From Candidatus Accumulibacter conexus (lineage in GTDB: Bacteria; Pseudomonadota; Gammaproteobacteria; Burkholderiales; Rhodocyclaceae): DNA of 64,000 nt. The stretch lies in contig JAGFNJ010000018.1 of NCBI GenBank assembly GCA_017592775.1, positions 1 through 64,000 of the forward strand, in the 5' to 3' direction. Each line of letters begins with the position of its first letter. Within the stretch, counting starts at the first letter, position 1. Positions 1-64,000 of this stretch are shown in pieces. The position numbers and the translations under genes were made by a program. The notes beneath the pieces were generated by a model. It saw only the letters and a list, made by a program, of their open reading frames with translations. It had not been told where the DNA came from and made no database searches.

Positions 1-166
1 ATTGCGCCGTGATCATCCGGAAGGTCGCCAAATCCTCCTGCGCATGACTGAACACCGGCAGGACGCCGTGGAAATACACGACTCGCCCGTCCTCCTTCCC
101 GACAGACAGCAGGCCCTTGATCGGCGTTACCGCATCAGGAAAGATCGGCAAGAGCAGTTGGGGCAT
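1..166 (-). CDS. Transposase-type ORF, N-terminal part (runs off window)
   Basis: The ORF begins at an ATG on the minus strand (position 166), with a GGGAG ribosome site about 6 nt upstream, and leaves the window at base 1. The visible 55 residues start MPQLLLPIFPDAVTPI and contain VYFHGVLPVFSHAQED. From memory this opening resembles a helix-turn-helix transposase-like protein of multicopy elements in high-GC Proteobacteria; that family call is recollection and was not searched. Its position just beyond the point where the neighbouring helicase reading frame departs from its family fits an inserted element. It could instead be an ordinary conserved hypothetical gene. Confidence 0.5.
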   Translation of the reverse strand, partial: MPQLLLPIFPDAVTPIKGLLSVGKEDGRVVYFHGVLPVFSHAQEDLATFRMITAQ

Positions 167-286
167 CGGATTCTCCCGCAAGGTCGGCGTCGCGCCAGAA
201 AAACTCGACTATCCGCCTTCAGCGGTATCTTCGCAATATCTGCCCCGCTCCTGAGCAGAAATCCTCTCCAGTGCCTGATCCCGGCG

Positions 287-1495
287 CTAACCCCATGACT
301 TACTGTGCATTCCTGACGCCACTTGTGCAGGCGTCATGGCGCCGAGATCAGGTTGTCTGAGGCCGTTGATGGCGACGCAGGCATCGATGCCGCGGCTGCG
401 CAAACCCGCCACCTGATCGGCCATCAGCGCCACCAGCGGCGAGATGACCACGGTCAGCGCACCGGTCTTCGTGAAGCGCGACAGGGCCGGGATCTGGTAG
501 CACAGCGACTTGCCGGTGCCGGTGGGCAGGATCGCCAGCAGGTGTTCGCCACGCAGACCGGCCGCGACGATACCCTGCTGCAACGACTGTCCGTCGGCCG
601 CGGCCGGTTGCGCCCGGAAGGCGGAAAAACCGAACCAGCGCCGCAATTCCCGGCGCGCATCGTGGTGTTCGTCGCACCAGCGGCAAGCAGCGTGTCCACA
701 TGCCTCATCGCGCAGATGCCGGATGAGCCTGCCGGTGGCGGGAAACTGCTGCCGCACCCAGGGCGGCAGCACCGAGTTGCCGCCCGCCACCGACAGCCAG
801 GCGAGCGCGTAGGCCAGCGACCAGCCGCTCGCCGCAGCCTCGTCCACGACCCGCAAGGCGTGCTGCGCACAGCCCCGGTCGGCGAGCAGGCAGCCGATCG
901 CCTGCCGCGCCTCGGTGTCGGAAGGGCGCAGCCGCCGGCGCAGCATCGCGAACAGGCCGTCGACGGCGGCCGACCGCTGCGCGCGCGTCGTCAGCCAGTG
1001 CCAGGCGAGCATCAGCTCCGGGTCGTCGCGCTGCCGCTGCCGCAGAGCCACCACCTGATCGTCGAGCAGGTCGAGCGTCAGTTGCGCATCGAGCAGCGGG
1101 TCGTTGCGCTGGCTGCGCCTGAGCCCGCCGTCCTGATAGTGCTTGACGAGGTGGTGATAGGGGTGGCGGGGGAAAGCCAGCGGATTGAGCCACAGTGTGT
1201 CGACGACCGGCAGCCCGAGCAGTCGCAGTCGCGGCGCGACCGCGGCGAGATGGGGTCGGTCGAAGGCGAGCAGATTGTGCCCGAGGACGAAGCGGCAACC
1301 TTCGGCCAGCTCATCGAGACGGGCGAGTGCCGCAGCGAGATCGCCACCGCGGCAGTGCAGCCGCTCGCCGCTGTCGCCGCGCACCGCTGCCAGTTGGCGA
1401 ATCCGTCCACTGCGCAGTCCGACCTCGAGGTCGATCGACAGGCAGGGTGGCCTGAATGGCCACTCGCTGGTCCGCCTCGCTGAAGTATCGCTCAT
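287..1495 (-). pseudogene. RecQ-like ATP-dependent helicase with N-terminal exonuclease domain, truncated
   Basis: The product has 402 codons before a stop. Residues about 19-190 resemble a DEDD exonuclease: SIDLEV supplies the Asp/Glu pair (D22, E24), followed by a GHNLLAFD motif and a later Asp-containing helix. The C-terminal part begins a superfamily 2 helicase: the Walker A motif GTGKS, then VISPLVALMADQV (motif Ia). After CVAINGL the RecQ family normally continues through motif II (DExH) and the second RecA lobe. Here the frame instead reads about 18 unrelated residues and stops. The start was set at the ATG of MSDTSARR; a longer upstream reading begins in low-quality sequence. The gene looks broken by an insertion or rearrangement near position 358 and is unlikely to be an active helicase, although the exonuclease half could still be made. 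Confidence 0.75.
314..336. repeat. Short inverted repeat near the helicase break
   Basis: TGACGCC (314-320) and GGCGTCA (330-336) form a perfect 7-bp inverted repeat around a 9-nt spacer. It lies about 20 bp inside the point where helicase homology ends. It may be part of a mobile-element end, but the other end is outside the window. Confidence 0.35.
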
Positions 1496-1728
1496 GAACG
1501 CGATGATAACCGGCAGCGCCAGTGGCGATGGGCCGCCGCGCCGTCGACCGGGGTGCCGTTCAGCGAACACGTGTCAGCAGTAGTGAATTTCCTGCCGACG
1601 TGCCTGAACGAGGCCGCTTTTGCCCTATACTTGCAGGGTCTTGCAGACGCCCAGCCTGCCAATGAGGGATCGGCCGCCCGGCGTACCGCGGTAGGCGCGA
1701 GCAGCCACAGAGAAAAACGGAATGGAAG

Positions 1729-3963
1729 ATGTCTGACAACGACGAGCTGGTGTTCATCGACGATGAACGACAGCCTGCCGAAGAGCCCAACGAGGCGCGT
1801 CCCTGGTTCATTCTCGTCGCCGACGATGACGATGGCGTGCACGAGGTGACGCGCTTCGCCCTGGGGACGAGAAGCATCCTCGGCCGGCCGCTGGCCCTGC
1901 TGCACGCGCACTCCGGCGCCGAGGCCCTGGTCGTGCTGCGCCGGCAGCCAGACGTTGCGGTCATCCTGCTCGACGTGGTCATGGAGAGCGACGACGCCGG
2001 GCTGCGGCTGGTCGAAACGATCCGCAGCGACCAGTCGCTCGCCAACACGCGCATCATCCTGCGCACGGGACAACCCGGGCACGCCCCGGAAGCCGAGACC
2101 ATCTCCCGCTACGATATCAACGACTACAAGACCAAGGCCGAGCTGAGCGAGAGCCGGCTGCTCGCCAGCCTGACCATGGCCATCCGCTCCTACGACCAGT
2201 TGCAGCGGCTGGATGCCCACCGGCGCGGGCTGGAAATGATCGTCAGCGCGAGCAACCAGCTCAACGCCAAACCGGGCGTGCGGGCTTTTGCCGAAGGTCT
2301 GATCACGCAGATCGCGGCGCTCATTGGCGTTCCTGCCGACGGCCTCGTCTGTGCCTGTGCGGAGAAGCCGACCAACACGACGAACGGCGGCGAGCACCGG
2401 GTGATCGCTGCTGCCGGACAGTTTGCACCGCTCATCCACCACCGCCTGAGCGAGATCGACGATGCACGCATCGCACTCGCCCTGCAGAGCGCGCTGCAGG
2501 CCAGGGCCAGCAACATCGGCCGTCACAGTGCGACGCTGTTCTTTGCCAAGACGGCTGATGCCGGGTTTGCCGCCTACGTCGGATCGGCGCAGCCGATCCC
2601 GCCAATCGACCAGGAACTGCTCGAGGTGTTCTGCAGCAACATTGCCCTCTGTGCAAAGAACGTCGACCTCGTCGCCGAACTCAGACGTGACGCTTTCTTG
2701 GACCGTCAGCTCGCGATGCCGAACAGAAACGCCCTGATCGTCGAACTCAATCGCCGGGCGCAGGTGGCACCCTACGGCGACGGCGTTCTGGCGGTGGTCG
2801 ACGTGGACCAGTTCGCCACCGTCAATGACATCCTCGGACAGCACTACGGCGACCTCGTGCTGAAGATGGCCGCGGACCGACTGCGCGAGCGCTTCGCGCC
2901 ACCAGCATTCGTCGCCCGTCTCGCCGGCGACGCCTTCGCCATCATCGGACAGAGCGACGCACTCGGCCCGGCGTCGATTCAGGACTGCTTCTCCAGCCCG
3001 TTCGCGCTGATGGGCATCCAACAGCCGCTGTCGGTGTCGGCGGGAGTCGTCTACCTGAACAGTGGCTTTCGCGCCGGCGGCGAATACCTCGCAGACGCCT
3101 ACCTGGCGCTCAAGCGGGCCAAGGCGAGCGGCCTGGCACAGATCGTCACCTTTACCGCCGACCTCGCGAGCGAGGTCCGGTCGCGTGCGCGCCTGCTGGA
3201 CGATCTGCGCCGCGCCTTCGAGAGCCGACAGTTGTACCTCGCCTACCAGCCCCAGATCGACCTGGCCAGCAACCGGGTGGTCGGCGCCGAAGCCCTGTTG
3301 CGCTGGCGGCTGGCTGACGGAACGATGGTTCCCCCAGCGACGTTCATCCCGATTGCCGAACAATCGGGACTGATCATCGACCTTGGTCGCTGGCTCCTGC
3401 ACGAGGCCATGCAGGCGCTGCACCGCCTGCGAGCGGCCGGCGCTCCCGACCTGCGACTGGCGGTCAACGTGTCGGCGGTCGAACTGCGCCGCCCCGATTT
3501 CGCCGCCAGCGTATGCCGGGCGCTGCGCGACATGGCGGTCCCGGCCGACGCACTCGAGATCGAGATCACCGAGTCGTTGGCCGTCGGCACGAGCGAACCG
3601 ACGATCCAGTCGCTTGCCACGTTGCGCGCCAGTGGCGTCACGGTGGCCATCGATGATTTCGGCACCGGCTACTCGTCGCTGGCCTACCTGGACCGGTTAC
3701 CGGCCGATCGCCTCAAGATCGACCGCAGCTTCATCGCCACCCTGCAGCATGATGGTCGCGCGGCGCGAATTCCGCGAACGATCATCGCCCTTGGTCGCGA
3801 ACTCGGTCTGCGCATCGTTGCCGAGGGCGTCGAGCAGCAGTCGGTCGCCGATGCCGCGCGTGCACTCGGTTGCCACGAGGCGCAGGGCTATCACTTCGCA
3901 CGGCCGATGCCCGAGGCCGAATTCATCGCTTGGCTGGAGGCCCGCCCGCCAGCCAGCGACTGA
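1729..3963 (+). CDS. Response regulator with degenerate GGDEF and intact EAL domain
   Basis: A 744-residue cytoplasmic signalling protein. Residues about 25-160 form a receiver domain with the likely phosphoacceptor D82 in VILLDVVM. Residues about 165-320 look like the DUF3369 GAF-type sensor that often follows such receivers. A GGDEF-like domain follows, but its signature reads AGDAF (399-403), so diguanylate cyclase activity is unlikely. The EAL domain is well preserved: EALLRW at 521-526, then DDFGTGYSSLAYL and a late EGVE. The expected reaction is hydrolysis of cyclic di-GMP, controlled by phosphorylation. No histidine kinase gene is adjacent. The ATG is preceded by a GGAAG stretch lying too close to be an ideal ribosome site. 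Confidence 0.9.
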   Translation: MSDNDELVFIDDERQPAEEPNEARPWFILVADDDDGVHEVTRFALGTRSILGRPLALLHAHSGAEALVVLRRQPDVAVILLDVVMESDDAGLRLVETIRSDQSLANTRIILRTGQPGHAPEAETISRYDINDYKTKAELSESRLLASLTMAIRSYDQLQRLDAHRRGLEMIVSASNQLNAKPGVRAFAEGLITQIAALIGVPADGLVCACAEKPTNTTNGGEHRVIAAAGQFAPLIHHRLSEIDDARIALALQSALQARASNIGRHSATLFFAKTADAGFAAYVGSAQPIPPIDQELLEVFCSNIALCAKNVDLVAELRRDAFLDRQLAMPNRNALIVELNRRAQVAPYGDGVLAVVDVDQFATVNDILGQHYGDLVLKMAADRLRERFAPPAFVARLAGDAFAIIGQSDALGPASIQDCFSSPFALMGIQQPLSVSAGVVYLNSGFRAGGEYLADAYLALKRAKASGLAQIVTFTADLASEVRSRARLLDDLRRAFESRQLYLAYQPQIDLASNRVVGAEALLRWRLADGTMVPPATFIPIAEQSGLIIDLGRWLLHEAMQALHRLRAAGAPDLRLAVNVSAVELRRPDFAASVCRALRDMAVPADALEIEITESLAVGTSEPTIQSLATLRASGVTVAIDDFGTGYSSLAYLDRLPADRLKIDRSFIATLQHDGRAARIPRTIIALGRELGLRIVAEGVEQQSVADAARALGCHEAQGYHFARPMPEAEFIAWLEARPPASD

Positions 3964-4277
3964 GAGCGGGGTGAAGCACTCGTCGCGCACGAGCCGGGCT
4001 GCCAAGCCGGCCGGCGCGCGGGAGCGCGTGCGCAACAGCGAAGCCTGCCAGCGCACGGCATTTCCTGACCACCTCCGGGTGCCCCACAAGGCCGCCCTCA
4101 CCGGCTTGCGGTTGGGCAATCCGCGCGCGCCCAAGGCGCCAGCAACCGCGGTACGCGAGCGATCCGGTGACACGACAGCGCGACCCACGGTGACCGGACA
4201 GGCATTTGCAGGTTAGCATTACGGCACTTCAACGCCCCGACCGCGGGCACCAACCCATGACACGCACAAGGACCGGC
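3964..4277. other. Intergenic region
   Basis: This 314-bp GC-rich gap separates the EAL regulator from malQ. A small in-frame reading extends malQ upstream, but with no ribosome site or conserved residues. No terminator, repeat or clear promoter was recognised. Confidence 0.5.
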
Positions 4278-5804
4278 ATGACATCCCTTCCCCGCCGCAA
4301 CGGCATTCTCCTGCATCCGACGTCGCTGCCCGGCGCACATGGCTCCGGCGATCTCGGCCCGGCAGCCTATCACTTCGTCGACTGGCTGCGCAGCGCCGGC
4401 CAGGCGCTCTGGCAGGTGCTGCCGCTCGGCAGCGTCGGGCCCGGCAACTCGCCCTACATCAGCCCGTCTGCCTTCGCCGGCAACGAACTGCTGGTCGACC
4501 TCGGCCAGCTGCGCGACATCGGCTGGCTGAGCGAAGCCGATCTGCGGCCGCTGCCGGCATTCCCCGCCGACCGGGTCGATTACGACGCCAGCCGGCGCTA
4601 CCGTCTGCCGCGCTTGCGGCAGGCGGCGAAACGCTTTCTCGAACGGCGCGAAGCTGCCCAGAATGCTGCCTTCGCCCGCTTCTGCAGCGCTGCCAGCGAC
4701 TGGCTGGACGATTACGCGCTGTTCATGGCGCTCGACCGCGCCCATGGCGGCGACGGCAGGATGTGGCAGGACTGGCCGGCGCCGCTGGCCCGCCGGCAAG
4801 CGGATGCACTGCGCGCAGCGCGGGCCGAACACGCCGACGAGATCGCCTTCTGGAAGTTCTGCCAGTGGCGTTTCGCCGAACAATGGGCGGCGGTCAAGCG
4901 CTACGCCAACTCGCATCGCATCGAGATCGTCGGCGACCTGCCCATCTTCGTCGCCGCGCACAGCGCCGATGTGTGGGCCAATCCGGGCCTGTTCGACCTC
5001 GATCTGCAGGGTCGTCCGCGCGTCGTCGCCGGCGTGCCGCCGGACTATTTCAGCGCCACCGGACAACGCTGGGGCAACCCGCTCTACCGCTGGTCGGCGC
5101 ATGCCGCCGAGGGCTACCGCTGGTGGGTCGCACGCATGCGACAGACGATGAGCCTGTGCGATGTCGTGCGCATCGACCATTTTCGCGGCTTCGAGTCGTT
5201 CTGGGAGATTCCCGCTGCCGCCGAGACGGCGATCGACGGCCAATGGCGGCCCGGACCGGGCGAGGCGGTCTTCGCCGCCATGCGCCGCGAACTGGGCGAC
5301 AGTCAGGGGCGCCTGCCGATCATTGCCGAGGACCTCGGGATCATCACGCCGGAAGTGAATGCTCTGCGACTGGCGATCGGCCTGCCCGGAATGCGCATCC
5401 TGCAGTTCGCCTTCGACGGCGATGCCCGCAACCCCTACCTGCCGCACAACTACGACGCCAATACCGTCGTCTACACCGGCACGCATGACAACGATACGAC
5501 GCGCGGCTGGTGGGAGTCGCTCGGGCATCCCGAGCAGGCGTACGTCCGCGCCTATCTCGGGGTCGAGGAGGAAACCGACGGCGAGATGCACTGGCAACTG
5601 ATCCGCCTCGCGTGTGCTTCGGTGGCGGCGGTCTGCGTCATCCCGATGCAGGACGTCCTCGGCCTTGACTCGGCCCACCGGATGAATGAACCGAGCCAGA
5701 GCGAAGGCTCCTGGGAATGGCGCTTCAACTGGCAACAGGTGGCGGACCGGCACGCCCGGCGGCTGACCGAACTGGCGCGGCTCTACGGCCGCCGCCGGGG
5801 CTGA
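4278..5804 (+). CDS. malQ: 4-alpha-glucanotransferase (amylomaltase)
   Basis: A 508-residue GH77 enzyme that transfers maltodextrin segments between glucan chains in glycogen and maltodextrin metabolism. Family landmarks are intact: GDLPIFVAAHSADVWA, the nucleophile D300 in VRIDHFRGF, the acid/base E351 in IIAEDLG, and the third carboxylate D404 in THDND. The ATG at 4278 is chosen because AAGGA ends 5 nt upstream; the ATG at 4257 and an earlier start at 4206 lack such a site. Its length fits the shorter bacterial amylomaltases without a large N-terminal insert. It stands alone here but belongs functionally with the glgB and glgX-type genes 25 kb away. It converges with the PEP-CTERM gene downstream. 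Confidence 0.95.
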   Translation: MTSLPRRNGILLHPTSLPGAHGSGDLGPAAYHFVDWLRSAGQALWQVLPLGSVGPGNSPYISPSAFAGNELLVDLGQLRDIGWLSEADLRPLPAFPADRVDYDASRRYRLPRLRQAAKRFLERREAAQNAAFARFCSAASDWLDDYALFMALDRAHGGDGRMWQDWPAPLARRQADALRAARAEHADEIAFWKFCQWRFAEQWAAVKRYANSHRIEIVGDLPIFVAAHSADVWANPGLFDLDLQGRPRVVAGVPPDYFSATGQRWGNPLYRWSAHAAEGYRWWVARMRQTMSLCDVVRIDHFRGFESFWEIPAAAETAIDGQWRPGPGEAVFAAMRRELGDSQGRLPIIAEDLGIITPEVNALRLAIGLPGMRILQFAFDGDARNPYLPHNYDANTVVYTGTHDNDTTRGWWESLGHPEQAYVRAYLGVEEETDGEMHWQLIRLACASVAAVCVIPMQDVLGLDSAHRMNEPSQSEGSWEWRFNWQQVADRHARRLTELARLYGRRRG

Positions 5805-5880
5805 CGCAGCGGCTGGGCCGTCATCCCGAGGCGAACGATCGGCCAATATTGCAGGCGCCGACGCCCGACCTGTTTTCAGC

Positions 5881-7410
5881 TCACGCCAATTTGCGCGCGC
5901 GCCGCAGCCGGTCGCCCAGCAGCCCCGCCAGCGCCAAACCGGCCAGCGCCAGGCTGCCGGGTTCCGGCACCTGCGCCAGCCAGAAGACCGAAGTGGTGCT
6001 CGAGCCTTCATTCGAAAAGGCGAGGTAATACTGGCCGTCCAGAGCATAGCCCTTGAGACCTTCGGGCGCGCGGTCGCCATTGGAGATCAGCAGCCCGACG
6101 AAGCTCGTGTTGGCCGGGTCGGTGATGTCGAACGCGGCAATCGCCGCCTGCAGCGTACGTTCCAGACCTATGAAGGCGAAGATGCGGCCGTTGATCTCCA
6201 TCAACTCCACGCCTTCTGGCTCAACGCCCTTGTCACGACTGCGGCCGTCGTCATAGATGCCGGCGGCGATGGCTTCCCGGTCGAGGATCTCGCCACTGTC
6301 GTAGACCAGCGCGCCATTGCCGTCGCGGATCGAGAACGAACGCGCGCCGGCAGTGAACAGGTTGCCAGCTGACGAGTCGGTGTTCGACACGCGCAGCGCG
6401 TTCAGTGGGGGCGCGGCGTTCAGGCCTGCAGAGCCAGCGTTCGAGCGATCGCCATCGTCTTCGCGGTAATCGCCTTCGTTGGCCATCACCACGAATGTCT
6501 GACCACCGCGTTCGAAAGTGGCCATGGCATCGGGTTGGTACAGACCCTTGACGTTGACGTTGATCAGGTTGGCTGTGCCGTCGTTCAGTGGATCGATGCG
6601 GTTTCCCGGCAGGCTGAAGTCCTTCACGCCGAGGCCGACGATCCGTGCGAAGGACCCGCTCTGGATGTCCAGCACGCCCATGGCGTTGGCCTCCTGCAGC
6701 GAGACGTAGGCCTTCGTGCCGGCGGCGTTGACGGCGATGTACTCCGGCTCGAAGTCCATGCCCGTGTTCGTGCGAATGTGTGTCCCTGTGGTCGCCACAC
6801 CGGCCAGCGTCGCCGCAGCGCTGACGCTGCGGCTGGCCATGTCGATGATGCTGACGCTTCCCGCCGGGTCCACAGCGGCTGGTCCATACGTGCGTGGAAG
6901 GACACCCGGCACCGAGGCAAGGGCACCGTAGGTGCTGGGCGTCCCCTCGTTGGCGACCAGGAGCTTGCTGCCATCGGGCGTGAAAGTCAGCATGTCGGGC
7001 AAAGCGCCGACGGCAAAGGTATTCGTGCCGGCCAGAAGGCTGCGCGTGGCGGTGTCGAACAGCCGGACATTGCCGGGGTCGGTGCGCACCGGCGCCTCGA
7101 AGGCCATGGCCGCGACGCCACCGCGTACGGCCACACTGTTGATGCTGCCGTAGGCACGGGTGTCGATCCGCTGCACCAGCGCACCGGTACGGGCATTGAG
7201 CACGTCCACACCGCTGACGCCAGCCACCCACAGGGTCTGGCTGGCGCCGTCGAAAGCGACGATCTCGGACAGGTAGCCGTTGGCGGGGTCGTGTGTGTAG
7301 GTCCAGGCCTTGCTGTTCAGCGTCGGCGCGGCAAGCGCGGAGAGGCTGACCACGGGCGCCAGGATGGCGCACGCCAGTGCGGGAGTTCTGAGGCGGAAGA
7401 GTCGGGGCAT
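5881..7410 (-). CDS. PEP-CTERM sorted secreted protein, choice-of-anchor I family
   Basis: The 509-residue product has an N-terminal signal peptide (about residues 1-27, ending SALAA) and a C-terminal sorting tag: VPEPGSLALAGLALAGLL followed by an Arg-rich tail. That is the PEP-CTERM plan recognised by exosortases in EPS-producing Gram-negatives. The central region has beta-propeller-like repeats (LWVAGVSGVDVLNARTG, FTPDGSKLLVANEG), matching from memory the choice-of-anchor I or esterase/phytase-like family. Enzymatic function is not established. No exosortase gene is in the window, so sorting would depend on a gene elsewhere. It is probably exported, trimmed and held at the cell surface or released into the polysaccharide matrix. 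Confidence 0.85.
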   Translation of the reverse strand: MPRLFRLRTPALACAILAPVVSLSALAAPTLNSKAWTYTHDPANGYLSEIVAFDGASQTLWVAGVSGVDVLNARTGALVQRIDTRAYGSINSVAVRGGVAAMAFEAPVRTDPGNVRLFDTATRSLLAGTNTFAVGALPDMLTFTPDGSKLLVANEGTPSTYGALASVPGVLPRTYGPAAVDPAGSVSIIDMASRSVSAAATLAGVATTGTHIRTNTGMDFEPEYIAVNAAGTKAYVSLQEANAMGVLDIQSGSFARIVGLGVKDFSLPGNRIDPLNDGTANLINVNVKGLYQPDAMATFERGGQTFVVMANEGDYREDDGDRSNAGSAGLNAAPPLNALRVSNTDSSAGNLFTAGARSFSIRDGNGALVYDSGEILDREAIAAGIYDDGRSRDKGVEPEGVELMEINGRIFAFIGLERTLQAAIAAFDITDPANTSFVGLLISNGDRAPEGLKGYALDGQYYLAFSNEGSSTTSVFWLAQVPEPGSLALAGLALAGLLGDRLRRARKLA

Positions 7411-8113
7411 GTCGGGATTCCGGTAGTGGTTGCAATGGTGCTGGGCGCCTGGCGTGACGCAACAGGACGGGTGGCACGCGTTGGGGAGTCAGGCCAGGGA
7501 CAGGCCTGACCTTGATGTATGACGTCGATGGCGCGACCGCAAAGCCGATTGTGGAGCTGGCGTGTGACAGACATGTGAACGGGCCGACACTTCACCCCGG
7601 GTGGGGTAGCCGTCCATCGCACGAGGCCAAGCGAGCGCGGACTTGCCACGGCGCAACTTCCCGCAAGTCAGGCCCGCGGTCGATGCCCGCGCACCGCCAC
7701 TGCTGCTGTCCAGTGCGGCGGCGGCATCCAGGCAATCATGCAGTTTGCCGTCAGCGATCCACTCATCGTTGCAGTCCTCGAAACGGTTTGCCGGTCAATC
7801 AACCTGGGCAATGGAGAGGCGGTACGACCGGGTGCATGTCCTGCCTACCATCTTCGTGAAGCACGATATGTGCCAAATCTCACGAATGACCGAACTTCCC
7901 ATTGATAAGACTTGTGTTTTTCCGTTCCACCGACCGTCATCGCGGGCCGCCAGTGAATCGTGTGTAAGATTTTTCGACACTCCTTTGCGGTGGAACTTCC
8001 GTTTCTTGCCGGACGTGACCCCTGCCACACACCACCCTGTCGACGGCACGGTCAGTAGTCATTGCTGCCGTTCGCGGCAAGGTCCGGGACCGGTCGCGGT
8101 AACGGGAGTCCAT
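7411..8113. other. Intergenic region with an AT-richer patch
   Basis: About 700 bp lie between the PEP-CTERM gene and the end of the Wadjet/cupin operon. Bases about 7850-7990 are clearly less GC-rich than the surroundings. Readings in this gap have no ribosome site or recognisable protein features and were not called. The region should hold the promoter of the PEP-CTERM gene, but no convincing sigma-70 or sigma-54 site was found. Confidence 0.5.
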
Positions 8114-8503
8114 TCACAAGCTCGGCGATCCGGCAGCCCCGACTGGCGGCGCGCCTTCGTCGCCGTAGAACACCGCCAGCCAGATCGTCAGGCGATCGGG
8201 CGCCGTCCACTCGACGCGGTGGCGACGGTGCGCGGCGATGTCCAGCCAGTCACCGGCCTGCAGGCGACGCGCATCGTCTTCGTCGGCAAAGCGCAGCAGC
8301 GCCTCGCCCTCCAGCAGCAGCACCCATTCCCCCTCTGGCTGGTCGTACCAGAAGCCTGGCGGGCTGGCCTGACCGTTCGAGACGATGCGCTCGATGACGA
8401 GACCGCGTCGCTGCAGGAGCTGCACGAACTGCTCGCCGGTCTCGCCGATCGGCGGCAGTCCGGCGAAGAGGTTGGCGACCTTGGTGCCCGGCTGCGACGA
8501 CAT
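8114..8503 (-). CDS. Cupin-domain protein coupled to jetD
   Basis: A 129-residue single-domain cupin. It contains EGEWVLLLEGEALLRF, a GDWLDIAAHRRHRVEW segment typical of cupin motifs 1 and 2, and metal-ligand candidates including the paired His after DIAA. The function is unknown; the fold usually binds a metal and a small molecule. The ATG overlaps the jetD stop in a TGATG arrangement, and an AGGAGG ribosome site lies inside the end of jetD, so the gene is very likely co-transcribed with the Wadjet genes. Cupins are not a standard Wadjet component as far as I know, so this is either an accessory gene or a chance operon neighbour. Confidence 0.8.
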   Translation of the reverse strand: MSSQPGTKVANLFAGLPPIGETGEQFVQLLQRRGLVIERIVSNGQASPPGFWYDQPEGEWVLLLEGEALLRFADEDDARRLQAGDWLDIAAHRRHRVEWTAPDRLTIWLAVFYGDEGAPPVGAAGSPSL

Positions 8504-9681
8504 CACAGATAGCCCTCCTGCTCGCCCTTCTCGCCGAGTTCGTCGAGCACCGCGGCGAGTCCGGCGAGCGTCGCCGGCAATCCTGCGGCGCGCAGCCGTT
8601 CGAGCTGCTGCCGATCGCCTTCGGTCAACGGCTTGCGCTGTGGCAGGCCGCGCAACCGCTCGGCAGCCATTTCCGGCGCCTGCCAGGGAAGACCCGCGGC
8701 CTCCCAGATGCGTCCGGCCTCGAGCGCGATGGCGATGCCGGCCGGGTCGGGGTCGCAGGCGATGTCGGCGGCTGCCGGCGCGTGCGCGAGCAGCCGCGCC
8801 ATCGCCGTCCGCCACCAGCCCGGCGGAAAACCGGGCAGCCAGACGACGCCGTCGCCGAACTGACGCTCGCGGGCAACGCGCTCGAAACTGCTGCGGTTCT
8901 CGACCAGTCGCCAGCAGCGCAGGCAGGCGTCGGCGCCCACCATGGCGGCGACCGTCGCCGGTGTCAGGCCGATCCAGTCGGCTGCGGCATCGAGCGCGAT
9001 ACTGCCCGCGCGGCGTCCCGGCCGCTGCACGTGCAGCAGCACGGGCGCGCTGATCAGGAGCAGCGGCGTATGGCCACTGATGCCCAGGCCAGCGAGGTCG
9101 CAGTGCTCGGCCAGCCAGTTCCACTCGGCCTCGCTGATGCTCTTCGTATCGCCACGGGCAAACCAGGAAAAATCGCGGCGCGTGCCGCTGCGCTCTTCGG
9201 CGTGCCAACACTCGAGCCGTTCGAGCAGCGACAGGCGGCGCAGCGCGCGTGCCGGCGGCAGCGCGGCAAGTGTCCCGGCAGCAGCGAGCAGCTCCGGATG
9301 CACGAAGTGCATGTGCTCTGCGCCCTCCCAGGCCTGCCGTGCGGCCTGCGGATCGGGCAGGCCAAGCGCCGTCAGCAACGCTCCGCGATCGACGATCTCG
9401 ACCTTGCTCGGCCACCAGGCCTGCCCGCGCAGCTCTTCAGTGACCACCGCCCAGCCGGCCTGCACGAGCCATTCGAGCAGCGCCTGCGCCAGCGGATAGG
9501 CCTTGCCGTCACCGCCCGCCAGGGTTTTCCAGTAGCTGTTGCCGCCGCGCCGAAGCCAGCGCGCCAGCAGTGCGCGGCGTTCGGCCGGCAAGGTGTCGGG
9601 GGCCAGTCGCGGGCCGTCGAAACGGCGCCGGCGCCGCTGCCACGGCGGGCCGTTGCCGAGCGGCTCGATCCGTTCAGGCAT
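8503..9681 (-). CDS. jetD: Wadjet nuclease subunit JetD (MksG-like, Toprim fold)
   Basis: A 392-residue protein in the position of JetD, the Toprim-related nuclease that cuts small circular DNA held by the JetABC motor. The C-terminal half has the expected metal-binding pattern: E261 in LVENRSSF, and D310/D312 in ACDPDPAGIA, as in topoisomerase-VI-A-type Toprim folds. The N-terminal part (WLRRGGNSYWKTL onward) looks like the DNA-binding arm. The DPDPAG form resembles DUF2399 at least as much as DUF2220, so the Wadjet subtype is left open. The start overlaps the jetC end by 8 nt, giving tight coupling. It would act in the cytoplasm against plasmids. Confidence 0.85.
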   Translation of the reverse strand: MPERIEPLGNGPPWQRRRRRFDGPRLAPDTLPAERRALLARWLRRGGNSYWKTLAGGDGKAYPLAQALLEWLVQAGWAVVTEELRGQAWWPSKVEIVDRGALLTALGLPDPQAARQAWEGAEHMHFVHPELLAAAGTLAALPPARALRRLSLLERLECWHAEERSGTRRDFSWFARGDTKSISEAEWNWLAEHCDLAGLGISGHTPLLLISAPVLLHVQRPGRRAGSIALDAAADWIGLTPATVAAMVGADACLRCWRLVENRSSFERVARERQFGDGVVWLPGFPPGWWRTAMARLLAHAPAAADIACDPDPAGIAIALEAGRIWEAAGLPWQAPEMAAERLRGLPQRKPLTEGDRQQLERLRAAGLPATLAGLAAVLDELGEKGEQEGYL

Positions 9682-12481
9682 CGCCGGCAGGCGTTTCCAG
9701 GTCGGTGACCTGCCGCACCAGGACACCGACGCGACTCGCCCAGCGCTCGTCGGGGCGCTTCTTGGCGGTGACGAGGGTGATCGCCGCCGGATCGTAGACG
9801 CCGACGTTGTGCGTCACCGGCGTCGTCAGCAGGTACTGCGCGCGGGTCGCCCTGAGAAAGGCGCTGACGCGCTCGATGTTCATGATGTCGAGGTGGGCAA
9901 AGGGCTCGTCGATGAAGACGAAGCCGCCCGGGTGCGATTCCTCCATCATCAGCCCGACGAGCAGGATCAGCGACTTGACGACCTGCTGGCCACCGGAGGC
10001 ATCCGAGTCGTTCATTCCCATCAGGCCCTTGGCATCGAACTCGAAGCGGACGACCAGCGCCGCCTGCGCCAGCGAACCCTCGTCGGCAGCCAGCGGCGGC
10101 AGTTCGACTTCGACACGGACGCCGGCCATCTCGCCGAGCAGGCGCAGGTTCTTCGCATAGCGGCTGGCGGTGTGGCGCAGCACCTTGACGTACTCGCTGC
10201 GCGCGGCATCGGTCTGCGCACGCGCCATGTCGTTGTCGCGGCGCCGGTCGCTGACCTCGCGCTGCTGGCGTTGCAGGCTGTCGCGCAGGTTGTCGCGCAG
10301 GGCGACGACGGTGGCATCGGTCTCCCAGGATTCCTGCGCGAAGCGGCGTTCGATCTCGGCGAGACGGCGGTCGATCGCACGCACGTCGCCCCACTGCTCG
10401 GCCAGCGCCTGGTTGCCTGTCGTCTCCTGCCAGGCCGGCGGCAGTTCACGGCGTTGCCGGCGCAGCCGGCGCAGACGTTCGGCCTGATCGCGCCGGCCGG
10501 CGAGATTCTCGAGACCGGGCAGGCTGCTGCGCAGAGCGGCGATCTGACTGGCGATGGCGGTCTCGGCAAGCTGCGCGGCGCGCAGCGCCTCTTCCGACTC
10601 CTGGCGTGCCTGGCGCGCGCCCCGTGCCGAGCGGGCGGCGCCCTGATGCCCGTCGTCGGCTCGCTGCAGGGCATTGCCGGCTTCGGCGAACTCGCCGGCG
10701 CGAGCCGCCAGGTCGCGCCGCGCATCGCTGCCGGAAAGACGCTGGCGCAGTGCCGCGACGTCGCGCTCGACCTCATGCAGGCGCTGCCGCAGGGGCGCCA
10801 GGTCATCCTCGAGTTCGCCCTGGCGCTGGCGCAATGCGGCCATCCGGGCCTGCCCGAAGCGTGGCAGCTCCGGTGCGGCGTGCCGGCCGCCACGCCGCTC
10901 GCGCAGGTAGCCCTGGCGACTGACCCAGTCCTGACCGCGCGGCAGGCGGGCGCCGACGGCGGCGTCCTCGACACGCTGCGTGCGCTGCAGGACGTGGATC
11001 AACCACTCCGGCACCGGACCGGTCAGCCGCAGCACCTCGAGCAGCGAGCCCGCCCCGGCTGCGGGGACGGCGACGGTTTCCGGAACGACATAGTGGCGGT
11101 AATGCAGGCGCTCGCCAAGGACGAAGGCCTCTTCGGCCTGCTGCGGGTCGTCGAGCAGAACGATGTGCGCGAATGGGGCGAGGGCGGCTTCGACGGCATT
11201 CGACCAGCCCTCATCGGCGATTTCGAGCCGCTCGGCGAGCAGCGAGTGGCCGATGCCGGCGCCGTGCAGCGCCGCGCGGAAACGACTGACGTCCGCCGGG
11301 TCGGCGCGCCGGCCGGCACTCAGGTGGTGCAGGAGTTCGGCGACCTGCGCCAGCTCGGCACTGCCGGCCGCCAACCGCAGGCGCAGACCATCGCGTTCGG
11401 CTTCGGCCCGCTCCAGCGCCTCCTGGTCGGCAAGCGGATCGCCACCCTCGACACGCGCCGCCGCGAGCAGGCGCTGACGCTCCTCGAGCCGGGTCAGCCA
11501 GCGGGTTCTCTCGGCATTGGCCTGGTTGAGCGCCGCGTTGGCCGCCTGCTCGGCCGTCTCGGCCTCGAGCCGGGCCACGACGCCGGCATGGACGGCCTGT
11601 TGTCGCAACGGCAGCTCGTCGACGCGCGCCCGCAGCTCGTCGCGTGTTCGCCGCCAGTCACGGCGGGTTGCCGCCAACTGGCGGCGGGCGCCGCGGATCG
11701 ATTCGTTGAGCGAATGGAACTCGAGCCGTGGCCGCGTCTCGGCGGCCAGCGCCTGCCTTTCTCTGGCCAGCGCCTGCCACTCGAGGTGACGGTTCACCTT
11801 CTGCTCGAAGCGTTCGAGTTCGTTGGCCAGCCGCGACTCCTCGCCCTGCATCGCCTTCAACTCGGCGTTCACCAGTTCCTGGTGCGCGCGCGCCTCGGCA
11901 TAGCGGTCGAGCGTCTCCTTGTCGCCGAAGACCTGGAAGACGAGGTCGAGCAGTTCCCTGCCGGAGAGCTCGCAGAGCTTGTCGGTCTGCCCTTGCTCGA
12001 GCGACAGCACGCGCGCCAGCGCCGGCGTCAGCCCGGCCTGGTGCAGCAGTTGCCGCCAGTCGCGGACACCGTACTCGGTACCCTCGGTCTCGATGCGCTC
12101 GATCGCCACATCGCCCGGGGCGAGGAAATAGACCCGTGCCCAGTCGCCGCCATTGCGCTCGATGCGGCAGGCCAGCGTCACCTGCTCCTCCTGGTGGGGC
12201 GGCCAGAAGGGGCGCCGATGGTTGGGCAGGCGACGATTGTCGACGACCGCGCGCAGCCAGGCGAAGTCCTCGCCGTTGCGCCGCACGTAGCGCTTGTAGT
12301 CGCGCTTGCGACTGCCGTGCCCGGAACACTCGAGCGCCAGCAGCGTGCGCAACGCATCGAGCAGCGTCGTCTTGCCCGAACCGTTGGGGCCGACGATGGT
12401 GACGATTGGCGCCGCCAGCGGGATCTCGAGCCGCTGCCAGTAGTCCCAGTGGACGAGTTCGAGCTTCTCGAAACGGAACAT
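9674..12481 (-). CDS. jetC: Wadjet SMC-like ATPase JetC (MksB-like)
   Basis: The 935-residue product has the SMC layout: Walker A GPNGSGKT at 31-38, two long coiled-coil arms rich in Glu, Arg, Gln and Ala around a central hinge region, the ABC signature SGGQQ near 829, and Walker B VFIDEPFAHLD with D858/E859. It should form the dimeric DNA-loop-extruding motor of the complex with JetA and JetB. It is shorter than housekeeping SMC or MukB, as expected for the MksB/JetC group. The ATG overlaps the jetB stop (TGATG). The head-domain residues needed for ATP hydrolysis look intact, so the motor is probably active. Confidence 0.92.
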   Translation of the reverse strand: MFRFEKLELVHWDYWQRLEIPLAAPIVTIVGPNGSGKTTLLDALRTLLALECSGHGSRKRDYKRYVRRNGEDFAWLRAVVDNRRLPNHRRPFWPPHQEEQVTLACRIERNGGDWARVYFLAPGDVAIERIETEGTEYGVRDWRQLLHQAGLTPALARVLSLEQGQTDKLCELSGRELLDLVFQVFGDKETLDRYAEARAHQELVNAELKAMQGEESRLANELERFEQKVNRHLEWQALARERQALAAETRPRLEFHSLNESIRGARRQLAATRRDWRRTRDELRARVDELPLRQQAVHAGVVARLEAETAEQAANAALNQANAERTRWLTRLEERQRLLAAARVEGGDPLADQEALERAEAERDGLRLRLAAGSAELAQVAELLHHLSAGRRADPADVSRFRAALHGAGIGHSLLAERLEIADEGWSNAVEAALAPFAHIVLLDDPQQAEEAFVLGERLHYRHYVVPETVAVPAAGAGSLLEVLRLTGPVPEWLIHVLQRTQRVEDAAVGARLPRGQDWVSRQGYLRERRGGRHAAPELPRFGQARMAALRQRQGELEDDLAPLRQRLHEVERDVAALRQRLSGSDARRDLAARAGEFAEAGNALQRADDGHQGAARSARGARQARQESEEALRAAQLAETAIASQIAALRSSLPGLENLAGRRDQAERLRRLRRQRRELPPAWQETTGNQALAEQWGDVRAIDRRLAEIERRFAQESWETDATVVALRDNLRDSLQRQQREVSDRRRDNDMARAQTDAARSEYVKVLRHTASRYAKNLRLLGEMAGVRVEVELPPLAADEGSLAQAALVVRFEFDAKGLMGMNDSDASGGQQVVKSLILLVGLMMEESHPGGFVFIDEPFAHLDIMNIERVSAFLRATRAQYLLTTPVTHNVGVYDPAAITLVTAKKRPDERWASRVGVLVRQVTDLETPAGDA

Positions 12482-13122
12482 CAGGCCTCCTCGGCCGACC
12501 GCTGGCGCAGCAGATCGCCGAGCGCGCCCTGCAGGATGCGTGGCGCCAGTTCGGCGTAGTCGAGGGCCAGGTCGAGCAGCGGGCCCTCGTGAATCATTCC
12601 CAGCCGGCGCTCGATGAAGCCGAGCCGGGTGAGCGTCGGCAGCATGAACTGCCTGACGCGTGCCTTGCCGCCGAGCAGCTTGCCGTAGTCTTCGAGCAGC
12701 GCGCTTTCGGCGACGACACCGGAGACCGCCGCGCTGTCGCGGTCGACCGGCCGCGAAGCGCCGAAGAGGTCGCTCTGGCCCTGGCTCTCGAGACTGTCGC
12801 GGCTGATCTGGCGCTCGCGCTTGGGCAGGATGATCAGCGCCCAGAGCAGCACCAGCAGCGCCACGACATCGCGCGACAGGCCGATGTTGCTCGCCTGCCA
12901 GTCCTTGTCGGTTTCGAAGACGGCGCTCTCGGCGGCGCGGTCGACACCGATCGCGACATGCGCCGCATACGGATGGTCGAGGAGCCGCAGTCCGCAGGCG
13001 GCCAGCCGCGCCTCGACCTCGCCGCGCAGACCGGCATCGACCAGCAGGCGGCAGACGCCGGGATCGCTGCGTGGCAGGCTGCGACGGGCAAGAAGGCGGG
13101 CGATCAATGGTGCAGCGTCCAT
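12481..13122 (-). CDS. jetB: Wadjet subunit JetB (MksE-like, DUF4194)
   Basis: A 213-residue predicted winged-helix KITE-type accessory subunit. Recognisable stretches are LWALIILPKRERQISRD and VRQFMLPTLTRLGFIERR, matching the DUF4194/MksE pattern from memory. It sits between the JetA and JetC genes, as in known Wadjet and MksBEF operons, and its stop overlaps the jetC start. The ATG at 13122 lies 22 nt after the jetA stop with only a weak ribosome site, which suggests translational coupling. The protein is expected to bridge the SMC neck and the JetA kleisin. Confidence 0.88.
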   Translation of the reverse strand: MDAAPLIARLLARRSLPRSDPGVCRLLVDAGLRGEVEARLAACGLRLLDHPYAAHVAIGVDRAAESAVFETDKDWQASNIGLSRDVVALLVLLWALIILPKRERQISRDSLESQGQSDLFGASRPVDRDSAAVSGVVAESALLEDYGKLLGGKARVRQFMLPTLTRLGFIERRLGMIHEGPLLDLALDYAELAPRILQGALGDLLRQRSAEEA

Positions 13123-13144
13123 GGGCGGCTCATCCAGGCAGGTT

Positions 13145-14434
13145 TCAGGGAAGGTCCGGCAGCGGTGCGATGCAGCCGGGCGTGATCGCCGCCACCTCGG
13201 CGCGATTGACCGTCGCCAACTCTCCCGCCGCCGCCTCAGCGGACCACAGCAGTTGCACCGGCAGCGCCGCCAGCGGCGCCAGGTCGGACGGCGCCTTGTC
13301 CTCGCCAAGGAACGGCAGCAGCGAGAGACGGTAGGACGCCGACCGGAAACTGCCGCCGACGACGACATCGGCAACCGGGATCGGGCTGTCGAGGTGCAGC
13401 AGCGCCTGCAGCAGGGCAGCAAGTTCGGGCGGTGGCTCGACCGGCAGTTCGCGCGTCGTCGCCACCGCCGCCGGTGGCGGCAGGCTCGAACGACGGCGAT
13501 CCGGGTGCTGGCGGTCGACCAGTTCGGCCTCGGCGATGTCGAGCATCACGTCCTGCAGCGCGAAGACCGGCTCCGGGACGATGCGCAGGCCGCCGTCGGC
13601 CAGCGCGGCGACCTGCTCGAGCGCGAGCCCCTTCAGCCAGGCAGCGACGTCCGACGACGACAGGCCGCCCTGCGACAGGTGCACGCGCTGGCGGGCGATC
13701 GCCGCCAGCTCGCGCTGGAAGACCGAAGTCATGCGCATGATGCGCGACTGCCGCGAACCGATCTCCTGCGCCAGCCGCCAAGTGGCGTCGTCAAAGCCCT
13801 CTTCCGAGAGGCCGGCAAGGATGGCAGTGCCCTTCTCCATCCATTTCCACACCGATTGCAGGCGGGCCTGCGCGGCGACGAGGCGGAACTCGGAGCCGGA
13901 AGCGACGGCGGCGGCGAACTGCGCTTCCAGCTCGGCCAGGCGCGCCAGCAGGTGGCGCAGGGTATCCGCCGAGAGGCGACCGACGGCACCGCCGGCAGCC
14001 ACCTGCGAGGCGAGAAAGCCGAGTTCGGCGTCCTCCTCGGCGGCGAACTGCAGCATCAGGTCGATCGCCGCCAGCGCCATGCGGCCGGTTGGCGCCAGAT
14101 GATACAACCGCTGCTCGCCATCCCAGATCAGCAGCTCGTGTTCGCGCAGCCGCTTGAGCACCGTGTCGAGCTTGACCGGGTCGAGCCAGACGAACTGCTC
14201 CTCGAGTTCGCGCGGCGACCAGAAAGGTGATTCGGCGCGCGTACCGATTCCCTTGAGGACCGACAGGCGGATCAGCACCTCGTCGTCACCGCCGCGAAAG
14301 AGGGCGACGAAAGCCGCCAGCAAGGGTCGTGCCGAGAGCAGCGGAAAGAGCGACGGAACGTCCTCGGCGACGACGCCGGCGGCGAGGAAATCACCCAGTG
14401 TCGAACTCGGTGATCTGCTGGCGTGCTGGCTCAC
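13145..14434 (-). CDS. jetA: Wadjet kleisin-type subunit JetA (MksF-like, DUF3375)
   Basis: A 429-residue protein, first gene of the defence operon. It has an N-terminal helical/winged-helix region (FWSPRELEEQFVWLD, then VLKRLREHELLIWD), a long helical middle and a C-terminal small winged-helix-like part. This matches the MksF/JetA kleisin that closes the SMC ring. The start is a GTG at 14434; no nearby ATG fits. No strong Shine-Dalgarno sequence is visible before it. The operon promoter should lie in the 520-bp gap upstream, shared with the divergent DUF2796 operon. Confidence 0.85.
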   Translation of the reverse strand: MSQHASRSPSSTLGDFLAAGVVAEDVPSLFPLLSARPLLAAFVALFRGGDDEVLIRLSVLKGIGTRAESPFWSPRELEEQFVWLDPVKLDTVLKRLREHELLIWDGEQRLYHLAPTGRMALAAIDLMLQFAAEEDAELGFLASQVAAGGAVGRLSADTLRHLLARLAELEAQFAAAVASGSEFRLVAAQARLQSVWKWMEKGTAILAGLSEEGFDDATWRLAQEIGSRQSRIMRMTSVFQRELAAIARQRVHLSQGGLSSSDVAAWLKGLALEQVAALADGGLRIVPEPVFALQDVMLDIAEAELVDRQHPDRRRSSLPPPAAVATTRELPVEPPPELAALLQALLHLDSPIPVADVVVGGSFRSASYRLSLLPFLGEDKAPSDLAPLAALPVQLLWSAEAAAGELATVNRAEVAAITPGCIAPLPDLP

Positions 14435-14958
14435 GACGCTGTGCCACCACCAGCCAGATGCGCCTCGGCAACAGCCGCGCCCACCGCCAAGCGCCGCCCG
14501 GGCAGGTGCTTGCAGCCGGGCGGGGCAGCCGGCGGCTGCCAGTCGTCAGCAACCGCAGAGAAGCGGTGCGGCCAGCGGCAGGAGCGCAGCAACATCAGCC
14601 ACATGTTTTCCATCCTTCATCGAGCGACATCCCGAGCCCTGTGGCGTCTTGCGGCGGCGATGACGCCACCGCACAAGCCGTCTGCGGCAACAGTTCCCGG
14701 CGCCCTGCCGCAGTCGGCGGCGCCGCCACTCGCCACAGGCCAAGGGGCCGATTATCGCCCAATTCGGTGCCACGCGCCCGCACCGACGACCGACGCGCCA
14801 CCTCGCTGAGGTCTGCCGGCCAGTTCGGCAACGCCAGCGGTCGCCGCCGCCCGGCCTCGCCGGCCGCGATTGCAGCCGGCAGCGCCGCACCCAGACGCAA
14901 TCCTGTTGCATTCGCAATGACGTTGTGCTTCAATCCCGCCGTCACCCGGAGGCCTCGA
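14435..14958. other. Divergent intergenic region between Wadjet and zinc-ABC operons
   Basis: This 524-bp GC-rich gap has no supported gene. It must carry the promoters for jetA (minus) and the DUF2796 gene (plus). A short CATT-CGC-AATG inverted repeat at 14909-14919 lies about 40 nt before the DUF2796 start, but its 4-bp arms are too weak to call an operator. Confidence 0.5.
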
Positions 14959-15483
14959 ATGAAGACATCACCCCTGCCCTGCCTGCTCGTCGCCATCTGT
15001 CTGCTGCCTTTGCCGGCCGTGGCCGGCAAGACGGCTGCGCACGTCCATGGGGTGGCCAGCCTGGAGGTCGCCATCGACGGCGGCACGCTCACCCTGCAGT
15101 TCGAGACGCCACTGGCGAATCTCCTTGGCTTCGAGCACGCACCGCGAAACGAAAAGCAGAAGCAGGCGGTGCGGGCAATGGCGGACCGACTGCGCGAGGC
15201 CGGCGCGGTTTTCACGCCGTCACCGGCAGCCCGCTGCAGCGCGACCTCCGTCGAACTCGAGTCGCCGCTGTTGCAGCCGTCGCCGCAGTCCGGCGGCGAC
15301 GGCCATGCCGACCTCGACAGCCGCTTCGTCTTCCGCTGCGCGGATCCTGCAGCACTGCGCGACCTCGAAGTCGGCCTCTTTGCAAGCTTCCCCAGGCTGC
15401 AGCGGATCGACGTCCAGGTCGCCGGGCCGCGCGGGCAGTCCGCCGCCCGCCTGTCGCCGCAGCAGCGGCGTGTCTCCTGGTAG
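14959..15483 (+). CDS. DUF2796 periplasmic protein (ZrgA-like)
   Basis: The 174-residue product has a signal peptide (about residues 1-22, ending AVAG), the family opening AAHVHGVASLEVAIDGG, and FETPLANLLGFEHAP. DUF2796 proteins include ZrgA, a periplasmic zinc-binding component of the Vibrio cholerae Zrg uptake system. The His-rich metal-binding linker of longer members is reduced here; an isolated GGDGHAD remains. The start is set by GGAGG at 14948-14952, 6 nt upstream of the ATG. ABC ATPase and permease genes follow within 5 nt, so the three form one operon. A role in zinc or another divalent metal is inference from family and order. Confidence 0.8.
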   Translation: MKTSPLPCLLVAICLLPLPAVAGKTAAHVHGVASLEVAIDGGTLTLQFETPLANLLGFEHAPRNEKQKQAVRAMADRLREAGAVFTPSPAARCSATSVELESPLLQPSPQSGGDGHADLDSRFVFRCADPAALRDLEVGLFASFPRLQRIDVQVAGPRGQSAARLSPQQRRVSW

Positions 15484-15487
15484 GGAC

Positions 15488-16201
15488 ATGCCGGCGACCG
15501 TCATCCGGATCAGGGATCTGCGCTTCCGCTGGGCCAACGATGCCGGCTTCTGCCTCGACATTCCCCTCTTCGAAGCGCAGGCGGGCGAGCGCATCTTCCT
15601 CCACGGCCCGAGCGGCAGCGGCAAGAGCACCCTGCTCGGATTGCTCGGTGGCGTCCTCGTGCCCGAACGCGGCAGCCTGCATCTGCTCGACCGCGAACTG
15701 ACGCAGTTGCGGCCGGCGGCGCGTGACCGTTTCCGGGCCAACCACATCGGCTTCATCTTTCAGCAGTTCAACCTCATCCCCTATCTTTCGCTGGTCGACA
15801 ACGTCCTCCTGTCCTGCCGCTTTTCGGCCCGCCGTCTGGCGCGGGCAACCGCTGCCGGCAACTCGCCGGCAGCCGAGGCGCACCGCCTGCTGACGCGACT
15901 CGACCTCGACCCGTCGTTGCACGGGCGCCAGGTCACCCGCCTGAGCGTCGGCCAGCAGCAGCGGGTCGCGGCTGCCCGCGCGCTGATCGGGCAGCCCGAG
16001 ATCGTCATCGCCGACGAGCCGACCTCGGCGCTCGATGCCGAACGGCAGGGCGCGTTCCTCGCACTGCTGCGAGACGAGTGCGAGCGCAGCGGCAGCACCC
16101 TGCTCTTCGTCAGCCATGACCGCCGGCTGGCGGCCGGCTTCGACCGCGAGCTGTCGTTGAGTGCGCCCGGCGCCGGCGCCCCCAGCGAGGTCACGCAATG
16201 A
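15488..16201 (+). CDS. ABC transporter ATP-binding protein (LolD/MacB-type)
   Basis: A 237-residue ATPase with Walker A GPSGSGKST, Q-loop FIFQQFNLIPYLS, signature LSVGQQQR, Walker B IVIADEPTSALD and switch His in LFVSHD. All catalytic positions are present. The pattern matches the LolD/MacB group that powers FtsX-type permeases. Its ATG sits 5 nt after the DUF2796 stop, and its stop overlaps the permease start (ATGA). It probably energises metal-related transport or extraction with the next gene's product at the inner membrane. Confidence 0.92.
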   Translation: MPATVIRIRDLRFRWANDAGFCLDIPLFEAQAGERIFLHGPSGSGKSTLLGLLGGVLVPERGSLHLLDRELTQLRPAARDRFRANHIGFIFQQFNLIPYLSLVDNVLLSCRFSARRLARATAAGNSPAAEAHRLLTRLDLDPSLHGRQVTRLSVGQQQRVAAARALIGQPEIVIADEPTSALDAERQGAFLALLRDECERSGSTLLFVSHDRRLAAGFDRELSLSAPGAGAPSEVTQ

Positions 16202-17460
16202 AGTGGTTGCTCATGCTGGCCGTGCGCAGCGCCTGGAACCGGCGCCTGACGCTCGGCATGACGCTGGTCGCCGTCGCCCTCAGCGTCACCCTGCTGCTCG
16301 GCGTCGAGCGCGTTCGCCACGAAGCGCGCAGCAGCTTCGCGCTGTCGGTCTCCGGGACCGATCTCGTCGTCGGCGCCCGCACCAGCGCCGTGCAACTGAT
16401 GCTCTACGCCGTCTTCCGCCTCGGCGAGGCGAGCAACAACATCCGCTGGCAGAGCTACCTGGCGGTAGCGGAGAATCCGGCCGTCGCCTGGGCCATTCCG
16501 CTGTCGCTCGGTGATTCGCATCACGGCCTGCCGGTGCTCGGCACGACCGCGGCCTACTTCGAGCATTTCCGCTACGGCGACGGGCAACCACTGGCATTCG
16601 CCGCCGGCGCGCCCTTCAGCGGCCTCTTCGACGCGGTCCTCGGCGCCGAGGTGGCGGAGAGGCTCTCCTACAGCCTCGGCGACCGAATCGTCATCAGCCA
16701 CGGCATGGGTGACGTCGGCCTCGCGGAACATGACGACAAACCGTTCACGGTGGTCGGCATCCTCGCGCGTACCGGCACACCTGTCGACCGCACGCTGCAT
16801 GTCAGCCTGGAAGCGATCAACGCCATCCATCTCGACTGGGCAGGCGGCGCACCGCTGCCGGGGCTGTCGATCCCGCCCGAACACGTGCGCAAGTTCGACC
16901 TCCGGCCGAAGGAGATCACCGCCGCGCTGGTCGGACTGAAGAACCGCGCCGCGGTGTTCCGGGTGCAGCGCCAGATCAACAACTACCCCGACGAGCCGCT
17001 GCTCGCCGTGCTGCCCGGCGTTGCCCTCGACCAGCTCTGGCAGATGGTCGGTCTGGCCGAACGAACGCTGCTGGCCGTTTCGGCGATGGTCGTTGTCGTC
17101 GGCCTCGCCGGCTTGGTAGCGGTCATCCTGGCCAGCCTCGGTGAACGCCGCCGCGAACTCGCCATCCTGCGCTCGGTGGGCGCGCGCCCCGGCGAACTGT
17201 TCCTGCTGCTGAGTGCCGAGGCGCTTTTCGTCACCGTCCTCGGCGCTCTCCTCGGCGTCGCGCTGCTGGCCCTGCTGACCGCACTGCTGGCGCCGCTCGT
17301 GCAGGCACACTTCGGTCTCTCGCTGCAGGCGCAATGGGTTTCCGCCGACGAACTGCGGCTGCTGGCGGCGGTCGTCGCCGCCGGCCTGCTGGCCAGTCTG
17401 GCCCCCGGCTACTCGGCCTATCGCCTCTCGCTCGCCGATGGCCTGACGCCACGGCTGTGA
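16198..17460 (+). CDS. ABC transporter permease, FtsX/MacB family
   Basis: The 420-residue inner-membrane protein has one N-terminal transmembrane helix, a large periplasmic domain (about residues 45-270) and three C-terminal helices, the classic FtsX/LolC layout. GERRRELAILRSVGA between helices 2 and 3 is the cytoplasmic coupling segment of this family. The start overlaps the ATPase stop. With a DUF2796 partner it resembles the permease of Zrg-type systems. From sequence alone a lipoprotein- or peptide-handling role cannot be excluded. Confidence 0.9.
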   Translation: MKWLLMLAVRSAWNRRLTLGMTLVAVALSVTLLLGVERVRHEARSSFALSVSGTDLVVGARTSAVQLMLYAVFRLGEASNNIRWQSYLAVAENPAVAWAIPLSLGDSHHGLPVLGTTAAYFEHFRYGDGQPLAFAAGAPFSGLFDAVLGAEVAERLSYSLGDRIVISHGMGDVGLAEHDDKPFTVVGILARTGTPVDRTLHVSLEAINAIHLDWAGGAPLPGLSIPPEHVRKFDLRPKEITAALVGLKNRAAVFRVQRQINNYPDEPLLAVLPGVALDQLWQMVGLAERTLLAVSAMVVVVGLAGLVAVILASLGERRRELAILRSVGARPGELFLLLSAEALFVTVLGALLGVALLALLTALLAPLVQAHFGLSLQAQWVSADELRLLAAVVAAGLLASLAPGYSAYRLSLADGLTPRL

Positions 17461-17818
17461 GCCGAGGCACGGCGAACGGGTGCCGTCGACCACCGCCGCC
17501 TGACGGGGTGGACACCGAGCAGGCCACGTGGTGCAGGAAGCCCGACCACCCAGCCCGGACCAACACCAGTACGCCCTGAACATCGCACCGACCCTGCCGG
17601 CTGCGGTGGGCTGCCCAGGGGCGCGCGCTGCCCGCCCCGATCCCCGCTCGCAAGGAGGGCCGATCCTCTGGAGTTTCTGGCTGATCTGCCGACGGCCCCT
17701 CGCCGCATTCGCAGCCGCTGCATTGGCGTACCATTGACAGCGCTCGGCCACGGCACCGCCAGCCCTGGTCACGAGCCAGAACATCTGTCTGCCCAATGTC
17801 CAGAGGAAGGATTCAGCC
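17461..17818. other. Intergenic region
   Basis: This 358-bp gap lies between the permease and the alcohol dehydrogenase. A short plus-strand reading from 17528 ends in a hydrophobic stretch but has no ribosome site and was not called. The ribosome site AGGAAGGA precedes the dehydrogenase ATG. No terminator or operator was recognised. Confidence 0.5.
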
Positions 17819-18865
17819 ATGATCAAGACCAAAGCATACGCAGCCCACAGCAGCACGAGCGCGCTTGCACCCTTCGAACTGCACCGCCGCAACCCGGGCG
17901 CGGAGGATGTGCAGATCGAGATTCTGTATTGCGGCGTTTGCCATTCGGATCTGCACACGGTTCGCGGCGAGTGGCACAACACCCAATACCCCTGTGTCCC
18001 CGGGCACGAAATCGTTGGCCGCGTGGTCGCCGTCGGTGACGGCGTCCGCGGCTTCAAGGTCGGTGATCTGGCCGGCGTCGGCTGCATGATCGACAGTTGC
18101 GGGCATTGCCATTCCTGCCATGAGGGTGACGAGCAATACTGCGAAAACGGTTTCACTGGAACCTACAACGGTCCGGTGTTCGGCGGCGAGAATACCTTCG
18201 GCGGCTATTCGCGAACGATCGTCGTCAAGGAGTCCTTTGTCCTGCACATCCGGCACGACGAGAAGGATCTGGCACGTGTCGCCCCCCTCCTCTGCGCCGG
18301 GATCACGACCTACTCGCCGCTGCGCCATTGGGGCGCCGGACCGGGCAGAAAGGTCGGCATCGTCGGTCTCGGAGGACTCGGCCACATGGGGGTCAAGATC
18401 GCGCACGCACTGGGCGCGCACGTCGTCCTGTTCACCACGTCACGCGGCAAGATCGCCGACGGCAAGCAGCTTGGCGCCGATGCGGTCTGCATCTCCACCA
18501 GTCCGGAAGAGATGGCTGCACAGGCCAGCCAGCTGGATTTCATCCTCAACACGGTGGCGGCGCCACACGACCTCGACGCCTATCTGCAACTCCTCAAGCG
18601 CGACGGCACGATGGCACTGGTCGGCGCCCCGGCGGAGCCACACCCGCCGTCGAATGTCTTCAACCTGATCTTCAAGCGCCGCCGCATCGCCGGCTCGCTG
18701 ATCGGCGGCGTCAGGGAGACGCAGGAGATGCTCGATTTCTGCGCTGAGCATGGCATCGTTTCCGACATCGAGACGATCCCGATCGCTTACATCAATACGG
18801 CCTACGAGCGGATGCTGAAGAGCGACGTCAAGTACCGATTCGTGATCGACATGGCGAGCCTTTGA
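17819..18865 (+). CDS. Zinc-dependent NAD(P) alcohol dehydrogenase (cinnamyl-alcohol type)
   Basis: A 348-residue medium-chain dehydrogenase. Catalytic-zinc ligands appear in CGVCHSDLH, GHE and the later C of CMIDSC; the structural zinc set is in CGHCHSCHEGDEQYC. The Rossmann motif is GLGGLGHMGVK. This spacing matches the YahK / cinnamyl-alcohol dehydrogenase group, usually NADPH-dependent aldehyde reductases. AGGAAGGA lies upstream of the ATG. The gene appears monocistronic, and the natural aldehyde substrate cannot be told from sequence. Confidence 0.92.
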   Translation: MIKTKAYAAHSSTSALAPFELHRRNPGAEDVQIEILYCGVCHSDLHTVRGEWHNTQYPCVPGHEIVGRVVAVGDGVRGFKVGDLAGVGCMIDSCGHCHSCHEGDEQYCENGFTGTYNGPVFGGENTFGGYSRTIVVKESFVLHIRHDEKDLARVAPLLCAGITTYSPLRHWGAGPGRKVGIVGLGGLGHMGVKIAHALGAHVVLFTTSRGKIADGKQLGADAVCISTSPEEMAAQASQLDFILNTVAAPHDLDAYLQLLKRDGTMALVGAPAEPHPPSNVFNLIFKRRRIAGSLIGGVRETQEMLDFCAEHGIVSDIETIPIAYINTAYERMLKSDVKYRFVIDMASL

Positions 18866-19061
18866 TCAGATGCCTTGGTGGCACAGCTGCCGGACGCCGG
18901 CGACGCATGCCGGCGCCCACTGCCTGCCTGCACGCCCACAGGCTCGCGCGGCATGCGGAGCGTGTCGGGCGCACCGACGCGATGCGGGTCAACCCGACCA
19001 GCCCGGGCGCCCGTTGCGAGTCTGCCGTGGCGGCCACGGCGACTGCCGCGGACGCGTGATC

Positions 19062-19080
19062 TTTATCGTGTCTTTACACC
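19062..19080 (+). promoter_or_regulatory. Probable KdpE operator upstream of the kdp operon
   Basis: The site reads TTTATCGTGTCTTTACACC. From memory the E. coli KdpE site contains TTTATACTTTTTTTACACC, so both the TTTAT and TTTACACC blocks and their spacing are kept. A candidate -10 (TAGCAT, 19121-19126) would put the site centre near -62, close to the E. coli position. No good -35 is visible, as expected for an activator-dependent promoter. Confidence 0.65.
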
Positions 19081-19159
19081 CGGTCCACCTCCTTTTCGAC
19101 CATTTTGATGGCCACCGTCCTAGCATTCCGTTTGTCAACACCCTGACTGGAGGAATGCA

Positions 19160-19255
19160 ATGGATGTCGTTCATCTCGCCGCGCTGGCCGTGCTGTTCGG
19201 GCTTGTCGTGGCTTTCGCCCATGGTTGCGCCCGCCTGACCGGAGGCCGCGCATGA
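19160..19255 (+). CDS. 31-residue membrane micro-ORF upstream of kdpF
   Basis: The ORF reads [20 protein letters not shown] followed by a short Cys/Arg-containing tail. It has one predicted transmembrane helix. A strong GGAGGAA ribosome site lies 6 nt before the ATG, and its stop overlaps the kdpF start (ATGA), so translation of the two is coupled. It is the first gene of the kdp transcript. I recall similar tiny ORFs before kdpF in other betaproteobacteria, but this was not searched. It may stabilise or tune KdpFABC as KdpF does, or simply deliver ribosomes to kdpF. Confidence 0.7.
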
Positions 19256-19344
19256 GCCCGCTCACCATCCTCGCCGGCCTCGCCGCCGGTGGCCTGTTGG
19301 TCTATCTGATCGCGGCGCTGCTTTTTCCGGAGGACTTCTCATGA
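19252..19344 (+). CDS. kdpF: Potassium-transporting ATPase subunit KdpF
   Basis: A 30-residue single-helix protein, [20 protein letters not shown] followed by AALLFPEDF and a final Ser. This fits KdpF, the lipid-like stabiliser of the KdpABC complex in the inner membrane. The C-terminal LFPEDF is typical of the family. It overlaps the upstream micro-ORF by 4 nt and kdpA by 4 nt (ATGA), so all three are translationally coupled. Confidence 0.9.
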
Positions 19345-21152
19345 ACGACCATGCATGGATCCTGCTCGGTCTTTTCATGGCGATGTTGCTGGTCCTGGCG
19401 CGACCAATGGGCATCTACATCTCCAGGGTGATGACGATGTGGAATCACGTCACCTGGGTCAGCGGCGTCGAGAAGGCAGTGTTCCGGGCCTGCGGTATCC
19501 AGCGTGACGAAGAGATGGGCTGGCTGCGGTATGCACTGGCGGTACTGCTGTTCAACGCGCTCGGCCTGCTCGCCGTCTATGCCCTGCAGCGCCTGCAACT
19601 GTGGTTGCCATTGAATCCGCAGGCGATGGCCAATGTCAGCCCCGATTCGGCCTTCAACACGGCGGTGAGCTTCGTCACCAACACCAACTGGCAGAGCTAT
19701 GGTGGCGAATCGACGATGGGCTACCTGATCCAGATGCTCGGCCTGACGGTGCAGAACTTCGTTTCCGCGGCAACCGGCATCGCCGTCGCCATCGCGCTCA
19801 TCCGCGGCTTTGCACGGCATTCGGCGGCTGGCATCGGCAATGCGTGGGCAGACATCTTTCGCGCCACCATCTGGATTCTGCTGCCGCTGTCGCTGCTTTT
19901 CGCGCTGTTCCTGAGCAGTCAGGGCGTGATCCAGAACTTCGCCACCTATCAGGAAGTGAGCACGCTCGACGTGACCACATACCGGGCGCCAAAGCTCGAC
20001 GCCGACGGCCAGGCCCTGAAGGACGAGCAGGGCAACCCGGTGACGGAACCGGCATCGACGACGACCCAGACCCTGGCCATGGGCCCGGTTGCTTCGCAGG
20101 AAGCGATCAAGATGCTTGGCACCAACGGCGGCGGCTTCTTCAACGCCAACTCGGCTCACCCCTTCGAGAACCCGACGCCATTGGTGAACTTCCTGCAGAT
20201 GCTGTCGATCTTCCTGATTCCCGGCGGCCTGTGCATTGCCTTCGGCTGCATCGTCGGCGACGAACGCCAGGGCTGGACGGTGTTTGCCGCGATGGCCCTG
20301 CTCTTCGTCAGCTTCGCCATCGGCGCAATCACCTTCGAGCAGCAAGGCAATCCCCTGCTGGCGACGGTCGGCGACACCGAGGCGACGGGCGTGCGCACCA
20401 CCGCCTTGACCGACGGCAACATGGAGGGCAAGGAGGCGCGCTTCGGTATCGCCGATTCGGCCCTTTTTGCGACGATCACCACGGCCGCGTCCTGCGGTGC
20501 GGTGAATGCGATGCACGACTCGTTCACGCCGCTCGGCGGTGCCGTGCCGCTGGTCATGATGCAACTTGGCGAAGTCGTCTTCGGCGGTGTCGGCTCCGGC
20601 CTCTACGGCATGCTGATCTTCGCCGTGATGGCGGTATTCATCGCCGGACTGATGATCGGACGGACGCCGGAATACCTGGGCAAGAAGATCGAGGCGCACG
20701 AGATGAAGATGACGTCGATCGCCATCCTCGCGACGCCCCTGCTGGTCCTCGTCGGCACCGCCGTTGCCGTGATGACCGAGGCTGGCCGGGCCGGCATCGC
20801 CAACCCCGGCGCGCACGGCTTTGCCGAAATCCTCTACGCCTTCTCGTCGGCAGCCAACAACAACGGCAGCGCCTTCGCCGGACTCTCGGCGAACACACCT
20901 TTCTACAATGTGCTGCTGGCGCTGGCGATGTGGTTTGGCCGTTTTGCCGTGATCGTACCGGTGCTGGCGATGGCCGGGTCACTGGCCGCCAAGAAGCGGA
21001 TCTCGGTGACCGCCGGGACCCTGCCGACGCACGGCCCGCTGTTCGTCACTTTGCTGATCGGTGTCGTGCTGCTGGTCGGTCTGCTCAACTATGTGCCCGC
21101 GTTGGCGCTCGGACCGCTGGTCGAGCATCTCATGCTGTGGTCGACGCGATGA
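19341..21152 (+). CDS. kdpA: Potassium-transporting ATPase subunit KdpA
   Basis: The 603-residue polytopic channel-like subunit carries the selectivity-filter repeats of the SKT superfamily, including [34 protein letters not shown] and [13 protein letters not shown]. It binds and passes K+ while KdpB hydrolyses ATP. Length and N-terminus ([20 protein letters not shown]) fit the family. The start overlaps the kdpF stop; kdpB follows 16 nt downstream. Confidence 0.98.
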
Positions 21153-21168
21153 TTCGCCGGAGAGTCTC

Positions 21169-23235
21169 ATGACACGCAAGACCTTTTCCCTGTTCGACCC
21201 GGCGCTCGTCACACCGGCCATAGTCGACTCGTTCCGCAAACTGGATCCACGCGTGCAGTGGCGCAATCCGGTGATGTTCGTCGTCTTCATCGGTTCCATC
21301 CTGACCACACTCGCAGCGGTCCCGGCACTCAGCGGTCCGGGTCGGGAGTCGACGGCGTTCATCCTTGGCGTCGCCGTCTGGCTGTGGTTTACCGTGCTCT
21401 TCGCCAATTTCGCCGAGGCGCTTGCCGAAGGGCGCAGCAAGGCGCAGGCGGCGTCATTGCGCGGCCTGAAGAAGGAAACCTGGGCGAAGCGGTTGAGCGC
21501 CCCGCGCGCGGACGCCGAGTGGCACACGGTTCCCGCGGACGACCTGCGCGTCGGCAACGTCGTTCTGGTCACCACCGGCGAAACGATTCCCGCTGACGGT
21601 GAGGTGATCGAAGGCGTCGCGTCGGTCGATGAATCGGCAATCACCGGTGAATCGGCGCCAGTCATCCGCGAATCAGGGGGTGATTTCTCGGCGGTCACCG
21701 GCGGTACGCGCGTCCTCTCCGACTGGCTGGTCGTGCGCGTCACCGTGAATCCGGGCGAGACCTTCGTCGATCGGATGATCGCCATGGTCGAGACGGCGAA
21801 GCGGCAAAAGACACCGAACGAAATCGCGCTGGCGATCCTGCTGGCGGCCCTGACCATCGTCTTCCTCGGCGTCACCGCGACCCTGCTGCCGTTCTCGCAG
21901 TTCAGCGTCGCGGTGGCCGGGTCGGGTTCGCCAGTCAGCATCACCGTCCTCATCGCGCTGCTGGTGTGCCTGATTCCGACCACCATCGCCGGCCTGCTTT
22001 CGGCCGTCGGCGTCGCCGGCATGAGCCGCATGATGCAGGCCAACGTCATCGCCACATCCGGCCGCGCGGTCGAAGCCGCCGGCGACGTCGACGTGCTGCT
22101 GCTCGACAAGACCGGCACGATCACGCTGGGCAATCGCCAGGCCGCGGCCTTCCTGCCCGCCGACGGGGTCAGCGAGGCCGAACTCGCCGACGCAGCGCAA
22201 CTGGCGTCACTCGCCGACGAAACTCCGGAGGGGCGCAGCATCGTCGTTCTCGCCAAGCAGCGCTTCAATCTGCGCGAGCGCGATGTGCATGCGCTCGAAG
22301 CGCAGTTCGTGCACTTCTCGGCGCAAACCCGGATGAGCGGCGTCGATGTGCCCGGTCGGCAGATTCGCAAGGGGGCCACCGATGCCATCCGCCAGCATGT
22401 CGAGGCCCTCGGTGGCGCCATGCCGCCGTCCGTGCTGACGGCCGTAGACGCGGCGGCACGCCGCGGCAGCACGCCGTTGGTCGTGGCCGATGACACACGC
22501 GTACTCGGCGTCGTCGAACTGAAGGACGTCGTCAAGGGCGGCATCAAGGAACGCTTCGCCGAACTGCGGCAGATGGGGATCAAGACGGTGATGATCACCG
22601 GCGACAACCGCCTGACGGCGGCAGCAATCGCCGCCGAGGCCGGCGTCGATGACTTTCTTTCCGAAGCGACGCCAGAAGCCAAGCTGGCGCTGATCCGCAA
22701 GTACCAAGGCGAGGGCCGCCTGGTGGCGATGACCGGCGACGGCACCAATGACGCACCGGCCTTGGCCCAGGCCGACGTCGCCGTGGCGATGAATACCGGC
22801 ACGCAGGCCGCCAAGGAAGCCGGCAACATGGTCGACCTCGACTCGAATCCGACCAAGCTGATCGAAGTCGTCGAGACCGGCAAGCAGATGTTGATGACGC
22901 GCGGCGCGCTGACCACCTTCAGCGTCGCCAACGACGTCGCCAAGTATTTCGCAATCGTTCCGGCCGCCTTCGTCAGCACCTACCCGGCGCTTGCGGCACT
23001 CAACGTGATGGGGCTCGCCAGCCCGGCCTCGGCGATCCTCTCGGCGGTCATCTTCAACGCCCTGATCATCATCGCGCTGATTCCGCTGGCCCTCAAGGGT
23101 ATCCGCTACCACGCCGTCGGCGCCGCCAGCCTGCTGCGTCGCAATCTGGCGATCTACGGCCTCGGTGGCCTGGTCGCCCCCTTCGTCGGCATCAAGCTGA
23201 TCGACATGGCATTGGCCGCCGCCGGTCTTGCCTGA
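21169..23235 (+). CDS. kdpB: Potassium-transporting P-type ATPase subunit KdpB
   Basis: The 688-residue catalytic subunit of the high-affinity K+ pump has the phosphorylation motif DKTGT with D313, the actuator motif TGESAPV, and the hinge motif [16 protein letters not shown]. All signature residues of a P1A ATPase are present. The start ATG follows a GGAGAG ribosome site. kdpC follows after 10 nt. The complex imports K+ when external K+ is low. Confidence 0.98.
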
Positions 23236-23245
23236 GGAGATATCA

Positions 23246-23821
23246 ATGAAAAAGCTGCTGCGTCCTGCCGTTTCCCTGTTCGTATTCCTTTCGGTCGTGA
23301 CCGGTCTCCTCTATCCGATGCTGGTCACCGGCGTGGCGCGGATCGCCTTTCCCGATGCCGCCGCCGGCAGCCTGATCATCCGGGACGGGAAGCCGATCGG
23401 CTCGGCGCTCATCGGCCAGGATTTCAGCGACCCGAAGTACTTCTGGGGCCGCCCGTCCGCAACGGCGCCGCAGCCCTACAACGCTGGCGCATCATCGGGC
23501 TCGAACCAGGGACCCTTGAACCCGGCCCTCGTCGACGCTGTCAAGGCTCGGGTCGCGGCGCTGCACGCCGCCGGCCCGGGCAACCGGCGACCCGTACCGA
23601 TCGACCTGGTCACGGCTTCGGCCAGCGGTCTCGACCCGCACATCAGCCCGGCCGCTGCCGACTACCAGGTCGAGCGCGTCGCCCGCACCCGGCACCTTGA
23701 GGTGAAGACCGTACGACAGCTCCTCGCCGAGAATACCGAGGGTCGCGACCTCGGCGTCTTCGGCGAACCGCGCGTCCATGTCCTCAAGCTCAACATCGCG
23801 CTCGACGCGCACCCGCGTTGA
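23246..23821 (+). CDS. kdpC: Potassium-transporting ATPase subunit KdpC
   Basis: A 191-residue protein with one N-terminal transmembrane helix (about residues 8-30) and a periplasmic domain. Typical KdpC stretches are [21 protein letters not shown], from which SNQGPLNP continues, [19 protein letters not shown] and VNLLTLN-like VLKLNIALD at the end. KdpC stabilises and assists the KdpAB complex. GAGGAGA precedes the ATG. The kdpD gene begins 155 nt later, leaving room for a second promoter that was not recognised. Confidence 0.96.
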
Positions 23822-23976
23822 GCGCGCACGGCGCGAAGGGACGGCCGCTTGCGCACGGGTTCCGGTACGTGGGCAACGCCACGCTGCTGTGCCGGCAGCC
23901 GCACCCTCCATCTTGCGGGCGGTCGCGCCGCGCCCTTTGCCGACAGCAACCCGGCTCTTGAAGAGCAGCAAGTGAA

Positions 23977-26703
23977 ATGAAGGACATCCGCCCCGATCCC
24001 GATCTGATCCTCGACAGGATCAAGGAAGAGGAGATGCGCGCCGCCCGCGGCAAACTGAAGATTTTCTTCGGCGCCTCAGCGGGTGTCGGCAAGACCTACG
24101 CCATGCTGTCGGCTGCGCGCCAGCAGACCGAGCAAGGCACGGACGTCGTCATCGGTGTCGTGGAAACCCACGGCCGCAAGGAGACGGAAGCCTTGCTGAC
24201 GGGACTGGAGCGTCTGCCGCTGAAGGCGGTGGCCTACCGTGACAGGGTGTTGCAGGAGTTCCACATCGACGCGGCGCTGGCGCGCAAGCCTGCCCTTCTC
24301 CTGGTCGACGAACTCGCCCATTCCAACGTGCCGGGTTCGCGCCACGCCAAGCGCTGGCAGGATGTCGAGGAACTGCAGTCGTCCGGTATCGACGTCTATT
24401 CGACCGTCAACGTGCAGCACCTGGAGACCCTCAATGACGTTGTCGGTGGGATTACCGGCATCCGGGTGTGGGAGACCGTTCCTGACCATGTCTTCGATGC
24501 CGCCGATGAAGTCGTTCTCGTCGACCTGACGCCGGACGAACTGCTGCAGCGCCTCAAGGAAGGCAAGGTCTATCTGCCGCAGCAGGCCGAGCGCGCGATC
24601 CAGAATTTCTTCCGCAAGGGCAACCTGATCGCGCTGCGCGAACTCGCACTGCGCCGCACCGCCGACCGCGTTGACAGCGAGATGATCCAGTATCGGCGCG
24701 ACAAGTCGGTCACGCGCGCCTGGCAGACCAGTGAGTCGCTTCTCGCCTGCATCGGCCCGGGAGATGGCAGCGGCCGCATCGTCCGCAGCGCCGCCCGCAT
24801 TGCCGCAAGGCTCGACGTGCCGTGGCACGTGATCTACGTCGAGACGCCGAAACTGCGACATCTCTCGGAAAAGCGGCGCTTGCAGACCCTCAAGAGTCTC
24901 AAGCTGGCGCAGGAGATGGGGTCAGAAACGGCCAGCCTCTCCGGCAGCGACGCGATTGCGACCATCATCGACTATGCACGCGACCACAACCTCTCGAAGG
25001 TCATTGTCGGCCGCGATCATGCGCAGTCCTGGCGACCCTGGAAGCGCTCCTTCGCTGACCGTGTCGGCAAGCTTGCACCCGATCTCGACATCATCCAGGT
25101 CGCACGCGAGGACACACCGGCCGACAGGCGGCAGGAGGAGAAATCAACCAGCGAGTCGCTGCTCGACCGGCTGCGCGCCCCCTGGCAGTCTTTCGCGATG
25201 AGTTCGGTCTTCTGTGCGCTGGTGACGCTCATTGCCATGCCGCTGCACACGGTGTTCGACCGTGCCAACATCGCCATGCTCTTCCTGATGGCGGTCGTCC
25301 TTTCTGCAGTTCGCTACGGTCTCGGCCCGGCAGTCGCGGCGGCCTTCCTCAACGTGGCGGCCTTCGATTTCTTCTTCGTGCCGCCGCGATTTTCGTTCGC
25401 AGTCGGCGACGTCCAATACCTGATGACTTTCGCCGTCATGCTTGCCGTCGGCCTGGTCACCGCCAAGCTGACCGCGGACCTCAAGTTCCAGGCCCGCGTC
25501 GCCAGTCGCCGCGAACAGCGGGTCAGGGCACTCTATGAGATGTCGCGCGATCTGTCCGGCGCGCTGATCGCGGAGCAGATCGCCGAAATCAGCCAGCGTT
25601 TCGCCGCTACCGGATTCGGCGCCCGCGCCGCCATCATGCTGGCCGACGAGCGAGACCGGCTGCACGAACCGATTCAGGTGCCCGGTGGCGTGCCAACGGT
25701 AGACGTGGGCATCAGCCAGTGGGCCTTCGACCACTGTGCGGAGGCCGGTTGGGGCACCGACACCCTCGCCGGTAGTCCACTTCTCTATGTTCCCCTCAAG
25801 GCGCCGATGCGCACGCGCGGCGTGCTGGTTCTGGAGCCGAGCCCCTCGCGGCGGCTGATGGCCCCCGAGCAGCGTCGCCTCCTCGATACCTTCGCCCGGC
25901 TGGTCGCCATTTCCCTCGAACGCGTCCATTACGTCGATGTGGCGCGGGCAACCACGGTGCAGATGGAGTCGGAGCGCCTGCGCAATTCACTGCTGTCAGC
26001 CATCTCGCATGACCTGCGCACACCACTCGCGGCGCTGGTCGGCCTGGCCGACTCGATGTCCATGACGCAGCCACCGCCGACGGGACAGCAATGCGACATC
26101 GCGGCGTCGATGCGGGAAGAGGCGCTGCGCATGAATTCCCTGGTCAACAACCTGCTCGACATGGCTCGCCTGCAGGCCGGTGCGGTCAAGCTCAATCGCC
26201 AGTGGCAACCGCTGGAGGAAGTGGTTGGCAGCGCCATCAAGGCCATGCGATCGACCATGGCGGGCCATCGCGTTGGCGTCAACCTGCCGGCCGAATTGCC
26301 TTTGCTGGAGTTTGACGCGGTACTGGTCGAACGGGTGCTGTGCAATCTCCTGGAGAATGCCGCCACATACACCCCGCCGGGAAGCACGATTGAAATCGGC
26401 GCAGCGCCGGCTGCCCGCGACCAGATAGACATCTGGGTCGAGGATGACGGACCCGGTCTGCCGGCTGGAAAAGAGGAACTCATCTTCAACAAATTCGAGC
26501 GTGGCCGGAAGGAAAGCGCAACGTCGGGCGTGGGTCTCGGACTGGCGATCTGCCGCGCCATAGTCGCCGCGCATGGTGGCACCATTCGGGCCGAGAACCG
26601 CCATGGTCGAGGAGCGCGCTTCGTGTTCTCCCTGCCGTGCGGCAATCCTCCTTCCCTCGATGGCGCCGAGAAGGATCTTCCGGAGGAGGAGAGCCCGAAG
26701 TGA
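23977..26703 (+). CDS. kdpD: Sensor histidine kinase KdpD
   Basis: The 908-residue kinase has an N-terminal KdpD domain with Walker A GASAGVGKT, a USP-like domain (about residues 250-370), four closely spaced transmembrane helices (about 400-505), a GAF-like linker, the HisKA box SAISHDLRTPL with phospho-accepting H678, and an HATPase with NLLENAATYTPP, DDGPGLP and GVGLGLAI. It senses K+ limitation and ionic stress and phosphorylates KdpE. It overlaps kdpE by 3 nt. Confidence 0.97.
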   Translation: MKDIRPDPDLILDRIKEEEMRAARGKLKIFFGASAGVGKTYAMLSAARQQTEQGTDVVIGVVETHGRKETEALLTGLERLPLKAVAYRDRVLQEFHIDAALARKPALLLVDELAHSNVPGSRHAKRWQDVEELQSSGIDVYSTVNVQHLETLNDVVGGITGIRVWETVPDHVFDAADEVVLVDLTPDELLQRLKEGKVYLPQQAERAIQNFFRKGNLIALRELALRRTADRVDSEMIQYRRDKSVTRAWQTSESLLACIGPGDGSGRIVRSAARIAARLDVPWHVIYVETPKLRHLSEKRRLQTLKSLKLAQEMGSETASLSGSDAIATIIDYARDHNLSKVIVGRDHAQSWRPWKRSFADRVGKLAPDLDIIQVAREDTPADRRQEEKSTSESLLDRLRAPWQSFAMSSVFCALVTLIAMPLHTVFDRANIAMLFLMAVVLSAVRYGLGPAVAAAFLNVAAFDFFFVPPRFSFAVGDVQYLMTFAVMLAVGLVTAKLTADLKFQARVASRREQRVRALYEMSRDLSGALIAEQIAEISQRFAATGFGARAAIMLADERDRLHEPIQVPGGVPTVDVGISQWAFDHCAEAGWGTDTLAGSPLLYVPLKAPMRTRGVLVLEPSPSRRLMAPEQRRLLDTFARLVAISLERVHYVDVARATTVQMESERLRNSLLSAISHDLRTPLAALVGLADSMSMTQPPPTGQQCDIAASMREEALRMNSLVNNLLDMARLQAGAVKLNRQWQPLEEVVGSAIKAMRSTMAGHRVGVNLPAELPLLEFDAVLVERVLCNLLENAATYTPPGSTIEIGAAPAARDQIDIWVEDDGPGLPAGKEELIFNKFERGRKESATSGVGLGLAICRAIVAAHGGTIRAENRHGRGARFVFSLPCGNPPSLDGAEKDLPEEESPK

Positions 26704-27395
26704 GCGAACCGCGGCCCGCAGTTCTCGTCATTGAAGACGAGCCCAACATCAGGCGCTTCATCAGGATGTCGCTGGAAGCAGAAGGCTGCCAGGTCTACGA
26801 GACCGACTCCATGCAGCGCGGCCTGATCGCGGCCGGAACCCGCCGACCGGACATGGTCGTGCTCGACCTTGGCCTGCCTGACGGTGACGGCGTGGATTTC
26901 ATCCGCGACCTGCGCGCCTGGTCCGATATTCCCATCATCGTGCTGTCGGCACGGACGACCGAAGCGGACAAGGTGGGTGCTCTGGACTCGGGTGCCGACG
27001 ACTACCTGACGAAGCCTTTTGGGGCAGCGGAACTGCTGGCTCGCGTTCGTGCCCAACTGCGGCGCCGGTCAAGTGCCAGCGCCAGCGGGTCTGCGGTCCT
27101 GGAATTCGGCAGGATGCGTGTCGATCTCGGCAAACGACTGGTCGAGCGAGCAGGCGAGCCGTTGCACCTGACACCCATCGAGTACCGGCTTCTCGCCTTC
27201 CTGATCACCCATCCGGACAGTGTTCTGACCCATCGCCAACTGCTCAAGGCGGTGTGGGGGCCATCCCATGCCGACGACAGCCATTACATCCGGGTCTATA
27301 TGGGGCTGCTGCGCAAGAAGATCGAAGAGGATCCGTCGCAGCCGAGACACATCATCACGGAAGCGGGCGTAGGTTACCGTTTTGTTGCCGCATGA
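26700..27395 (+). CDS. kdpE: Response regulator KdpE
   Basis: A 231-residue OmpR-type regulator. The receiver has the acidic pair in VIEDEPN and phospho-accepting D56 in VVLDLGLPDG; the C-terminal winged helix includes LTPIEYRLLAFL and VGYRF. The start is GTG at 26700, overlapping the kdpD TGA, as is common for this pair. It should activate the kdp promoter through the TTTAT/TTTACACC site about 7.6 kb upstream. Confidence 0.95.
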   Translation: MSEPRPAVLVIEDEPNIRRFIRMSLEAEGCQVYETDSMQRGLIAAGTRRPDMVVLDLGLPDGDGVDFIRDLRAWSDIPIIVLSARTTEADKVGALDSGADDYLTKPFGAAELLARVRAQLRRRSSASASGSAVLEFGRMRVDLGKRLVERAGEPLHLTPIEYRLLAFLITHPDSVLTHRQLLKAVWGPSHADDSHYIRVYMGLLRKKIEEDPSQPRHIITEAGVGYRFVAA

Positions 27396-27608
27396 AGTGC
27401 CAGTGCCGTTCGTGGCACCGCAGCGCAACATGTGCGGTTGCCAGGCCCATCGCCAAGTGCAAGGGCAGCCCGGCTATGGCAACATGAGATGTCGTGCAGC
27501 CATTCAGCCGGCAACGGGCGCGCCGCCGCGGCGGGTCCTGACGGCGATCAGCATGTGGACCGCCTGCCCGATGGCAAGCGGCAAGTCTGGAACAGCAGGG
27601 AGTCGGCA

Positions 27609-28343
27609 ATGAAGAAACTGGTCCTGGCGCTTTCTCTCGCGCTGCAGGCGGCGGCGCTGGCGCATGCAGAGCCGTCCCCAGCCGGGTCTGAGGGCGTCCC
27701 GGTCAAGGATTACCCATGGCAGGCTCTGCCGGGCGAGACAAACGAAGCGCTGGAACGGAAGGGCGACCGCAAGCGCGGTGAACGGCTCTATGCGCTGTGC
27801 CGCAGCTGCCACATGGCGTCGGCAGGCGGAAGTCCCGACGGCGGTGTTCCGCGACTCGCAGGCCAGCACAGGAGCGTGCTGATCAAGCAGATGGCCGACA
27901 TCCGCAGCGGTGCACGGCACAACCCGACGATGTACCCCTTTGCCGTAGTACTGGCCGATCCGCAGGATCTGGCCGATCTTGCCGCCTATCTCGAAGGGCT
28001 GTGCATCCAGGCCAACCCCCGCCGTTACGACGCTCCGGATGCCGGCCAGCAAGTGGCTGCCGGCAGGGCGCTGTACGACAGGGCCTGCAGGGCATGCCAC
28101 GGCCCGAGCGGCGAGGGTTCGATGCACAAGGGCTATCCGGCGCTTGCCGGGCAGCACCACAGGTACCTGCTGCGCCAGATGAGCGAGATCCGGGACGGCC
28201 GACGTTCCAGCGCCCACCGCGAGATGGTCGCGATCATCGGCAGCTACAGTGACGATCAACTGCTCGCGGTCGCTGCCTACCAGTCGAGCCTGGTGATGCC
28301 CGGGAAAGTGTGCGCGGTCAAGGCGCCGAGCGGCAAGCGCTAG
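27609..28343 (+). CDS. Periplasmic diheme cytochrome c (c4-like)
   Basis: A 244-residue exported protein: signal peptide of about 20 residues ending AHA, then two heme-binding motifs, CRSCH (C64, C67, H68) and CRACH (C160, C163, H164), about 96 residues apart. Each half has the PRLAGQ / PALAGQH motif typical of cytochrome c4/c553 domains, and Met residues are available as distal ligands. It should carry electrons in the periplasm toward a terminal oxidase or reductase. AGGGAG precedes the ATG by 6 nt. No partner oxidase gene is adjacent. Confidence 0.9.
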   Translation: MKKLVLALSLALQAAALAHAEPSPAGSEGVPVKDYPWQALPGETNEALERKGDRKRGERLYALCRSCHMASAGGSPDGGVPRLAGQHRSVLIKQMADIRSGARHNPTMYPFAVVLADPQDLADLAAYLEGLCIQANPRRYDAPDAGQQVAAGRALYDRACRACHGPSGEGSMHKGYPALAGQHHRYLLRQMSEIRDGRRSSAHREMVAIIGSYSDDQLLAVAAYQSSLVMPGKVCAVKAPSGKR

Positions 28344-28598
28344 GCCGCGAAGGACGTCGTTCTGCTGCCGGCCCCGTTGCGCAACCAGCACCGTCGCGCG
28401 GCCCATTCTGTCGTCTGACCCAGCCGGAGCCCGCGCACAAGCCGCCGCGGCTGTGCGCGTCGGGGACCGCTGATCCGGCACCCGCCGCCCCAACCGCCGG
28501 AGTGGCACGGACCCCGCCGCCGGCGATGGTGCTGCAGCAGACCTTGAACGAGCCTCGCCGGGAGGCCGGTCAGCAGTCATCAAGGGAGCGTGCGTCCT

Positions 28599-29753
28599 TC
28601 AATTGACCGTCGGCCGGTGGTTGGCGACTTCCTTCTCCGCTGTGGCCCAGTCGTCTGCCGGTTCGCCACCCTGAAACCGGCGCTGCTCGGCGATGTAGTA
28701 TGCCCTCTCACGAATCGCCTGCTCTCGATTTCGGCTGTCGGACACTTCCTCGCCCACCGTCATTGCCACCGCCCTGTCGGCGTTCGCAACTCCCCCATCA
28801 ACGTCGGCGCAGCCTGTTGGCTCGGGCGGGTCGACTTCGGGCTGCTCGCCCGGACGCTCCGATGTGTCCCGGTGAACGGGTGATCGGCCCGGGTTCGCAT
28901 CAATCGCACCACGCCCTGCGGGTGCTTCGTTCGCGGGGATCGATACCCCGATTGGCTCTGCCCGGGCAACGGTCACTGGACTTGGCACCGCCTCCGCCAA
29001 ACCAAGCGGCGTCGCCGGCAGTGGCTCTGTCAGCTTGTCGGCTCGCCCGGCAACGGCCGCCAATGCCTGCCGCTCCAGTGCCCGTGCCTCCCAGAGGAAG
29101 TTGCCGGCAACGAGAAGCGCGATTGCGAGGGGGTCGAACACGAAGATGATGACCAGGATCACGTACTTGACCGCCTGCTCCAGGGACACGTCGAACGCCT
29201 GTGAGACGTAGACAATCGGCCCGGCATGGGTGTGGATGGCGATCTCCTCGACGCGCAATCTTGGTAGTTCCACGTCCAGTTGCCGCAGGCGCCGGTTGAT
29301 CCGGTCCGCCTCAACCTTGAAGGCAGCCATCAGCTTCTGCCGCCCCTGCACGACGTTTGCGGGAAGGTTGGCAATCTGGGCGTCGATCTCCTTCTTGCGC
29401 GCCTCCAGTTTCGCCTTCTCCTCGACGAATGCCGCGACCAGAATCTGTTGCTGCTTGGTATCCTGGATCGCCCCCTGGAAAGCGGCCGACAGGTAGCCAA
29501 ACGCACCCGCAGAGGTGATGATCATCAACACCGCCGTCGCCAGAATCAGGTATGCGCGCAGCAGCCAGGGTACGGTGGTCCACCGCTTGTAGAGGAACGA
29601 GACGGTCACCACCTTGCCGACGTCGAGCGCCGCCGCCAATGCAATGATGATCGGATCGGCGCTGAAGAGACTCGAGAGACCAATGATCGAGATCCAGGTT
29701 CCGAGCCCCTCGATCAGGAACGCCGAGGCAAAGGTAAACAGGATCAGGACCAT
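28599..29753 (-). CDS. Membrane protein with coiled coil and C-terminal DUF2934
   Basis: The predicted 384-residue protein has two or three N-terminal transmembrane helices (about residues 1-105), a Lys/Glu/Arg-rich coiled-coil segment (about 115-180), another hydrophobic helix (AVKYVILVIIFVFDPLAIAL), a long low-complexity Pro/Ala/Glu linker, and a C-terminal REQAIRERAYYIAEQ...DDWATAEKEV segment that matches DUF2934. The topology recalls phage- or plasmid-encoded membrane proteins of unknown role. The start is uncertain: the ATG before VLILFTFAS has no clear ribosome site, and longer readings are unsupported. Confidence 0.7.
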   Translation of the reverse strand: MVLILFTFASAFLIEGLGTWISIIGLSSLFSADPIIIALAAALDVGKVVTVSFLYKRWTTVPWLLRAYLILATAVLMIITSAGAFGYLSAAFQGAIQDTKQQQILVAAFVEEKAKLEARKKEIDAQIANLPANVVQGRQKLMAAFKVEADRINRRLRQLDVELPRLRVEEIAIHTHAGPIVYVSQAFDVSLEQAVKYVILVIIFVFDPLAIALLVAGNFLWEARALERQALAAVAGRADKLTEPLPATPLGLAEAVPSPVTVARAEPIGVSIPANEAPAGRGAIDANPGRSPVHRDTSERPGEQPEVDPPEPTGCADVDGGVANADRAVAMTVGEEVSDSRNREQAIRERAYYIAEQRRFQGGEPADDWATAEKEVANHRPTVN

Positions 29754-30093
29754 GGGACGCAGACGAGTTCGGCGATCTGCCGAAGTGCAGCGTCGCAGCA
29801 GGCACGGTCCGTCCTGCCTGGCACTGCGGCGGCAGCGCACGACAGGGGCCCACTGCGCGCACCGCCGAGTCGGTCTCGCAACCGCAGTTGGCCGCTGCAT
29901 GCCGCTTGCCACCGCCGCAGACGACAGGTTGAAAAGCGGGACCACCGCGATGGCTGCCGGTAGCCGCCGGCGGCGGCAGTGAATCCCGGGCATCCGGGGC
30001 ACCCCATCGTCGCATGGTCGTGCGTGCCCGGCCGCCAAGGCCGGTCACGCACGGCATGTCCGAGGGCGGCTTCGCGGCAGTCCTCGCGCAGCA
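29754..30093. other. Intergenic region between DUF2934 gene and glgB
   Basis: The 340-bp gap lies downstream of glgB and upstream of the DUF2934 gene, both on the minus strand. It contains the long hairpin listed at 30019-30053. Readings on either strand show no ribosome site or domain. Confidence 0.5.
30019..30053 (-). terminator. Hairpin after glgB, possible terminator
   Basis: CGTGCGTG (30019-30026) pairs with CACGCACG (30046-30053), and CCGGCC (30028-30033) with GGCCGG (30039-30044), giving 14 paired bases with one mismatch and a 5-nt loop. It starts about 40 nt beyond the glgB stop. There is no T-run, so intrinsic termination is not certain. Confidence 0.45.
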
Positions 30094-32265
30094 TCAGGCC
30101 CTCAGAGCCAGGACGACGCCGGCAAGCGGCGGCACGGTGATGGACAGTGAGTACGGGCGGCCCATCCACGGCACATCCTCGGCAACGAGTTGCCGATCGC
30201 TGTTGCCCACATCGCCGCCGCCGTAGAAATGCGAATCCGAGTTGAGGACCTCCCGGTAGCTGCCCGGTTGCGGCACGCCGATGCGGTAATCCATACGCGG
30301 GACAGGCGTGAAGTTGATGATCACCACGACGAACTCGTCGCCAGCCTTGCGGACAAAACTCAGGATCGACTGTTGCGAATCGTGGCAATCGATCCACTCG
30401 AATCCCTGCCACTCGAACTCGTTTCCATGCAGGGCCGACGAGCCGCGATACAGCTGATTGAGATCCTTCACCAGCGTCTGCATGCCGAGATGCAACGGAA
30501 ACTCCAGCACATACCAGTCGAGAACCCCGGCGCTGTTCCACTCCAGACCTTGGCCGAACTCGGTGCCCATGAACAGGAGCTTCTTGCCCGGATGCGTGAA
30601 CATGTAGGTGTAGAGCAGTCGGAGATTGGCGAAACGCTGCCATTCGTCGCCGGGCATGCGGTTGATCATCGAGCCCTTGCCATGCACCACTTCGTCATGC
30701 GAGAAAGGCAGCATGAAGTTCTCTGAAAACGCGTAGAGCATGCTGAAGGTGAGCAGGTCATGATGGTACTGGCGGTAGATCGGCTCCTGCCCCATGTAGC
30801 GCAGGGTATCGTTCATCCAGCCCATGTTCCACTTGATGTCGAAACCCAGTCCGCCAATGTAGGTCGGGCGCGTCACCTGCGGCCAGGACGTCGATTCCTC
30901 GGCGATGACCAGCGTGCCGGGAGCTTCCGTGTGGGTCGTGGCGTTGAGTTGGCGCAGGAAGTCGATCGCTTCGATGTTCTCCCGGCCGCCGTATTCATTC
31001 GGCACCCATTCGGTGCGCGAATAATCGAGATAGAGCATCGAAGCGACGGCATCGACGCGCAAACCGTCGAGATGGAACTCGTCAAGCCAGTAAACGGCGC
31101 TGGAAATGAGGAAGTTCTTCACCTCGTTGCGACCGAAATTGAAGATCAGCGTCGACCAGTCCAGATGTTCGCCCTTGCGCGGATCCTCGTGCTCATAGAG
31201 CGCCGTGCCGTCGAAGCGCGCCAGTGCATGGGCATCCTTGGGAAAATGGGCGGGAACCCAGTCGAGAATCACGCCGATATCGTTCTGGTGGCAGAGATCG
31301 ACGAAATGGCGAAAGTCGTCGGGGGTGCCGAAACGGCTGGTCGGCGCAAAATAGCCGGTGACCTGGTAGCCCCACGACTGATCGAACGGATGCTCGGTGA
31401 CCGGCAGGAGCTCGATATGGGTGAAGCCCATCCGGTTCACATACTCGACCAGTTGTCTCGCCAACTCGCGGTAGTTGAGGAATTCCCCTTCATATCCACG
31501 CTGCCAGGAGCCGAGATGGACCTCATAGGTGGACATCGGCGCATGCTGCCAGTCGGCCGCCGCGCGCCGCTCCATCCAGGCGGCGTCCTGCCAGACGTAG
31601 GTCGAGCGAGGACTGACGATCGATGCATTGCCCGGCCGCATCTCGAAGCGCCGGCCGTAGGGATCGGATTTGGTCAGCACCTCGCCGCTGTTCCGGTTCC
31701 TGATCTCGAAGCGATAGAAGATGCCGGGGGCGATATCGGGAATGAACAGCTCCCATACCCCGCTTCCCGGACGCACGCGCATCGGGTGGCGACGACCGTC
31801 CCAGTGATTGAAGTCGCCGAGGACGCTCACACGCTCTGCATTGGGCGCCCAGACGGCGAACAGGATGCCGGCGACGCCGTCAATCTCCTGTTCGTTTGCC
31901 CCCAGGAAGTTGTAGGCGTGGCTGTGCCTGCCCTCGCCGAAGAGGTGCAGATCGAAATCCGTCAGCTGCGGCAGGTAGGTATAGGGGTCGTGGGCAATAT
32001 GGTCGTGATGCCAGGTATCGCGCCAGATCAGGCGGTAGTGTTCCGGAAGGTTCTTGCCGGAACCCTGCCATTCGAAAAAGTCGGAACCCGGAATACGTGC
32101 CAGCGGCAAATTGCCTTCGGCGATGGACACTTCAGTCGCGTGCGGGATGTAGGCCCGCACGACGACGCCTGCAGCACAAGGATGCCTGCCCAGGACCGAA
32201 AACGGATCGTGGTGGCGCGCTTCGGCGATGCGGATCAGTTCGTCATTCAACCTGGTTTCTAACAT
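30094..32265 (-). CDS. glgB: 1,4-alpha-glucan branching enzyme
   Basis: The 723-residue GH13 enzyme makes alpha-1,6 branches in glycogen. It has an N-terminal CBM48 pair, then the catalytic barrel with nucleophile D405 ([18 protein letters not shown]), acid/base E456 ([10 protein letters not shown]) and [12 protein letters not shown]. Length matches the E. coli-type enzyme. GGAAGGAAG precedes the ATG. The large debranching fusion gene ends 79 nt upstream on the same strand, so the two probably form one glycogen operon. Confidence 0.98.
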
Positions 32266-32344
32266 GATTCTTCCTTCCCTTGGTCAGGGTCAATCGGTGG
32301 TGAAATGGATAAGACTTCAGCGGCATGGACTGTGGTGACTGGCA

Positions 32345-35300
32345 TCAGGCAGCGCTCCGCAGCAACCACACGACCGACCATGGCAGCAGGCGCCCTTGCG
32401 TCAGCGCATGATCGGCCTCTCCCGGCTCGGCCCAGAGGACTGCACCAGCCGGCCGTTGCAGGCCCTCAAGTGGAACGCCGCTGTAGTTCGCCAACAGGGT
32501 CAGGAGCGAGTCGTCGCCGAGCGTCCACCGGATCGACAGGCCGCGCCCCCCGATCAAGCTATGCCGAACGGTCTCTTCATGCATGCCAGTCAACCGCGGA
32601 CAGATCTCGCGGCGGCGAACGGCCAGTAGCCGGCGATGGAAATCGAGCCAGTCAGCATGCGGTGACTGGCGAACGCTGTTCCAGTCGAGTTTGCAGCGCT
32701 GAAATGTGGCCGGATCCGTTGGGTCCGGAATGCGCGCCCGCGTCCTGGCCGTGCGAAACCCCTGCAGATGGGCAAAGGACTTGCGCCGGTTGGCTGCGAG
32801 GTTCTTGACCAGATCCGGGTTGAAGTCGCAAAAATACAGGAACGGCTGCGCGGCGGCGAACTCTTCGCCCATGAACAGCGCCGGCGGCATGGGTGCCAAC
32901 AGAGAGGTCGCCACCAGCGCGCCCAGCGGCCGCGCTGGGGTCAACTGGTGTAGACGTTCGCCGAGTGCCCGGTCGCCGATTCGCGCGTAGTCCTGCAGGA
33001 AGGTCACGAAAGCGGTGGGCAACAGGCGATCCGGACCGCCGTCGACAAACCCACGGCTCAGGCAGGCGCCCAACTGGTCAAGCGGCCGGGCGGTGCCGAC
33101 CGCACCTGCCGATGCACCGGTCAACACTTCCTGCATCGCCTGCTGGGCGGCGTCATTCCAGACGGCTTCATAACGGCGCGGAGCGCTGTGATCATGCCAA
33201 TGGAGATAGCGGGCAGCCCGCTGATCATGGCCCAGCAGCAGGTGGCAATGGCGGTGCTTGCCGGGCCCCTCACGAACCGCGTCGGCGAGCGCCTCCAGCA
33301 GATCGAGCTCACCCGCGTTTTCCTGCAGCAAGGCCGCATTCAGGCGGAGACCATCGAGATGGAACTCCTCCAGCCAGTACAGTGCATTGTGGATGAGGAA
33401 TTCGCCGGCGACCGCCAGCAAGACGTCGATGCTCCTGCCGGCGAGATCGGTCGTGCGTGGGGCGAAGAACGCCGGCGCGTAAACAGACAGGTAATTGCCC
33501 TCTGGCCCGAAGTAGTGACAGGCGAGATCAAGCAGGACCATCAGTCCCTTGTGGTGGGCGGTCTGAACCAGATCCTTCAGCTCGTCCGGGTGGCCATAGC
33601 TGGCGGCAGGGGCAAATGGCAACACGCCGTCGTAACCCCAGTTGTGTGCCCCGGCAAAGGCACCGACCGGCAGCAGTTGAATCGCCGTCACGCCCAGTTC
33701 CACCAGATGATCCAGTCGTTCCCTGACTGCCGCGAAGGTACCCTGCACGGTAAAGGCGCCAACATGCAGCTGATAGATGATCGCTTCCTCCCAGGGCCGG
33801 CCCCGCCAGTTGCGGTCGGTCCAGACGAACCGACCCGGCTCGATCACCTGGCTGGCGCCATGTACACCCTGGGGATTGTAACGGGAGGCCGGATCGGGGA
33901 CTTCACCAAGACCATCGATCCGATAGCGGTAGAGGTCATCCACCGTCGCCTCATCGCTCGTCAGTTCGTACCAGCCCGCTTCCCTGGCTTCCATCGGCAG
34001 GAGGACGGCGCCAGCCCCCGCTTTCTGCAGTGCAACGTCCACCCGTTCGGCCGCTGGCGCCCAGAGGCGAAAGCGCACCCGCCCACCTTCGAGCACTTGC
34101 GCACCGAAGGGCATGAAATAGCGCCGGCGCAGTAGCGGCTCCGCCACTTGGCCGGCCTGGCGCCGCTGTGTCAGCAGCGCCAGCGAACGGCCCTGCAGTC
34201 GATAGGAGGGGTCGCTGACCCGCCGCAGCTCGCCGCATTCGACCAGAGCGGTATCGACCACTAACTCGCTGTCGCCCTTCCACGGCAGCGTGAAGCGAAT
34301 CGGCTCGTGGTGGCCATTCAGCAGCAGCAGGAAATCATCGTCCTTGGCCCACTGCCCGCGTTCATCCTGCTCTTCCAGGGCCTCGCCGATCAGGTACAGG
34401 CCGAAGCAACGGGCATGATGATGATCCCAGTCCTGATCGCTGATCTCGGCTGCGTCCGGATGCAGCCAGATGATGTCCCGGACGCCTGCGCCGCGGATAC
34501 GCTGCCCCTGGAAGAAGTGCCGCCGCCGCAGAGCCGGGTGCTTCCTGCGCAATTCGATCAGGCGGCGGGCAAACTCGAAAAGCTCCCGGTTGTCCGCCAT
34601 CCCGGCCAGATCCCAATCGACCCAGCTCAGTTCGTTGTCCTGACAGTAGGCGTTGTTGTTGCCGCGCTGGGTGCGTCCCATTTCATCGCCCGCCAACAGC
34701 ATCGGCACGCCTTGCGAGAGCAGCAGCGTCGCCAGCAGATTGCGTCGCTGCCGCTGCCTCAGCCGCAGCACCTCGGGGTCCGCCGTCTCGCCTTCGGCGC
34801 CGCAGTTCCAGCTGCGGTTGTGCGCGTCGCCATCGCGGTTGTCTTCCCCATTCGCCGCGTTGTGCTTTTCGTTGTGGCTGACCAGATCGTAGAGCGTAAA
34901 ACCATCATGGGCGGTGATGAAGTTGATGCTGGCATAGGGTCGGCGGCCACTGTGCTGGTACAGATCGCTGGAACCGGTGAGACGGTAGGCGAGCTGGCCC
35001 ATCAGCCCGCCCTGACCGCGCCAGTAATCGCGCACGACGTCCCGGTACTTGCCGTTCCACTCGGTCCAACCAACCGGAAAGTTGCCCACCTGATAGCCGC
35101 CATCGCCCAGATCCCAGGGCTCGGCAATCAACTTCACCTGCGACAGTACCGGGTCCTGATGAATGATGTCCATGAAGGCGCCGAGCTGATCCACTTCGTG
35201 CAGCTCCCTGGCCAGGGCGGCTGCCAGATCGAAGCGGAAACCATCGACGTGCATCTCGATGACCCAATACCGCAGGCTGTCCATGATCAGCTGCAGCACC

Positions 35301-36274
35301 CGCGGATGCATCATGTTCAGGGTATTGCCACAGCCGGTGTAGTCCATGTAGTAACGGGGAGCGCCGGCCACCAGACGATAGTAGGCGGCATTGTCAATGC
35401 CGCGGAAGCACAGCGTCGGCCCCAGATGGTTGCCTTCGGCGGTGTGGTTGTAGACCACATCCATGATGACTTCGATACCGGCTGCGTGCAGGGTCTTGAC
35501 CAGATGCTTGAATTCGTCGAGACGACCGCTGGCGGAATAGCGCGGGTCAGGGGCGAAGTAGCCGATTGAATTGTAGCCCCAGTAATTCTTCAGCCCCCGT
35601 TCCAGGAGATGGCGGTCGTCGACAAAGGTCTGTATCGGCAGGAACTCCACCGCGGTGATGCCCAGACGCTTGAGATGGTCGATGACCGGCGGGGTGCTCA
35701 GCCCGGCATAGGTGCCGCGCAGCTCGGGCGGCACATGCGGGTGCAGGCGGGTGAAGCCCTTGACGTGCAGCTCGTAGATGACGCTTTGGTGCCAGGGAAC
35801 ATTGGGGCGGCGGTCCCCGTCCCAGTCGAAAGCGGGATCGATCACCTGGCACTTGAACATGCGGGGTGCGCTGTCGCGCCGGCTGAAGCTCAAGTCCTCG
35901 CGCGGACTGCCGATGCGGTAACCGAACTGGGCATCGCTCCATTCGATGGCGCCGACAATCCCTTTGGCGTAGGGGTCGAGCAGCAGCTTGTGGGGGTTGA
36001 AGCGGTGCCCTTCCTCTGGCCGATAGGGCCCATGGACGCGGTAGCCGTACAGTTGCCCCGGGCGCACTGCAGGCAGATACGCATGCCAGATCTGGTCGGT
36101 CTTCTCGGCCAGCTCGATGCGCTGCTGTTCCTGTCGCCCGCTGTCGTCGAACAGGCACAACTCGACCTTGTCCGCGTGCTCCGCGAAGATTGCGAAATTG
36201 ACCCCTTCCCCGTCCCAGGTGGCGCCCAGGGGATACGGTCTGCCAGGCCAGACTGCCGTCAGCGCTTCAGACAT
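32345..36274 (-). CDS. glgX: Fusion of glycogen debranching enzyme GlgX with a catalytically degenerate TreZ-like half
   Basis: One open frame encodes 1309 residues. Residues about 1-715 are a complete GlgX/isoamylase-type GH13 enzyme with nucleophile D349 ([11 protein letters not shown]), acid/base E385 (LIAEPWDLG), D457 ([10 protein letters not shown]) and [10 protein letters not shown]. Residues about 716-1309 align in order and length with maltooligosyltrehalose trehalohydrolase: [21 protein letters not shown], then [15 protein letters not shown]. In this second half all four GH13 catalytic regions are changed: DLACHY for DVVYNH, LRLN with N979 for the Asp nucleophile, LLLGHD with G1015 for the Glu, and DYARIG with A1097 for NHDQIG. 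It is therefore probably a non-catalytic domain. The ATG of MSEALT is used; an ATG five codons earlier is possible, and neither has a strong ribosome site. Confidence 0.92.
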
Positions 36275-36744
36275 GGCCGCAGGCACCATGAGCCGGCGAA
36301 GCCGGAAGCAGACGGGCGGTGCCGCTCAGGGGGAGCGGCTGATCCAGGCACATGCAGGCAAGTCCCTGACCAACGTTCTGAGCAACCCCGGCACGGGACC
36401 GGCGCACTCTCGACACTCTTTCCATCACCATCCGAACCAGTTTCCGGGGCATCGACGCCAACGCGCGGCGGTTCCAGCGAGCAACCCGGTCGTTTGTCCT
36501 GCGCGCCCGCCCGAACGACCGGCTCGCAGCCGACACCAGTCCGCCCGCGAGCAACGCAGCGAAGACGAAATCCCTGATGCCAATGGGTGAGATTGTACCA
36601 GCGCCCGACGCCCGTGCCCACAGGAGCTCTTCTTTCGACCTGTTGCATCATCGTCCAGAACGTGATTTTCGACACCTGGCGGACGGCTGAGCCGTGCGAA
36701 GATCAAACCCGTAGTCAGTCCATGCACAGACGAGGGAGTTGGCG
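36275..36744. other. Divergent intergenic region upstream of the glycogen operon
   Basis: The 470-bp gap separates the glgX fusion (minus) from a small secreted-protein gene (plus). It contains a perfect inverted repeat (36486-36522, listed separately) and should hold both promoters, which were not recognised. No gene is supported. Confidence 0.5.
36486..36522. repeat. 9-bp perfect inverted repeat upstream of glgX fusion
   Basis: CCGGTCGTT (36486-36494) and AACGACCGG (36514-36522) are perfect complements across a 19-nt spacer. The place, about 210 bp before the debranching gene start, allows an operator or a leader hairpin. Nothing further can be said. Confidence 0.35.
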
Positions 36745-37077
36745 ATGAAGTTGCGGGGTCTCTTCGTGGTATTCCTGGGTTTGCAGATTTGCCAACCAGC
36801 ACATGCCGATTCGTTGTTCAGATGCGAGGTCAATGGCCGTGTCGAGTTCTCCGATCGACGCTGCCAGCCGGCGAAGCCGAACTGTTCCGAAAGGGACGGC
36901 AAGGAACCGCAGCGCGGGCAGTGCGCCACGTCAGCGTCGGCGACGGACAGGCCCCCGGTCCAGTCCCCCGCCGCTCAGGCACGCACCGGCCACGGCGCCG
37001 ACTTGCCGGCCCGGCTGGCTTTCAATGACACGGCAAACCGCACCGGGAGCATGCCGCGGGCACTCGATGCGCGGTAG
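36745..37077 (+). CDS. Small secreted DUF4124-like protein
   Basis: A 110-residue product with a signal peptide (about residues 1-20, ending AHA) followed by SLFRCEVNGRVEFSDRRC, which fits the DUF4124 pattern (an aromatic/basic start, then GxVxFSDxxC). Four cysteines lie in the first half, so disulfides are likely. The C-terminal half is low-complexity and may be unstructured. GAGGGAG lies about 6 nt before the ATG. The role is unknown. Confidence 0.65.
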   Translation: MKLRGLFVVFLGLQICQPAHADSLFRCEVNGRVEFSDRRCQPAKPNCSERDGKEPQRGQCATSASATDRPPVQSPAAQARTGHGADLPARLAFNDTANRTGSMPRALDAR

Positions 37078-37364
37078 TACGGCGCCCGCTTCCAGAAAAT
37101 GCGGACGACACCCGCGGAGTGAAACAGGGGCATCGGCGAGCGTATTGCCGCTTTGCTCGCGGGGACGCGAACCGCAAGGCTTGAGCCCCACAGCCCAAGG
37201 GGCATGACGAGGACCGCGGTCGCCTTCAGGGTAACGCCGCTGTCGTCATGGCGCACCGGTCCGTCGACCGGCTGCTCCGCAGCGCCCGGACCCGTCGCGG
37301 CAGAAGCACTTGCTTCCGCCAGCCGGATCACTGGACAATGACGGCGCCACCCTGCCACCCGACC

Positions 37365-37670
37365 ATGAACAGAATCGTCGCCCTCGCACTGCTGCTTGCT
37401 CTCGCCACGCCGACCGCCGGCAGCGGCCCCTGGCGGGCAAGCGAAACGAATACCCGCGGCTGGCAACTGATGACGCCGGAAGAGCGCATCGAGCATCAGG
37501 CGAGGATTCGCGGCTTCCGCAGCTACGCCGAATGCCGCAACTATCAGCTCGAGCATCACCGGCTGATGGAGGAACGTGCGCGGCAGCGCGGGCTCGAGCT
37601 GCCACGCGGCCGGCGCGACATCTGCGAGCACCTGCAGCCCCCAGCCGAGCCCCGCCCGCGTGCCGACTGA
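37365..37670 (+). CDS. Small exported protein upstream of a ferric-reductase-like gene
   Basis: A 101-residue protein with a signal peptide (about residues 1-19), then MTPEERIEHQARIRGFRSYAEC and a charged helical region with two Cys (AEC...DICEHL). I cannot assign a family beyond recalling similar short MTPEER-type proteins in betaproteobacteria. The next gene starts 15 nt downstream on the same strand, so co-expression with the flavocytochrome is likely. Confidence 0.65.
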   Translation: MNRIVALALLLALATPTAGSGPWRASETNTRGWQLMTPEERIEHQARIRGFRSYAECRNYQLEHHRLMEERARQRGLELPRGRRDICEHLQPPAEPRPRAD

Positions 37671-37685
37671 TCGCTGCCACCCGGG

Positions 37686-38945
37686 ATGGTGAGCGCCACC
37701 CGGTTCCGGCTGACGATCCCGCTGCTCCTGCTGGCATCGGCAGCGGGTCCGGTATGCTGGGCGCTGCCCTCGGGACTGTCGCCGCTGCGCAGCCTCGGCA
37801 TCATCCTCGGCTGGGCAGGCTGCGGCCTGCTCCTCGGCAGCCTGCTGCTGATGCTGCGCGAAACCTGGCTGTCGCGCTGGCTTGGCGGTCTCGAAGACAT
37901 GTATCGCTGGCATCACCGCGCCGGCATCGTCGCCTACGTCGCGCTGCTCGCGCACCCGTTGGCGCTCGCTGTCGATTCCTGGCCGGAGTTCCCGGCCGTC
38001 GCCTGGCAGACGCTGTCGCCCTTCGGCAACGGCTGGGCGGTGCGCCTCGGCTGGCTGTCGCTGCTGCTGCTGATGTTCGGACTGGCCACCACCTTCGCCA
38101 CCCGGCTTCCGTACCGACGCTGGCGCTGGCTGCACGCCTCGCTCGGCATCGGCGTCCTCCTCGGCCTCGGCCACCTGTTGCAACTGGGAATCGAGGAACC
38201 GGTGCTGCCGCTGCTGGCACTGGCGACGCTGCTGCTCGGCTGGCGCTTCATCCGCGACGACGCCGGGCTCGCGGCCCGGCCTTACATCGTCCGCTCGGCG
38301 ACTCCGGTCGCCGACGGTGTCGTCGAGATCGGCCTGCAGCCGCTCGCCGAAGCGGTCGTTGCCGACCCCGGACAGTTCGTCCTTGTCGCCTTCTTCACCG
38401 GCCCGGGATTCCGTGGCTGCGGCCAGTTCCACCCGTTCACCGTCAGCTCGATCGGCACCGGTGGCGAGATCCGGGTCGGCGTCAAGGCCCTGGGCGACTG
38501 CACCCGACACCTGCAGTCGATCGCAGTTGGTGTCCCGGCAAGGGTGCATGGCGCCTTCGGCAGCTTTCTCGCCGACCGGCCGGCAACGACACAGCTCTGG
38601 CTGGCTGGGGGCATCGGCGTCACGCCCTTCCTTGCCCTGCTGCGCGCCGGCCCGCTGAGCCAGCCGACGACCCTGGTCTACCTCTACCGCGGCGCGGCCG
38701 ATGCCGCCTATCTGCCCGAGCTGCGCGCGCTCGCTGCTGCCGATCGGCTGTTGTCGCTGCAGGCGCACGCCACCGGCGAACGGCCACCGGACATGGCATC
38801 GCTGCTGCCGGCCAGCCCCGACCTCGCCAGCCGCGAGTGCTATCTTTGCGGTCCGCCGGCAATGGTCGCCGCCGTCCGCGAGGTGCTGCGCCGGCGCGGC
38901 GTCACCCCCCGCCACATTCACTTCGAGAACTTCGACTTCCGCTGA
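37686..38945 (+). CDS. Ferric-reductase-like membrane flavocytochrome
   Basis: The 419-residue protein has about six N-terminal transmembrane helices (residues about 8-210) with paired His residues (MYRWHHRAG, LLAHPLAL, LHASLG, GLGHLLQL) suited to two b hemes, as in the PF01794 ferric-reductase domain. The C-terminal half is a ferredoxin-reductase module: an FAD-binding segment near GQFHPFTVSSIG, NAD(P)-binding GGIGVTPFLALL and the ending CGPPAMVAAV. It should move electrons from NAD(P)H across the membrane. Its stop overlaps the next start (TGATG). Confidence 0.88.
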   Translation: MVSATRFRLTIPLLLLASAAGPVCWALPSGLSPLRSLGIILGWAGCGLLLGSLLLMLRETWLSRWLGGLEDMYRWHHRAGIVAYVALLAHPLALAVDSWPEFPAVAWQTLSPFGNGWAVRLGWLSLLLLMFGLATTFATRLPYRRWRWLHASLGIGVLLGLGHLLQLGIEEPVLPLLALATLLLGWRFIRDDAGLAARPYIVRSATPVADGVVEIGLQPLAEAVVADPGQFVLVAFFTGPGFRGCGQFHPFTVSSIGTGGEIRVGVKALGDCTRHLQSIAVGVPARVHGAFGSFLADRPATTQLWLAGGIGVTPFLALLRAGPLSQPTTLVYLYRGAADAAYLPELRALAAADRLLSLQAHATGERPPDMASLLPASPDLASRECYLCGPPAMVAAVREVLRRRGVTPRHIHFENFDFR

Positions 38946-39313
38946 TGCGCCGACTGTACGCCTGCACCACTGCTGTCTTCTGGCTCCTGGTCGCCACCGT
39001 GGCGATCGTCGGCCACTGGTCGCCGGCCGCAGACCCGGCCAGTCCCGCCGCCGCCGAGCGGCTGATCCCGGTCGCGGAGCTCGCCCGGCATGCACTGCCC
39101 GACGACTGCTGGATGGCCATCCGCGGTGGCGTCCATGATGTCAGCGCCTATCTGCCAGAGCACCCGTCGCGTCCGGATGTTGTCGTGCCGTGGTGCGGCC
39201 GGGAGGCGACCGAAGCCTATGAGACCAAGACCCGGGGACGCCCGCATTCGGCGCAGGCGGATGAACTGCTCGCCAGATACCGCATCGGTCGTCTCGCCGC
39301 GGAAAAGCCGTAA
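38945..39313 (+). CDS. Membrane-anchored cytochrome b5-like protein
   Basis: The 122-residue product has an N-terminal membrane anchor (about residues 5-25), then a cytochrome b5-type heme domain: DDCWMAIRGGVHDVSAYLPEH, of which the final HP corresponds to the first heme His, with the second in GRPHS. The usual HPGG is HPSRP, a tolerated variation. It overlaps the flavocytochrome stop by one base, so the two likely form an electron-transfer pair. The external acceptor is unknown. Confidence 0.85.
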   Translation: MRRLYACTTAVFWLLVATVAIVGHWSPAADPASPAAAERLIPVAELARHALPDDCWMAIRGGVHDVSAYLPEHPSRPDVVVPWCGREATEAYETKTRGRPHSAQADELLARYRIGRLAAEKP

Positions 39314-39611
39314 GCGACATGAAGACGGCCGAACCGCCGGCCGAACCGGCCTGGCGGCGCTCCGGCAGGCAGCACCACGCCTGCGCAGCGTACGAGTGCC
39401 GTATGATGGCGTCCGACCGCCGCTGACGGGAGCGGAACACGGAGGGGGAATGTCTCGTGGCAACGGCAATGAATCCGGATGGCGGACAGGAGCAACTCAA
39501 GCAGCCGGATCGCTGGCTGCGCTGCCGGCGCAGTGCGCCATCGACTGCGGCCACGTGCCGTGCGAAACGGCGGCCGGCGGCAGCCGGCGCGGGTGTCGGT
39601 GCGTGAAGGCA

Positions 39612-40967
39612 ATGCAGGTTTCGGTCCTGATGCCGTCGCTGAATCAAGCCGCTTTCATCGAAGCTGCCGCGCGCAGCGTCCTGCAGCAGGACTACCCCGC
39701 GGTCGAACTGCTGGTGGCCGACGGCGGCTCGACCGACGGTACACATGCGATACTGGAGCGTCTGTCGCGCGAGTTCGGCGACCGCCTGCGCTGGCGTGCG
39801 GCTCCCGATTCCGGACCGGCGAACGCGGTCAACAAGGCGCTGGCGCTGGCTCGCGGCGACATCGTCGGCTGGCTGAACGCGGATGATCTCTACACGCCCG
39901 GAGCGGTTGCGGTGGCCGTTGCGCTGCTGCAGGCCAATCCTTCACTGATGATGGTGTTCGGCGAAGCCGACCACATCGACGAAACGGACCGCATCCTCGA
40001 TCGCTATCCGACACTGCCGGCGACGACACCGCTGGCGTCCTTCCAGGGCGGCTGTTTCATCTGCCAACCAAGCGCCTTTCTCCGCCGACGCGTCTTTGAC
40101 GAGATCGGTGCGCTCGACGAGAGGCTGTCGACCGCATTCGATTTCGATCTCTGGCTGCGCGTCTTTCGCGCCTTTCCCGGGCGGATCGCCAACCTGCCCC
40201 GCGTGCAGGCGAAATCCCGCCTGCACGCGACGTGCATCACGCGGCGCATGCGACGAACGATCGCAGCCGAGAGCGTGCGCGTCCTCGCCCGCCACCTCGG
40301 CGACGCCGATCCGCACTGGCTGCTGACCTATGTCGAGGAACAGTGCGCGTCCTACCCGCATGGGGATTCCCCCGCCGATCTCCGCCAGGATGTCGATCTG
40401 CTGGCGGCGGAACTGGCCGGCTGCTTTTCGGCAGACAGTCGCGAGTTCCTGCGCCAACGGCTGGCGATGGATGCGCGCCTGCGGCTCGCCTTGCCCGAAG
40501 CCTTTGCCACCGTCACTGCGGATGGTTGGGCGACTGGATCGTTGCGGATCAGACTGCGCCAAGTTGAACCCGTCCCCGGCCGGCAACGCACCCGCAGCTT
40601 CCGGCCGGTTGTCGCCGAGACGAGCCTTGCTGGTACTGCGCTGACCCTCCTCGTCCGTCTGCGCAGCCGGCTGCGTCGCTGCCTGCTCGGCAGCGCTCGT
40701 TCGTACCTGCACCTGGCCTGCCGCCATGCGGCGCCGCTGCCGTCGCCATTGTCACTCACCGTTCGCACCGGGCAGCAGGCCGAGCGGCACTGCATCGTCG
40801 CCAAGCAGGGCCGGTTCTCACTGTTCGTGCCACTGGCCGCTGCCGCCAGGCCGTGCGCGGAGATCGAGATCATCGCGGAGCAGGTGTTCGTCCCGGGGCT
40901 CGTCGATGAGCGCTCGTCGGACATGCGCGAGCTGTCGTTTCGCGTCGAAGCCATGACGCTCATCTGA
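39612..40967 (+). CDS. Family 2 glycosyltransferase
   Basis: A 451-residue protein. The first 230 residues are a GT-A domain: VSVLMPSLNQAAFIEAAARS, then VADGGSTDGT, the nucleotide-sugar DxD-type LNADD near residue 90, and AFDFDLWLR. The remaining 220 residues are helical with no recognised domain. It probably adds a sugar in exopolysaccharide synthesis, matching the export and glycosyltransferase genes that follow. The ATG at 39612 is used; a GTG three codons earlier is possible. Its stop abuts the MITE-like repeat exactly. Confidence 0.85.
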   Translation: MQVSVLMPSLNQAAFIEAAARSVLQQDYPAVELLVADGGSTDGTHAILERLSREFGDRLRWRAAPDSGPANAVNKALALARGDIVGWLNADDLYTPGAVAVAVALLQANPSLMMVFGEADHIDETDRILDRYPTLPATTPLASFQGGCFICQPSAFLRRRVFDEIGALDERLSTAFDFDLWLRVFRAFPGRIANLPRVQAKSRLHATCITRRMRRTIAAESVRVLARHLGDADPHWLLTYVEEQCASYPHGDSPADLRQDVDLLAAELAGCFSADSREFLRQRLAMDARLRLALPEAFATVTADGWATGSLRIRLRQVEPVPGRQRTRSFRPVVAETSLAGTALTLLVRLRSRLRRCLLGSARSYLHLACRHAAPLPSPLSLTVRTGQQAERHCIVAKQGRFSLFVPLAAAARPCAEIEIIAEQVFVPGLVDERSSDMRELSFRVEAMTLI

Positions 40968-41110
40968 GAGGCTGTGAAGAAATCGTCGCGAGCAGGCCGA
41001 GATGCAAGGCGCGAGCGAGCGAACGACGAGACATATCAGATGGATAGGCGAGGAGTGAGCGAGTGAGCAACGCCGCAGATCGGTCGCGCAGTAGATTTGT
41101 TCACAACCTC
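40968..41110. mobile_element. MITE-like repeat with terminal inverted repeats
   Basis: A 143-bp segment bounded by GAGGCTGTGAAGAAAT and, inverted, GAGGTTGTGAACAAAT (14 of 16 matching). TGA flanks it on both sides, a possible 3-bp target duplication, one copy being the stop codon of the glycosyltransferase gene. There is no ORF inside. The interior GAGATGCAAGGCGCGAGCGA has the look of dispersed proteobacterial repeats, by memory. Confidence 0.65.
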
Positions 41111-41377
41111 TGAGACAAGCCCGTCAGCGGCGTGCATATGCCGGGGAACTCAAGCGGCGGCAACAGTGGCGTCGCGCCCGGCGCCGCCGAGCCTTCGCGG
41201 GCAGCACCAGCATCGCTTCGTGGCGGCGGGAGCAACGGTCACGCCGCCACGTCCGGGCAGCGGGCTGAACTGCTCCTTCTTCCCGGCGGGCAGCCGAAGG
41301 CAAGCAAATGCTGATATATTTGCAGGATTTGGCAGCATCGGCGGCCGGCATTTCGTTCCTGTCGCAGCCGCGGCCAG
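41111..41377. other. Leader region of the polysaccharide export gene
   Basis: The 267-bp stretch between the repeat and the export lipoprotein gene becomes AT-richer near 41305-41335, where a promoter could lie. No clear -35/-10 pair or terminator was found, and no gene is supported. Confidence 0.45.
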
Positions 41378-42589
41378 ATGGCGATTGGTGAGGAAAAGGT
41401 CTTGGCTACAACTACTTGTTGCAGAGCTTCGAGAGTGCTGACGGTGTCTGCGGGCGTTGCCGCGGCACTCCTTGCCGGCTGTTCGACCTTCCCCGACTGG
41501 CTCCCGTCGACCGGACCGAGCCGACAGCAGGTGATCGAGGTCCAGGAGAGGCAGCCGGATTCGCTGATCCAGGTCGTCGGCGTCACCGACCGCGTCGCGC
41601 GACGGCTCGTCGCGAGCCAGCAGCAGCAACTGTTTTCGCAGGTTCTGGCGAGCAAGGCCCCGTTCAGTTACACGATCGGGCCGGGCGATGTGCTCGAGGT
41701 CTCCGTCTGGGAGGCGCCGCCAGCGGTCCTCTTCGGCGCACCTGCCCTCGACCCGCGCGCTGGCGTCGCCGCCGCGCGGCCGACTGCCTTCCCCGAGCAG
41801 ATGGTCAGCAGCGAGGGGACGCTCAACATCCCCTTTGCCGGATCGCTGCAGGTCGCCGGCAAGACACCGCAGCAGGTGGAGAACGAGGTCGTTCGCCGTC
41901 TCGCGGGCAAAGCCAATCAGCCGCAGGTGCTTGTTCGTGTCATCCGCAATGCGACATCGAATGTGACGGTGGTCGGCGAGGTGGCAGCAAGCACACGCAT
42001 GCCGCTCACCGCGCGCGGCGAGCGACTGCTCGACGCACTGGCCGCGGCCGGCGGCGTCCGGCAGCCGGTGGGAAAGGTGACGCTGCAACTGACACGCGGC
42101 GAGCAGGTGCATGCCCTCGCCCTGGACACGATCATTCGCGACCCGAAGCAGAACATCGCCCTGCAGCCGGGAGACGTCGTCACGGCACTCTTCCAGCCGC
42201 TGAGCTTCATCGTTCTCGGCGCCACGGCAAAGAATGAGGAACTCAACTTCGAGGCGCAGGGAATCACGCTGGCACAGGCGCTGGCGCGCGTCGGCGGCGT
42301 CCAGGACCGGCTGGCGGATGCCCGCGCCGTCTTCATTTTCCGCTTCGAGGACCCCGCGGTGCTTGACTTGCGTGTCCCACCGCGGACGACGCCGGAGGGC
42401 AAGGTGCCCGTCGTTTATGAAGTCAATCTCAAGAATCCGGAAACCTTCTTCGTCGCCCAGGGGTTCCCGGTACTCAACAGGGATGTCCTCTACGTGGCCA
42501 ACTCCCCGGGCGCCGAGTTGCAGAAGTTCCTCGGAATCATCATGCCGGCCGCGTACTCGGTACTCAATACCTACAACGTGACGAAGTGA
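41378..42589 (+). CDS. Polysaccharide export outer-membrane lipoprotein (Wza/EpsE-like)
   Basis: A 403-residue protein with a lipoprotein signal (VSAGVAAALLAGC, lipobox LAGC), a polysaccharide export domain (YTIGPGDVLEVSVWE, then GTLNIPFAGSLQVAGKTPQQVE) and two SLBB-type segments (VTVVGEVAASTRMPLT; FIVLGATAKNEEL). It should form the periplasmic/outer-membrane channel for exopolysaccharide. The ATG at 41378 gives the listed frame, but TTG at 41402, preceded by GAGGAAAAGG, yields a more normal signal peptide and may be the true start. It lies between two glycosyltransferase genes. Confidence 0.9.
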   Translation: MAIGEEKVLATTTCCRASRVLTVSAGVAAALLAGCSTFPDWLPSTGPSRQQVIEVQERQPDSLIQVVGVTDRVARRLVASQQQQLFSQVLASKAPFSYTIGPGDVLEVSVWEAPPAVLFGAPALDPRAGVAAARPTAFPEQMVSSEGTLNIPFAGSLQVAGKTPQQVENEVVRRLAGKANQPQVLVRVIRNATSNVTVVGEVAASTRMPLTARGERLLDALAAAGGVRQPVGKVTLQLTRGEQVHALALDTIIRDPKQNIALQPGDVVTALFQPLSFIVLGATAKNEELNFEAQGITLAQALARVGGVQDRLADARAVFIFRFEDPAVLDLRVPPRTTPEGKVPVVYEVNLKNPETFFVAQGFPVLNRDVLYVANSPGAELQKFLGIIMPAAYSVLNTYNVTK

Positions 42590-42668
42590 CGGGCAGCAGC
42601 GCCAGCGGTAGCCGCTGCCGCCACCCGGCAGCAGGCTGCCAGCACGTGACGGCCGCAGCGAGCGGTGC

Positions 42669-43844
42669 ATGAAGTCGACGCTGCTCGACGTCAGCCGCCT
42701 TCTCGACCGGCGGCTGCAGCGGCGCTTGCCGACCGGCATCGATCGCGTCAGCCTGGAGTACGTGCGGCACTTCGGCCCCCACTCCACGGCGCTCGTGCAC
42801 GCTGCCGGACAATGGATCGAACTGTCCACGGGCGACTCGACGCGCCTGTTCACTGGCCTGCTCGCCGAACCAGCCGACTCGCGACGTTTCAACGCGCTGA
42901 TCGCGTGGCTGGTGGCCAAGGCACTGCCACGCAGCATCGGCGCACGCTTCACCTCGCGCCGGCTGCTCCTCAATACCGGACACACCGGACTCGACCAGCC
43001 CGGGTATGCACACTCGCTGCATCGCTCGGCGTTGCGACCGGTCTTCTTCGTCCACGATCTCATTCCGCTGAGCTACCCGGAGTATTGCCGTCCAGGCGAG
43101 TCCACACGCCACCGCATCCGCATGCAGACCGTGCTGTCGACCGGGCAAGGGGTCATCGTCAACTCGCAGGCGACCCTCGATGCGATGCAGCAATACGCGG
43201 CAGAGCACCACCAGCCGATGCCGCCCGCTGTCGTCGCACCGCTGGCGCCGCCGCAGTGGCCCGAGGCAGGCAGCCAGCCGCCCTTGCCGCCACCCTACTT
43301 CGTCATGCTTGGCACGATCGAACCGCGCAAGAATCACTGGCTGATCCTGCACGTCTGGCGGCAGCTGATCGCGAAGATGGGCGCCAGCACGCCGCGCCTT
43401 CTCGTCATCGGTCAGCACGGCTGGGAGAGCGAGAACGTCGTCGATCTGCTCGAGCGCTGCGAAGCCCTGCAGGGCTTCGTCTTCGAGCGATCCGGCTGTT
43501 CCGATGCCGAACTCGCAACCTGCATGCAGCATGCGCAGGCGTTGCTGTTCCCGTCGTTCGCCGAAGGCTACGGCATGCCGCTCGTCGAGGCGCTGGCTCT
43601 GGGCCTGCCGGTGATCGCGAGTGACCTGCCCGCTTTCCGTGAAGTGGGCGGCCCGGTTCCGGAGTACCTCGATCCCCTCGATGGCCGGCGGTGGACGGAC
43701 CTGATCGTCGACTACGCGTTGCCCGAGAGCCCGTGCCGCCGGGCTCAGGTGCAGCGGCTCGAGGGTTTCGTCGCGCCGACCTGGCCGGCGCACTTCGCGC
43801 GCGTGGAAGCCCTGCTGGACCGCTTGGACCCGGCCAGCGCCTGA
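42669..43844 (+). CDS. Family 4 glycosyltransferase
   Basis: The 391-residue GT-B enzyme has VFFVHDLIPLSYPEYC in the N-terminal lobe and, in the donor-binding lobe, MLGTIEPRKNHWLIL, PSFAEGYGMPLVEALALG and PVIASDLPAFREVGG; the EGYGMPLVE block holds the conserved E-x7-E type pair of GT4. It likely adds mannose or another hexose to the polysaccharide unit. It begins 79 nt after the export lipoprotein and is probably co-transcribed. Confidence 0.9.
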   Translation: MKSTLLDVSRLLDRRLQRRLPTGIDRVSLEYVRHFGPHSTALVHAAGQWIELSTGDSTRLFTGLLAEPADSRRFNALIAWLVAKALPRSIGARFTSRRLLLNTGHTGLDQPGYAHSLHRSALRPVFFVHDLIPLSYPEYCRPGESTRHRIRMQTVLSTGQGVIVNSQATLDAMQQYAAEHHQPMPPAVVAPLAPPQWPEAGSQPPLPPPYFVMLGTIEPRKNHWLILHVWRQLIAKMGASTPRLLVIGQHGWESENVVDLLERCEALQGFVFERSGCSDAELATCMQHAQALLFPSFAEGYGMPLVEALALGLPVIASDLPAFREVGGPVPEYLDPLDGRRWTDLIVDYALPESPCRRAQVQRLEGFVAPTWPAHFARVEALLDRLDPASA

Positions 43845-43970
43845 TCGGCCTGCACCGGCCTGGTTCGCCGCCGTCGATTCGCCCTATGGTCCCTGGTGCT
43901 GCCGAACCCAAGGGCGAAGCGGCCGCCAGCGGCCAGGCAGCGGTCGTCACGGCACCCCCGCGGCCCCGGA

Positions 43971-45116
43971 TCAGGACCTGAGACGCGCCGGACCGAGCCG
44001 CTCGGCGGTCAGGCCATGTGCTGCGACGTGCGCGGGTAACGGCAGCCCACGAACCAGTGCCGCGCAGCTTGCGCCCATCGCCGGTGCGGTCTGGATGCCG
44101 TAACCACCCTGGGCAGCGACCCAGAAGAATCCGGCGCCCCCCGGGTCGAAGCCGCCAACGAGGTCACCGTCGGTGACGAAGGAGCGCAAACCGGCCCAGG
44201 TGTGAGTCGGACGGCGGATGCTCAGGGTGGTCATTTCTGCCAGACGGTGGATTCCCAACGCGATGTCCAGCTCCTCGGGCTGCACGTCCTGCGGCTCGAC
44301 CGGATCGGCATTGGCCGGCGAGCCGAGCAGTACACCCGCGTCAGGCTTGAAGTACCAGTCTTCAGCGATGCCGATCGTCAGCGGCCAGCGCGCCACATCG
44401 ACGCCTTCGGGTGGCGGAAAGACGAAGACCGATCGACGTCTGGGCTGCAGGCCGATGGGCGCAACCGCTGCCAGTTGCGCGATCCTGTCGGCCCAGGCGC
44501 CTGCCGCGTTGAGCACCGTTTGTGCAGCGTAATCGCGCCCCCCGGCGGACACCCGCCAGCCGCGATCGCTTCGGGACAGGGTCGTCACTTCGGCATCGCA
44601 GACAAGCCTGCCGCCGTGCTGGCGCAGGCCGCGCAGGTAGCCCTGATGCAGGGCGTTGACATCGACGTCGGCAGCCGCCGGGTCGAAGACCGCGCCGATC
44701 ACCCTGTCGGCTCGCAGGACGGGCACCATGGCGCAGGCCTGCTGTGGACCGAGGAGCTGCATGCGGCCGTTCACCCTGCACAGGGCCTGCCAGCTCTGCT
44801 GCAACAGCGCCTCCTGCCCCTGGGTGGCGACGAGCAGGGCGCCGCGGGCTGCCAGCAGCGGATGCTCGGCAAAACCTGGCGGCGGGCACTCGAGGAAGGC
44901 CCGGCTGGCCATCGTCAGCGCGCGGACCTGCGCGCTGCCATAGCTCTCGGCGAAGAGCGCCGCCGAGCGACCGGTCGAGTGATAGCCCGGCTGCGATTCA
45001 CGTTCGAGGACAATGACGCGGCCCCAGGGTGCGAGGTGCCAGGCGACGGACGCGCCGGCAATGCCACCCCCGATGACGATGAAGTCTGCCTGCTCGGGCG
45101 GCTGCAGGTTGGTCAT
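43971..45116 (-). CDS. FAD-dependent amino-acid oxidoreductase (DadA/DAO family)
   Basis: A 381-residue flavoprotein: the dinucleotide motif VIGGGIAGASVAWHL at the N-terminus, then ERESQPGYHSTGRSAALF, a central ADVDVNALHQGYLRGL and, near the end, GFFWVAAQGGYGIQTAPAMG typical of DAO-family FAD binding. It probably oxidises an amine, amino acid or glycine-type substrate in the cytoplasm or at the membrane face. AGGAG lies 6 nt before the ATG. It is a single gene convergent with the glycosyltransferase. The substrate is not predictable. Confidence 0.9.
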   Translation of the reverse strand: MTNLQPPEQADFIVIGGGIAGASVAWHLAPWGRVIVLERESQPGYHSTGRSAALFAESYGSAQVRALTMASRAFLECPPPGFAEHPLLAARGALLVATQGQEALLQQSWQALCRVNGRMQLLGPQQACAMVPVLRADRVIGAVFDPAAADVDVNALHQGYLRGLRQHGGRLVCDAEVTTLSRSDRGWRVSAGGRDYAAQTVLNAAGAWADRIAQLAAVAPIGLQPRRRSVFVFPPPEGVDVARWPLTIGIAEDWYFKPDAGVLLGSPANADPVEPQDVQPEELDIALGIHRLAEMTTLSIRRPTHTWAGLRSFVTDGDLVGGFDPGGAGFFWVAAQGGYGIQTAPAMGASCAALVRGLPLPAHVAAHGLTAERLGPARLRS

Positions 45117-45326
45117 GGCACGCTCCTCTGAGTGGTTCTGCCAGGCGGGTTGCTGTCCACATCATCGGCGGGGAACGCTGGCTGGGCAGCCTTCTCCGGT
45201 CGCGGCGACGATACCGGCGCCAGCCGGCAACCTGGAGCCTGGCACGGACCCGCCGTGCCCGCGATTGTCGCACGGCAAGCCCGTTCGACCGTCAGGCAGC
45301 AGATCAGGGCGCCGCGTGGTTGCCCC

Positions 45327-46181
45327 TTACCGTGCCCCGGCAGGACGCGGCGGGCGCAGGGCGAGTTCGGCGATCAGCGGCGCATGGTCGGAGCAGCGGG
45401 CCCAGGCAATGCCCTTGGGAACATGCATCTCGAGCACCTGAAAGCCGCGCACGTAGATGCGGTCGAGCGTCAGCCAGGGAGCAAAGCTGGGGAAGGTGCG
45501 GGCAACCTCCACCGGCGTCGCGCGGCCGCTCCGCCACGGCAGCAGCCAGTCGAGCAGGCGGCGGTCTGGTGGCTCGGTGGGTGATCCCGCGGTCACCTCG
45601 TCGACGCCGAGCCGCTCGCGCAGCACACGGTCGACCCGCTGCTGCCAGTCGTTGAAGTCGCCGGCTATGATCAGCGGCGCCCTGGCCGGTACCTCGCGGT
45701 GAACGAAGTCGGCAAGAAAGGTCGCCTGACGCAGGCGGCTCCGCTTGATCAGCCCGAAATGCACGCAGATTAGGTGCACATCCTTGCCGCGTCCGCGCCC
45801 GAGGCGGATCACCGCATGCAGCAGGCCGCGCTTCTCGAGCAGGTGGTCCGAAATGTCGTGGTTGGTGTGGGCGACGATGCGGTGGCGCGAGAGGATCGCG
45901 TTGCCGTGATGCCCGTGTGGATAGGCCGCATTCATGCCGTAGGCGCGGTGCTCGTAGGCACCGGTGGCAAGGAAATCAAGCTGCGTTCCGGACGACGGGT
46001 AGCCCGGCTGGCGGGCGAGACGCTCGTTGCGGTCCTGCACCTCCTGCAGGAAGACGATATCGGCATCGATCGCGTCGAGTGCCAGCCGGACATCGTGAAT
46101 CCGCGGCCGCCCGCGAATCCCGGTCACACCCTTGTGTATGTTGTAGGTCGCCACCCTCAGCTTCACGGCCGTGTCCGGCAT
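45327..46181 (-). CDS. Endonuclease/exonuclease/phosphatase family protein
   Basis: The 284-residue EEP-fold hydrolase has the expected catalytic set: ATYNIHKG (Asn), VFLQEVQDRN (Glu metal ligand), VHFGL, IIAGDFNDW (Asp/Asn pair) and CSDHAPL (final Asp-His). Related proteins act on DNA or on phosphoinositide/phospholipid head groups; many bacterial versions neighbour cardiolipin synthases, but none is seen here. It lies 19 nt beyond the lipoprotein stop, so it is probably the last gene of the MarR operon. Confidence 0.85.
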   Translation of the reverse strand: MPDTAVKLRVATYNIHKGVTGIRGRPRIHDVRLALDAIDADIVFLQEVQDRNERLARQPGYPSSGTQLDFLATGAYEHRAYGMNAAYPHGHHGNAILSRHRIVAHTNHDISDHLLEKRGLLHAVIRLGRGRGKDVHLICVHFGLIKRSRLRQATFLADFVHREVPARAPLIIAGDFNDWQQRVDRVLRERLGVDEVTAGSPTEPPDRRLLDWLLPWRSGRATPVEVARTFPSFAPWLTLDRIYVRGFQVLEMHVPKGIAWARCSDHAPLIAELALRPPRPAGAR

Positions 46182-46200
46182 GCTCCCCCCTCATGTGACC

Positions 46201-47661
46201 TCATGGCAGGCGCTCGAAGTAGCGATCGAGCAGTGCCGGGTCGTCGAAGTGGCGCCGACCGACGAACGCCGTCGCATGCCGACCCCATTGCCGCATCTGA
46301 CCCGCACTGCGCACGCCCATCGGCCAGAAGAAGAAACGCTCCAGCCGTTCGCTACCGGGGAGCAGTCCGTCGGCGGCAAAGACACTGCGCCGGCCACCAC
46401 CCGGCAACGGCAGCGAGCGCAGTTCGTCGTCGTCACGCAGCGCCAGCGGTACTCCCGCTGCCGCGGCAGCCGCCTCGACCACGACCTGCTGCAGATAATG
46501 CGTGCCGGCTGCCAGCCTGAGGACGACACGCTCGTTCGCCATCGGCGCCGGCAGCACTTGTGGCGCGAACAGGCCCTCGTCGATGCCGGCCGGCCGTGCT
46601 CGGGCGCGCAGCCGTTCGCCGGGAAAGAACAGGTGGTAGCAACCGCAGGGGTGAATCGTGTCGTAGACCAGTGGACTGCCATCCTCGGCCAGCGTGACGC
46701 GCCAGAGCAGGCCGTCGAAACGCCCTGCCAGCAGATCAACAGCCCGCTCGGGCGGGCGCTCGGAAAACCATGCAGTGTAACTCAGCTGCAACAGCCAACG
46801 GCCCGCCATTTGCGCATGCCCGCTGCGAACGTAGAGCACCGGTGCCGCCGTGGCGACCGCCAGCCGCTCGCCGCCGACGCCATCGGCCTGCCAGACGAGC
46901 GCTCCGGGTCGGTCCTGGTCGCCGGCAGTCTCGATCTCCAGCCGGGGAGCATGGCGGACGACGAGTTCGGCGAGTGTCGGGCCGGCAACGCCGGGCAGGC
47001 CGAGCTGCGGCAGATCCCTGACTGTCGGCAGGCTCTCCGGCAGCGGCTCGGGAACGTAGCGCACGCGCTGCCGGCCGCCGGTCGCCCCCTGTGCCTGCGC
47101 GGCGAAGATGGCCAGCGTCTCCTGCTGCCAACGCTCGACGCCGGCAGCGAAGAGGTAACGGGTCAGCGGATAGAGGCCGAGCGCGCGCAGCGTTGTCGAA
47201 TAGTCGTCCGGCACCTGTGCCACCGCCCGCAGCTTCGCCAGCAGCTCCTGGTCGGCCACGCTGAGCGTCTGCCGACATGCAGCCAGTGCCGCGACGGTGG
47301 CGGTCGTCGTGCCGGCGGTGTTGGCGAGTTCGAGCGAGCGGTCGGCGGCATCGAGTTCCGCCAGCGCGCGATACCATGGCGCCGCAGGCTCGTCACCCGA
47401 CTCCACCGTCGTGGCAGCAGCCAGCCGGGCGAGTACACGGTCTGTGCGCAGGTGGGGAAAGCCGGGCACACGCGGCGATTGCGCATCGCGCGTCCCGTCG
47501 GCATCGATGCGGCGGTCGACCGCTGCGAACAGGCGCGCGCAATCGCCGACGGCATCATCGCGCAGGCGGCGTTGCGCCGCTGGATCGTCGGCATGCGGAT
47601 CGAGTCCGGCACAGCCGAGCAGCACGCAGCAACCGGCGACGAGCAACGACGCACGCTTCAT
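46201..47661 (-). CDS. Uncharacterised lipoprotein
   Basis: A 486-residue product with a lipoprotein signal (LLVAGCCVLLGCAG, lipobox LLGC). The body contains GRWLLQLSYTAWFSERPP, HPCGCYHLFFPG and LERFFFWPMGVRSAGQM, but I recognise no family. The protein is probably anchored in the outer membrane facing the periplasm. It overlaps the upstream SRPBCC gene by 4 nt, so the two likely act together. Conserved-looking aromatic and His residues hint at a folded enzyme or binding domain rather than a passive anchor. Confidence 0.75.
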   Translation of the reverse strand: MKRASLLVAGCCVLLGCAGLDPHADDPAAQRRLRDDAVGDCARLFAAVDRRIDADGTRDAQSPRVPGFPHLRTDRVLARLAAATTVESGDEPAAPWYRALAELDAADRSLELANTAGTTTATVAALAACRQTLSVADQELLAKLRAVAQVPDDYSTTLRALGLYPLTRYLFAAGVERWQQETLAIFAAQAQGATGGRQRVRYVPEPLPESLPTVRDLPQLGLPGVAGPTLAELVVRHAPRLEIETAGDQDRPGALVWQADGVGGERLAVATAAPVLYVRSGHAQMAGRWLLQLSYTAWFSERPPERAVDLLAGRFDGLLWRVTLAEDGSPLVYDTIHPCGCYHLFFPGERLRARARPAGIDEGLFAPQVLPAPMANERVVLRLAAGTHYLQQVVVEAAAAAAGVPLALRDDDELRSLPLPGGGRRSVFAADGLLPGSERLERFFFWPMGVRSAGQMRQWGRHATAFVGRRHFDDPALLDRYFERLP

Positions 47662-48320
47662 CCGGGTTGCTCGCCGCCGGCAAGCGCCTGCTGCCGGCGC
47701 TCGATCTCACGCAGCATGGCCTCGAACTGGGCGCGCATCGTCTGCCGCACGGCGGCGACTCCGAAAAGCGTACCGACCAGCGGTGGGAGCGGGGTCGCCA
47801 GTTCGAAACGCGCGTCGTAGTCGAGCCGCACAACGCCTGGCGGGAGCCCCCCGCTCCCCTTGCTGATGCGGTAGCGGCCACTGAAGCTGCGCAGCGTCGA
47901 CGCGTCGCTGGCGCCCACGTCTGCCGGCGCCAGCGACGCGTCGACGGTCGTGTACGGGACGTGGAGGACATCGAGACGCAGTTGCACCGGCAGCTCGAAG
48001 AACACAACCGTAAAGACGCCTGCCTGCTCCAGCAGCAGGCGGTTGCCCTGGCGCTCGAGCACGCGCGCGCGCCGGACGCCGGGGACAAACTCGCGCAGGC
48101 GCTCATAGTCGGTCAGGGTGTCCCAGACGATTCGCTGCCCCGCGGCGAGCTGCGCGCTGGCATGCACGCTGTACACCTCGGCGTCACGCCGGACCTCGAC
48201 CTGCGCCACCGCTCCCCCCGCGGCGACGGCGGCAAGGCTGGAGGCCAGCGAAGCGATGCCGGCGAGGACTGGCACCCGCCACCGTCGCCAGTGTGGCTGC
48301 CGCGCCGCCAGCCCGCTCAT
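47658..48320 (-). CDS. SRPBCC (START-like) domain protein with N-terminal membrane segment
   Basis: The 220-residue protein has a signal or anchor helix (about residues 15-38), then a polyketide-cyclase/START-like domain: VYSVHASAQLAAGQRIVWDTL, of which the WDTLTDYERL portion is the family hallmark, followed by FVPGVRRARVLER. This fold binds hydrophobic ligands. It overlaps the MarR gene upstream and the lipoprotein gene downstream by 4 nt each (ATGA), giving tight coupling. A periplasmic lipid- or hydrophobe-related task under MarR control is inference. Confidence 0.8.
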   Translation of the reverse strand: MSGLAARQPHWRRWRVPVLAGIASLASSLAAVAAGGAVAQVEVRRDAEVYSVHASAQLAAGQRIVWDTLTDYERLREFVPGVRRARVLERQGNRLLLEQAGVFTVVFFELPVQLRLDVLHVPYTTVDASLAPADVGASDASTLRSFSGRYRISKGSGGLPPGVVRLDYDARFELATPLPPLVGTLFGVAAVRQTMRAQFEAMLREIERRQQALAGGEQPG

Positions 48321-48913
48321 GCCTCGCCGCTGGGTGCCGGCGAGGTCTTGCGATCCGTTGCCACAGCGCTCCACTCACGACAAATCCTGACCGTCTGTTC
48401 GGCCGCCAGAGCTTCGCCAGTGAGGCCGCAGCGGTGGCTGCCGGGCGCACCGAGAAAGTGCGCGCATTCGCGGCACTGACCGAATGCCTGGCGGCCATTG
48501 AGTCGCTGCAGACTGCCGAGAACGCCGCGCAGCTGGACGGCGAGGTCTTCGCGGTCGGCGCCGCCGGCAGCCAGAAGCTCGTCGAGACGCTGCGGCCAGC
48601 TGCCGGCCAGCACCTCCTCGCCCGCCGCAGTCAGCTGCAGGTGGACGCGGCGACCATGGCGATCGTCGCGGCTCCGACTGATCAACCCCTTGCGCTCGAG
48701 CATCGCCAACGTCTGCGAGACCGTGCCGCGGGTGATGCCGAGGTAGCTCGCGACGGCGATCGGGATATCGCTGTAGCGATTCGCCTGCGCGAGATAGCCG
48801 AGCACCTGCAGATGCACCGGCAACAGGCCATGGCGCGCGGCATCTTCGCGTACCAGTTGCTGGAGCAGTGCCGCCAGGCGCTCGAAAACGAAAACGGTCG
48901 GAGTCATCGACAT
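48317..48913 (-). CDS. MarR-family regulator with C-terminal four-cysteine motif
   Basis: A 198-residue regulator. Residues about 1-135 form a MarR winged helix (LGITRGTVSQTLAMLERKGL, then SRDDRHGRRVHLQLT). The rest is an unusual tail with C-x2-C-x11-C-x15-C (CREC, HRC, ICR), well suited to bind zinc or an Fe-S cluster. Ordinary MarR proteins are about 140-150 residues and lack this. The ATG at 48913 is used; one at 48907 is possible. The divergent thioredoxin-like gene and two palindromes in the shared region point to autoregulation and control of both sides, perhaps by redox or metal state. Confidence 0.85.
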   Translation of the reverse strand: MSMTPTVFVFERLAALLQQLVREDAARHGLLPVHLQVLGYLAQANRYSDIPIAVASYLGITRGTVSQTLAMLERKGLISRSRDDRHGRRVHLQLTAAGEEVLAGSWPQRLDELLAAGGADREDLAVQLRGVLGSLQRLNGRQAFGQCRECAHFLGAPGSHRCGLTGEALAAEQTVRICREWSAVATDRKTSPAPSGEA

Positions 48914-48914
48914 A

Positions 48915-48933
48915 ATGTATCGCCTCGAATCAT
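48915..48933. promoter_or_regulatory. Secondary operator-like palindrome at the marR start
   Basis: ATGTATCGCCTCGAATCAT matches the perfect palindrome at 48972-48990 in 14 of 19 positions and keeps its dyad ends. It ends 2 bp before the marR start codon, where a bound regulator could block its own expression. Confidence 0.55.
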
Positions 48934-48936
48934 TGC

Positions 48937-48966
48937 TTGACAAGTCGTTCGTGCCGGCGCTAGTGT
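48937..48966 (+). promoter_or_regulatory. Candidate promoter for the thioredoxin-like gene
   Basis: A consensus -35 (TTGACA, 48937-48942) is followed after 18 nt by a weak -10 (TAGTGT, 48961-48966). The perfect palindrome begins 6 bp downstream, over the expected transcription start, which suits repression. Confidence 0.5.
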
Positions 48967-48971
48967 ACTCC

Positions 48972-48990
48972 ATGCATCGAGTCGATGCAT
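48972..48990. promoter_or_regulatory. Perfect 19-bp palindrome, likely MarR operator
   Basis: ATGCATCGAGTCGATGCAT is a perfect inverted repeat with 9-bp arms and one central base. It lies between divergent marR and thioredoxin-like genes. The size suits a MarR dimer. A related site lies 57 bp away, centre to centre. Confidence 0.75.
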
Positions 48991-49024
48991 TCATCGGTCC
49001 AACGTTCCGCCAAAGGAGAAAACC

Positions 49025-49258
49025 ATGAGCAGTGCCATCTTCTACCACGCCGGCTGCCCGGTCTGTGTCGCCGCCGAACAACAGTTCGCCCAAGCCCTGG
49101 ATCCCGCTCGTTACGCGGTCGAGGTGGTACACCTCGGCGAGGATTCGAGCCGCGTTGCCGAGGCTGAAAGCTTCGGCGTGCAATCGGTGCCGGCCCTGGT
49201 GATCGACGGGCAGGCATTTCACATCAACTTCGGCGCACCGCTCTCGGCGCTGAAATAG
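49025..49258 (+). CDS. Small thioredoxin/glutaredoxin-like protein
   Basis: A 77-residue single-domain protein with the redox motif CPVC at 11-14, directly after the first strand (AIFYHAGCPVC), and a cis-Pro region in SVPALVIDG. It lacks a signal peptide, so it should work in the cytoplasm in thiol-disulfide exchange, or as a thioredoxin-fold reductant for a specific partner. AAAGGAG lies 7 nt before the ATG. The gene diverges from the MarR operon and its promoter overlaps the palindromic operator, so it is the likeliest MarR target. Confidence 0.85.
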   Translation: MSSAIFYHAGCPVCVAAEQQFAQALDPARYAVEVVHLGEDSSRVAEAESFGVQSVPALVIDGQAFHINFGAPLSALK

Positions 49259-49280
49259 GCCACTGGCGCCGCGCGCGGCT

Positions 49281-49322
49281 GGCCGCCCCGGCAGGCGCCT
49301 TGCGGCGCCTGCCGGGGCGGCC
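49281..49322. terminator. Perfect 19-bp hairpin after thioredoxin-like gene
   Basis: Bases 49281-49299 are the exact reverse complement of 49304-49322, with the loop TTGC. Such a GC-rich stem 22 nt after the stop codon could halt transcription or protect the 3' end. No T-run follows, so intrinsic termination is uncertain. It lies before the MBL-fold gene. Confidence 0.6.
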
Positions 49323-49384
49323 GGTGGCTCTGCTATACTGCGCCACCGCTGTCACCCATATCCGCCCGCCCGGCGCCTTCGAGC

Positions 49385-50017
49385 ATGAAATACCAGATCA
49401 TCCCGGTAACTCCCTTCGAGCAGAACTGCAGCCTGCTGTGGTGCGAGCAGACCCACCGCGGCGCGGTCGTCGACCCGGGCGGCGACATCGCGCGCATCCT
49501 GCGCGCCGTCGAGGCCAATGGCGTCGAACTGGAAAAAATCCTGGTCACCCACGGCCACATCGATCACGCGGGTGCCGTTGCCGATCTGGCGGAGCGCCGT
49601 TCGCTGCCGATCGAAGGACCACAGCGCGAGGATCAGTTCTGGATCGATGGCATGCCGTCACAGAGCCGGATGTTCGGCCTGGCAAACGCGCGCAGCTTCA
49701 CTCCCGACCGCTGGCTCGAGCAGGGTGATACGGTTTCCGTCGGCAACGTCGAACTCGAGGTCCTGCATTGCCCCGGACACACACCGGGGCACATCGTCTT
49801 CTTCGACCGCGCCGGGCGGCTGGCGGTGGTTGGCGACGTCCTCTTCCAAGGCTCGATCGGCCGTACCGATTTCCCCAAGGGCGACTACGACACGCTGATT
49901 TCGTCCATACGCAACCGGCTGTGGCCGCTCGGCGACGATGTCGCCTTCATTCCGGGGCACGGTCCGATGTCGACCTTCGGCAGGGAGCGCCGCAGCAACC
50001 CCTTCTGCGGGGACTGA
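49385..50017 (+). CDS. Metallo-beta-lactamase-fold hydrolase (YcbL/glyoxalase II-like)
   Basis: The 210-residue enzyme has the metal motif [10 protein letters not shown] (THxHxDH), then later His and Asp ligands in CPGHTPGH and VVGDVLF, and the C-terminal [13 protein letters not shown]. The pattern matches the YcbL group related to glyoxalase II, with activity on thioesters or a broader hydrolase role. It is cytoplasmic, without a signal peptide. It is separated from the thioredoxin-like gene by a strong hairpin and converges with lpdA. Confidence 0.9.
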
Positions 50018-50114
50018 GCAGCAACCACCGGGTTCTGCACATTCCACCTGCAATGCAGGAAGGAAGAAGGCGGGGTGCCGGCAGCACCGCGCCCATTCCT
50101 TTTTCCTGTCCGGC

Positions 50115-51551
50115 CTAGAAGTGCAGCGGCCGCTTGTCACAAGCCAGCGCCGCCTCGTGCACCACCTCCGACAGCGTCGGGTGCGCGTGACAGATGCGCG
50201 CCAGGTCTTCGGAGGCGGCACCGAATTCCATCGCCACGACGCCTTCCGAGATCAGCTCGGAAGCGTTCGCGCCGATGACGTGCACGCCGAGGATGCGGTC
50301 GGTCTCGGCGCAGGCCAGGATCTTGACGAAGCCGGACGGATCACCCATGCCGAGTGCGCGGCCATTGGCGGCAAAGGGAATCTTGCCGGCCTTGTAGGCG
50401 ACTCCGGCGGCTTTCAGTTGCTGTTCGGTCCTGCCGACCCAGGCGATTTCCGGGCTGGTGTAGATCACCCAGGGAATCGTCTCGAAATTGCAGTGCCCGG
50501 CCTGGCCGGCCATCAGCTCGGCGACCATGACGCCCTCTTCCATCGCCTTGTGGGCCAGCATCGGACCAGCGACGACGTCGCCCACGGCCCACACTCCCGG
50601 CAGGTTGGTGCGGCAGTGCGAATCGACTTCGACTTGGCCGCGCTCGTTCAGCTTGAGGCCCACCTTGTCGGCAGCCAAGCCATCCGTGTTCGGGATGCGA
50701 CCGATCGAGACGATCAGGCGGTCGGCGTCGAGCCTGTGCTCGCTCCCATCCTTGTCCGTATAGTCGATCGACACGCCCTTCTGTGAGACCTTGACGTCGC
50801 CAATCTCGATGCCGAGGATGATCTGCAGTCCCTGCTTGGCGAACAGCTTCGCCGCCTCCCTGGCGACATCGACGTCGGCCAGTGCGAGGAACTCCGGCAG
50901 CGCCTCGAGGATCGTCACCTCGGCACCGAGCCGGCGCCAGACGCTGCCCATTTCGAGGCCGATGACGCCGGCGCCGATGACCGCCAGCTTTTTCGGCACG
51001 GCGGCGATGTCGAGCGCACCGACGTTGTCGCAGACGATCTCGTTGTCTACCGGCACCCCGGGCAGATGCCGTGCCTTCGAACCGGTGGCAACGATCACCT
51101 GCTTCGCCTCGACGAGGTCGTCGCCGACCTGCATCTGCCAGACCTCGCTGCCACCCGCCTGCTTGCGGCCGACGAAGCTGCCATGGCCGTTGAGCAGCGT
51201 CACCTTGTTCTTCTTGAACAGACCCTTGATGCCGCTGGTGAGCTGCTTGACGATGCCGTTCTTGCGCGCCAGCATCTTGCCGACCTCGATCACGGGCGTG
51301 CCGACGCCGATTCCCTGCTCGGCGAAGCTATGTCCGGCTTCCTCGAAGAGGTGCGAGGTGTGCAGGAGTGCTTTCGACGGAATGCAGCCGACGTTCAGGC
51401 AGGTGCCGCCGAGCCGCGGCTCGCCTTTCGGGTCGGCGTAAGCGTTCGATTCGCAGCAGGCGACATTGAAACCGAGCTGAGCGGCGCGGATGGCAGCCAC
51501 GTAACCACCCGGGCCACCGCCGACGACAAGAAGGTCAAATTGCTTCGACAT
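50115..51551 (-). CDS. lpdA: Dihydrolipoyl dehydrogenase (E3)
   Basis: The 478-residue flavoprotein reoxidises dihydrolipoamide of the 2-oxoglutarate (and possibly pyruvate) dehydrogenase complex. It has the FAD motif [16 protein letters not shown], the redox disulfide [13 protein letters not shown], the NAD motif [15 protein letters not shown] and the catalytic pair in [13 protein letters not shown]. It is the last gene of the TCA block and is separated from sucB by a 90-bp spacer carrying a palindromic repeat. Confidence 0.97.
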
Positions 51552-51568
51552 GATGGATTCCCTTTCCA

Positions 51569-51627
51569 ACCGCAGAGACACGAAGGCACGGAGTGGGCAC
51601 AGGGAACTGCCCCTGTGCCTCCGTGCC
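51569..51627. repeat. Palindromic repeat between sucB and lpdA
   Basis: The sequence after CCGCAGAGACACGAAGG forms a long imperfect stem: GGCACGGA (51585-51592) with TCCGTGCC (51620-51627), and GGCACAGGG (51596-51604) with CCCTGTGCC (51611-51619). The CGCAGAGACACGAAGGCAC motif is, by memory, a widespread dispersed repeat in Proteobacteria. It may also act as a transcript hairpin between the two genes. Confidence 0.6.
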
Positions 51628-51641
51628 CGGGTGATGAGCGC

Positions 51642-52925
51642 CTAGACGCCGAGCAGCAGGCGAGCCGGATCTTCCAGCGCTTCCTTCATCGTCACCAGAC
51701 CGAGGACGGCTTCACGGCCGTCGATGATGCGGTGATCGTAGGACATCGCCAGATAGTTGATCGGCCGCACGACGACCTGACCATTCTCGACCACCGGCCG
51801 ATCCTTGGTGGCATGAATGCCGAGGATCGCCGACTGCGGCGGGTTGATGATCGGCGTCGACAGCATCGAACCGAAGACGCCGCCGTTGGAGATCGAGAAG
51901 GTGCCGCCGGTGAGTTCTTCCATCGACAGCTTGCCGTCCTTGGCCTTGACGCCATACTCGCCGATCTTCTTCTCGATGTCGGCAAACGACATCTGGTCGG
52001 CATCGCGCAGGATCGGCACGACCAGGCCGCGCGGACTGCCGACGGCGATGCCGATGTCGATGTAGCCGTGGTAGACGATGTCGTTGCCATCGACCGAAGC
52101 ATTCAGCACCGGGAATCTCTGCAGCGCAGCGACCGCCGCCTTGACGAAGAAGGCCATGAAACCGAGGCGAACCCCGTGCGTCTTCTCGAAGCGATCGCCG
52201 TACTGCTTGCGCAGCGCCATGATCGGTCCCATGTTCACCTCGTTGAAGGTGGTCAGGATGGCGTTGCTCGATTGCGACTGCAGCAGGCGCTCGGCGACGC
52301 GCGCCCGCAGGCGTGACATCGGTACCCGCTGCTCCGGCCGTTCGCCGAGCGGCACGCTGACGCTGGGCGCTGGCGGCAGCGCCGGCGCTGCGGTGACGAA
52401 GGGACTCGCCGGCTTGGCGGCCGGTGGCTTGGCCGCCGGCTCCGGAGGCGCCGCAGCGGGCGCCGGCGCCGCCAGCGCATCGGCCTTGGTGACGCGGCCA
52501 CCGCGGCCACTGCCCGCCACGTCGCCGACTGCGACACCCTTCTCTTCGAGGATCTTGCGCGCCGCCGGCAACGCGACGCCGGCGCCAGCCGCCGCCGGTG
52601 CAGCACTCGCTTCGGCTCGCACCGGCGCCGCCGCAGCCGCAGCAGCCGCCGCCGGTGCCGCCACGGCAGCCACTGTACCGGCCTGGGCAGCGGTATCGAT
52701 GCGCGCAATCACCTCGCCGGCGACGACGGTATCACCATCACCCTTGACGATTTCGACCAATACCCCGCTGTCGGGTGCGGGCAACTCGAGAACGACCTTG
52801 TCGGTCTCGATGTCGATCAGGTTCTCGTCACGGGCGACCGCCTCGCCGGCCTTCTTGTGCCACGACACCAGCGTCGCTTCGGCGACCGATTCGGAAAGCT
52901 GTGGAACTTTGACGTCGATGATCAT
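51642..52925 (-). CDS. sucB: 2-oxoglutarate dehydrogenase E2, dihydrolipoyl succinyltransferase
   Basis: A 427-residue protein: N-terminal lipoyl domain with the acceptor Lys in ETDKVVLE, an Ala/Pro-rich flexible linker, a peripheral-subunit-binding domain ([10 protein letters not shown]...GRGGRVTK), a second linker and the catalytic core with active-site DHRIIDG near the end. It transfers succinyl groups to CoA in the 2-oxoglutarate dehydrogenase complex. It starts 12 nt after sucA. Confidence 0.97.
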
Positions 52926-52937
52926 GTTCTCTCCGTT

Positions 52938-55778
52938 CTAGGGCAGTTTGTAATACTCGATCTCACCCAGTGCGGAGTCGATCAGAGCCTTCTGTTGGGC
53001 GTTGTGCTTGCTCGCGTAACCAACCGCCGGCGAGGCCGACGCCGGGCGCGAGACGAGCAGCAGGTGCTGCCTGTCGCTCAGCGAGCGCGACAGGTGCTGG
53101 CGCGAGGCGATCCAGTACCAGGCGCCCTGGTTGCGCGGTTCTTCCTGGCACCAGACGACCTCGGTCGCCTTCGGGTACTTCGCCAGTTCTTCCTGGAATG
53201 CCTCCTGCGGGAACGGGTAGAACTGCTCCAGGCGGGCAATCGCGATGTGCGCGATCTTGCGCTCGTGGCGCGCGGCCACCAGCTCATAGTACACCTTGCC
53301 GGAGCAGAAGACGACGCGTGTCACCTTCTTCGCATTGATCGGCTCGACCTCGCCGATCACCGGCTGGAACTCCCCTTCGCTCAGGTCCTCGAGCGAGGAT
53401 GTCGCATCCTTGTGCCGCAGCAGCGACTTCGGCGAAAAGACGACCAACGGCTTGCGCTGGTTGCGCACCGCCTGCCGCCGCAGCATGTGGAACACCTGCG
53501 CCGGCGTCGACGGTTGGCAGACCTCCATGTTCATCTCCGCACAGAGCTGCATGTAGCGTTCGATGCGCGCCGACGAGTGTTCCGGCCCCTGACCTTCGTA
53601 GCCGTGCGGCAGCAGCAGCACCAAGCCGCTGGCGCGCCCCCACTTCGCTTCGCCGGAAGCGATGAACTGGTCGATCACCACCTGCGCGCCGTTCGCGAAG
53701 TCGCCGAACTGCGCTTCCCAGACGACCAGCTCGAAGGGGTTGGCCGTCGAGTAGCCGTACTCGAAGGCGAGCACGGCTTCCTCCGAAAGCACCGAGTCGA
53801 AGCACTGGAAACCGCCCTGCCGATCCTGCAGGTTGGCCAGCGGATAGTAGGTGCCGCGATCCCAATGTTCGCGATTCTGGTCGTGCAGGGCGGCGTGGCG
53901 GTGGAAGAAGGTGCTGCGGCCGACATCCTCACCCGAAATCCGTACGCCGTAGCCCGAGACGAGCAGCGAAGCGTAGGCCAGATTCTCGGCCATTCCCCAG
54001 TCGACCGGCAGCTTGCCCTCGCCCATCAGCCGCCGGTCGTCGATGATCTTGCGGACCCGGCTGTGCAGCGTGAAGTTGGGCGGAATCGTCGTCAACCGCT
54101 CGGCCAGACGGCGCAAATCGGCGACCGGCACCTTGGTATCGCAGTTCTCGATGTAGCTCGGCGAGAGGAAAGGCGTCCAGTCGATCGTCAACGGTTGCTT
54201 GTAGCCGGCGATCACCGGGTTGTAGAGCAGTTCGCCACGGTCGAGGTGGGCGCGATAGTCGGCAATCATCTCGTCCGGACCCTCCGGACCCAGAACGCCC
54301 TCGGCGACGAGCTTGTCGGCGTAGAGCTTGCGCGTTCCTGGATGTTGCTGGATCTTCTTGTACATCAACGGCTGCGTGACCATCGGCTCGTCCTGCTCGT
54401 TGTGTCCGAGCTTGCGATAGCAGACGATGTCGATCACGACGTCCTTCTTGAAGGTCTTGCGGTACTGCACGGCGATGCCGGTGACCAGCGCCACGGCCTC
54501 GGGGTCGTCGCCATTGACGTGGAAGATCGGCGCCTCGGCCATCTTGAAGATGTCGGTGCAGTACAGCGACGAACGATAGTCGCGTGGATCGGAAGTCGTG
54601 AAGCCGATCTGGTTGTTGATGACGACGTGGATGGTGCCGCCGACGCCATAGCCACGCGTCTGCGCAAAGTTGAGCATTTCCTGGTTGACGCCCTGCCCGG
54701 CGACCGCCGCATCACCGTGCAGCAGCACCGCCAGCACCTTGTCCTGGCCATCGGCGCCGCGCCGACGCTGGCGCGAATAGACCGAGCCGACGACCACCGG
54801 GTTGACGATCTCGAGGTGCGAGGGATTGAAGGCCAGCGTCAGATGACACGGGCCACCCGGTGTCGACACGTCCGACGAGTAGCCCATGTGGTACTTCACG
54901 TCGCCGGCGGTCAGTACCTGCGCCTTCTTGCCCTCGAACTCCTCGAAGAGCATCGCCGGCGCCTTGCCGAGGGTGTTCACCAGGACGTTCAGCCGCCCGC
55001 GGTGCGCCATGCCGACGACAATCTCGTCGACCCCACCGGCACCGGCAACCCGGATCAGTTCGTCCATCGCGACAATCGCCGACTCGCCACCCTCGAGCGA
55101 GAATCGCTTCTGGCCGACGTAGCGGGTATGCAGGTAGCGCTCGAGGGTCTCGGCCGCGGTCAGCCGCTCGAGCATCCGCCTGCGCTCGTCGGCAGTGTAG
55201 TTCGGCTTGGAGTGGATGCGCTCGAGGCGATCCTGAATCCAGCGCTTTTCCGCCACTGTGCTGATGTACATGTACTCGACGCCGATCGAGCCGCAGTAGG
55301 TGGCTTTCAGCGCATCGTAGATCTGGCCGAAGGTGGCGTGATCGGGAGTGCCCTTGAACGAGCCGGCGTTGAAGACGGTGTGCAGATCGGCGTCGGAGAA
55401 GCCGTAATAGGCCGGATCGAGTTGCGGCACCTCGGGACGCACGATGCGCTTGAGTGGATCGAGGTTCGCCCAGCGATCGCCAATGAAGCGGTACGAGGTG
55501 ATCATCTGCAGCACACCGACCTGCTTCCTGTCGTCGACCGGCGCCGCCGCCGCCGCCCGGTAGCCTCCCTTCCGCGCCTGCTCGGCAAAAGCATTGATGA
55601 CCGGCAGATGCGGAACATCGCGCGCGACGTAGCCCGGCAGTTGCGCCAGCTTGTCGAAATAGTCGCGCCATTGCTCGGAGACGGAGCCCGGGTTGTCGAG
55701 GTAGTTCTCGTACAACTCCTCGACAAAGGGTGCGTTACCGCCAAAGAGGAGAGAGTTACCAAAAAGCTGATTCATCAT
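52938..55778 (-). CDS. sucA: 2-oxoglutarate dehydrogenase E1
   Basis: The 946-residue thiamine-diphosphate enzyme decarboxylates 2-oxoglutarate. Landmarks include YDALKATYCGSIGVEYM, GMAHRGRLNVLVN, the ThDP/Mg motif HGDAAVAGQG with a later Asn, LPHGYEGQGPEHSSARIER and the C-terminal EPRNQGAWYWI. Its length and order with sucB are normal. An intrinsic terminator stands between gltA and this gene, so it may have its own promoter in the 111-nt gap. Confidence 0.98.
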   Translation of the reverse strand: MMNQLFGNSLLFGGNAPFVEELYENYLDNPGSVSEQWRDYFDKLAQLPGYVARDVPHLPVINAFAEQARKGGYRAAAAAPVDDRKQVGVLQMITSYRFIGDRWANLDPLKRIVRPEVPQLDPAYYGFSDADLHTVFNAGSFKGTPDHATFGQIYDALKATYCGSIGVEYMYISTVAEKRWIQDRLERIHSKPNYTADERRRMLERLTAAETLERYLHTRYVGQKRFSLEGGESAIVAMDELIRVAGAGGVDEIVVGMAHRGRLNVLVNTLGKAPAMLFEEFEGKKAQVLTAGDVKYHMGYSSDVSTPGGPCHLTLAFNPSHLEIVNPVVVGSVYSRQRRRGADGQDKVLAVLLHGDAAVAGQGVNQEMLNFAQTRGYGVGGTIHVVINNQIGFTTSDPRDYRSSLYCTDIFKMAEAPIFHVNGDDPEAVALVTGIAVQYRKTFKKDVVIDIVCYRKLGHNEQDEPMVTQPLMYKKIQQHPGTRKLYADKLVAEGVLGPEGPDEMIADYRAHLDRGELLYNPVIAGYKQPLTIDWTPFLSPSYIENCDTKVPVADLRRLAERLTTIPPNFTLHSRVRKIIDDRRLMGEGKLPVDWGMAENLAYASLLVSGYGVRISGEDVGRSTFFHRHAALHDQNREHWDRGTYYPLANLQDRQGGFQCFDSVLSEEAVLAFEYGYSTANPFELVVWEAQFGDFANGAQVVIDQFIASGEAKWGRASGLVLLLPHGYEGQGPEHSSARIERYMQLCAEMNMEVCQPSTPAQVFHMLRRQAVRNQRKPLVVFSPKSLLRHKDATSSLEDLSEGEFQPVIGEVEPINAKKVTRVVFCSGKVYYELVAARHERKIAHIAIARLEQFYPFPQEAFQEELAKYPKATEVVWCQEEPRNQGAWYWIASRQHLSRSLSDRQHLLLVSRPASASPAVGYASKHNAQQKALIDSALGEIEYYKLP

Positions 55779-55844
55779 GGCAGTTACCTGTCTTCACCGT
55801 TCTGGTTCGGATTGAGAAAAGCTGTGACGGAAAGACCACAGCAT

Positions 55845-55876
55845 GAAAAAAGGGCGGCTACTGCCTGCCGCCCTTT
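55845..55876 (-). terminator. Intrinsic terminator or attenuator after gltA
   Basis: On the minus strand, AAAGGGCGGC and GCCGCCCTTT (55849-55858 and 55867-55876) pair across an 8-nt loop and are followed by a T-run. It lies 14 nt past the gltA stop and about 65 nt before sucA. Confidence 0.8.
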
Positions 55877-55889
55877 CTACCCTGTCGTT

Positions 55890-57185
55890 CTAGCGCTGAG
55901 CGACGGGCACGACATCGCGCCTGGCGGCGCCGATGTAAAGCTGACGCGGGCGACCGATCTTGTACTCCGGATCGTTGATCATTTCCTCCCACTGCGTCAT
56001 CCAGCCCACGGTACGCGCCAGCGCGAAGATGCAGGTGAACATCGAGGTCGGGATACCAAGCGCCTTCTGGACGATGCCCGAATAGAAATCGACGTTCGGG
56101 TACAGCTTCTTGTCGATGAAGTATTCGTCTTCCAGGGCGATCTTCTCGAGTTCCATCGCCAACTTGAACAGGCGGTCGTTCTGCAGCCCGAGTTCGCTGA
56201 GGACGTCGCTGCACACGGTGCGCATCAGCTTGGCGCGCGGATCGAAGTTCTTGTAAACGCGGTGGCCGAAGCCCATCAGCTTGAAGTCGTCGTTCTTGTC
56301 CTTCGCCCGGGCAATGTACTTGCCGACGCGCGAGACGTCGTGGATTTCCTCGAGCATCTGCAGGCACGCCTCGTTGGCACCACCATGCGCCGGCCCCCAG
56401 AGACAGGCGATGCCCGCCGAGATGCAGGCGTAGGGGTTGGCGCCCGACGATCCGGAGAGGCGAACCGTCGAGGTCGATGCATTCTGCTCGTGGTCGGCGT
56501 GCAGCGTGAAGATCGTGTCAAGCGCATGCACCAGAACCGGATTCGGAACGTACTTCTCGCACGGCGTCGCGAACATCATGTGCATGAAGTTCGCCGTGTA
56601 GTCGAGATCGTTGCGCGGATACATGAACGGTTCGCCGCGGTGATACTTGTAAGCCATGGCGACGATCGTCGGCAGCTTGGCGATGATGCGGTTGAAGCTG
56701 ATGTTCTGGTGCTCGAGATCCGAGAAATCCTCGGCTTCATGGTAGAACGCGGACAACGCGCCGACGACGCCGACCAGGACGGCCATCGGGTGGGCATCAC
56801 GGCGGAAACCCTGGTAGAACTTCACCAGTTGCTCGTGCACCATGGTGTGTTCCTTGATGTTCAGTTCGAACTTCGCCTTCTGCGTCGCATCCGGCAGTTC
56901 GCCGTGCCAGAGCAGGTAGGCGACCTCAAGGAAGTTGCACTGTTCGGCAAGTTGCTCGATCGGATAGCCGCGGTACAGCAACTCTCCCTTGTCGCCGTCG
57001 ATGAAGGTGACTGTCGACCGGCAGCTCGCCGTCGACAGGTAGCCGGAATCGTAGGTAAACAGGCCGGTCTTGGCACCCAGGGTGCGAATGTCGATGCAAT
57101 CATTGCCGTGTGTCGGCGTCATGATTGGAAACTCGACGGGCGGCCGTCCTTCGATGATCAGAGTTGCTTTACGCTCGGTCGTCAT
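55890..57185 (-). CDS. gltA: Citrate synthase
   Basis: A 431-residue type II citrate synthase that joins acetyl-CoA and oxaloacetate. It has [16 protein letters not shown] (active-site His), [29 protein letters not shown] (second His) and [11 protein letters not shown] (catalytic Asp). The length matches the NADH-sensitive hexameric bacterial enzymes. It follows sdhE after 70 nt and is followed by an intrinsic terminator. Confidence 0.98.
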
Positions 57186-57255
57186 TATCTTAATCCCCGT
57201 TCAGGTGTTGAGGTCACAGCTACGAACAGGAAGCTCTGAGACTAGGGCAGCTTCC

Positions 57256-57510
57256 TTACTTAACTCTTACGTTGCGCAACAAGGCGAGCACTTCGGCCTG
57301 TACCGGATCGTCGGGCTCGCGGTTGCCATTGACCAGCGGCCACAGCTCCAGATCCTCCATGTCGGCCATGGTGACGAAGGCATCCGCCTGCGCTGGACTC
57401 AGGGTCGGGTAGACCCGCTCGAGGAACTCGCCGAGCAGCAGATCCATCTCCAGCATCGCGCGCCGGGTGCAGCGCCAGCGCAGGCGGTTGAGCTTCTCCC
57501 GGTCGTCCAT
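57256..57510 (-). CDS. sdhE: FAD assembly factor SdhE
   Basis: The 84-residue SdhE/YgfY-type protein helps attach FAD covalently to SdhA. The family hallmark is present as LRWRCTRRAMLEMDLLLGEF (RGxxE region as RRAMLE), followed by FVTMADMEDLELW. Its ATG overlaps the sdhB stop (TGATG), placing it directly in the succinate dehydrogenase operon. Confidence 0.93.
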   Translation of the reverse strand: MDDREKLNRLRWRCTRRAMLEMDLLLGEFLERVYPTLSPAQADAFVTMADMEDLELWPLVNGNREPDDPVQAEVLALLRNVRVK

Positions 57511-58223
57511 CAGATGGCGCGACGAACCATCATTTCCTTGATCTTGCCGATCGCCCGCGTCGGGTTCAGCCCCTTCGGGCAGACGTCGACACAGTTCATG
57601 ATCGTATGGCAACGGAACAGGCGGTAGGGATCCTCGAGATCATCGAGACGCTCGTTGGTCGCCTGATCGCGGGTATCGGCGATGAAGCGGTACGCGTTGA
57701 GCAGCCCTGCCGGGCCAACGAACTTGTCGGGGTTCCACCAGAACGAGGGGCAAGAGGTGGAACAGCAGGCGCAGAGAATGCACTCGTAGAGACCGTTGAG
57801 TTCCTCGCGCTCCTCCGGCGACTGCAGCCGCTCGCGCTCGGGACGTGGTCCCTCGTTGATCAGGTACGGCTTGATCGAGTGGTACTGCTTGAAGAATTGC
57901 GTCATGTCGACGATCAGGTCGCGAATCACCGGCAGCCCCGGCAGCGGCCGCAGGACGACCGGCTGCTTGAGATCCTTGATCTCGGTCAGGCAGGCAAGGC
58001 CATTCTTGCCGTTGATGTTCATCGCGTCGGAACCGCAGATGCCTTCGCGGCACGAGCGGCGATACGACAGGCTGTCATCCTTCGCCTTCAGTCGCGTCAG
58101 GACGTCGAGCAACTTGCGGTCGAGCGAGAAATCGACCTCGACCGACGCATCCTGCATGTACGGCGCGTTGTCCTTGTCAGGATCGTAGCGGTAGATCTTG
58201 AACTGCATGGTACTGGTAGCCAT
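57510..58223 (-). CDS. sdhB: Succinate dehydrogenase iron-sulfur subunit
   Basis: The 237-residue subunit has the [2Fe-2S] cluster region SCREGICGSDAMNING with a later ACLTEI, and the [4Fe-4S]/[3Fe-4S] motifs CILCACCSTSCPSFWWN and CHTIMNCVDVCPKGLNP. It passes electrons from SdhA to the quinone site. The ATG of MATSTMQF is used; an internal ATG five codons later is possible. It starts 24 nt after sdhA. Confidence 0.97.
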   Translation of the reverse strand: MATSTMQFKIYRYDPDKDNAPYMQDASVEVDFSLDRKLLDVLTRLKAKDDSLSYRRSCREGICGSDAMNINGKNGLACLTEIKDLKQPVVLRPLPGLPVIRDLIVDMTQFFKQYHSIKPYLINEGPRPERERLQSPEEREELNGLYECILCACCSTSCPSFWWNPDKFVGPAGLLNAYRFIADTRDQATNERLDDLEDPYRLFRCHTIMNCVDVCPKGLNPTRAIGKIKEMMVRRAI

Positions 58224-58247
58224 TATCTTGCACTCCTTGGCGCACGA

Positions 58248-60032
58248 TCAGTAGGAACGCGTCTTCAGCGCGATGGTTTCGACGGACAGCGGCTTCATGA
58301 TCACCGGCTTGTAGCTCAGGCGATTGCCCTCGCGGTGCCAGAGAGTGTGCTTGTGCCAGTTGACGTCGTCGCGCCCGTTCGGATTGGCCGGCGTGTCCGG
58401 CGCGTCGTCGCGCACATGTGCGCCCCGTGATTCCTTGCGGGCTTCGGCGGAAACCATGGTCGCCTTCGCCACCTCGACCAGGTTGTCGAGTTCCAAGGCC
58501 TCGACGCGGGCAGTATTCCAGACCTGCGACTTGTCCTTGATTTCCGTGTGCGCCGCGGCCTTCTCGACCTCGACGATCTTCGCCACGCCCTCGACGAGCA
58601 TGTCCTTGAAGCGGAAGACGCCGCAGTGCTTCTGCATCGTCCGCTGCAGTTCGAGGCGGCATTCATTGACGCTGGCACCACCGGTCTGCGTGTTGAGGCG
58701 GTTCAACCGCGCCAGCGTGCGATCGGCAAAATCGGCTGGCAGGTCCCGCAGGCCGATCTCGCCCGACCGCAGGTCGTCGATCACCGTGTCGCCGGAAGCC
58801 TTGCCGAACACCAGCAGGTCGAGCAGCGAATTCGTCCCCAGGCGATTGGCGCCATGCACCGAAGCACAGGCTACTTCGCCGGCGGCATAGAAACCGCGCA
58901 CCGGTGCGCCGTCGTCGCCGACGACCTGTCCCTTGTAGTTGGTCGGCACCCCGCCCATCTGGTAGTGGCAGGTCGGCACGACCGGGATCGGCGCCTTGAT
59001 CGGGTCGATGCCGGCGAACTGGATCGAGATCTCGCGAATCCCCGGTAGCCGCTTCATGATCGTTGCCGGGTCGAGGTGGGTGATGTCGAGCAGCACGAAA
59101 TCCTTGTTCGGACCGCAGCCGCGGCCCTCGTTGATCTCGGTGACCATCGCCCGCGAGACCACGTCACGCGACGCGAGATCCTTGGCGTTGGGTGCGTAAC
59201 GTTCCATGAAGCGTTCGTTGGTCGAATTGCGCAGGATGCCGCCTTCGCCGCGAACCCCTTCGGTGATCAGCACCCCGGCACCGGCAACGCCGGTCGGGTG
59301 GAACTGCCAGAACTCCATGTCCTCCAGCGCGATGCCGGCGCGCGCCGCCATCCCGAGACCGTCACCCGTGTTGATGAAGGCGTTGGTCGAAGAGTAGTAG
59401 ATTCGGCCGGCGCCGCCGGTGGCAAAGACGGTCGCCTTGCTGTGGAAGGCGACGACCTCGCCGGTCTCCATCTCGAGCGCGATGACACCGAGCACCTGCC
59501 CCGACTGGTCGCGGATCAGATCGAGCGCCATCCACTCGACGAAGAACTGCGTATTGGCACGCACGTTGCGCTGGTACAGCGCATGCAGCATCGCGTGGCC
59601 AGTGCGGTCGGCCGCTGCACAGGCGCGGCGAACCGGCTTCTCGCCGAAGTTCGACATGTGGCCGCCGAACGGACGCTGGTAGATCTTGCCTTCATCGGTA
59701 CGGTCGAACGGCATGCCGAAATGCTCGAGTTCGACGACGACTTCGGGCGCCTTGCGACACATGTACTCAATTGCGTCCTGGTCGCCGAGCCAGTCGGAAC
59801 CCTTGACGGTGTCGTACATGTGCCAGTGCCAGTGGTCTTCCTCGGAGTTTCCGAGCGAGGCGGAGACGCCGCCCTGAGCGGCGACGGTGTGCGAACGGGT
59901 CGGAAAGACCTTCGACAGCACGGCCGTCTTGAGACCAGCTTCGGAAAGCTGGATCGCCGCCCGCAGGCCCGAACCACCAGCACCAACGATCACGGCATCG
60001 AATTTGCGTACCGGTACGGATAGCTTGCTCAC
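58248..60032 (-). CDS. sdhA: Succinate dehydrogenase flavoprotein subunit
   Basis: The 594-residue catalytic subunit has the FAD motif VIVGAGGSGLRAAIQL, RSHTVAAQGGVSASLG with the His that binds FAD covalently, HPTGVAGAGVLITEGVRGEGG in the active site (its GVRGEGG stretch), and HGANRLGTNSLLDL. It oxidises succinate to fumarate on the cytoplasmic face of complex II. It starts directly after sdhD. Confidence 0.98.
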   Translation of the reverse strand: MSKLSVPVRKFDAVIVGAGGSGLRAAIQLSEAGLKTAVLSKVFPTRSHTVAAQGGVSASLGNSEEDHWHWHMYDTVKGSDWLGDQDAIEYMCRKAPEVVVELEHFGMPFDRTDEGKIYQRPFGGHMSNFGEKPVRRACAAADRTGHAMLHALYQRNVRANTQFFVEWMALDLIRDQSGQVLGVIALEMETGEVVAFHSKATVFATGGAGRIYYSSTNAFINTGDGLGMAARAGIALEDMEFWQFHPTGVAGAGVLITEGVRGEGGILRNSTNERFMERYAPNAKDLASRDVVSRAMVTEINEGRGCGPNKDFVLLDITHLDPATIMKRLPGIREISIQFAGIDPIKAPIPVVPTCHYQMGGVPTNYKGQVVGDDGAPVRGFYAAGEVACASVHGANRLGTNSLLDLLVFGKASGDTVIDDLRSGEIGLRDLPADFADRTLARLNRLNTQTGGASVNECRLELQRTMQKHCGVFRFKDMLVEGVAKIVEVEKAAAHTEIKDKSQVWNTARVEALELDNLVEVAKATMVSAEARKESRGAHVRDDAPDTPANPNGRDDVNWHKHTLWHREGNRLSYKPVIMKPLSVETIALKTRSY

Positions 60033-60380
60033 TTAAATTCTCCACAGAATCTGAAACGCCCAGCCGGCGTAGCCGACGAGCACCGTCGCCGTCGCGATCA
60101 TCAGCAGCAGGCGCAAGCCATCCGGCTTGACGTAGTCCATCCAGATGTCGCGGATACCGATCCAAGCGTGGTAGAACACGCTGACCAGAAAGAGGAAAGT
60201 AGCAAACTTCATGAAGCCGTTGGCAAACACCGCCCGCCAGGCTTCGAAGGAATCCGGCCCGACAGCGCCGACGACGACCAGGAAGAGCAGCGTGTACACC
60301 GCCATGACGATGGCGGTCGCGCGCTGGATGATCCAGTCCTTGAGGCCGTAATGGGCCCCGACGAGAATGCGATTTACCAT
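60033..60380 (-). CDS. sdhD: Succinate dehydrogenase membrane anchor subunit
   Basis: The 115-residue protein has three transmembrane helices and a heme-ligand candidate His in FYHAWIGIRDIWMDY, a typical SdhD segment that also frames the quinone site. Its start overlaps the end of sdhC (ATGGTAA), and it abuts sdhA. Confidence 0.95.
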   Translation of the reverse strand: MVNRILVGAHYGLKDWIIQRATAIVMAVYTLLFLVVVGAVGPDSFEAWRAVFANGFMKFATFLFLVSVFYHAWIGIRDIWMDYVKPDGLRLLLMIATATVLVGYAGWAFQILWRI

Positions 60381-60766
60381 AGCACCTTTGCTCCGATGAT
60401 CAGCGTCAGGGCGATGCTGACGGCGAAAACGATCTTGCTCGAGAGGCGCGCCGCCTCGAGTTCAATCCCCTTGTGCAGGTCGAGCAGCAGGTAGCGGATG
60501 CCGGCGCAGAAGTGGTGCATGTAGAACCAGATCAGGCCGAGGAGAACGATCTTCGCCAGCGGATGACTCACCACCGCGCGCGCACCGGCGTAGCTTTCCG
60601 GTGACGCGAGGCTGCTCTGCAGCAGCCATAGGAGGAAGGGCAAGAGGAGAAACAGGGCTGCCCCGCTGATCCGGTGAATGATTGACAGGATACCCGGAAG
60701 CGGTAGCCTGATGGTCGGCAGGTCCAAGTTCTTTGGACGCCTTTTCTTCACTGCCATCTCTGCCAT
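60374..60766 (-). CDS. sdhC: Succinate dehydrogenase cytochrome b556 subunit
   Basis: The 130-residue membrane subunit has three helices, SIIHRISGAALFLLLPFLLW (family motif HRxSG) and FYMHHFCAGIRYLLLD with the heme His. The ATG at 60766 is chosen because GAGGGG lies 8 nt upstream; GTG at 60775 and ATG at 60757 are less well placed. It is the first gene of the TCA block. Confidence 0.95.
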   Translation of the reverse strand: MAEMAVKKRRPKNLDLPTIRLPLPGILSIIHRISGAALFLLLPFLLWLLQSSLASPESYAGARAVVSHPLAKIVLLGLIWFYMHHFCAGIRYLLLDLHKGIELEAARLSSKIVFAVSIALTLIIGAKVLW

Positions 60767-60828
60767 GAACGTCACCCCTCATGTGTAATGGGCCGGATGC
60801 ACCACCCGCCCCCTCGATACCACGCGCG

Positions 60829-60834
60829 ATTATA
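60829..60834 (-). promoter_or_regulatory. Candidate -10 box of the sdhC promoter
   Basis: On the minus strand the sequence is a perfect TATAAT, 63 bp before the sdhC start. The matching -35 region is poor, so activator help or an extended -10 is possible. It lies in the 115-bp gap between sdhC and the end of the GntR gene. Confidence 0.5.
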
Positions 60835-60881
60835 GACCATCGGCACGTGCCTGACTCTCCCCGAATGCCGGCTGCAAGCCG

Positions 60882-61619
60882 TCAGCCGAGTTCGTTGTGA
60901 TAGTGATAATTGCGTGTCGAATAGAAACCCCGCCGCCACTCGACCGGCCGCGAACCATAGGTGAACGTCACTCGTTCGACGAGCAGCAGTGGGCTCCCCT
61001 CACTCACCTGCAGCAGCTCGGCGCTGACCCGGTCGGCGGCGATCGCGCGCAGGCGCTCGTCGGCGCGGATCATGCGCACGCCATAACGCGTCTCGAACAG
61101 GCTGTACAGTGACTCGCCGGAGCGCAGTGCCTCGAGCGACAGGTCGGGAAAGAGCTCGCTCGACAGATAGATCTCGTCGAAAACCACCGGCTCCTCGCCG
61201 AGCCTCAACAGGCGGCGAACGATGGTGATCGGCGCACCCGCCTCGAGCGCCAGCGTGCGCGCCACATCAGGACCAGCCTTGGCGCGCCAGCACTCGAGCG
61301 GCAAGCTCTGCGCCACCGGCCGCTCCCCCTGATTGGGGACAAGGCGCAGGAAGCGGAAGGAAGACCCCGGATCACGGTGCGTGGCGACGAAGGTGCCCTT
61401 GCCCTGCTGGCGAACGAGCAGATGCTCGGCCGCCATCTCGTCGATGGCCTTGCGCACGGTGCCCTGGCTGACGCCGAAGCGCGCAGCGAGTTCCGACTCG
61501 CTCGGGATCGGGCTGCCGGGGCCCCACTCGCCGGACTCCAGCTGACGCAGGATCAATTCCTTGATCTGCCGATACAGCGGACTGAAGGTGGGTGAATGCA
61601 GTGACGACGACCGGCTCAT
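60882..61619 (-). CDS. GntR-family regulator, HutC/UTRA subfamily
   Basis: The 245-residue regulator has an N-terminal winged helix ([20 protein letters not shown], then QQGKGTFVA) and a C-terminal UTRA ligand-binding domain ([38 protein letters not shown]). It lies between sdhC and mdh, so it is a good candidate regulator of TCA-cycle genes, with a carboxylate as a plausible effector (inference). The ATG of MSRSSS is used; ATG at 61637 would also work. Confidence 0.9.
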
Positions 61620-61677
61620 GGCTTGCCATTTCAGCACAAATCGCGGGCTGCGTCCATCCTCTTTGAATCAAAACATA

Positions 61678-61705
61678 TCATATATAAGACATAAGATATA
61701 TTTGA
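61678..61705. promoter_or_regulatory. AT-rich palindrome, likely GntR operator
   Basis: TCATATATA (61678-61686) and TATATTTGA (61697-61705) are inverted repeats with one mismatch across a 10-nt spacer. The region also holds a direct repeat, ATAAGA-C-ATAAGA. It is strikingly AT-rich for this genome, lies between the divergent GntR gene and mdh, and overlaps the mdh -35 box. Confidence 0.6.
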
Positions 61706-61731
61706 CACTGGCGAGCCAGGGATCTTATGAT
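61702..61731 (+). promoter_or_regulatory. Sigma-70 promoter for mdh
   Basis: TTGACA (61702-61707), an 18-nt spacer and TATGAT (61726-61731) give a near-consensus promoter. It starts about 100 bp before the mdh ATG. The -35 box overlaps the palindrome by 4 bp, so a bound regulator should repress. Confidence 0.75.
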
Positions 61732-61833
61732 TCACGCGATTTGCTGCCCCACCCGGCCAGAAGCCACTTGCGGGGCAAGGCCGATCGCCTTTTCGTCCAC
61801 CCACTGCAAATTTCTCTCGACAGGAGCCGCATC

Positions 61834-62820
61834 ATGTCCAAAGCCCCCATGCGCGTCGCGGTCACCGGCGCCGCCGGCCAGATTGGTTACAGCCTGCTTT
61901 TCCGCATCGCCTCCGGCGAAATGCTCGGCCAGGATCAACCGGTCATCCTTCAGCTGCTCGACCTGCCGCAAGCCCAGAAGGCCTGCCAGGGCGTGATGAT
62001 GGAGCTGGAGGACTGCGCCTTCCCGCTGCTCGCCGGCATGCTTGCCACCGATGATCCGAACGTCGCCTTCAAGGACGCCGACGTCTGCCTGCTGGTCGGC
62101 GCACGGCCACGCGGCCCGGGAATGGAGCGCGCCGACCTGCTGACCGCCAACGGCGCCATCTTCACCGTCCAGGGCAAGGCGATCGCCGAGAACGCCAACG
62201 AGAACGTGCGCGTCCTCGTCGTCGGCAACCCCTGCAACACCAATGCACTGATCGCCGGCAGCGCCGCGCGCAAGGTCGGCCGCACCAACCCGGCCAACTA
62301 TCACGGCATGCTGCGTCTCGACCACAATCGCGCGCTGTCGCAACTCGCCAACAAGACCGGTCGCCCGGTTGCCAGCTTCAAGCAGCTCGTCGTCTGGGGC
62401 AATCACTCGCCGACGATGTATGCCGACTATCGCAACTGCACCAGCAACGGCGACAACGTCAAGGCACTGATCAACGATCCGGTGTGGAACAACGACACCT
62501 TCCTGCCGACGGTCGGCAAGCGTGGCGCGGCGATCATCGACGCCCGCGGCCTCTCGTCCGCCGCTTCGGCCGCCAATGCGGCGATCGATCACATGCGTGA
62601 CTGGGTTCTCGGCTCCGACGAATGGGTGACCATGGGTGTCCCCTCCGACGGTTCGTACGACATCCCGGCCGGCATCGTCTTCGGCTTCCCCTGCGAATGC
62701 AAGGGCGGCGCGTTCAAGATCATCCAGGGACTCGCCATCGACGACTACTCGCGCGACAAGCTGAACAAGACGCTCAAGGAACTGACCGAAGAGCGTGACG
62801 CGGTCCAGCACATGCTGTAA
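61834..62820 (+). CDS. mdh: Malate dehydrogenase
   Basis: The 328-residue NAD-dependent enzyme interconverts malate and oxaloacetate. It has the nucleotide motif [17 protein letters not shown], the substrate-binding [30 protein letters not shown] and the active-site His in [13 protein letters not shown]. This is the MDH type common in betaproteobacteria. AGGAG at 61822-61826 fixes the ATG at 61834; longer upstream readings are not supported. It is monocistronic, with its own promoter and terminator. Confidence 0.98.
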
Positions 62821-62842
62821 GCAACAGCCTGCCGACTGTCAG

Positions 62843-62869
62843 CCGCGGCTTCGGCCGCGGTTTTTTTTT
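62843..62869 (+). terminator. Intrinsic terminator of mdh
   Basis: CCGCGGC (62843-62849) and GCCGCGG (62854-62860) pair around a TTCG tetraloop, followed at once by nine T residues. It lies 22 nt past the mdh stop. Confidence 0.95.
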
Positions 62870-62933
62870 GCGCCTGCGCAGCGCCGCCGCGCGCTAGAAT
62901 GGCGACTCGCCAACACTGCCCTGCCGACCATCG

Positions 62934-63917
62934 ATGCGCCACCCGAGCCAGGTTCTCTTCGCGGGCGAGAAGCCCTTCCCGATGCTGCCCGCCGTCGACC
63001 ACTACGCCGGCTCCGAAAAGCTGATCGCCAAGGCGCTGCAACTGCAGCGCCAGATCGGCCCGATCTTCGACCTCACCTGCGACTGCGAGGACGGTGCCGT
63101 CGCCGGTGCCGACCGCGAGCACGCCGAGATGGTGGCGCGCGTCATCATGAGCGAGGACAACCGGCACGGCCGCGTCGGCGCCCGCATCCACGACATCCGT
63201 CACCCCGCGTGGCAGCAGGACATCGAGATCATCGTCGGTACGGCCGGCCAGCGGCTGGCCTTCCTGACGCTGCCCAAGGTCGGTGGTCTGGCAGACGTCC
63301 GCGAGCAGTTGCGCGTCGTGCAGCGCGTCGCCGCAGCCGCCGGCCTCGAACGGACGATCCCGCTGCATGTCCTGATCGAGACCCATACGGCGCTGCGTGA
63401 GGCATGGCAGATCGCCGCCCTGCCCGCGGTCGAATCGCTGGACTTCGGCCTGATGGATTTCGTCAGCGCGCACCATGGCGCGATCCCCGGGTCGGCGATG
63501 AAGAGCCCCGGCCAGTTCGACCACCCATTGGTCGCGCGCGCCAAGTGCGAGATCGCCACCGCCGCGCTGGCCAACGGCGTCGTCCCGTCGCACAACGTCA
63601 CCACCGAGCTGCGCGACCTCGATCTCATCCACCAGGACGCACTGCGTGCGCGCACCGAGTTCGGCTACCTGCGGATGTGGAGCATCCACCCGAACCAGAT
63701 CGTGCCGATCTTCGAGGCGATGTGCCCCGACTTCTCCGAAGTCGAGGAGGCCACCGCCATCCTCGCTGCCGCGCAGGACGGCGACTGGGGGCCGATCCAG
63801 CACCACGGCCGCTTGCACGACCGCGCCTCGTACCGCTATTACTGGGAGCTTCTCGCACGCGCCCGCGCCACCGGCATGCAGTTGCCGGAAGCCGCCCGAC
63901 AGCGCTTCTTCGCCTGA
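62934..63917 (+). CDS. CoA ester lyase, HpcH/HpaI aldolase/citrate lyase family
   Basis: The 327-residue enzyme resembles the CitE / malyl-CoA lyase group: FDLTCDCEDGAVAGADREHAE (acidic metal site, here in the CDCEDG portion), LTLPKVGGLADV, HVLIETHTALREAWQIA (Glu ligand) and LRMWSIHPNQIVPI. It should cleave or form a C-C bond in a CoA thioester such as malyl-CoA, citramalyl-CoA or a related compound; the exact substrate is open. No good ribosome site is seen before the ATG at 62934. It lies downstream of mdh beyond the terminator. Confidence 0.88.
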   Translation: MRHPSQVLFAGEKPFPMLPAVDHYAGSEKLIAKALQLQRQIGPIFDLTCDCEDGAVAGADREHAEMVARVIMSEDNRHGRVGARIHDIRHPAWQQDIEIIVGTAGQRLAFLTLPKVGGLADVREQLRVVQRVAAAAGLERTIPLHVLIETHTALREAWQIAALPAVESLDFGLMDFVSAHHGAIPGSAMKSPGQFDHPLVARAKCEIATAALANGVVPSHNVTTELRDLDLIHQDALRARTEFGYLRMWSIHPNQIVPIFEAMCPDFSEVEEATAILAAAQDGDWGPIQHHGRLHDRASYRYYWELLARARATGMQLPEAARQRFFA

Positions 63918-63921
63918 AGCG

Positions 63922-64000
63922 ATGGGTCTGTCGGCGCTGACGGCGCAACTGATCGACTTTCGCGAACAGCGAAACTGGGCCCAGTTCCACAGCCTGCGCA
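63922..64000 (+). CDS. MazG-like nucleotide pyrophosphohydrolase, N-terminus (runs off window)
   Basis: Twenty-six residues are visible: MGLSALTAQLIDFREQRNWA, then QFHSLR. The pattern of a short helix followed by RDWxQFHxxxN is typical of small MazG-like pyrophosphohydrolases (MazG/RS21-C6 type) that clear non-canonical dNTPs. It begins 4 nt after the CoA lyase stop and is probably co-transcribed. The catalytic EExxE motifs lie beyond the window. Confidence 0.65.
   Translation, partial: MGLSALTAQLIDFREQRNWAQFHSLR

Follow-up and report, generated by a model that had tools for sequence, protein, structure and literature searches.

A glgX-treZ fusion gene in Candidatus Accumulibacter with a TreZ half that is probably retained as a non-catalytic module

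In the ISA1/ISA2 system of plants, catalysis resides in the ISA1 subunit, and either protein is destabilised without its partner (PMC3787081); non-catalytic effects and extra glucan sites have been proposed for this system, with one glucan site per ISA2 (PMC12510319). Fused glycogen enzymes with one domain described as inactive are found in the chlamydial GlgA-GlgB protein (PMC11046441), and in some pseudoenzymes the catalytic residues may have migrated (PMC10211241). A TreYZ route from glycogen to trehalose was deduced for Candidatus Accumulibacter phosphatis from the BLAST E-values of treX, treY and treZ in 59 metagenomes (PMC7778627). Low phosphate was reported to have no significant effect on glycogen branching-debranching, in a study whose text mentions neither trehalose nor glgX nor treZ and gives no expression value for the fusion gene described here (PMC12604563). 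No paper on an inactive trehalohydrolase was found in the literature search, and among the matches listed for GlgX/treX-TreZ fusions, non-catalytic GH13 proteins and glycogen debranching in Accumulibacter, no title describes this protein.

Ca. Accumulibacter is a genus of polyphosphate-accumulating bacteria of phosphorus-removing wastewater sludge. The stretch of DNA analysed here (the window) comprises 64,000 nucleotides of one contig of Candidatus Accumulibacter conexus, and carries an open frame in which a GlgX half is joined to a TreZ-like half:

32345..36289, minus strand: glgX::pseudo-treZ fusion gene, 1314 amino acids from the first ATG, no internal stop
34169..36244, minus strand: GlgX half, TIGR02100 match, residues 16-707
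32486..34078, minus strand: TreZ-like half, TIGR02402 match, residues 738-1268
30094..32265, minus strand: glgB, 723 amino acids, 79 bases downstream of the fusion

Translation of the fusion likely starts at an internal ATG (MSEALTAVW), yielding 1309 residues and agreeing with the N-termini in its relatives; the residue numbers of the earlier note were counted from this methionine, and are for this reason 5 lower than those of the 1314 numbering used here. The linker between both halves is short, without a long spacer. The same fused frame was detected in 9 further genomes of the genus, in one of which (G026) the copy ends at the contig end inside the GlgX half; the 10 genomes, whose TreZ half has lost its catalytic acids as described below, are called fused-dead. 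By score (1075.7 bits for the half alone, against a TIGR02100 cut-off of 640.9) and by motifs, the GlgX half is a full TIGR02100 member with predicted debranching activity. D354, E390 and D462, which we take to be its catalytic residues, are intact, and the GlgX motifs are identical or intact in 9/9 fused-dead genomes holding that stretch. A glgB gene adjoins the fusion in 6 of the 10 (the window, G024, G016, G022, G014 and G027). Just downstream of glgB in the window, at 28599-30038 on the minus strand, lies a protein with a C-terminal DUF2934 match that looks hydrophobic by eye. Contigs C13, C18, C29 and C2 of the source genome (L004-L007) encode three GlgB and two GlgX proteins, as well as a 697-aa GlgB-like GH13 protein (C2, L005) that falls under every cut-off listed, although on visual inspection its GH13 motifs seem complete. 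In a PADLOC scan of the fusion, the sole match was a GH13 protein named GlgB.

The match of TIGR02402 to the TreZ half spans positions 1-536 of 545. The half alone scores 495.9 bits, under the cut-off of 538.8, while the whole fusion passes it with 618 bits, the GlgX half alone cross-matching at 131.3 bits. Score-based pipelines may thus call the fusion a TreZ, an annotation that is misleading here since the TreZ half is without the catalytic acids. Pfam CBM_48 is still detected in this half (43.7 bits), and both the AlphaFold model and the PDB matches indicate that the TreZ fold is kept, so that the structure prediction suggested by the earlier note returned an intact fold. The half is an end-to-end homologue with a predicted TreZ fold and no catalytic acids. 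A joint model of the GlgX barrel and the dead half (1155 aa) was poor (pLDDT 59.5, pTM 0.55), with no interface visible, possibly because rows containing TreZ alone had been aligned to the GlgX half, and no conclusion is based on it.

The earlier note had claimed that the nucleophile, the acid/base, the NHDQIG block and the DVVYNH block are all changed in this half (N979, G1015, DYARIG with A1097, and DLACHY). Frame, length and residues were confirmed, and the changes in the 1314 numbering are as follows, together with a missing loop seen in the alignment of three fused-dead with four other rows:

33512..33529, minus strand: DLACHY replaces DVVYNH, residues 921-926
33338..33340, minus strand: N984 replaces the nucleophile Asp (DGLRLN-A); Asn in 10/10 genus genomes with the gene, Asp in 87/87 other rows
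33230..33232, minus strand: G1020 replaces the acid/base Glu (LLLG-HD); Gly in 9/10 genomes and Ser in 1, Glu in 87/87 other rows
32984..32986, minus strand: A1102 replaces the third catalytic Asp (FLQDYA-RIG); Ala in 8/10 genomes and Ser in 2, Asp in 87/87 other rows
33020..33052, minus strand: site before the third Asp where some 16 residues, a loop of the YQGE..RGEPS type, are missing

In the alignment with the solved relatives 3m07 and 2bhu, N984, G1020 and A1102 face GLRFDA/GLRLDA, the acid/base block and QNHDQ(I/V)G, columns that presumably are the GH13 nucleophile, acid/base and third acid; the titles of the D252 and E283 mutants of the Sulfolobus enzyme fit the assigned catalytic roles. 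The TreZ alignment comprised 102 rows, 15 of them fused-dead (the 10 genomes and the short contig L040) and 87 others, including 8 duplicates (79 distinct); partial repeats of the window's gene (L002, L003) and further repeats (L127-L130) had been left out. All three acids are absent in 10/10 genus genomes with the gene and in L040, versus 0/87 of the other rows, and this uniform loss across the 10 genomes excludes chance as the cause. The search for homologous fusions that the note had called for returned the same residue loss in every genus genome with the gene, and an intact set at shifted positions is ruled out by the alignment with solved and other TreZ, whose acids stand opposite the changed positions. 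As to L040 itself, it is a contig of only 3336 bases from a Methylococcaceae MAG with a fused-dead copy at 91% identity, and is probably stray, mis-binned Accumulibacter DNA.

The catalytic loss is wider than the four sites, reaching 18 conserved columns and the missing loop, which we infer to line the cleft. Among the 124 columns with ≥95% conservation in the 87 other rows, none of the 10 fused-dead genomes retains these 18, and all of them retain 88; 6/18 lost columns lie within 5 residues of the catalytic sites, with no significant concentration there (Fisher p 0.09). Moreover, at 23 columns the 10 fused-dead genomes all share a residue unlike that of at least 80% of other rows, D271N, H336Q, H340Q and E458S (half numbering) among them. 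In the region 266-282 (half numbering), 47% of the columns vary in the dead half versus 6% in intact TreZ.

Selection on the dead half was measured by pairwise dN/dS (Nei-Gojobori). Its median was 0.154, and that of the attached GlgX half 0.115 (36 pairs from 9 genomes in each case, the incomplete G026 being excluded). Elsewhere in the genus, the median was 0.116 in intact TreZ (36 pairs from 9 genomes) and 0.128 in GlgX encoded by its own gene (28 pairs from 8 genomes). The elevated dN/dS that the note had named as a sign of decay was thus not observed. Values for the dead half ranged from 0.116 to 0.225 across its 36 pairs, at a median dS of 0.83, and the frame is open in 10/10 fused-dead genomes. 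Constraint was further compared by sequence region, pooling the 10 fused-dead and 9 intact genomes. In cleft windows (140 codons), drawn after viewing the alignment and including the lost catalytic columns themselves, pooled dN/dS was 0.200 in the dead half (bootstrap 0.147-0.265) versus 0.050 in intact TreZ (0.027-0.080), and in the 446 non-cleft codons it was 0.155 versus 0.149. Outside the cleft, dead and intact values were 0.191 and 0.132 in the N-domain, 0.125 and 0.116 in the barrel, and 0.192 and 0.262 in the C-domain, with overlapping intervals in the three cases, and the fraction of variable N-domain columns was 0.43 versus 0.42. As constraint on the N- and C-terminal domains roughly equals that in intact TreZ, and does not exceed it, no single new functional surface is evident. 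This pattern of dN/dS is the one expected if catalysis ceased to matter while the fold still did. The stem branch of the fused-dead clade was 0.834 for TreZ versus 0.350 for the GlgX half (same 37 taxa, same model), a contrast that at the level of sequence reads as a burst of change near the catalytic loss, with constraint restored afterwards. The locus thus offers a clean comparison for an enzyme domain that has outlived its catalysis, with constraint dropped in the cleft alone and the intact TreZ of sister species as matched control.

The genus survey covered 28 Accumulibacter genomes: 10 fused-dead, 9 with an intact separate TreZ and 9 with neither. The gene is thus not universal in the genus, as no fusion or TreZ match was found in 9/28 genomes, 2 of which are <90% complete; a TreZ-profile match in one of these 9 (G007:C89:120555) is a distant GH13 frame, with a best match of 26% to GlgB, and is not TreZ. 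TreY was present in 9/9 intact-TreZ genomes and in 0 of the other 19, the genome search finding none in any of the 10 fused-dead genomes (the source genome G000 included), and as each of these is at least 93% complete, assembly gaps are an unlikely cause. OtsA was found in 0/28 genomes and TreS above cut-off in 10/28, namely 9/9 with intact TreZ and 1/10 fused-dead (G024). Where the stretch is long enough in intact-TreZ genomes, the gene order is glgX, treZ and then one long gene, with frames that touch or overlap, and this long gene in the one genome tested (G017) is a MalQ-TreY fusion with both parts over cut-off (MalQ 482 bits, TreY 1008.1 bits). These gene counts suggest that the TreYZ route inferred in PMC7778627 would be valid for part of the genus only, and the presence of intact TreZ and TreY in 9/28 genomes may matter for how phosphorus-removing sludge tolerates salt and uses glycogen. 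In the sequence collection, from which the best 80 of 587 relatives were taken, near copies at 80-90% identity belong to Candidatus Accumulibacter necessarius, vicinus and contiguus and to Accumulibacter sp. SCELSE-3; dead TreZ lineages may exist beyond those rows.

In the tree, the fused-dead TreZ copies form one clade (SH-aLRT 100) that branches outside the intact TreZ found in the same genus, which gives no support to an origin by mere decay of that intact TreZ, and the GlgX of the fused-dead genes is likewise separate from the genus's standalone GlgX. On the rpoB tree the fused-dead label requires 4 changes, so that loss or movement of the gene has taken place inside the genus (the rpoB of G015, in L177 and L179, is split into two frames, probably by a sequencing frameshift). 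The simplest reading would be that a glgX-treZ pair was imported from some donor, then fused and inactivated, these two steps and the disappearance of TreY following one another in any order. A genome of the same class (G119) carries an in-frame GlgX-TreZ fusion of 1415 codons (L186:3176-7420) that keeps the TreZ Asp, Glu and Asp and lies upstream of a TreY gene scoring 1021.7 bits (cut-off 498.65); a fusion of this type is therefore possible without catalytic loss. The GlgX half of the fusion in the window shares 70.5% identity with L186 GlgX, and 65-68% with the GlgX proteins encoded by their own genes next to intact treZ in Accumulibacter. In a tree built from TreZ only, L186 falls beside L185 and away from the dead clade; a joint grouping with the fused-dead rows is not rejected (p-AU 0.745). 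Descent of the dead clade from a fusion like that of L186 is possible, and L186 possibly represents an intermediate state. In the class (369 genomes), an E-value of 1e-165 is passed by the window and by 6 other genomes, the latter at 47-51% identity, and 6/6 keep the three acids, so that no second dead TreZ lineage was seen among those matches. Two other TreZ fusions were noticed, both with DGLRLDA and NHDQIG present: TreZ joined to a TreY-like part in the betaproteobacterium BP_11 (L059:6001-10731), and TreZ joined to a segment matching a MalQ-TreY reference in Azospirillum (L054:4336-9978).

The half combines an enzyme fold (predicted), the absence of catalytic residues and purifying selection, as a pseudoenzyme does. 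Probably, a TreZ inactivated in the ancestor of the fused clade has persisted as a folded, non-catalytic module on an operon-type GlgX, and the genomes concerned have no TreY. Both the retained non-catalytic role and the maintained pseudo-enzyme proposed in the earlier note hold up, the former on the selection data and the latter on the same loss in homologous fusions, a low dN/dS, a fold predicted intact and the lack of TreY in all 10 genomes; glucan binding or scaffolding as the role remains a guess. In the proposed mechanism, catalysis by the TreZ half would have ceased before the fused-dead lineages diverged from their common ancestor, the half being today part of an operon-type GlgX in genomes lacking the trehalose partner TreY, and the folded module would have been retained on a debranching enzyme with intact catalytic motifs. 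By surfaces other than the old cleft, the dead module may then stabilise or oligomerise the GlgX half or position it on glycogen, much as the inactive ISA2 serves ISA1 in plants, the nearest working model; debranching would thereby be supported through stability, oligomerisation or tethering.

Binding through the cleft is made less likely than through other surfaces by its relaxed constraint, leaving as candidates the CBM48-like domain at the N-terminus, the outside of the half, or a role in structure alone. That the dead half grips glycogen chains, most likely by its CBM48-like N-terminal domain and not by the cleft, and so keeps GlgX on the polymer, is a possibility on the unlikely side: CBM_48 is still recognised, the cleft dN/dS of 0.200 is well below 1, and the glucan site proposed per ISA2 (PMC12510319) offers a precedent, but the cleft is relaxed, its loop is missing, and the N-domain is as variable as in intact TreZ, giving no hint of a new binding role. 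If instead the old active site had been remade for a new reaction or ligand, the 23 fixed columns and the migrated residues considered for some pseudoenzymes (PMC10211241) would find an explanation; we nevertheless give this very little credit, as dN/dS in the cleft reaches four times the intact-TreZ value, the third Asp has become Ala or Ser and the acid/base Gly or Ser, and the variability of region 266-282 resembles relaxation, not tight new selection.

It could also be that the half is idle itself, and is kept as structural ballast because its removal harms the folding or expression of GlgX. A constraint outside the cleft that equals that of intact TreZ without exceeding it, and the short stretch joining both halves, are in line with this frozen accident, but in 8 genomes of the genus GlgX is a full-length separate protein without such a half, and at a divergence of this size (median dS 0.83) a ballast would be expected to show relaxed surface loops and a relaxed C-domain, so that we consider it unlikely. 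That the dead domain is in ongoing decay, heading for loss, would agree with the disappearance of the catalytic residues and of the partner TreY. The frames open in 10/10 genomes and the dN/dS of 0.116 to 0.225 over 36 pairs, far below 1, contradict pseudogene decay and make this reading extremely improbable.

Among known systems, the half resembles TreZ in fold (malto-oligosyltrehalose trehalohydrolase, TIGR02402; solved as 2bhu and 1eh9, with 3m07 deposited as putative alpha amylase), from which it differs in lacking the three catalytic acids and the loop, in its fusion to GlgX and in that no TreY was found in the genome. With respect to GlgX/TreX (TIGR02100), the fusion adds a dead GH13 homologue of 600 residues at the C-terminus. 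L186 shares the single open GlgX-TreZ frame, but its TreZ acids are intact and TreY lies downstream, and the chlamydial GlgA-GlgB protein involves other enzymes, with an inactivation attributed to rearrangement and fusion (PMC11046441). The likeness to plant ISA1/ISA2 would lie in the pairing of an active GH13 debranching subunit with a catalytically dead GH13 homologue (PMC3787081, PMC12510319), and should the module shape glycogen debranching, it would parallel ISA2. We propose only tentatively, and with somewhat less than even confidence, that the fusion is a covalent bacterial counterpart of ISA1-ISA2, in which the loss of the trehalose route in polyphosphate accumulators with rapid glycogen cycling would have freed TreZ to become a non-catalytic debranching module; a trehalose operon would then have been converted into a tool of glycogen architecture. 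Whereas ISA2 is a debranching-enzyme paralogue on a separate chain, the dead partner here is no isoamylase or GlgX paralogue, being placed with TreZ by sequence and fold, and it is covalently joined to GlgX in one frame.
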